A stretch of DNA of 20,399 bases, taken from IMG/VR virus record IMGVR_UViG_3300030380_003097, positions 1-20,399 of that record, one strand, 5' to 3'. Position numbers and translations under genes: made by a program. How positions within the stretch are numbered: the stretch's first letter is position 1; each line of letters opens with the position of its first letter. A model generated the notes under the pieces. It was not told where the DNA came from and searched no databases. It was given only the letters and a program-made list of their open reading frames with translations. This document shows positions 1 through 20,399 of this stretch, in pieces. Source of the DNA: a virus.

Positions 1-946
1 CGGCAGCCGCCGCTTTTGCTGCGTCGTCGTCTGCCTTTTTCTGCGCGTCTGCCTCGTCTTTTTCTTTTTGAGCTTTGTCTTTGTCCGCAGCATCTTTGTC
101 TTGCTTTTGTTGAGCGAGTATAAAACCGTCTCTTTGGTTTTTTAGCTTAGTAAGTTGTTTTTCAGTCTCGGCTATAGTCTCGTCGCCTTTTTGCGCTACT
201 TTTTCTGGGTTAAATAACAATTCCGCAGTACCCATTACAAAACCTTTTGCTAGGTTTGTACCCTCGTCGATAATTCCTAAAGATGCTAAACCAGCCGAAA
301 GTTGGTCGACCATAGCTAACAAGGCTACTAGCGGCGCACTTATCATTGTTATAAAACCAGCTGTTATATTTCGGTTTCTTTCGGCTGTTGCGACTTGCTC
401 GGCTTTTATAGTTTTCTGCGTTTCTAGTTGAGCCTCTAAAGCTGCAATAGTTTCGTCTGTTTGAGCCTTTTTTAAATTGAGTATGTCGCGCTCACTTTTG
501 CCCTGTAGTTTAAGCGTGTTTTCTGTTGCGCTTATTGCGTCAAAAGCTGTTTGGCTTTGCGCTACGCTTTGTTTTTGTGTTTCTAGTAAAGCCTCTTGTT
601 CAGCGTTTGCGCCAGTAATAGCGTTTTTGATGTCGTCCCAGTAAGCTACTATTAAACCTATAGAAACTACTAGCGCGCCTATTCCTGTAGCTATTATAGA
701 CGCTTTAAGAGCTTTAAAACTACCAGCTAAACCTTTTACCGCTGTTACGCCACCTTTTAAGCTAGCTCTAAAGTCTTGAAATTGCGATACCGCACCGCCT
801 GTAACGCTGTCTAAAACTTCTAACCCCTCGCGGTTTCTGTCAAGGTCATCACTAAACTGGTCTAAAGCCTTGCTAGTTTCTTTTATTTGCTTTATAGCAT
901 TTTTGTTTTTTACCTCAAACTCTACGCCTATTTTTTCAACAGCCAT
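1..946 (-). CDS. Tape-measure-like tail protein, N-terminal part (runs off window)
   Basis: Reading from an ATG at 946-944, 315 codons stay open to the edge, so this is a 5'-partial view of a longer gene. The protein starts MAVEKIGVEFEVKNKNAIKQ and has a helical N-terminal region (about 1-80). A glycine-rich hydrophobic segment follows at about 83-103, then an Ala/Gln/Glu-rich coiled coil at about 113-190. A second hydrophobic stretch spans about 193-224, and a Lys/Asp/Ala-rich coiled coil begins at about 250 and continues past the edge. Long helical content with one or two hydrophobic patches is usual for tape-measure proteins, which set tail length and help DNA entry. Its place at the end of the tail gene run fits. 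The start overlaps the preceding 49-residue ORF by 19 bases. The family call is inference, because the diagnostic total length cannot be seen. Confidence 0.72.
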   Translation of the reverse strand, partial: MAVEKIGVEFEVKNKNAIKQIKETSKALDQFSDDLDRNREGLEVLDSVTGGAVSQFQDFRASLKGGVTAVKGLAGSFKALKASIIATGIGALVVSIGLIVAYWDDIKNAITGANAEQEALLETQKQSVAQSQTAFDAISATENTLKLQGKSERDILNLKKAQTDETIAALEAQLETQKTIKAEQVATAERNRNITAGFITMISAPLVALLAMVDQLSAGLASLGIIDEGTNLAKGFVMGTAELLFNPEKVAQKGDETIAETEKQLTKLKNQRDGFILAQQKQDKDAADKDKAQKEKDEADAQKKADDDAAKAAAA

Positions 947-1077
947 TGTCCTTGCTTTTTAAGTTGTTTATATCCGTCTTTAAGGGTTTTAGGTAGTTTG
1001 TTTTTGCCTTGCGCGATACGTATGTTTTCTGTTTCGCCGTTAGCTTGCTGTAACATTTCTAAAATTAAGTTTATCAT
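928..1077 (-). CDS. Small hypothetical tail-operon protein, 49 aa
   Basis: The ATG at 1077-1075 shares ATGA with the stop of the 687-residue tail gene, and the TAG stop at 928 lies inside the start of the tape-measure-like gene. The peptide begins MINLILEMLQQANGE and ends in a basic Lys-rich tail (KKQGQWLLKK). Double overlap with both neighbours suggests translational coupling, and the reading frame closes the only gap between the two large genes. I do not recognise a family. The position before the tape-measure gene could suit a small assembly factor, but nothing in the sequence shows that. Confidence 0.6.
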   Translation of the reverse strand: MINLILEMLQQANGETENIRIAQGKNKLPKTLKDGYKQLKKQGQWLLKK

Positions 1078-3137
1078 GCCTCTATGTTATAGTCGTTTAA
1101 TAGCTCTAGCTGGCTTTTGCCTGTCGATAGGTTTGTAGTCAGCTTGTTAATTATGTAATTATGTCCAGCAATTACTATTCTGTCTTTCATTTGTATAGAC
1201 AGTAATACCGCCAGGGGTAGCATTACCTCTACTTTTGTCATTCTTTGTTTTGGGTTAAAAACGCCGACTATGTATTTTTCGTAGGCAGTAAATAGCGTTT
1301 CAGTAAAGTTTTGTAAGCCTGTCCATTCGCTTATTTCTTGTGCAAAATTTAACTGAAAATTGCCGTTTGCTGGATCTAAAGCGTAATGATTAAAAGGCAT
1401 AGCTTTTGGTACTCTAGTAGTGTCGCTTACAGGCTCGTTATTTTCGTCAACTTCATCTACTATAGAAATTTGCTGAGTGTCGTTGCCAGGGTATATAGGG
1501 TAAAATAAAAGCGGTTGAGGTAGCATAGCGTTTTGACTTTTGTCTACGCTAAAACCCCATTGTATATCGAGCTGGTTTCCGTTATTTGCATCGTTTAGTC
1601 TTTCATATAAAAAATGTCCAAATGGCGCTGTTACCTTGTATAGTGAGCCTGTCAAGTCGTTTTGACTATTATTATATGCTATTAATCCCCAGGCTTTATT
1701 TTCTATTTCGCCAAATTTGTTAGCTAGAAAACTTTTTGTATCGCTAAATTCAAATTTTACCTGTCTATAGGGTAGCGCTGCATCTACGCTACTTTTGTCA
1801 ATTCCTACAAATTCTGTTATGTCTCTAGTTGTAGGGTTTTCGTTATAGTATTCGTTTAGAGGCTGTACTTTAATTTTTCCGTCGTCTTGCACAAAAGCCG
1901 TTAGGTTAAATAATTTAAACAGACCACTTAAAAAATTTATAATAGTAATATCTGGCATTTGCTTTGCGTAGTCAAAGTTAAACTCTGTCCCTGTAACTAA
2001 ACTACCAGTATTTCTATTGTAAATGTCAAAAGAACCTATCGCTTGGTACTCCCCTAGCCATGTTATATTTGAAAAATTTACTGTTGCGGTAGTTATTACT
2101 GTTGCAAGTAAAAATATAATCTGTTGGTTTGGTAGTATGTTTAGGTCTGACTTATTAATTTGTAAATTTCCGTTTTGTATACCGCTGTCATAAACTAAAG
2201 TATTGCCAAAAGAGCGTATTTGTACTTTGTAACTACCGCCAGAGGTTTTAAAAAAATTATATTGCCATGTCAAAACATTTTGAAAACTAGCAGAAGTAGA
2301 TAAACTAAGTATGCCACCGCTAGAAATAAAAATACCGCCAGGCGATGTACCAGCTGGAAACTGTATAGATGTTTCAGTTTCAAATTCGCCACTTAAATTT
2401 TCTACTGCGCCAGACTTTCGCGACAGCCACATAAAAAGGTTGTTAAATTTAGGGTTGTTAGTATTTTTAAAAAAGTCGTTTGTAAATTCTAGTTGCGGAA
2501 ACGTATTCTCTATAGCCTCTATAATTTTATTTACGCGCATAGCTGGCTTTAACTCATTCCATTTTACGCCATGCTTGTTGCCACCTGGCGCTAAGTTTCC
2601 GCTGCCATGCGTAGAGCTGCCGCTATCGTAAAAAAGTCTTTGTGTATGCGTAATAAGGGGTACTACCTCGTCAAAACCTTGCGACGCGTCTCTTTGTAAC
2701 ATAGTTATTATATTGCTAGAGCTGTAGTCAGTATCGCCTAAACCTATAAGGTCAGACAATTTGCTTTCGCCTATAGCGTCTTTTATTTTTACTATTTCGC
2801 CAAAAAAAGTAACTCTGTACGAATAAGGTATATTGTCTTTTAAGTCTACGCCCTCTAGTTTTATAAAGCCTCTACGAAACGGCAAGCTGTTTAATTCTAT
2901 AAAAGCCGTCGTTTTGATCCTAGCGTCAAAAGCGTAGTCTGCCTCAATGTTAAAGTTGTAGTAATGTTTTAAAATTTTGTTGTTTGTCTTGCTAGCTGGC
3001 AAATTAAAAGACTGACTAAAAGACGTAAAAACTTTTTCAAAGTCTCTAACGTTTTGAATGCTGTCAGTAAGCGTAACGCTTTCGTCCTTAAAAGTGTCTA
3101 CTCTTTGACCTTTTATGTATAGCTGCATTTCTAGCAT
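1074..3137 (-). CDS. Large tail structural protein, 687 aa
   Basis: The start ATG overlaps the TAA of the upstream gene (TAATG), and an in-frame Met4 is an alternative start. The N-terminal region carries the string FTSFSQSFNLPASKTN (about residues 37-52), which I associate with large tail or baseplate proteins of Bacteroidota phages. The rest is mostly beta-rich, with Ser/Gly/Asn-rich stretches. There is no signal peptide or membrane segment. The protein lies between a 321-residue structural protein and the tape-measure-like gene, so a tail tip, hub or baseplate role is likely. I see no enzymatic motif. The role is inferred from context and resemblance, and the exact position in the virion is unknown. 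Confidence 0.6.
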   Translation of the reverse strand: MLEMQLYIKGQRVDTFKDESVTLTDSIQNVRDFEKVFTSFSQSFNLPASKTNNKILKHYYNFNIEADYAFDARIKTTAFIELNSLPFRRGFIKLEGVDLKDNIPYSYRVTFFGEIVKIKDAIGESKLSDLIGLGDTDYSSSNIITMLQRDASQGFDEVVPLITHTQRLFYDSGSSTHGSGNLAPGGNKHGVKWNELKPAMRVNKIIEAIENTFPQLEFTNDFFKNTNNPKFNNLFMWLSRKSGAVENLSGEFETETSIQFPAGTSPGGIFISSGGILSLSTSASFQNVLTWQYNFFKTSGGSYKVQIRSFGNTLVYDSGIQNGNLQINKSDLNILPNQQIIFLLATVITTATVNFSNITWLGEYQAIGSFDIYNRNTGSLVTGTEFNFDYAKQMPDITIINFLSGLFKLFNLTAFVQDDGKIKVQPLNEYYNENPTTRDITEFVGIDKSSVDAALPYRQVKFEFSDTKSFLANKFGEIENKAWGLIAYNNSQNDLTGSLYKVTAPFGHFLYERLNDANNGNQLDIQWGFSVDKSQNAMLPQPLLFYPIYPGNDTQQISIVDEVDENNEPVSDTTRVPKAMPFNHYALDPANGNFQLNFAQEISEWTGLQNFTETLFTAYEKYIVGVFNPKQRMTKVEVMLPLAVLLSIQMKDRIVIAGHNYIINKLTTNLSTGKSQLELLNDYNIEA

Positions 3138-4102
3138 TACCGTACTTTATTAATTATGTCAAACGCATGCTTAAAGCCTAATTCATATTGTACAAGTTTG
3201 TCATTGTTTGAGGTTTTTTTCTGTAGCGACTTTGTTGTACAAACTATAGGCGTACTTTCGTTATACTCGTTGTCGTATATCCATATTTTTTTGCTAAGCA
3301 TTAACTCTTCTAAAGTCTCGTTAAACTCTTCGTTTACAAATGGTGTATTTAAAGTAAAACTGTCTGTACCTTGAAAATTGTAAGTTTTAGTTTGATGTTT
3401 GCTAGTATCGTAGCCGCCTGTATTATTTACTATGTTTCTTTTAAAAGTTTCGTGTTTAGTCTCGACAATGTCTCTACGCATTAATGTAAAATACATGTCT
3501 TGCAGAGCGCCAAATTTATTGACAAACGTAATTTTTTCAGCTGTAAACCTAGGCTCGCAAACTCGGTTTATTTTCCAGGTAACGCCGTTTATTGTTTTTG
3601 TTGTTGCTGTTGTACTAAATGAATTATATGTAAAGCCAGTTGCAGAAAAAGTCGGTATTAAGCCAGCTGTATTTTCTGGCACGTATAGCGTTCTAGTTGT
3701 TATTGCTGGCGGCGTACCTGTTACAATTACATTTGCACCCTCTTTAAAATTAGTGTAACCGTCAACGCCACGAAAACTAAAAGACGATGTTTGTACAGAC
3801 GTATTACTACTATCGTAAAATTCAATTTCTGCGTCGCATTCTAAGCTCTGGCTCGTATACGTACTGCCGTCAAACTCAATGTCCAGGTAGTCTGAAAAAA
3901 GCTCGCCTACCTCAAAAAGCGCCTCGTAAATTTCTATATTTCCGTTGCTTTGCTCGACTGCGTTTTTTCTCACTACGTACAAAGGCGTACTACTACCGTT
4001 AATAAATAAACTTAATGTAGCGTAGCCATTAAGCAAAGGCGAGCTACTACCTAAATTTGCGTACAAACTTATTGTACTTCTTAAATATCTTTTATCTGCC
4101 AT
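3137..4102 (-). CDS. Putative tail structural protein, 321 aa
   Basis: The protein is beta-rich and Thr/Ser/Asn-rich, with no membrane segment, and begins MADKRYLRSTISLYANLG. The middle section (about 125-170) is dominated by Thr, Ser and Ala, as in Ig-like or jelly-roll phage surface domains. The C-terminal half is more charged (RRDIVETKHETFKRNI). The start is directly coupled to the 190-residue HK97 gp10-like gene and its stop overlaps the next tail gene, so all three are probably co-translated. It could be a tail tube protein or a distal tail protein. Its size is large for a plain tube protein. No family is recognised with certainty. Confidence 0.5.
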   Translation of the reverse strand: MADKRYLRSTISLYANLGSSSPLLNGYATLSLFINGSSTPLYVVRKNAVEQSNGNIEIYEALFEVGELFSDYLDIEFDGSTYTSQSLECDAEIEFYDSSNTSVQTSSFSFRGVDGYTNFKEGANVIVTGTPPAITTRTLYVPENTAGLIPTFSATGFTYNSFSTTATTKTINGVTWKINRVCEPRFTAEKITFVNKFGALQDMYFTLMRRDIVETKHETFKRNIVNNTGGYDTSKHQTKTYNFQGTDSFTLNTPFVNEEFNETLEELMLSKKIWIYDNEYNESTPIVCTTKSLQKKTSNNDKLVQYELGFKHAFDIINKVR

Positions 4103-4674
4103 TATCTACGTTTACGTCGTTTTTTTCGTTGCTCTTTTTCTATTTGCTCTTCTACGTCTTTTGCGTATGCCTTTGCAAATTTTCTTTGTATGCCTCGGCT
4201 TGCTTGCTCTTGCGCCTCTTCAAAAAAGTAAGTAGGTCTTAAACCAGTATTCCAAATGCTACGCGTCATTAAATAAACCAAAGACTTTCGTTTTATAAAT
4301 TTGCCCTCTTTGTCTCGTGCCGCTGGTATTCCTTTTTGTACAACCCATTTGTCAATGGCACTTCGTAAGCTGCCGCTGCCTGTCCCAGTACCGAATTGAT
4401 ATGGCGAGCCTGGCGCTTTATTAAACCTAGATACCGCGCCTGGTGGTTGCGCCTGGGGATCATTTCCCTGTACGCCTTGGTCTACAAACTTGCCATAGTC
4501 TAAACCGTAAAATTCTAGTATTGGGTTGTCTTCGTCTTTTTCGTTTATTTCGTATGTAAGACTTTGCGACAACGCCCCAGAGCTATTGTTTTTTTCTAGG
4601 TTTGCTTTAGCCTTAGAAATTGTGTTAACGCCTAAGGCGTTCATTTGCTTTATTACGTTTTTTAGCTTTGGCAT
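4102..4674 (-). CDS. HK97 gp10-like neck/tail-completion protein, 190 aa
   Basis: The protein resembles the HK97 gp10 family of small head-tail joining or tail-completion proteins. It has an N-terminal amphipathic helix (KLKNVIKQMNALGVNTISKA), then LEFYGLDYGKFVDQGVQG (about 53-70), which is the 'Y..fvd.G..' signature typical of this family. A Gly/Ser-rich loop follows, then a helical region with tandem aromatic and basic residues. The last ten or so residues are nearly all Lys/Arg (KEQRKKRRKRR), an unusually basic tail that may contact DNA or a negatively charged partner. It overlaps its neighbour upstream by 13 bases. The family assignment is from motif memory. Confidence 0.62.
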   Translation of the reverse strand: MPKLKNVIKQMNALGVNTISKAKANLEKNNSSGALSQSLTYEINEKDEDNPILEFYGLDYGKFVDQGVQGNDPQAQPPGAVSRFNKAPGSPYQFGTGTGSGSLRSAIDKWVVQKGIPAARDKEGKFIKRKSLVYLMTRSIWNTGLRPTYFFEEAQEQASRGIQRKFAKAYAKDVEEQIEKEQRKKRRKRR

Positions 4675-5138
4675 ATAAATAAGTCGTTTTTAACCATTAT
4701 GTCAAATGTCGTCGCCCAGCCAGCTATATTGTTACTAAAGCGGTCTACAAAAGGCTCGCAGTTTGCCTCGCCGTCGACTTGGTAGCCAGTCAGTCGTATT
4801 TGTCCGTTGTGTAAAAGTTGGTACAGTCTGTTGACTACAGCCAGTTGCGTATTAAGTACGTAATGCTCGTGCGCGTGTTTTTCAAAAACGTTTTTATTTT
4901 CGTTTTTTGAAACGTCAACTACGTCCATAGCTAAAACTGTTACGTTAAAGCTCATCGTCTGACTGTCGTTTGTTGCCTGGTTTACTATAATATGCGAAAG
5001 CGGAAAAATAGTTTGCTTACTTAGGTCAACCTCTGACAAGTCGCCATACGTTACAGAGTTAACGTTTTCGTCGTCTAGTAAAGTGTCTTTAATTGTTTCT
5101 AGCATTAAATAAAATGCTCTTGCGCCGTTATTACTCAT
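4662..5138 (-). CDS. Putative tail-terminator/completion protein, 158 aa
   Basis: This is an alpha/beta protein of about 18 kDa. It begins with a helix (ARAFYLMLETIKDTLLDD) and continues with strands such as SHIIVNQATND and MSFNVTVLAMDVVDVS. That order is common in tail-terminator proteins, which sit next to gp10-like genes in siphophage maps. The C-terminal part contains GWATTFDIMVKND, consistent with a final strand. The gene starts within the last codons of a 42-residue membrane ORF and overlaps the gp10-like gene by 13 bases. Assignment rests on gene order and general fold pattern, with no strong diagnostic motif. Confidence 0.5.
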   Translation of the reverse strand: MSNNGARAFYLMLETIKDTLLDDENVNSVTYGDLSEVDLSKQTIFPLSHIIVNQATNDSQTMSFNVTVLAMDVVDVSKNENKNVFEKHAHEHYVLNTQLAVVNRLYQLLHNGQIRLTGYQVDGEANCEPFVDRFSNNIAGWATTFDIMVKNDLFICQS

Positions 5139-5259
5139 TCCTTTTTGTTAATTTATATTTAACTGTAGCCAGGAAAACAATACTAAAAAAAATAATATGG
5201 TATATGTTAAAATGGCTTTCGCCGCACGTCCCTAAAATATGTTTTATTGTCTCTGTCAT
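5131..5259 (-). CDS. Small single-pass membrane protein, 42 aa
   Basis: The ATG at 5259 lies in an ATGA overlap with the previous 46-residue ORF, and the TAA at 5131 falls inside the start of the 158-residue tail gene. The peptide has a short polar N-terminus containing GTCGESHFNIY, one hydrophobic segment (IIFFSIVFLATV, about 22-33) and a basic C-terminus (KYKLTKRNE), so it is probably a single-pass membrane protein. The Cys-Gly-Glu-x-His-Phe-Asn run before the membrane segment looks conserved from memory of related phages. A membrane protein inside a tail operon is unusual, and its function is unknown. Confidence 0.55.
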   Translation of the reverse strand: MTETIKHILGTCGESHFNIYHIIFFSIVFLATVKYKLTKRNE

Positions 5260-5396
5260 TTTTTAAATTTACTTTTTATGTAATTGTCTTGCACCTCGTC
5301 TTTTTGCTTTACGTATGTTAGATAGGTTAAACAATTATGTACGTTTTTCTTTGCTACTACCTCTAGGTCTAAAAACTTGTTGTCAGCTAGTCTCAT
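5256..5396 (-). CDS. Small hypothetical tail-operon protein, 46 aa
   Basis: This ORF is coupled at both ends by ATGA overlaps, upstream with the 204-residue gene and downstream with the 42-residue membrane ORF. It is soluble and charged, begins MRLADNKFLDLEVVAKKNVH and ends KSKFKK. No domain is recognised. Continuous coupling through four genes makes it more credible than its length alone would. A +1/-1 frameshift product with its neighbour was considered, but I see no slippery heptamer at the junction. Confidence 0.55.
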   Translation of the reverse strand: MRLADNKFLDLEVVAKKNVHNCLTYLTYVKQKDEVQDNYIKSKFKK

Positions 5397-6007
5397 AAAT
5401 GAGTGATACCACCCCCATTGTTTGTTAAAATTGTCTGCGCTGCCTGTTGTACTTTGGTTTCCTGTTGATCCAAAGAGTGAAACGTAGCTTTCAGTAAGTC
5501 GTTTTCTAAATGAAAAAAAAAATTGATAGCGCTAACAGCTACGCTGGCTGGCATATTTAGCATAGCGTCCCACCAGCTGTCGCCTCTATAGTCTTCAATT
5601 TCGTATTTCTTACCTACGCGCTGCGTTACTGGTCTATACAATACAGCCATAGCTTTATGCATTGTTTCCCAGTCGCCTATGTTGTTTTCAATGTCGACAA
5701 ACTCGCCGAAACTTAGGTCGTCTAGTTGAGGTACAAAACCAAATTCAGTACCTCCTAGCTTAAACCTAGTAATTAGTAGCGGTTTTTCTGACAGAGCCTT
5801 ATTCAGCTTGTCTGTTATTTTTTTTATGTCAGAGACTTTGACTTGCAAACTTTCGTCTGTTTTTAAGCCACAAAAAATTTCTAGCATTTTAAGCGCGGCG
5901 TACTCGTCAGTCAGCGTCTCGTCGTCTTGAAACGTTGTAATGAATTTCTGGTATTGATGTAGGGGTATGTCGTATAGCGACGTTGGTACTCGAATATCTA
6001 GTTTCAT
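5393..6007 (-). CDS. Putative tail assembly chaperone-like protein, 204 aa
   Basis: This is the first gene of the tail operon, about 50 bases after a terminator. It is a soluble, mostly helical acidic protein starting MKLDIRVPTSLYDIPLHQYQ. Conserved-looking aromatic positions include YEIEDYRGDSWWDAMLNMPA (about 136-155) and a helix with AINFFFHLENDLL. Proteins of this length placed before the tape-measure gene are often tail assembly chaperones, but those are usually closer to the tape-measure start, so the call is tentative. The C-terminus is Gln/Thr-rich and ends GGGITHL. The start at ATG 6007 follows an AT-rich leader without a Shine-Dalgarno sequence. Confidence 0.45.
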   Translation of the reverse strand: MKLDIRVPTSLYDIPLHQYQKFITTFQDDETLTDEYAALKMLEIFCGLKTDESLQVKVSDIKKITDKLNKALSEKPLLITRFKLGGTEFGFVPQLDDLSFGEFVDIENNIGDWETMHKAMAVLYRPVTQRVGKKYEIEDYRGDSWWDAMLNMPASVAVSAINFFFHLENDLLKATFHSLDQQETKVQQAAQTILTNNGGGITHL

Positions 6008-6055
6008 TTGTAAACCGTTTTATATATAACGTAAACTTACTAGAATTGAGCGCAT

Positions 6056-6080
6056 AAAAAAAGGCAGCCGTTAAGCTGCC
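6056..6080 (-). terminator. Intrinsic terminator before the tail operon
   Basis: A perfect six-base stem GGCAGC / GCTGCC (6063-6068 and 6075-6080) encloses a six-base loop. On the minus strand it is followed by seven T residues (6062-6056). It ends the transcript carrying the 59-residue ORF and the noncoding region above it, and separates them from the tail operon. Confidence 0.88.
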
Positions 6081-6108
6081 CCTAAAATTCAAACCAAAAA
6101 AAATGAAT

Positions 6109-6288
6109 TTACGCGTTTTCTGGGTTTGCGTGTTCTACTGTCTTGTTTGCCCTCTGGCGTATTTGTAATTGCTCTAGAGCTAGTCTAGACCTAAACAAAT
6201 TGCTTTCGGCTTTTTTTAGTTGTTCAGAGTAATACTCTACTTCAAACTCTGCGTCTTTAATTAGAGCGCTGTAGTCATAATTTTCCAT
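6109..6288 (-). CDS. Small charged helical protein, 59 aa
   Basis: ATG at 6288 and TAA at 6111-6109. The peptide is highly charged and predicted helical: it begins MENYDYSALIKDAEFEVEYY and continues with Leu-spaced Glu/Gln/Arg segments (LALEQLQIRQRANK) that suggest a short coiled coil. It is the only ORF in a transcript bounded by a promoter candidate at about 6600 and the terminator at 6056-6080, preceded by some 290 bases of noncoding sequence. No family is recognised. The long leader suggests that its expression may be controlled at the RNA level. Confidence 0.6.
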   Translation of the reverse strand: MENYDYSALIKDAEFEVEYYSEQLKKAESNLFRSRLALEQLQIRQRANKTVEHANPENA

Positions 6289-6580
6289 TATATCGTATTT
6301 TAATTAACTAGCCATATTTAGTAGTTAACGTCGCTCGCCTGGCTAGTTTAGGCTTGACGGCTATTTTTCGTATAGCTACGGTTTTCAGTCTTACTGTCCG
6401 CCCTTAACAAATTAAAAACAGTAAAAGAGCCTACATTTTTGTCAGCTTACTACTTGCGCTCGCTTATGCACCCTGTGCCTTTTTCTCTAGTGTCCTTTGT
6501 ATCTAGTTACTCATAGGCGGTATACATTCGGCTACCCTCGCTTTACTCGTTTCTAATTATTATGTTAAAGAGCGTTTGTA
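6289..6580 (-). ncRNA. Candidate structured noncoding RNA or long leader
   Basis: About 290 bases hold no ORF worth calling on either strand. Several inverted repeats are visible. A nine-base stem AACTAGCCA / TGGCTAGTT lies at 6306-6314 and 6340-6348. A seven-base stem TTACTGT / ACAGTAA lies at 6391-6397 and 6418-6424. GCTAT / ATAGC lies at 6360-6364 and 6372-6376, and GCAC / GTGC at 6468-6471 and 6475-6478. The loop of the seven-base hairpin can also pair with distant segments: minus-strand UGUUAAGGG with UCUUUAACA near 6560-6568, and GGCGG with CCGCC near 6516-6520. This hints at a pseudoknot. A promoter candidate lies just upstream. I could not match it to tmRNA, RNase P, 6S RNA or a group I intron. 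A packaging or origin site is an alternative. Confidence 0.4.
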
Positions 6581-6583
6581 CTA

Positions 6584-6615
6584 CAAATATAATAAAAATT
6601 TAGTTATCTACTAAA
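6584..6615 (-). promoter_or_regulatory. Bacteroidota-type promoter candidate for the noncoding region
   Basis: On the minus strand, TATATTTG (6591-6584) matches the Bacteroidota -7 box TAnnTTTG exactly. TTTA (6615-6612), one mismatch from the -33 box TTTG, lies 20 bases upstream. Transcription would start near 6577, immediately before the noncoding region. The upstream part abuts the stop of the methyltransferase gene. Confidence 0.45.
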
Positions 6616-6617
6616 TG

Positions 6618-7058
6618 TTAATAAATGACAGGTAGCGCATTTTCTTTACGTAATACGCAAACCATGCTAGGACGCATAGCTGAATTGTTATTTGTTTCTG
6701 TGTCGTCGTTTTGAAATTTAAGTCTGCCTTTAATAAAACGTAACTCCGCTATATTGTATAGGTAGTTATGAAACCAGCGAGTATCTGTATTTGTAAAAAG
6801 TAAAAAAACACAAACCTCGGCTTTTTTGTAGTATAGCTCATGGTGCGCCTTTTTTAAAAAACCAATAATTTTACTATATGGCGGATTAACATAATTTCTT
6901 AAACCCCAGTCGCAAGCTAAACCGTCAAACTCTGACATGTAAGGACAAGGATCAAAGTCGAAATTAAACTCGCTGTCTAGTTTGTTGTATATGCCTATAG
7001 GCGTGCGCCAGTTGTCAGTCTGTTTGCTAGAGAATAATTGTATTTGCTGTTTATTCAT
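6618..7058 (-). CDS. dam: Dam-family DNA N6-adenine methyltransferase, 146 aa
   Basis: This enzyme would transfer a methyl group from S-adenosylmethionine to the N6 of adenine in DNA. The sequence fits the short phage Dam family (PF05869). An N-terminal NWRTP (about 16-20) is followed by FNFDFDPCP (about 31-39), then the catalytic NPPYS motif (about 58-62). A KAHHE helix follows, then FLLFTNTDTRWFH and IKGRLKF, all in the usual order and at roughly the normal length. Its target is probably GATC, but that is family inference. It lies directly after the large terminase gene. A phage may use it to protect its DNA from host restriction or to mark DNA for packaging or replication. The window itself has few GATC sites. 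Confidence 0.85.
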   Translation of the reverse strand: MNKQQIQLFSSKQTDNWRTPIGIYNKLDSEFNFDFDPCPYMSEFDGLACDWGLRNYVNPPYSKIIGFLKKAHHELYYKKAEVCVFLLFTNTDTRWFHNYLYNIAELRFIKGRLKFQNDDTETNNNSAMRPSMVCVLRKENALPVIY

Positions 7059-7085
7059 ATTATAGCGAATTTATGCTGCAATATA

Positions 7086-8258
7086 CTATCTAATTGCGTA
7101 TCTAGCAACGTTCGGTCTAGATAGCTTTGTAAATATCGAGTATCTGGTCGCGTCAATGCTATGGTCGTTTTTCGGCTCTGGCTTGTTTAGTAGCATGCCG
7201 TTTTTGTCTTCTAGCCATTTGTAGTTTCTAAACTCTTGTATAGTGTTTGTGCTGCGGCTTGTAACAAAAATGTTATAACGTTTCATTAAGTCAATTCCCA
7301 TTAGAATACTGTCTTTGCCTTTTGTCGCTGGCTTGCAATTCCAGCCGAAACGATGCAGCTCGTCAATACTCTTTGGCTCGGCGTTGTCTGCAAAAATTTC
7401 GTCGTTTCGCTTTATGCCTAGCTCTTGTAGTTTGTTATGTATGTCGCGGTTTGTCATTCCATACTGGTAAAACTCTTCGTCTATATATAGGTTGTTGTCT
7501 AGTAGGTAGGTTGCCACCTGGCAGCTAGGATCATTTACAAACCCCCAGTCTAGACCGCGCGCAATTAGCTTGGCTCGCTCTGGTATTTTGTCGCATTCGT
7601 TAAACTTAAAAACGGTTGCTCGGTTGCGTCCGACTTGCCCTAGACCATAGACGCGCCAGTAGTCTTCGTCAGTTTCTTTTAACCGCTCTATTTCGTCTAC
7701 TAGGCTTTGCTCTAAAAATTTGTTGTCTTTGTATGTAGTGATATGAAACGCTGCGTCGTCGCGTGTTTTTATTCTAGTGTATATGTAGCTGTACTCGTCG
7801 CTGGGGTTGTAGTCTAGTATTATAGACGGCGCGCCAGGTGTACCTACTGTCCGAAACAAAACTTGACTGTAAGAGCTGTAGCTAAATTCGTTTGCCTCGT
7901 TTAGAAATGCGATGTTACGTTTGCGACCTTTCAACCTGGACGCCTGGTCTATGCTTACAAATTCAAATAGGTTTCCGTTTAGTCTGTACTCGCTGTTGCT
8001 CTTGTTATGGTTTGCCTCGTTGTATAGGTCGTACTTATTTAGTATGTCGAAAAAGTCGCGCATGACAGTTGCGCGTAAGGCTGGGTAGGTTGCTCTGAAA
8101 ATGGTTATAGTCTTATTGCTATACTTTTGACAATAGGAAAATATAAGCCATAGCAAAGTATTGTAGGTTTTGCCAGACCGCGTACCGCCTTGCATAATGA
8201 CAATTTTTTTGTCTGTATGCTCTAGGTGTTTCCAAACTATGTTTGTTTCTATTTGCAA
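7086..8258 (-). CDS. terL: Terminase large subunit
   Basis: This is the ATP-driven motor and nuclease that cuts concatemeric DNA and packages it into the prohead. The ATPase domain has Walker A GGTRSGKT (24-31), a Walker B strand IAFLNE ending in the likely catalytic Glu121, and a coupling motif ILDYNPS (147-153). The C-terminal RNase H-like nuclease has its acidic residues at Asp237 (GLDWGF), Asp291 (ADNAEP) and Asp366/Asp369 (NDHSIDATRY). The pattern matches the PBSX-type Terminase_3 family, and 390 residues is close to normal. The apparent start is TTG at 8258. The frame is open further upstream, but the alignment of residues 2-30 with family N-termini favours this start. The start lies just downstream of the stop of the Cys-rich 54-residue ORF. 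Confidence 0.95.
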   Translation of the reverse strand: MQIETNIVWKHLEHTDKKIVIMQGGTRSGKTYNTLLWLIFSYCQKYSNKTITIFRATYPALRATVMRDFFDILNKYDLYNEANHNKSNSEYRLNGNLFEFVSIDQASRLKGRKRNIAFLNEANEFSYSSYSQVLFRTVGTPGAPSIILDYNPSDEYSYIYTRIKTRDDAAFHITTYKDNKFLEQSLVDEIERLKETDEDYWRVYGLGQVGRNRATVFKFNECDKIPERAKLIARGLDWGFVNDPSCQVATYLLDNNLYIDEEFYQYGMTNRDIHNKLQELGIKRNDEIFADNAEPKSIDELHRFGWNCKPATKGKDSILMGIDLMKRYNIFVTSRSTNTIQEFRNYKWLEDKNGMLLNKPEPKNDHSIDATRYSIFTKLSRPNVARYAIR

Positions 8259-8262
8259 ACTA

Positions 8263-8427
8263 TCAGTTTTGCCAGTAGTATTCGCACGTAATACCGTCGT
8301 GCTGTCGGCTAGTTATTAATGGCACTTTTTCAAAATACGCCTGGCGTAAACTGTCTGGCGCTGTAAACCTATAACAGTCGTTTTTAATTATGCAGCCTGT
8401 ACCCTCGCATTTTGTTATATCTGCCAT
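8263..8427 (-). CDS. Cys-rich small protein between terminase subunits, 54 aa
   Basis: ATG at 8427 overlaps the TAA of the small terminase gene (TAATG), and TGA at 8265-8263 is followed within five bases by the terL start. Four cysteines occur: ITKCEGTGCIIKNDCYRFTA (about 4-23) contains Cys7, Cys12 and Cys18, and TCEYYW near the end contains Cys48. The spacing suggests a small zinc or iron-sulfur site. From memory, similar Cys-rich peptides with a C-E-G-x-x-C start occur in Bacteroidota phages. Its place between the terminase subunits hints at a packaging-related role, which is inference. Confidence 0.65.
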   Translation of the reverse strand: MADITKCEGTGCIIKNDCYRFTAPDSLRQAYFEKVPLITSRQHDGITCEYYWQN

Positions 8428-8762
8428 TACTCAATTACTTTTACTGTAAACTCTTTTGCCTCTTGCACCTCTAGCTGTTGCCGCTCTACGTAGCCTCGAT
8501 GTTTTGCTTTACTCTTTAAATAGAAAATAATGCTGGCGGTGTCTTTGTCTTTTATTTTTTCGTAGAGCTTGCTTTCCACAAAGTCGATAGCGCTTTCCTG
8601 TATGTCTTGGACATATTGCTTATAGTCTTCGTCTTCTTTTAGCCAGCGGTAGTGAGTTGCCCTACTTACGTCAGCGCTTGCGCAGCTCGTAGAAACAATG
8701 CCGAGGTTGTACTCTAGAGCCTCTAGCATCTTTTTTTTACTGTCTTTTGTGTCTCGTACCAT
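8427..8762 (-). CDS. terS: Terminase small subunit-like DNA-binding protein
   Basis: The 111-residue protein would recognise the packaging site and hand DNA to the large subunit. The N-terminal helix-turn-helix is clear: KKMLEALEYNLGIVSTSCAS (about 10-29) followed by VSRATHYRWLKEDEDY (about 32-47). A central helical region (AIDFVESKLYEKIKDKD) and the segment IIFYLKSKAKHRGYVER (about 79-95) match the phBC6A51-type small terminase family. The C-terminus is acidic, consistent with a contact to the large subunit. Gene order TerS, Cys-rich ORF, TerL supports the call. The start ATG is preceded by an AT-rich leader with no Shine-Dalgarno sequence. Confidence 0.82.
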   Translation of the reverse strand: MVRDTKDSKKKMLEALEYNLGIVSTSCASADVSRATHYRWLKEDEDYKQYVQDIQESAIDFVESKLYEKIKDKDTASIIFYLKSKAKHRGYVERQQLEVQEAKEFTVKVIE

Positions 8763-8782
8763 AACTATATAACGTTGGTTTT

Positions 8783-9187
8783 CTAGTTTTTGGCTGGCTC
8801 GCTTAATAACTCGGTCATATACTGTCTAAATTTTCGCATCTGTTTTTGGTTTTTTAGTTGGCTTATTAAGCTATATGCGTTTTGATACTGGCGTACTGTT
8901 ATTTCAGTCTTTAGTATGTTTTGGTAGTATTCGTTTAAGTCTTTACGTCTATGCCGTATTTCTTCGTCAAACTTTTTTACGCTATATATCATTACGTCGT
9001 GCTTTCGTTTTTTGCCGTTTTTGCGGTAATGATCCGTAAGCGTAGCGTAAGTTACTTTGTAGTCTTCGCGCATTATGTACTCAAATAACGCCCTAGCGTC
9101 TACGATGTCTTGCGTTCGGCGTTTGCTGTATATGTCAACGCCTGTATAATTTATTACTAAGTTAGCTATCCTTTTTATCTGGCTCAT
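8783..9187 (-). CDS. DnaA domain IV-like DNA-binding protein, 134 aa
   Basis: Residues 17-72 resemble the C-terminal DNA-binding domain of the replication initiator DnaA. GVDIYSKRRTQDIVDARALF (16-35) matches the S-K-x-R-x-x-x-x-x-x-A-R-x start of domain IV. KHDVMIYSVKKF (62-73) sits where DnaA has the DHTTVxHAxxK signature, although the Asp-His-Thr-Thr core is degenerate here. There is no AAA+ ATPase domain, so the protein would be a stand-alone DnaA-box-type binder. It could direct phage origin use, compete with host DnaA, or act as a transcription regulator. It overlaps the preceding 45-residue ORF by 26 bases and lies directly before the small terminase gene. The rest of the protein (about 80-134) is helical and basic. 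Confidence 0.6.
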   Translation of the reverse strand: MSQIKRIANLVINYTGVDIYSKRRTQDIVDARALFEYIMREDYKVTYATLTDHYRKNGKKRKHDVMIYSVKKFDEEIRHRRKDLNEYYQNILKTEITVRQYQNAYSLISQLKNQKQMRKFRQYMTELLSEPAKN

Positions 9188-9299
9188 GTGTTAGTTTTTT
9201 AATTAAGTTGTGTAATGTTTCAATTTTTACGTACAGCTGCGCTACTACTCGCTCTAGGGTTTCGATGCGTTTCTGTTGTGTAAGTTTTTTTTGTCTCAT
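9162..9299 (-). CDS. Small coiled-coil protein, 45 aa
   Basis: ATG at 9299 overlaps the stop of the 112-residue nuclease-like gene (TAATG), and the TAA at 9164-9162 lies within the DnaA-like gene. The peptide has a Leu/Val heptad pattern (RIETLERVVAQLYVKIETLH) with basic flanks, so it likely forms a short coiled coil or dimer. Function unknown. Coupling to both neighbours supports it as a real gene. Confidence 0.5.
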   Translation of the reverse strand: MRQKKLTQQKRIETLERVVAQLYVKIETLHNLIKKLTHEPDKKDS

Positions 9300-9637
9300 T
9301 ATATAAGGTCTCTAATTGGTAATTTTATGCCTTTGGACGTGTTATTGTCGCCACCTAAAATGTCGCGTTTAGTTTTTACGTAAGGCTTGCATAGTTTTTT
9401 CAGCCTGTCTGTTTCGACTAAGATAAAACTATTTTTTAAAGCGATGCAATAGTAGTCGGCTTTGCTGGTGCTTATGCCAGACGGTTTGCCTCGGCTTTCG
9501 TACTCTACAAAAATACTACTAAATGCGTCCGTACATTTTTTAACCTCAACGGTTTTGTTTTCTAGTATGTCGGCTAGCTGTCTCTCTTTAACTTGTCCTA
9601 CTTTAAGGTCGTACTCGAAACTGTTGCTGTATTCCAT
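9299..9637 (-). CDS. PD-(D/E)XK-type nuclease-like protein, 112 aa
   Basis: The arrangement fits a small phage nuclease of the PD-(D/E)XK superfamily. A helix containing EYDLKVGQVKERQLADIL (8-25) is followed by the catalytic-type E-x-K as VEVKK (30-34). Then comes SIFVEYESRGKPSGI (41-55), with Glu45 and the S-R-G-K-P-S-G-I motif, and ADYYCIAL (60-67). This order is known in small phage recombination or resolvase-type nucleases. The expected substrate is branched or double-stranded DNA, but this is family inference. It is coupled at its start to the RecE-like gene (stop at 9637, ATG in the same bases). Confidence 0.6.
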   Translation of the reverse strand: MEYSNSFEYDLKVGQVKERQLADILENKTVEVKKCTDAFSSIFVEYESRGKPSGISTSKADYYCIALKNSFILVETDRLKKLCKPYVKTKRDILGGDNNTSKGIKLPIRDLI

Positions 9638-10440
9638 TATAGCGTACCTTGTATTGTATAGTCGTTTATGTCAAAGTCTTCGCGTATGTAGGTTTTGTAT
9701 AACTCTACGCCTTTGCGTAATTCCTTACGTCCGTATTCAATAAATGCCTCGCTACATTTCCATACGCCTATGTCTAGCGTGTTTTTTGAAATGCATAGAA
9801 ACGTAAAGTCTTCATGCGTTAGCGGTTTTTCTGGCGTGCTAAATAGGTCTATATATATGGCAGCCTGTAAGTGATATTTGTACTTAAATGCCGACTTGTC
9901 AAAATTCTGTACGTCTTGCGTAGTTTTTATGTCTACTATGCCGCCGCTATTTTTCAGTACGTCTGCCTTGCCTCTAAACGGAAACCCAGTATCTAGTACG
10001 TTGCCTATTGCTGGGACTTCGGTTTTGCTGTTACCTATTAACTCAATAGCTTTTGGGTTTTTAAAAAACGCATCTATAAGTCTGTTGTTTTCGTCTCGCT
10101 CTTTTGCTGTAAAAACTTCGCTATACTCGGCAGCTGCCTCTTTAAATGCTTTTGCGTTTCGGCTTTGGACTTCAACAAATTTGATCTTGTCGTATTTTTC
10201 TGGCTCTAAAATGGCTAAATGAAACAAGTGTCCACTACGCAGCGCGGCTGTAGTTTCGTTTTGTCCGTACTTATTGACGTAGTAGTATGTCTTTGGACTT
10301 TCGAGCAATAGCTTTAAGCTAGAGCTACTTAATGCCAGTTTTGAAAGCTCGCCGTAATAAAAGCTGTCGTCTTGCATTTTAGCGAGTAGCTGGTCTTTGT
10401 CGTAGACGTTTCCGTCTAGTAGTGTAATTTGGTCTGTCAT
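9637..10440 (-). CDS. RecE/exonuclease VIII-like PD-(D/E)XK exonuclease, 267 aa
   Basis: The protein resembles phage RecE-type 5'-3' exonucleases (DUF3799 group) that process DNA ends for single-strand annealing. Visible motifs are SSSSLKLLLESPKTYY (38-53), RSGHLFHLAILEPE (68-81) with a conserved His, and GKADVLKNSGGIVDIKTTQ (157-175), which holds the metal-binding Asp160, Asp170 and Lys172. YHLQAAIY (189-196) supplies the trailing Gln-x-x-x-Tyr. The length is close to normal for the compact phage form. No RecT or Erf annealing partner is recognisable in the window. The SSB-like proteins and NinG could cooperate with it. It is followed without a gap by the small nuclease-like gene. Confidence 0.72.
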   Translation of the reverse strand: MTDQITLLDGNVYDKDQLLAKMQDDSFYYGELSKLALSSSSLKLLLESPKTYYYVNKYGQNETTAALRSGHLFHLAILEPEKYDKIKFVEVQSRNAKAFKEAAAEYSEVFTAKERDENNRLIDAFFKNPKAIELIGNSKTEVPAIGNVLDTGFPFRGKADVLKNSGGIVDIKTTQDVQNFDKSAFKYKYHLQAAIYIDLFSTPEKPLTHEDFTFLCISKNTLDIGVWKCSEAFIEYGRKELRKGVELYKTYIREDFDINDYTIQGTL

Positions 10441-10444
10441 CGTA

Positions 10445-10612
10445 TTAATTTGTTATAGAGAATTTTTTAGCGCCTGGCGGTGCTAGTAGTTTTGCTTTTG
10501 CTATAGCTTGTTTTGGACTTATGGCGTCGACGTGTACGTCGTCAAACTCGTAACCCTCTAAGTCTTGACCGCTATATGCTAAATACATATATTCTATTTT
10601 GTAGTTTTTCAT
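10445..10612 (-). CDS. Small hypothetical protein, 55 aa
   Basis: ATG at 10612 overlaps the stop of the 50-residue ORF (ATGA), and the TAA at 10447-10445 is just before the RecE-like start. It begins MKNYKIEYMYLAYSGQDLEG and contains DDVHVDAISPKQAIAKAKLL, an alpha/beta pattern with a helix near the C-terminus. No family is recognised. Confidence 0.55.
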   Translation of the reverse strand: MKNYKIEYMYLAYSGQDLEGYEFDDVHVDAISPKQAIAKAKLLAPPGAKKFSITN

Positions 10613-10761
10613 AAGGTTTTAAGTATTTCTATTATTTCGGTTTTGCGTTTTTGAAACGCAGCTTTCAGTTTATCGCCTACGTCGCCTTTAAATTCTGTAC
10701 GACCTAAGCTACATTGTATTTCGTTTAGCTCTTTATGTAGCTTGCTTTTTAACTTTGGCAT
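10609..10761 (-). CDS. Small basic helical protein, 50 aa
   Basis: ATG at 10761 lies inside the end of the 26-residue membrane ORF. TGA at 10611-10609 shares ATGA with the next start. The peptide begins MPKLKSKLHKELNEIQCSLG and is rich in Lys and Leu, with one Cys. No known domain. Part of a run of tiny coupled ORFs. Confidence 0.5.
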   Translation of the reverse strand: MPKLKSKLHKELNEIQCSLGRTEFKGDVGDKLKAAFQKRKTEIIEILKTL

Positions 10762-10829
10762 ATCCTAGCAATTATAAGGGTTAACAAAATTAATAGCATC
10801 GAAACGTATGTCAAATGGTATTTGCTCAT
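10749..10829 (-). CDS. Tiny single-pass membrane peptide, 26 aa
   Basis: ATG at 10829 overlaps the TGA of the 108-residue gene, and TAA at 10751-10749 overlaps the next ORF. The peptide is nearly all membrane segment (VSMLLILLTLIIARICQS after MSKYHLTY). Its length is minimal, so confidence rests mainly on the overlaps and its clear hydrophobic profile. Confidence 0.38.
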   Translation of the reverse strand: MSKYHLTYVSMLLILLTLIIARICQS

Positions 10830-11152
10830 AATTGTATTTTATAGTCTTCTAGCTCTTGTTTGGCTTTTTTGGTTTCTGCCTCGGCTTTTAGTTTCGCCAG
10901 ACGAAACCTACCTAGCTGTACATTAAACGCGCGCTGTCTAGCTTGCATTTGGTTTACGTAAATGCCTATGCGTGCTAGAGCGTTTGCGCATTGTTTCAGC
11001 TCGTTAATTGTCTTTGTGCTTTGCGCCTCTTCGGCTTTCTTTTTCCAGGCAATAAGTAATTTGCTGGCTAGCTCAAACTCGCCATAGTACGCAAACTCTT
11101 CTACGTCTAGGACATTGTTATTAAGCTCTTCTAAAATATCGTTATTTTTCAT
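10826..11152 (-). CDS. Coiled-coil hypothetical protein, 108 aa
   Basis: The protein is acidic at the N-terminus (NNDILEELNNNVLDVEEFAY). After about residue 70 it becomes strongly basic and helical (RFRLAKLKAEAETKKAKQEL), a typical long coiled coil. The middle (about 48-72) carries NELKQCANALARIGIYVNQM. It follows a 51-base gap from the 159-residue gene that contains a weak, imperfect hairpin and a run of T residues. It begins a cluster of small coupled genes leading to the RecE-like exonuclease. I do not recognise the family, and it could be a scaffold or a regulator of that nuclease. Confidence 0.55.
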   Translation of the reverse strand: MKNNDILEELNNNVLDVEEFAYYGEFELASKLLIAWKKKAEEAQSTKTINELKQCANALARIGIYVNQMQARQRAFNVQLGRFRLAKLKAEAETKKAKQELEDYKIQL

Positions 11153-11203
11153 AGGCTCAATTTAGTAAAAAAATGTTAATAGTTAGCGCCTATTGTTAAA
11201 AAG

Positions 11204-11683
11204 TTATTTTTTCTTTTTTTTAAAGTATTCGTCCCAGATGCTTTTTTGCGGACGCTCTGGCTGGTTTACGTTTACTATACTGGCTTTGTTTTCTGGCAGT
11301 AGGTATATCATTTTTTCCTGGTGTCCATTATTCCATAGAGTAGTTTTTCGCATGTCTCTAATTTCTGGCTCTGGCATATTTATACCGTTTAACCAAAATA
11401 GGTAGTTGCCGCGAGGATCATTGACAAAATACAGCTTAATTATGTCGTCGTCTAGAGCCATAAGCTCGTCGTATTTGCTTTTTTCAATTAGTTTTTTTTC
11501 GTAGTATTTGTTTCTGAATTTCATTTCGATAACGCAGCGCGTACGCTTGCCGTTTTTTTCTGGCGTCAAACCCTCTGCATCGTAGAGGCTATTTGTGTCG
11601 CCTGTCCATTCTAGCTGCCAGTCATCAAAATTTAAAGCCATTACTACTGCTTTTTCTAAATTACGAGTTATTTCTATGCTCAT
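11204..11683 (-). CDS. PD-(D/E)XK-like small nuclease, 159 aa
   Basis: A pair of acidic residues and a Lys occur in the right order for PD-(D/E)XK nucleases: Asp35 in LYDAEGLTPEKNG and Glu53/Lys55 in CVIEMKFRNKYYEKK (50-64). Later strands include LYFVNDPRGNYLFWLNG (about 84-100). I associate this pattern with small nuclease-like proteins of unknown role in Bacteroidota phages. There is no signal peptide. The C-terminus is Lys-rich (SIWDEYFKKKKK). Overlap with the preceding 69-residue ORF is 23 bases. The catalytic role is inferred from the motif only. Confidence 0.5.
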   Translation of the reverse strand: MSIEITRNLEKAVVMALNFDDWQLEWTGDTNSLYDAEGLTPEKNGKRTRCVIEMKFRNKYYEKKLIEKSKYDELMALDDDIIKLYFVNDPRGNYLFWLNGINMPEPEIRDMRKTTLWNNGHQEKMIYLLPENKASIVNVNQPERPQKSIWDEYFKKKKK

Positions 11684-11870
11684 TGTATAGTTTGTTTAAG
11701 TCGTCTATAAAACGTTGCGCCCCTTTTGGGTTGCACGTGCAAGGCTCAAAGTAGCCATGCTTTTTAAGTCTGGCGTGCATTTCGCATATTGTTTTAAACT
11801 CTTCGCGCGATAGCTTACTAGTTTTTTTCGCTCGAAATTCTGTCCAGTATTTATAGTCTTCTTTAGTCAT
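11661..11870 (-). CDS. Small Cys-containing protein, 69 aa
   Basis: It begins MTKEDYKYWTEFRAKK and contains REEFKTICEMHARLKKHGYF followed by EPCTCNPKGAQRFIDDLNKL (about 42-61), where Cys-Thr-Cys-Asn-Pro-Lys looks like a conserved motif. Helical segments flank the Cys pair, and a third Cys lies at about position 29. A metal-binding or redox role is possible but not shown. It overlaps the 159-residue gene by 23 bases and the previous ORF by 8. Confidence 0.55.
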   Translation of the reverse strand: MTKEDYKYWTEFRAKKTSKLSREEFKTICEMHARLKKHGYFEPCTCNPKGAQRFIDDLNKLYNEHRNNS

Positions 11871-12024
11871 TTCTTTTAAATGTTAATGAGTTTAACTTAT
11901 CGCGACGCTCTTCGCAGCCGCAGCTCTCGTAGCCTAGCCAGTCAATTACAATTTTTTTTACTAGCCATTTGACGCCAGTATACTTAAATATCGTCTCTAG
12001 TATTGTCCCTATTTTTATATTCAT
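11863..12024 (-). CDS. Small CGC-motif protein overlapping the sigma-like gene, 53 aa
   Basis: ATG at 12024 lies inside the 3' end of the sigma-like gene, in another frame, with 41 bases of overlap. TAA at 11865-11863 lies inside the next ORF. The peptide reads KYTGVKWLVKKIVIDWLGYE and then SCGCEERRDKLNS. The amphipathic helix followed by Cys-Gly-Cys-x-x-Arg/Lys matches a pattern I associate with small proteins of Bacteroidota phages. The sequence shows no further function. The frame is well used and otherwise leaves a noncoding gap between 11871 and 11983. Confidence 0.6.
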   Translation of the reverse strand: MNIKIGTILETIFKYTGVKWLVKKIVIDWLGYESCGCEERRDKLNSLTFKRND

Positions 12025-12574
12025 TTTCTATTTGTCTTTTAATTGTTTTTAGTGTATTTCGTAGCGACCAGTAGGTTATTTTTGTTTCGCGGCTAAACTT
12101 GGCTAATTTTTTGCCGTCCAGGTAAACCTCTTTAAAAATTCTACGTAAGTAATAGAGGTGCATTTTATCGCTTGTAAAGTCTTGTAGGTAGGTTTCATTT
12201 TCTAGCATATCTAGATACTCTGGTTTTTCGTACCATTTTATAATAGCTCTAAGTTTGTCGTAAGCATCTGCAACCTCTATGTACTCATCGTTTGGCTGAC
12301 TTTTAATGTTTTCTGTTATTTTAGTATAGCTTACTTTTTTTTCTTTACGCTTTAAGTCGTAGACTAGGTTGCGTAAGCATATATAAATAAAGTAGTAGTT
12401 TATTTGGTTTTTGTTATAGTATATGTCTGCGCCTTTTTCCTGTACGTGTTTTTGTACGTTGACATACATTTCAGAAACAACGTCTTTTGCGGTGTCAGCA
12501 TTGACGTTAAAACTCTGTACAATTTCTAGCCAAATTTTATGACTTTTGTAAATTTCTGTCAGTACGCATTTCAT
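11984..12574 (-). CDS. Sigma-like RNA polymerase factor, 196 aa
   Basis: I place the start at the ATG of 12574-12572, so the protein begins MKCVLTEIYKSHKIWLEIVQ. A longer GTG form from 12607 exists, but it adds only a hydrophobic tail. A region 2-like helical core (SEMYVNVQKHVQEKG, then YFIYICLRNLVYDLKRKEKK) could bind the -10-type element. The C-terminal part DGKKLAKFSRETKITYWSLR, followed by NTLKTIKRQIE, looks like a region 4 helix-turn-helix. This suggests a phage-encoded sigma factor that redirects host polymerase. It lies just after the helicase gene and overlaps a CGC-motif ORF. The motif match is moderate, and an alternative is a general HTH regulator. Confidence 0.6.
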   Translation of the reverse strand: MKCVLTEIYKSHKIWLEIVQSFNVNADTAKDVVSEMYVNVQKHVQEKGADIYYNKNQINYYFIYICLRNLVYDLKRKEKKVSYTKITENIKSQPNDEYIEVADAYDKLRAIIKWYEKPEYLDMLENETYLQDFTSDKMHLYYLRRIFKEVYLDGKKLAKFSRETKITYWSLRNTLKTIKRQIENEYKNRDNTRDDI

Positions 12575-12609
12575 ATACGCAAAAAAAGGTACGACAAAAT
12601 ATAGCACAT
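12571..12609 (-). other. Possible 12-codon leader minigene before the sigma-like gene
   Basis: An ATG overlapping the helicase TAA (TAATG, 12611-12607) opens a 12-codon frame (MCYILSYLFLRI) that ends in TGA. That TGA shares ATGA with the preferred sigma-like start at 12574. It could couple translation of the two genes. It is too short for confidence. Confidence 0.2.
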
Positions 12610-13514
12610 TAAAACGGTGCGCGCTCTAGTTTAAGTTTTTTTACTAGACTTTCGTTGTTAATAGAGTACCCCACATTGTTGGTAATTGCTTTTAAAATTA
12701 TAGGGTTGTCTAGGCTGGTGCAACGCCCACCAGACGAAATGCTTTTTACTTTTTTTATATGTAGCTGGCTATTCATAAACAAAACAGGGTGCTGAATAAA
12801 ACGGTGGCAGACGGCGAAAAAGTCAGAGCGGTTAACAAATTTGCCGCCACCCTCAATAGAGCTGCTTTCAGGTACTTTTGGGTAGCCTTGAAACTCGCCG
12901 TCTCTATAAACTTGTCGTATTGCCTCGGTGTTTGCATGCGTACATAGCCAGACTGTAATTTTATGCTTTTTACAAAATAGTCTTATGTCTGTTGTTGCCT
13001 CGTAGTCGTATTCGTGTACCCCTAAACCTTTTAGCATTTCCTTGTCTTTAGCCAAACTATTGTATGGATCAATAAGAAAACCGTTGTACTTAAATACAAT
13101 GCGATGTTTTTCTGCCTCGTCTAGTAGCTCTTTGTACGTGTATAGCTTTGAGTTGTCTATAAATTGAAAGTGTTTTTTTATCCAGGCTATACCTTGGTTG
13201 AAGTCGTCTGGTATAATTCTATTTATTGGTTGCTCTAGTATAAACTCTAAAAGGCGTTGTATAAGCTCGTAAGGCTCATTTTCTGACGAGTAAATTAAAA
13301 ACTTTTGTTTATGCTTTATAGCATACAAAAGCATTAAATAAATAGTAAGGCTGGTTTTACCTACGTTAGCATGCCCTAGCCAAATGCCGAAGTCTTGCGG
13401 TTTCATGACAAAATACTCGTCTATTTCTGGTATTCCTAGTCGTAAGCCTTGTTTGTGTTTTCCTGTCCTTAGGTCGTTAAGAGTTTGTATTTGTTTGTTG
13501 TAGTCTACTAGCAT
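12609..13514 (-). CDS. RecA-fold replicative helicase, DnaB C-terminal-like, 301 aa
   Basis: The protein would unwind DNA at the replication fork using ATP. Walker A is GHANVGKTSL (47-56, with Lys53 and Thr54). The catalytic Glu lies in YSSENEP (about 75-81), Walker B is FLIDP (146-150), and a sensor-type strand VWLCTHAN follows at about 187-194. SSSIEGGGKFVNRSD near residue 218 corresponds to the glycine-rich loop often involved in DNA binding. At 301 residues there is only the RecA-like domain, with no DnaB N-terminal collar, as in some compact phage helicases. No separate primase is recognisable nearby. The gene follows the terminator at 13537-13564 by about 23 bases, so it may depend on readthrough or a weak promoter I could not find. 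Confidence 0.72.
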   Translation of the reverse strand: MLVDYNKQIQTLNDLRTGKHKQGLRLGIPEIDEYFVMKPQDFGIWLGHANVGKTSLTIYLMLLYAIKHKQKFLIYSSENEPYELIQRLLEFILEQPINRIIPDDFNQGIAWIKKHFQFIDNSKLYTYKELLDEAEKHRIVFKYNGFLIDPYNSLAKDKEMLKGLGVHEYDYEATTDIRLFCKKHKITVWLCTHANTEAIRQVYRDGEFQGYPKVPESSSIEGGGKFVNRSDFFAVCHRFIQHPVLFMNSQLHIKKVKSISSGGRCTSLDNPIILKAITNNVGYSINNESLVKKLKLERAPF

Positions 13515-13536
13515 ATCGTATTTTTTGGTTGAAGAT

Positions 13537-13564
13537 AAAAAAAAGGTAGCATTTCTACTACCTT
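13537..13564 (-). terminator. Intrinsic terminator after the SSB-like genes
   Basis: The stem AAGGTAG / CTACCTT (13543-13549 and 13558-13564) has an eight-base loop. On the minus strand it is followed by eight T residues (13544-13537). It lies between the 106-residue gene and the helicase gene. Confidence 0.85.
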
Positions 13565-13587
13565 ATATTTAATTAAAAAATTACCTA

Positions 13588-13908
13588 CTAAAACGGTAGG
13601 TCTTCGTTGTTGTCTGCCGCTACTCGGTCTGGCATAAACTCTGACGTCTCTACTTTTTGCGTGTCGCTTTTTAAAGCCTGTTTGTTTATTTTAGTAAACT
13701 TAGCGTACATTTTAGTACGGTCTTTTTGCGCTCGCAAAATGTCTATTGACATAAAGCCGTTGTTTTCGTTTATATGGTCTTTATGTTTTCTTAAAAAGTC
13801 TACAAACTCTGTCGCTTTAATATGCAGCTTTGCCGCTATCCAGTCAAATTTTGGCTCGTCTTTTACTACAAAACTATTTACAAACTCGCTTTCGTATTTA
13901 TTATTCAT
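13588..13908 (-). CDS. Small replication-associated protein with SSB-like acidic tail, 106 aa
   Basis: The protein begins MNNKYESEFVNSFVVKDEPK, has a helical middle (LHIKATEFVDFLRKHKDHIN) and a strand-like segment TKMYAKFTKINKQALK. It ends DRVAADNNEDLPF. The last eight residues (acidic, ending Asp-Leu-Pro-Phe) mimic the C-terminal tip of bacterial SSB, which ends Asp-Ile-Pro-Phe and recruits repair and replication proteins. It sits directly after the OB-fold gene and before the terminator. This gene may supply the protein-recruiting tail in trans, or it may be an SSB partner. The body of the protein is not a recognised domain. Confidence 0.55.
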   Translation of the reverse strand: MNNKYESEFVNSFVVKDEPKFDWIAAKLHIKATEFVDFLRKHKDHINENNGFMSIDILRAQKDRTKMYAKFTKINKQALKSDTQKVETSEFMPDRVAADNNEDLPF

Positions 13909-13911
13909 TTT

Positions 13912-14289
13912 CTATTGTGTTATCCAGTTAAACATTGTTTCCGCGTCTTGAATTACTGTAGCTATGTCTGCGGTACGTTGCGCGTTAAACTCCGACGATG
14001 CTTTTATACAAGTCTGGCGTATAATTAGCGTGTCTTTGTTTGTCGTGCTATAGCTAGCGTTTGGTGCATCGTTTGAGCCGCTGTCTTTTTTGTAAGCCTC
14101 TAGCGGTATTTTAGCATTCCGATACTCTTCGTTTGTAACTTCGTAGTTAATTGTAGAGCCGACAGAAAACTTAAATTCGCCTTTAGCAAAAAAAGTATAT
14201 TGGTTTCCGTCTGCAAACGTTACTTTGTACTTAGTTAAACCATTCCATTGACCGTTTTCGTCAATATGCTTTATTTTACCTGTTTTCAT
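13912..14289 (-). CDS. OB-fold SSB-like single-stranded DNA-binding protein, 125 aa
   Basis: It begins MKTGKIKHIDENGQWNGLTK, then KYKVTFADGNQYTFFAKGEF and VGSTINYEVTNEEYRNAKIP. The strand pattern and the segment order suggest an OB-fold. Later come a Ser/Asn-rich linker (GSNDAPNASYSTTN) and DTLIIRQTCIKASSEF (about 86-101), a strand-helix ending I associate with phage single-stranded DNA-binding proteins. It likely coats ssDNA during replication. It is followed three bases later by the acidic-tail gene and preceded by a pair of CCCTTAAA elements. There is no acidic C-terminal tip here. Confidence 0.6.
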   Translation of the reverse strand: MKTGKIKHIDENGQWNGLTKYKVTFADGNQYTFFAKGEFKFSVGSTINYEVTNEEYRNAKIPLEAYKKDSGSNDAPNASYSTTNKDTLIIRQTCIKASSEFNAQRTADIATVIQDAETMFNWITQ

Positions 14290-14307
14290 TTTTAAGGGTT
14301 TTAAGGG

Positions 14308-14451
14308 TTATATAAATAAATAAGCCTCGTCGATAGCATTTTTTAATACTTCGTTTTCGGCTTTCAGAAATTCATTTTTGCTTTTGATCCGCGCGACCTC
14401 GTTTTCCAGAGCTTTTATACGCGCCTCTAGGTATTCGATGTTTTTTTCCAT
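14308..14451 (-). CDS. Small coiled-coil protein, 47 aa
   Basis: ATG at 14451, TAA at 14310-14308. The sequence is a clean heptad-repeat helix: IEYLEARIKALENEVARIKS then KNEFLKAENEVLKNAI, ending DEAYLFI. It likely forms a dimer. It is the first ORF after the terminator at 14491-14521 and a promoter candidate. An AT-rich spacer with two CCCTTAAA elements separates it from the SSB-like gene. Unknown function. Confidence 0.5.
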   Translation of the reverse strand: MEKNIEYLEARIKALENEVARIKSKNEFLKAENEVLKNAIDEAYLFI

Positions 14452-14469
14452 TTTATCGTAATTATGCTG

Positions 14470-14500
14470 CAATTTAGAAAAATTGTTGATAAAAACAAAA
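14470..14500 (-). promoter_or_regulatory. Weak promoter candidate for the SSB-like transcript
   Basis: On the minus strand, TTTTG (14500-14496) is followed after 19 bases by TAAATTG (14476-14470). This resembles the Bacteroidota TTTG / TAnnTTTG pair with two mismatches in the -7 box. It lies within and just below the terminator of the previous transcript and above the 47-residue ORF. Confidence 0.32.
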
Positions 14501-14521
14501 GGCAGCCTAAAAAAACTGCCT
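14491..14521 (-). terminator. Intrinsic terminator after the NinG-like gene
   Basis: The six-base stem AGGCAG / CTGCCT (14500-14505 and 14516-14521) has a ten-base loop. On the minus strand it is followed by TTTTGTTTTT. The stem shares the AAAGGCAGCC start with the terminator at 6056-6080. Confidence 0.75.
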
Positions 14522-14571
14522 CTTGCCTACGATATAATAGAATTGTATCAGAATAATACCGCACAAATATA

Positions 14572-14979
14572 TTACTTTTTGACTAGGTTATCTAATTTAT
14601 TCGAGTATAATTCTATAAGCTCTTGCAAGTCAATTACTGTATTTTTCTGCGTCTGTTTGCTTTTTAGTAGTAGCGCATCAGCTGTACCCTCCCCAAACTC
14701 TTTGTCTAGGTTTTTACCAAACACAAACTGTCTGCCGTAAAAATGACAGTTGCAGCTATAGCATTGAGGTTTAACGTTACGCTCATCGAAACGCGTAGCT
14801 GTATGTTTTCTAGACATGAAATGCCCAGCTTGCATACCGTCTTTTTCCCAGTATTTTTTTACGCCGCAAGTGTAACATTTTACGTAGCCTTTTTTGTCGG
14901 CATTACTTAGGCGTACATACTTACTAAAAATAGCGTCTAGTTTCTTTTTTAATTTACTTACAGTTGGCTTGCCGCGCAT
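14572..14979 (-). CDS. ninG: NinG/Rap-type zinc-containing recombination nuclease
   Basis: In lambda-type phages, NinG (Rap) is a structure-specific endonuclease that cuts branched DNA such as D-loops and Holliday junctions. Here GYVKCYTCGVKKYWEKDGMQ (31-50) gives a first Cys pair (Cys35, Cys38), and AGHFMSRKHTATRFDERNVK (51-70) holds His53 and Asn68. QCYSCNCHFYGRQFVF (72-87) gives a second Cys pair (Cys73, Cys76) and a third Cys at 78. This HNH-like, zinc-bound arrangement matches the NinG family. The N-terminus is Lys-rich and would favour DNA. It is followed by a terminator and preceded, without a gap, by the 75-residue gene. Function in this phage is inferred from the family. Confidence 0.8.
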   Translation of the reverse strand: MRGKPTVSKLKKKLDAIFSKYVRLSNADKKGYVKCYTCGVKKYWEKDGMQAGHFMSRKHTATRFDERNVKPQCYSCNCHFYGRQFVFGKNLDKEFGEGTADALLLKSKQTQKNTVIDLQELIELYSNKLDNLVKK

Positions 14980-15207
14980 CTAGCATTGATTAACTAGTAG
15001 TTTACGTCCAAGCTCTTCGTCTATGCTTTTTATAGCTCTATAAATAAAACGACTGTCGCGTCTGGTTTGCTCGCGCTCGGTTTTTGTGCTGTCAGTACCT
15101 AAGTTTGTGTACGCGTCTGCATCAATTTCCAGTAAAGCGTCAACCTTTTTTTTGTCTGTCCAGGTTTTGTAGCCTACAATTTTTAAAACTCTGTCTTGTA
15201 ATTCCAT
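14980..15207 (-). CDS. Small conserved-looking phage protein, 75 aa
   Basis: I set the start at the ATG of 15207, because a longer frame from 15270 would begin inside a terminator hairpin and add only a hydrophobic leader. The protein begins MELQDRVLKIVGYKTWTDKK and continues LEIDADAYTNLGTDSTKTER then RRDSRFIYRAIKSIDEELGR. The Thr-rich middle and the Y-R-A-I-K segment look conserved from memory of Bacteroidota phages, but no function is known to me. It stops with TAG two bases before the NinG-like start. It is the first gene after the iteron region, so it may be an early gene. Confidence 0.6.
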   Translation of the reverse strand: MELQDRVLKIVGYKTWTDKKKVDALLEIDADAYTNLGTDSTKTEREQTRRDSRFIYRAIKSIDEELGRKLLVNQC

Positions 15208-15219
15208 AACTGTAAATGT

Positions 15220-15249
15220 AAAAATTAAATAATTAAAATAAAACTCAAA
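15220..15249 (-). promoter_or_regulatory. Promoter candidate for the NinG transcript
   Basis: On the minus strand, TTTG (15249-15246) is followed after 18 bases by TAATTTTT (15227-15220), one mismatch from TAnnTTTG. The start would be about 6-7 bases above the 75-residue gene, giving an almost leaderless message. Confidence 0.35.
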
Positions 15250-15271
15250 AAAAAATTTGCCGTTTGGCAAA
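15247..15271 (-). terminator. Intrinsic terminator ending the late (fibre/lysis) transcript
   Basis: TTTGCC / GGCAAA (15256-15261 and 15266-15271) encloses a four-base loop. On the minus strand it is followed by nine T residues (15255-15247). It lies after the iteron region, about 120 bases past the holin stop. Confidence 0.85.
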
Positions 15272-15290
15272 ATATCTATATTTTTTACTA

Positions 15291-15375
15291 CTATATACTA
15301 GACTACTATCATATACTAGACTACTATATAAATATACTACTATATACTAGTCTACTTGTATATACTAGTATAAGC
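15291..15375. repeat. Four 18-bp iteron-like direct repeats
   Basis: Four 18-bp units share a core TATATACTAG: 15291-15308, 15309-15326, 15340-15357 and 15358-15375. Units one and two end GACTACTA, unit three ends TCTACTT, and unit four runs into a hairpin. A 13-bp AT spacer (15327-15339) separates the two pairs. The order and spacing suggest a set of protein-binding sites. Together with AT-rich DNA and a DnaA-like protein elsewhere, a replication origin or an early promoter operator is possible. The longer gap (15271-15393) contains this array, the terminator and a hairpin, and no gene. Confidence 0.65.
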
Positions 15376-15391
15376 GCTTTTAAGCGCCTTA
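15371..15391 (-). other. Imperfect hairpin after the holin gene
   Basis: TAAGCGC and GCGCCTTA (15371-15377 and 15384-15391) can pair with one bulge around a TTTTAA loop. There is no T tract on the minus side, so it is a weak processing or attenuation structure rather than a clear terminator. Confidence 0.4.
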
Positions 15392-15393
15392 AA

Positions 15394-15789
15394 TTACTTT
15401 TTGGTGCTAGCGTATTCTTTTGCTATTTTTTCGCCTGTACGACCTATTACATAGCCGCCTATGCCTATTTGTAATAAATTCCAAAATTCGTTTTCTAGAG
15501 GCGGTATTGGTAAAGTAAATACAGGTGCTATAAACTTTACATAAATAACTATAAAACCAAATGCTAGCATTAGTATAGGACGCCAGCTGCGTTGTAGCCA
15601 GTTTCCGTTTGCCTCGGCTAGTATTATTTCAGTTTGTAGTTTTTGTAGCTCTAGCTGTTGCTCTTTTAATACTTTAAGCATTTCGTTTTTAGCTTGCATG
15701 CGCTCTTCGTCGCTAGTAAATAGGTTGTCTATTACTTTATTTATTTCGCCTATTACGCCTGTTGAAAACCAGTCTATTATTTTTTTCAT
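15394..15789 (-). CDS. 3TM-type holin (GTA holin family)
   Basis: Holins form pores in the cytoplasmic membrane so that the endolysin can reach the cell wall. This 131-residue protein has an amphipathic, charged N-terminal half (SDEERMQAKNEMLKVLKEQQ, about 26-45). The family signature WLQRSWRP (64-71) follows, then a membrane segment (about 72-92) with ILMLAFGFIVIY. The C-terminal hydrophobic segment has LLQIGIGGYVIGRTGEKIAK (105-124). Size and the W-x-x-R-S-W-R-P and G-x-G-G-Y-x-x-G-R motifs fit the GTA_holin_3TM family. It is coupled to the previous small basic ORF by an ATGA overlap and is the last gene before the repeat region. Confidence 0.8.
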   Translation of the reverse strand: MKKIIDWFSTGVIGEINKVIDNLFTSDEERMQAKNEMLKVLKEQQLELQKLQTEIILAEANGNWLQRSWRPILMLAFGFIVIYVKFIAPVFTLPIPPLENEFWNLLQIGIGGYVIGRTGEKIAKEYASTKK

Positions 15790-15908
15790 TTTCCTTGCCC
15801 TCTGTATTTTTGTTTATAACCTCTTTGACCTTTGCTAGCATTTTTTGAGTGTACGCCTGGTCTTTTTTTACGAGTTTTCTGTATATAACTAGATATTGCT
15901 TTTTTCAT
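15786..15908 (-). CDS. Small very basic protein with YRGQGK tail, 40 aa
   Basis: The ATG at 15908 and the TGA at 15788-15786 share ATGA overlaps with both neighbours. The peptide carries KTRKKRPGVHSKNASKGQRG (11-30) and then YKQKYRGQGK. It is about one third Lys/Arg. From memory, the R-P-G-V-H-x-K and Y-R-G-Q-G-K/R pattern recurs in small proteins of Bacteroidota and marine phages. Function unknown. A basic peptide in a lysis cassette could bind nucleic acid or membranes. Confidence 0.62.
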   Translation of the reverse strand: MKKAISSYIQKTRKKRPGVHSKNASKGQRGYKQKYRGQGK

Positions 15909-16060
15909 ATTGTAGTATCTGCCCAGCGATATTGTAGCTGGATCAAAAATAAATATAGGTTTACCTCGCTGTAGTTATTTTCTACGTCCCTAGGGTAGTA
16001 AGACCAGCCTAAAAGCATGCCGCTAGGAAACAACGATATTACACTAAAACTATACGCCAT
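15905..16060 (-). CDS. Small beta-rich hypothetical protein in the lysis cassette, 51 aa
   Basis: ATG at 16060 overlaps the TAA of the amidase (TAATG). TGA at 15907-15905 overlaps the next start. The sequence begins MAYSFSVISLFPSGMLLGWS and continues YYPRDVENNYSEVNLYLFLI, then QLQYRWADTTI. Aromatic and hydrophobic residues alternate, as in a small beta sheet. The G-x-x-Y-Y...E-x-N-x-Y-L-x-x-I-Q pattern looks conserved from memory, but I assign no function. Confidence 0.58.
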   Translation of the reverse strand: MAYSFSVISLFPSGMLLGWSYYPRDVENNYSEVNLYLFLIQLQYRWADTTI

Positions 16061-16482
16061 TAATAACGGTTGCTTATATTTTCGTATTCAGTTTTTGCGT
16101 CAAAACTTGGACAGGCTTTTTCGCTAAAGTCTCTATGCCCATAAACCGTACCGCCGTAACAGTCATGCAGTTGACAAATTAGGTCTACTAAAGCGTCTTT
16201 TTGCGCGTCTGAACGCGTGTCTTTTGGCTCTGTCATGTCTTTTGACATTCCGCCAGCGTAAGCAATTCCTATGCTGTCCCAGTTGTGCGAGCGTGTATGA
16301 GCGCCAGTCATTTCTATTGGTCTCCCCTCTTCTACTGTACCGTCTAAGCGTACTAAAAAATGGTAGCCAACGTCTCGCCAGCCTCGCTCTTCAACGTGCC
16401 AGCGGCGCACCTCATCAATACTAACGTCCCTACCCTCTGGAGTTGCTGTACAATGAATTATTATTTTATTAATTTTTCGCAC
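16060..16482 (-). CDS. N-acetylmuramoyl-L-alanine amidase (endolysin)
   Basis: The enzyme would cut the bond between N-acetylmuramic acid and L-alanine in peptidoglycan during lysis. It belongs to the Amidase_2, T7 lysozyme-like type. The zinc ligands are His10 (IIIHCTATPEG), His116 (VYGHRDFS) and Cys124 (EKACPSFD). Tyr40 (DVGYHFLVRLDGTV) and Lys122 match the T7 catalytic Tyr and Lys. The length of 140 residues is that of a single-domain endolysin without a binding domain. The start is GTG at 16482, which follows an in-frame TAA directly, so no longer version is possible. No signal peptide is seen, so export depends on a holin. Confidence 0.9.
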   Translation of the reverse strand: MRKINKIIIHCTATPEGRDVSIDEVRRWHVEERGWRDVGYHFLVRLDGTVEEGRPIEMTGAHTRSHNWDSIGIAYAGGMSKDMTEPKDTRSDAQKDALVDLICQLHDCYGGTVYGHRDFSEKACPSFDAKTEYENISNRY

Positions 16483-16586
16483 TTACAATTTAATTTTAAG
16501 TTGTCTAGCGTTTTATTCCAAAGTAAATGCAGCTTGCATTTTTTGTCCTGTAGCCAGTTAGCTAGTTTCCTTAATGCTTTTATCAT
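16461..16586 (-). CDS. Small basic Cys-containing protein, 41 aa
   Basis: ATG at 16586 lies within the 3' end of the 2TM gene, and TAA at 16463-16461 lies within the amidase start. The peptide begins MIKALRKLANWLQDKKCKLH and ends with LNCKCEKLIK. It is Lys- and Leu-rich, with three Cys. It fills the gap between two genes and overlaps both. Its existence is plausible but weakly supported. Confidence 0.35.
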   Translation of the reverse strand: MIKALRKLANWLQDKKCKLHLLWNKTLDNLKLNCKCEKLIK

Positions 16587-16935
16587 TTTGTTTATATTGA
16601 AAATTTTGTCCTGTTACAGACAATTTATTTATTACGTCGCTTTGTAGGCTGCGCAGCATAAACTCTACGTTGTCTTTTTCTTTTACAAGCTGCGATACTT
16701 TTGTTTCTAGGCTTTGACTTTTAGCTTGCAATTCCGCAACCTCTTCTGGGTTTTTACCTATAAAAGTATAGATAACGACGGTTAATGATCCTACTAGCAT
16801 GCCGACGATAACCTTGAAAATGTCGTTGTTAGTTTCTGGTATTTCATAAAAAGCCAAAAACAATAGCAAACCCATTACTAGAAAAAATATAATTCCAGCG
16901 CCTAGGTAGCCCCTAAGGTCTTTGTCTCTACTCAT
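16558..16935 (-). CDS. Two-TM holin-like protein with C-terminal coiled coil, 125 aa
   Basis: Two membrane segments are clear: about 10-30 (LGAGIIFFLVMGLLLFLAFY) and about 39-59 (VIVGMLVGSLTVVIYTFIG). A coiled-coil-like tail follows (about 63-103, ELQAKSQSLETKVSQLVKEK), and the end is polar. It lies directly before the amidase, next to a small membrane protein, so holin, antiholin or spanin-like roles are possible. The downstream 3TM holin is the better match to a known family, so this may be a second or regulatory holin. The start ATG follows the previous stop without a gap (TAGATG). Confidence 0.5.
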   Translation of the reverse strand: MSRDKDLRGYLGAGIIFFLVMGLLLFLAFYEIPETNNDIFKVIVGMLVGSLTVVIYTFIGKNPEEVAELQAKSQSLETKVSQLVKEKDNVEFMLRSLQSDVINKLSVTGQNFQYKQNDKSIKETS

Positions 16936-17091
16936 CTATTTTTTTTTTCGCATTTCTATCCACTTTGACAAAGTATATCCTATTGTAACTAAAAGTAGTA
17001 AAATTTTCAAACTGTCTTCTACAATGTTAAGCGAGGTTACTGTCATCGCAGATAAATTAAAACTATATATTTTTAAACTCGTTGTGTCCAT
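16936..17091 (-). CDS. Small single-pass membrane protein of lysis cassette, 51 aa
   Basis: ATG at 17091 lies six bases after the fibre stop, and TAG at 16938-16936 abuts the next ATG. The peptide has a polar N-terminus (MDTTSLKIYSFNLSAM), one membrane segment (SLKILLLLVTIGYTL, about 27-41) and a basic tail (SKWIEMRKKK). The shape fits small phage holin-like or accessory lysis proteins. Specific role not shown. Confidence 0.58.
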   Translation of the reverse strand: MDTTSLKIYSFNLSAMTVTSLNIVEDSLKILLLLVTIGYTLSKWIEMRKKK

Positions 17092-17096
17092 TAAAA

Positions 17097-19202
17097 TTAA
17101 CTTTTTATTTGGCTTTTAAGGTCGTTTACTTCCTTAATTAATTCTTTGACCGCACCGACTAACAACGGCACTATTTTGCTTTGGTCTATACTTTGGTATT
17201 TTGGTTGAGTAGTAATGACTGGCTTTTCGATAACCTCGTTATTTTCGTCTAGCTCTAATTCCTCAACCTGTTGCATTCCGTCTTTTTCGCCGTCAACCGC
17301 CTCTGGTATTATGTTTTGTACTTCGTGCGCTAAAAAGCCGTCAAGCGTGATGTCTGGGTTATCTATAAAGTTAAACCTTTTAGGTTTTAATTTATTAAGT
17401 CGTTCTATTGCGCTAGTCATTTCTATAACGTTTTCTTTTAGCCTATAGTCAGATGAAGTGTTATAGGCAGTTGAGCTGCCAGAGACTACAATAGAGCCGA
17501 CTTGCGTACCACCATTTTGAAAAACTATAGCCTCTGTAGCTACATTAGGGTTTACATTATTATAGCCTATACCTACTGACGCATCGCTTTGTACTGAAAG
17601 TCTAGCATTTTTTATTGGCGATATTGGTGCTGTAAAAGGCGGTCTTACTATCATTCTTGATCCGTAAACGTCGCCACCATGCACGTTACCAAACAAGTTA
17701 CCTGTTACGTCGCCATTCAAATTACCAGTTACATTACCTAGCATGTTAGTTGTTATTTGTCCTGGCAAAGAAACTGTATACGTGTTAGCTAAAACACTAA
17801 CGTCAACCTCGTTTGCAGTACCTACTACAATAGACGTACCACCACCACCGCCGCCAGAGGCATCGACATAGGCTTTAGTCGCTGCGTCTTGTGCATCAGT
17901 AGGGTTTGTCAAATTTGTAATTTGGTTACTGCCCATATCTAGGTCGCCATTCATTGTATCGCCAGACTTAGAAACTTTGCCAGTAATAGCCGTTGTGTTA
18001 TTATTAATATCTGTAGCATTATTCGCTATGTCAGTAACATTCGACGCGATGTTTGTAGCATTTGTCGAAATGTTAGTCGTGTTTGTAGCGATGTCAGTAT
18101 CGTTGCTTGTTATGTTCGCTGCATTCGTTGATATGTTTGTTGCGTTGCTTGTAATGTTACTAGCATTTGTAGCAATATCAGTTTCGTTGCTAGTTATATT
18201 GTTAGCATTGGTCGCTATGTCTGTTACGTTTGTAGCAATATCTGACGTGTTAGTTGCGATGTTAGTCGTATTACTAGCTATATTCGCCGCATTCGTTGTA
18301 ATGTTTGACGAGTTAGTTGCTATGTCAGTAGCGTTTGTAGATATTGCAGCTGCGTTAGTAGATATCTCGCTAGCGTTAGTTGAAATTGCAGTAGAATTTG
18401 TTGAAATGTCAGACGCATTACTAGCAATATCCGTAGTGTTTGTTGAAACGCTTGTCTGCAAATTTGAAATGTCAGTATCGTTACTAGCTATGTCAGCCGC
18501 GTTGGTAGCTATGTCAGTTGTGTTAGTCGCTATGTTAGTCGCGTTAGTTGATATGTTACTTTGGTTTGTAGATATGTTAGTAACGTTAGTCGCGATGTTT
18601 GCTGCGTTGGTTGCTATGTCGGTATCGTTACTGGCGATATTTGACGCGTTAGTAGAAATGTTTGAGGCATTTGTAGCTATGTCTGCATCGTTTTGCGAAA
18701 TGTTTGTAGCGTTAGTTGTAATGTCAGCTGCATTGGTGTTTATAGCTGTTTGTAATGTACTGCCGTCAATGTCTAGCGTATTGTCTAAAGCGGTTGTCGA
18801 TATTCCGTTTGATCCTGTAATAGCAAAAACTTCGCTGTCAAGGTCTACGTCGCCTGTACCGTTGTTACCGCTAAAGTCTAAGTCTTCGGCTGTAATTTTA
18901 GTGTCTACATAGTCTTTTACAGCTGCGCTAGTTGGCAAGCTAGTATCGTTGTCGTTGTTAGCTATGCCGTCTGCCTCGTCTACAAATTTTTCAATAGTAA
19001 TGTCTTCGGCGGCATCTTTTAAGCTGCCAAACTCTACAGTACTGTTTACTTTTAGGTTGCCTGCGTTGTCTAAAAGTACGCCAGAATTATTACCGTCGCC
19101 GTCAGTTATAGCTTTTGGCGTTGCAGACAACGTAGTTTCGTCGGCTGTTTTTAGTAAGCCTTTGTAAGTATCGCTAATTTTCTTATTTGTAAGTGTACTC
19201 AT
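17097..19202 (-). CDS. Tail fibre with heptad coiled coil and S74 chaperone domain, 701 aa
   Basis: This is a trimeric receptor-binding fibre by family. An Asp/Asn-rich N-terminal section (1-150) is followed by about 36 heptads at 152-403 of the type T-D-I-A-T-N-A. SGDTMNGDLDMGSNQITNL and AATKAYVD (about 413-450) form a tail-fibre repeat. Thin beta sections follow, and residues 584-701 form the Peptidase_S74 intramolecular chaperone. The chaperone starts with SDYRLKENV, where self-cleavage would occur before Ser584, and includes LKPKRFNFID and LDGFLAHEVQNIIPEAVDG. Cleavage would release the folded fibre. It ends in a long helix (LLVGAVKELIKEVNDLKSQI). It lies between structural genes and the lysis cassette. 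The receptor is unknown. Confidence 0.85.
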   Translation of the reverse strand: MSTLTNKKISDTYKGLLKTADETTLSATPKAITDGDGNNSGVLLDNAGNLKVNSTVEFGSLKDAAEDITIEKFVDEADGIANNDNDTSLPTSAAVKDYVDTKITAEDLDFSGNNGTGDVDLDSEVFAITGSNGISTTALDNTLDIDGSTLQTAINTNAADITTNATNISQNDADIATNASNISTNASNIASNDTDIATNAANIATNVTNISTNQSNISTNATNIATNTTDIATNAADIASNDTDISNLQTSVSTNTTDIASNASDISTNSTAISTNASEISTNAAAISTNATDIATNSSNITTNAANIASNTTNIATNTSDIATNVTDIATNANNITSNETDIATNASNITSNATNISTNAANITSNDTDIATNTTNISTNATNIASNVTDIANNATDINNNTTAITGKVSKSGDTMNGDLDMGSNQITNLTNPTDAQDAATKAYVDASGGGGGGTSIVVGTANEVDVSVLANTYTVSLPGQITTNMLGNVTGNLNGDVTGNLFGNVHGGDVYGSRMIVRPPFTAPISPIKNARLSVQSDASVGIGYNNVNPNVATEAIVFQNGGTQVGSIVVSGSSTAYNTSSDYRLKENVIEMTSAIERLNKLKPKRFNFIDNPDITLDGFLAHEVQNIIPEAVDGEKDGMQQVEELELDENNEVIEKPVITTQPKYQSIDQSKIVPLLVGAVKELIKEVNDLKSQIKS
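17994..18749 (-). repeat. Heptad (21-bp) repeat tract within the fibre gene
   Basis: About 36 consecutive heptads encode residues 152-403. The consensus is T/S-D/N-I-A/S-T/S-N-A/T. Ile is at position a and Asn at position d, as in the 'N@d' layers of trimeric adhesin coiled coils. At DNA level the 21-bp units differ at many synonymous positions, so they are not near-identical tandem repeats. Two units break the pattern (SNLQTSV, about 246-252). Confidence 0.85.
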
Positions 19203-19214
19203 ATCTTTTTTTTA

Positions 19215-19337
19215 TTAAGGTCTAAAACAGCTAGGTTTACTACTTATATTTATAATGTCTGTATTCTCAATGTTTCCCCAGCCGCTATTTGTAGCCATTT
19301 CACAATAAATACTACCCCAGTTTGTTGTATTTGCCAT
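19215..19337 (-). CDS. Small Trp/Cys-containing protein, 40 aa
   Basis: ATG at 19337, TAA at 19217-19215. The sequence reads MANTTNWGSIYCEMATNSGW, then GNIENTDIINISSKPSCFRP. The W-G-x-I-Y-C pattern and even spacing of aromatic residues look like a real small structural or adaptor protein rather than random sequence. It ends 12 bases before the fibre start. Function unknown. Confidence 0.5.
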   Translation of the reverse strand: MANTTNWGSIYCEMATNSGWGNIENTDIINISSKPSCFRP

Positions 19338-19413
19338 TTTGTTTGTTTTGCTTACGTAAGTAGCTTACTAGCTTTTTTACGTTTAAAGTTTTTATTTTAT
19401 ACTGTTTTTTCAT
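19312..19413 (-). CDS. Tiny basic ORF coupled to the DUF6712-like gene, 33 aa
   Basis: The ATG at 19413 shares ATGA with the DUF6712-like stop, and the TAG at 19314-19312 lies within the 40-residue ORF in another frame. The peptide is MKKQYKIKTLNVKKLVSYLR plus a basic tail. About one third of its residues are Lys/Arg. Coupling supports it, but its overlap with another small ORF lowers confidence. Confidence 0.35.
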   Translation of the reverse strand: MKKQYKIKTLNVKKLVSYLRKQNKQNGKYNKLG

Positions 19414-19931
19414 AATACCCAGCCTGTAAATGCCGCGCTTTTTTCTGGCTGCATTTGCTCATTGTTATTTTCGTAATACTTAGGAAACTTGCTTGACGCG
19501 TGAAAACTCATATAGTCAATAAAGCGCCTGGTATAAAATTCTGCGCTACTGCGATGCTTTTGTACTAAATAGTCTACTTCGTCTTTGCTTACGTTTGCGC
19601 CTGTCTCGCTTGTTGTCTTGAACAAACCGCCGTTTTTAATAGAATACGAGCAAAAAGGCAAATAGTCGACCATACTAAAATGTATAAGCATAGGCTGTAA
19701 ATAGTCATTAAGTAGCGCTTGCGTGTCAGCGTCTATTGGTGTTGGCGGAGTTGCTTGACTAGCTATAATTTTGTCGCTAATTTGGTCGTATAATGCCGAG
19801 CCGCAGTATTGTAAAATATGCGTTTGTTGCGCGAGTTTGACCGACTGCAAAAATAGGTCGGTATCTACGTTTCCGTTTATTATAGTGTTTTTTACTAAGT
19901 CTGTCCTATTTATAAATAATGCTGTAGCCAT
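19410..19931 (-). CDS. DUF6712-like phage structural protein, 173 aa
   Basis: The protein is largely helical and begins MATALFINRTDLVKNTIING. It contains LQSVKLAQQTHILQYCGSAL (28-47), LLNDYLQPMLIHFSMVDYLP (73-92) and the basic helix SSAEFYTRRFIDYMSFHASS (127-146). This pattern I associate with DUF6712, a family found in Bacteroidota phages next to head genes and thought to be a head-completion or adaptor protein. The stop overlaps the next small ORF, and the start follows the upstream head-type gene by four bases. The structural role is inferred from context. Confidence 0.62.
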   Translation of the reverse strand: MATALFINRTDLVKNTIINGNVDTDLFLQSVKLAQQTHILQYCGSALYDQISDKIIASQATPPTPIDADTQALLNDYLQPMLIHFSMVDYLPFCSYSIKNGGLFKTTSETGANVSKDEVDYLVQKHRSSAEFYTRRFIDYMSFHASSKFPKYYENNNEQMQPEKSAAFTGWVL

Positions 19932-19935
19932 AATT

Positions 19936-20399
19936 TTATCTGTAATAACCGTTATTTGGCATATTTGCTGGGTACATAGCTACCTCTTTTGGGTTTTTAA
20001 CGATGCGCGCCTCGCTGCGTAAGCTAGGATCAAGCTCGTTAATTTTCCGTATAGCCTCTGTTACCGTAATTTTTTTGTTGTTTTTCTTTAAATAAACCCT
20101 ACGCTCGAAGTAATGGCGGCAATTCGGACCGCCTTTGTATAAAAAGCAATTATAATTTGCTGCGCCGTCAATTCCAAACCCTGGGTTTACGCCGTCCGCG
20201 TTTCCGTTGTAGTCTGGGTGGTCGCTGTCTAAGTCTTCTACTCGGTATACTTTGCCAGCATTCCACATTTTACGGCAAAATTCACGTTGAGGGTTGTTGT
20301 TGCCCATATACGCATAGCGCACTTTTAAAATTAGCGTGTCTTGGTCGCTTTTACGACTTGGCGTACTTCGCACAACGCTAGCTAGGTTTAAGGCATTAT
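19936..20399 (-). CDS. Head-type structural/protease-like protein, C-terminal part (runs off window)
   Basis: The frame is open to the window edge. A GTG at 20373 could start it, but codons above it (…NALNLASV) continue the frame, so the gene is probably 5'-truncated by the window. The visible part contains ILKVRYAYMGNNNPQREFCR (about 15-34 from the GTG), KVYRVEDLDSDHPDYNG, then VNPGFGIDGAANYNCFLYKG and GPNCRHYFERRVYLKK. It ends EVAMYPANMPNNGYYR. The C-R-H-Y/W-x-x-R-x-x-Y pattern and paired Cys are like the C-terminal domain of XkdF-like or head morphogenesis proteins of Bacteroidota phages. It probably belongs to the head module beyond 20399. The protease label is uncertain because no catalytic domain is visible here. 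Confidence 0.5.
   Translation of the reverse strand, partial: NALNLASVVRSTPSRKSDQDTLILKVRYAYMGNNNPQREFCRKMWNAGKVYRVEDLDSDHPDYNGNADGVNPGFGIDGAANYNCFLYKGGPNCRHYFERRVYLKKNNKKITVTEAIRKINELDPSLRSEARIVKNPKEVAMYPANMPNNGYYR

Follow-up and report, generated by a model that had tools for sequence, protein, structure and literature searches.

Several described systems share features with the locus presented here. Morons are phage accessory genes with their own promoter and terminator. The SAM-II and preQ1 riboswitches have an H-type pseudoknot architecture near the start codon, and the ompA and T4 gene 32 mRNAs carry stabilising hairpins in their 5' leaders. Phages also encode structured noncoding RNAs of unknown or partly known role, such as the T4 stable RNAs, GOLLD and ROOL, sometimes beside tRNA-like RNAs.

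The window, i.e. the whole viral stretch of 20,399 nucleotides that was analysed (part of the 21.4-kb IMG/VR record IMGVR_UViG_3300030380_003097), holds a locus that resembles each of these systems in part. As with morons, a self-contained unit is inserted between two phage genes and is missing in relatives, but here a long, modular, structured leader separates promoter and gene. A compact pseudoknot lies in the 5' leader close to the start codon, as in SAM-II and preQ1, whereas no Rfam match and no metabolic gene downstream were found, and the units are exchanged among phages with changing ORFs. Like the T4 stable RNAs, GOLLD and ROOL, the elements are structured phage noncoding RNAs, sometimes next to tRNA-like ones; they differ in being smaller, lacking an Rfam match, standing directly before a small ORF and being built from exchangeable parts. 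Structure near the mRNA 5' end is shared with the ompA and T4 gene 32 leaders, yet conserved internal motifs and recombining domains take the place of a simple hairpin.

The minus-strand gene order is TerS, TerL, a Dam-type methyltransferase, the promoter, a gene-free stretch of about 290 nt, ORF59, a terminator and the phrog_32199 gene. The features are as follows:

7086..8258, minus strand: terminase large subunit (TerL), by profile matches; left border of the accessory slot
6618..7058, minus strand: Dam-type DNA methyltransferase (Pfam PF05869), accessory gene upstream of the RNA unit
6584..6615, minus strand: promoter, with TTTA at 6615-6612, -7 box TATATTTG at 6591-6584 and predicted RNA start at about 6579
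6109..6288, minus strand: ORF59, a small coding gene with homologues in many relatives
6060..6083, minus strand: intrinsic terminator, 10 pairs followed by a T run
5393..6007, minus strand: gene without assigned function (PHROG phrog_32199); right border of the slot

An earlier sequence-only reading had placed a promoter-led, structured noncoding transcript between a methyltransferase and a tail gene. The methyltransferase is confirmed by a Pfam Dam match (E 4.7e-22). The downstream gene is present (5393-6007), but its sole match is a PHROG of unknown function, so the tail role is unproven. Consistent with the view that some 330 bases lack a credible gene, the minus strand of 6289-6577 contains no ORF of at least 50 aa. 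The terminator expected after the 59-residue ORF at 6056-6080 was found at 6083-6060, and a terminator-like hairpin occupies the same place in relatives. With its own promoter and terminator, both recognised from sequence, and its absence in relatives, the unit is of the moron type. ORF59 gave no Pfam, PHROG or PADLOC match, and a tRNA/tmRNA search of the window found none. The accessory methyltransferase is itself swapped among relatives: Dam in the window, a C5-methylase-matching protein in L003 (4687-5319) and, in L084, a gene similar to that of L003 in place of Dam.

The proposed promoter box, with TTTA 20 nt upstream, is present on the minus strand where it had been placed. TATATTTG fits the flavobacterial sigma-A consensus TAnnTTTG (PMC6847099, PMC9723704), for which a box-to-start distance of 4-5 nt has been described (PMC6847099). 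Among relatives, the arrays have a sigma-A-type box, TATATTTG, or else TATATTGC/T, which resembles motif SM5 (TAnnTTGY) of Flavobacterium psychrophilum (PMC9723704). Across 61 related intervals, the boxes TATATTTG/TATATTGC/TATATTGT occur 46 times, against 7.9 expected. Both promoter types are seen in the window, TATATTGC before the Dam gene (7085-7059) and TATATTTG before the RNA unit (6591-6584); in many relatives the RNA unit has a TATATTGC box instead. A 14-nt inverted repeat joins the promoter region (6603-6616) and the linker of module B (6316-6329). It was judged by eye to be chance, because the promoter arm differs in relatives such as L003.

Relatives of TerL in species genomes were located on five contigs (two Winogradskyella, a Flavobacteriaceae, a Bacteroidetes and an Epsilonproteobacteria metagenome-assembled bin), from which we infer that the host is probably a member of the marine Flavobacteriia. 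Translation initiation in Flavobacterium is tuned by structure between -20 and +20, and the likely hosts lack Shine-Dalgarno sequences (PMC6847099).

The single-sequence folding energy of the region is ordinary (z -0.80, with 40 of 200 shuffles equally good), so stems drawn from one sequence prove little and the case rests on relatives. Flanking-protein scans yielded 151 new loci. The TerL-to-next-gene intervals comprised 88 different sequences, or 61 after dereplication and removal of gaps of 100 bases or less. Folds were examined for modules A and B of the modules A-J described below. These two separate RNA modules make up the gene-free stretch between promoter and ORF59 in the window. Module A consists of:

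6411..6557, minus strand (6574-6399 including the outer clasp): RNA module A, by homologues and covariation; the homologous stretch in relatives is 6560-6409
6557-6537 with 6429-6411, minus strand: closing stem P1, 9+6+3 bp, with covariation
6527-6523 with 6470-6466, minus strand: P2
6518-6515 with 6480-6477, minus strand: P3
6506-6503 with 6490-6487, minus strand: P4, CUAG/CUAG
6564..6574, minus strand: 5' strand of the outer clasp P0, CGCUCUUUAAC, pairing with 6408-6399
6399..6408, minus strand: 3' strand of the outer clasp P0, GUUAAGGGCG, pairing with 6574-6564

Homologues of module A are present in L093, L050, L164/L166 and L053, and the core alone also in L168. A covariance model (R2) scored the copies at 106-179 bits, followed by L168 at 30 and noise at 19. 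The conserved segments are GGUAGCC, GUAACUAGAUAC...GACACUAG and GCGAGCGCAAGUAGUAAGC. With strands picked by hand, none of the 720 permutations surpassed the energy of the closing stem's own pairing, and the own pairing of P2 ranked 2 of 120. In the alignment, 7 pairs changed on both sides, against 1.7 in shuffles that preserve column make-up and not the tree. The hand-picked strands of the outer clasp likewise gave the best of 720 permutations over six loci (the window, L027, L007, L168, L015 and L087). Its 5' leader is shared (ACGCUCUUUAACA and close variants), while the 3' partners differ and stand behind different modules. A search for core variants with an altered CUAG helix returned, beyond the known copies, only chance-looking stretches; P4 is therefore invariant and offers no covariation test. 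The core pattern had 0 matches in 84,980 species genomes. In L168, a 79.9-kb viral contig, a permuted tmRNA (RF04321, 3241-3385) lies about 2 kb from the leader core resembling module A.

Module B, closer to the ORF, consists of:

6306..6394, minus strand: RNA module B, by homologues and covariation; the homologous stretch in relatives is 6394-6290
6376-6372/6364-6360, minus strand: hairpin P1, GCUAU/AUAGC
6359-6356/6332-6329, minus strand: P2, CGUC/GACG, part of an interrupted first stem
6353-6350/6340-6337, minus strand: P3, GCCU/AGGC, part of the same interrupted stem
6348-6341/6313-6306, minus strand: pseudoknot of 8 bp, loop AACUAGCC with downstream GGCUAGUU
6304..6315, minus strand: mini-ORF AUG GCU AGU UAA, overlapping the 3' strand of the knot and in frame with ORF59
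6289..6305, minus strand: A-rich translation initiation region AATTAAAATACGATATA, with a similar sequence in the RNA-less L084

Module B was found in about a dozen contigs (11 distinct sequences); its covariance model (R1) gave 78-127 bits for these copies and nothing else up to E = 1. Judged by covariation, module B is an H-type pseudoknot. The knot strands read AAGGCGUG/CACGCCUU in L029 and AGCCAAAC/GUUUGGUU in L003, and with hand-picked strands the own pairing reached 7.4 of 8, compared with 6.1 across sequences (permutation p 0.0005). In an unadjusted MAFFT alignment, 93.1% of cells pair, against 82.1% in shuffles and at most 42% with slid partners. Double-sided changes numbered 23, where controls preserving column make-up and not the tree gave 9.0. 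The 3' end of the pseudoknot stands 16-18 nt before the ATG in 11/11 copies. The three-codon mini-ORF, with its AUG at the edge of the pseudoknot strand, occurs in 8/11 copies, perhaps as a by-product of the knot; in L005 it lacks the stop codon and prolongs the ORF.

The stems of 9, 7, 5 and 4 bp read earlier from the single sequence proved real, as a closing stem of 9+6+3 bp, a pseudoknot of 8 bp and stems of 4-5 bp. The loop thought to pair with a distant segment is that of the B pseudoknot (6348-6341/6313-6306), which covariation supports. Covariation in relatives, the check put forward with that reading, is present in the module A stem, the clasp and the B pseudoknot. The description of a structured noncoding RNA that has its own promoter, precedes a small ORF and a terminator and may be that ORF's leader is supported by covariation, modularity and the fixed position relative to the start codon; the single RNA gives way to two independently exchanged modules, and the transcript is predicted.

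That the region matches no known RNA was borne out by the Rfam covariance models, with 0 matches above gathering score in the whole window. At E up to 5, the best match on the region was L20_leader at 20.9 bits (cut-off 58.7), carried by the terminator hairpin; the permissive L20_leader and snR36 matches were rejected as chance or terminator. A nucleotide search of cultured phages returned only chance matches of 25-34 nt, and the titles and abstracts of the open-access literature contained no description of these modules that we could find. Judged by Rfam, these modules represent new RNA families; their general kind, a structured leader or noncoding RNA of phages within a moron-like unit, is known.

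Among relatives, the slot holds at least 10 noncoding modules (A-J) in various combinations: A-B, E-B, H-B, A-C, C-D, A-C-I-D, C-I-D-J, J, G and none. Compared with the window, L003 has 95.6% identical TerL DNA and 92.8% identical ORF59 and lacks module A, and its module B is 74% identical; in L008, TerL DNA is 84.9% and module B 90.6% identical. By these identities, exchange of module B is uncoupled from its flanking DNA. One module may stand before different ORFs, and one ORF may follow different modules or none. The modules are also dispensable: L084, with a 96% identical TerL protein, has a short leader only, L026/L032 lack the RNA modules, and many relatives with TerL at about 57% have a gap of only about 30-50 nt. 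In the Nonlabens phages P12024S/L, the sole cultured phages found carrying the next gene, this homologue of the 5393-6007 gene overlaps TerL. Since A or both modules are missing in relatives and the flanking genes overlap in P12024S/L, the whole unit is an accessory insert.

Several other modules were observed in these intervals. Module D is tRNA-like, with three loci above the Rfam tRNA cut-off and a fourth in a separate scan; its D-arm and T-arm are normal, the acceptor has five pairs and the anticodon arm is enlarged by about 50 nt. It lies in leaders of small ORFs at L050:4611-4731, L099:7282-7401 and L040:1545-1660. A second tRNA-like element in the same slot (L048:2137-2320) has, read by eye, a T-arm UUCGAGU and an acceptor of 6-7 bp, along with several extra hairpins; Rfam did not recognise it. 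Module G (L027:5435-5743) is a clasp-closed noncoding element of about 310 nt, seen in one copy. Module F, of 185 nt (L007:5734-5918, L083:6588-6772), sits between the small ORF and the terminator and is the only module outside the 5' leader.

The position of the modules is constant. In 38 distinct arrays, a promoter box lies within 75 nt upstream in 28, compared with 5.5% at random positions. An ORF start follows within 100 nt in 37/38, a loose measure that is weak alone, as random positions reach 50%. The spacing to the ORF, counted from the model end, is set by the last module: 1 nt for B in nearly all cases, mostly 24-28 for D and 44-45 for J. Modules C and J are found elsewhere as well: C some 5-6 kb upstream of TerL, where phages have their slot nearly empty, and J in phages with a TerL of just 28-32% identity. 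At these other sites, both immediately follow a flavobacterial-type promoter box and precede different, unrelated ORFs.

Our preferred reading, held with moderate confidence, is that the modules are mobile parts of 5' leaders that influence, in cis, the translation of accessory ORFs or the stability of their mRNAs. In this view, the region would be the 5' leader of a transcription unit with a single accessory gene, inserted between TerL and the next gene; the leader would combine the clasp-closed domain A, toward the 5' end, with the H-type pseudoknot B right before the translation start. Module A, as a 5'-terminal closed domain, would protect or position the mRNA. The B knot, beside an A-rich initiation region free of Shine-Dalgarno sequence, would set or switch translation of ORF59; the knot could act constitutively or as a switch that responds to a ligand or a protein, and ribosomes on the mini-ORF would open it. 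A cis role is favoured by the constant position, at the head of an mRNA and adjoining the initiation region, given hosts in which structure tunes initiation. Since modules and ORFs are unmatched, with the same module before different ORFs and the same ORF behind other modules or none, a dedicated sensor for one gene is not indicated.

The tRNA-like module D and module F behind the ORF count against cis action, as they fit excised, trans-acting RNAs better. The main rival, a serious though more tentative reading, sees the modules as stable RNAs that would work in trans, whether as decoys, as mimics or as regulators of host or defence factors, after being processed from the 5' part of the transcript; the small ORFs would be co-expressed accessory genes. 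The fast exchange of modules irrespective of flanking DNA (module B at 74% against TerL DNA 95.6% in L003, 90.6% against 84.9% in L008), the combinatorial arrays, the clasp-closed domains, the enlarged anticodon arm of the tRNA-like module and the adjoining methyltransferase genes would all suit such RNAs. Against this, we found no unit consisting of RNA alone; in almost every case, unrelated phages included, a fixed distance separates the end of the modules from an ORF; and none of five small ORFs tested had a PADLOC match. A narrower version, which we hold rather more doubtful, is a combinatorial RNA island of marine flavobacterial phages, in which swapped clasp-closed cassettes, a tRNA mimic included, would act in trans against host or defence factors and the promoter-leader position would be an expression site only.

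A translational riboswitch, with module B (or A) masking or exposing the initiation region upon binding a small ligand, is unlikely. The conserved H-type pseudoknot at a fixed distance from the start codon and the conserved unpaired segments would agree with it, but no Rfam riboswitch matched, and no consistent class of regulated genes emerges: the ORFs behind the same module differ, and those tested belong to no metabolic family. A type III toxin-antitoxin RNA (ToxI-like) was also considered and rejected; there is no tandem array, only one 12-nt two-copy repeat, and ORF59 matches no toxin family.

The DNA packaging (cos/pac) site, packaging RNA or replication origin that the sequence-only reading had offered as alternatives would accord with the nearby terminase genes but is highly improbable. 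The modules are absent or replaced in close relatives (L084, L026/L032), and the narrow gaps or overlapping genes of other relatives, including P12024S/L, leave such a site no place, on which grounds the packaging-site and origin readings are rejected. In addition, some of the compensatory changes yield G-U pairs, a sign of RNA. A decayed gene or unstructured spacer, for which the ordinary folding energy (z -0.8) might speak, is equally implausible given homology over several phage lineages with compensatory changes and a transcribed strand without an ORF of at least 50 aa.

Overall, one accessory slot, together with some other sites, repeatedly carries members of a set of at least 10 noncoding modules, as a rule placed between a flavobacterial promoter and a small ORF; covariation is demonstrated for two of them, and one is tRNA-like. 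Acting in cis, they would serve phages as interchangeable expression parts for accessory genes in hosts that lack Shine-Dalgarno sequences; acting in trans, they would form an RNA-based accessory arsenal.
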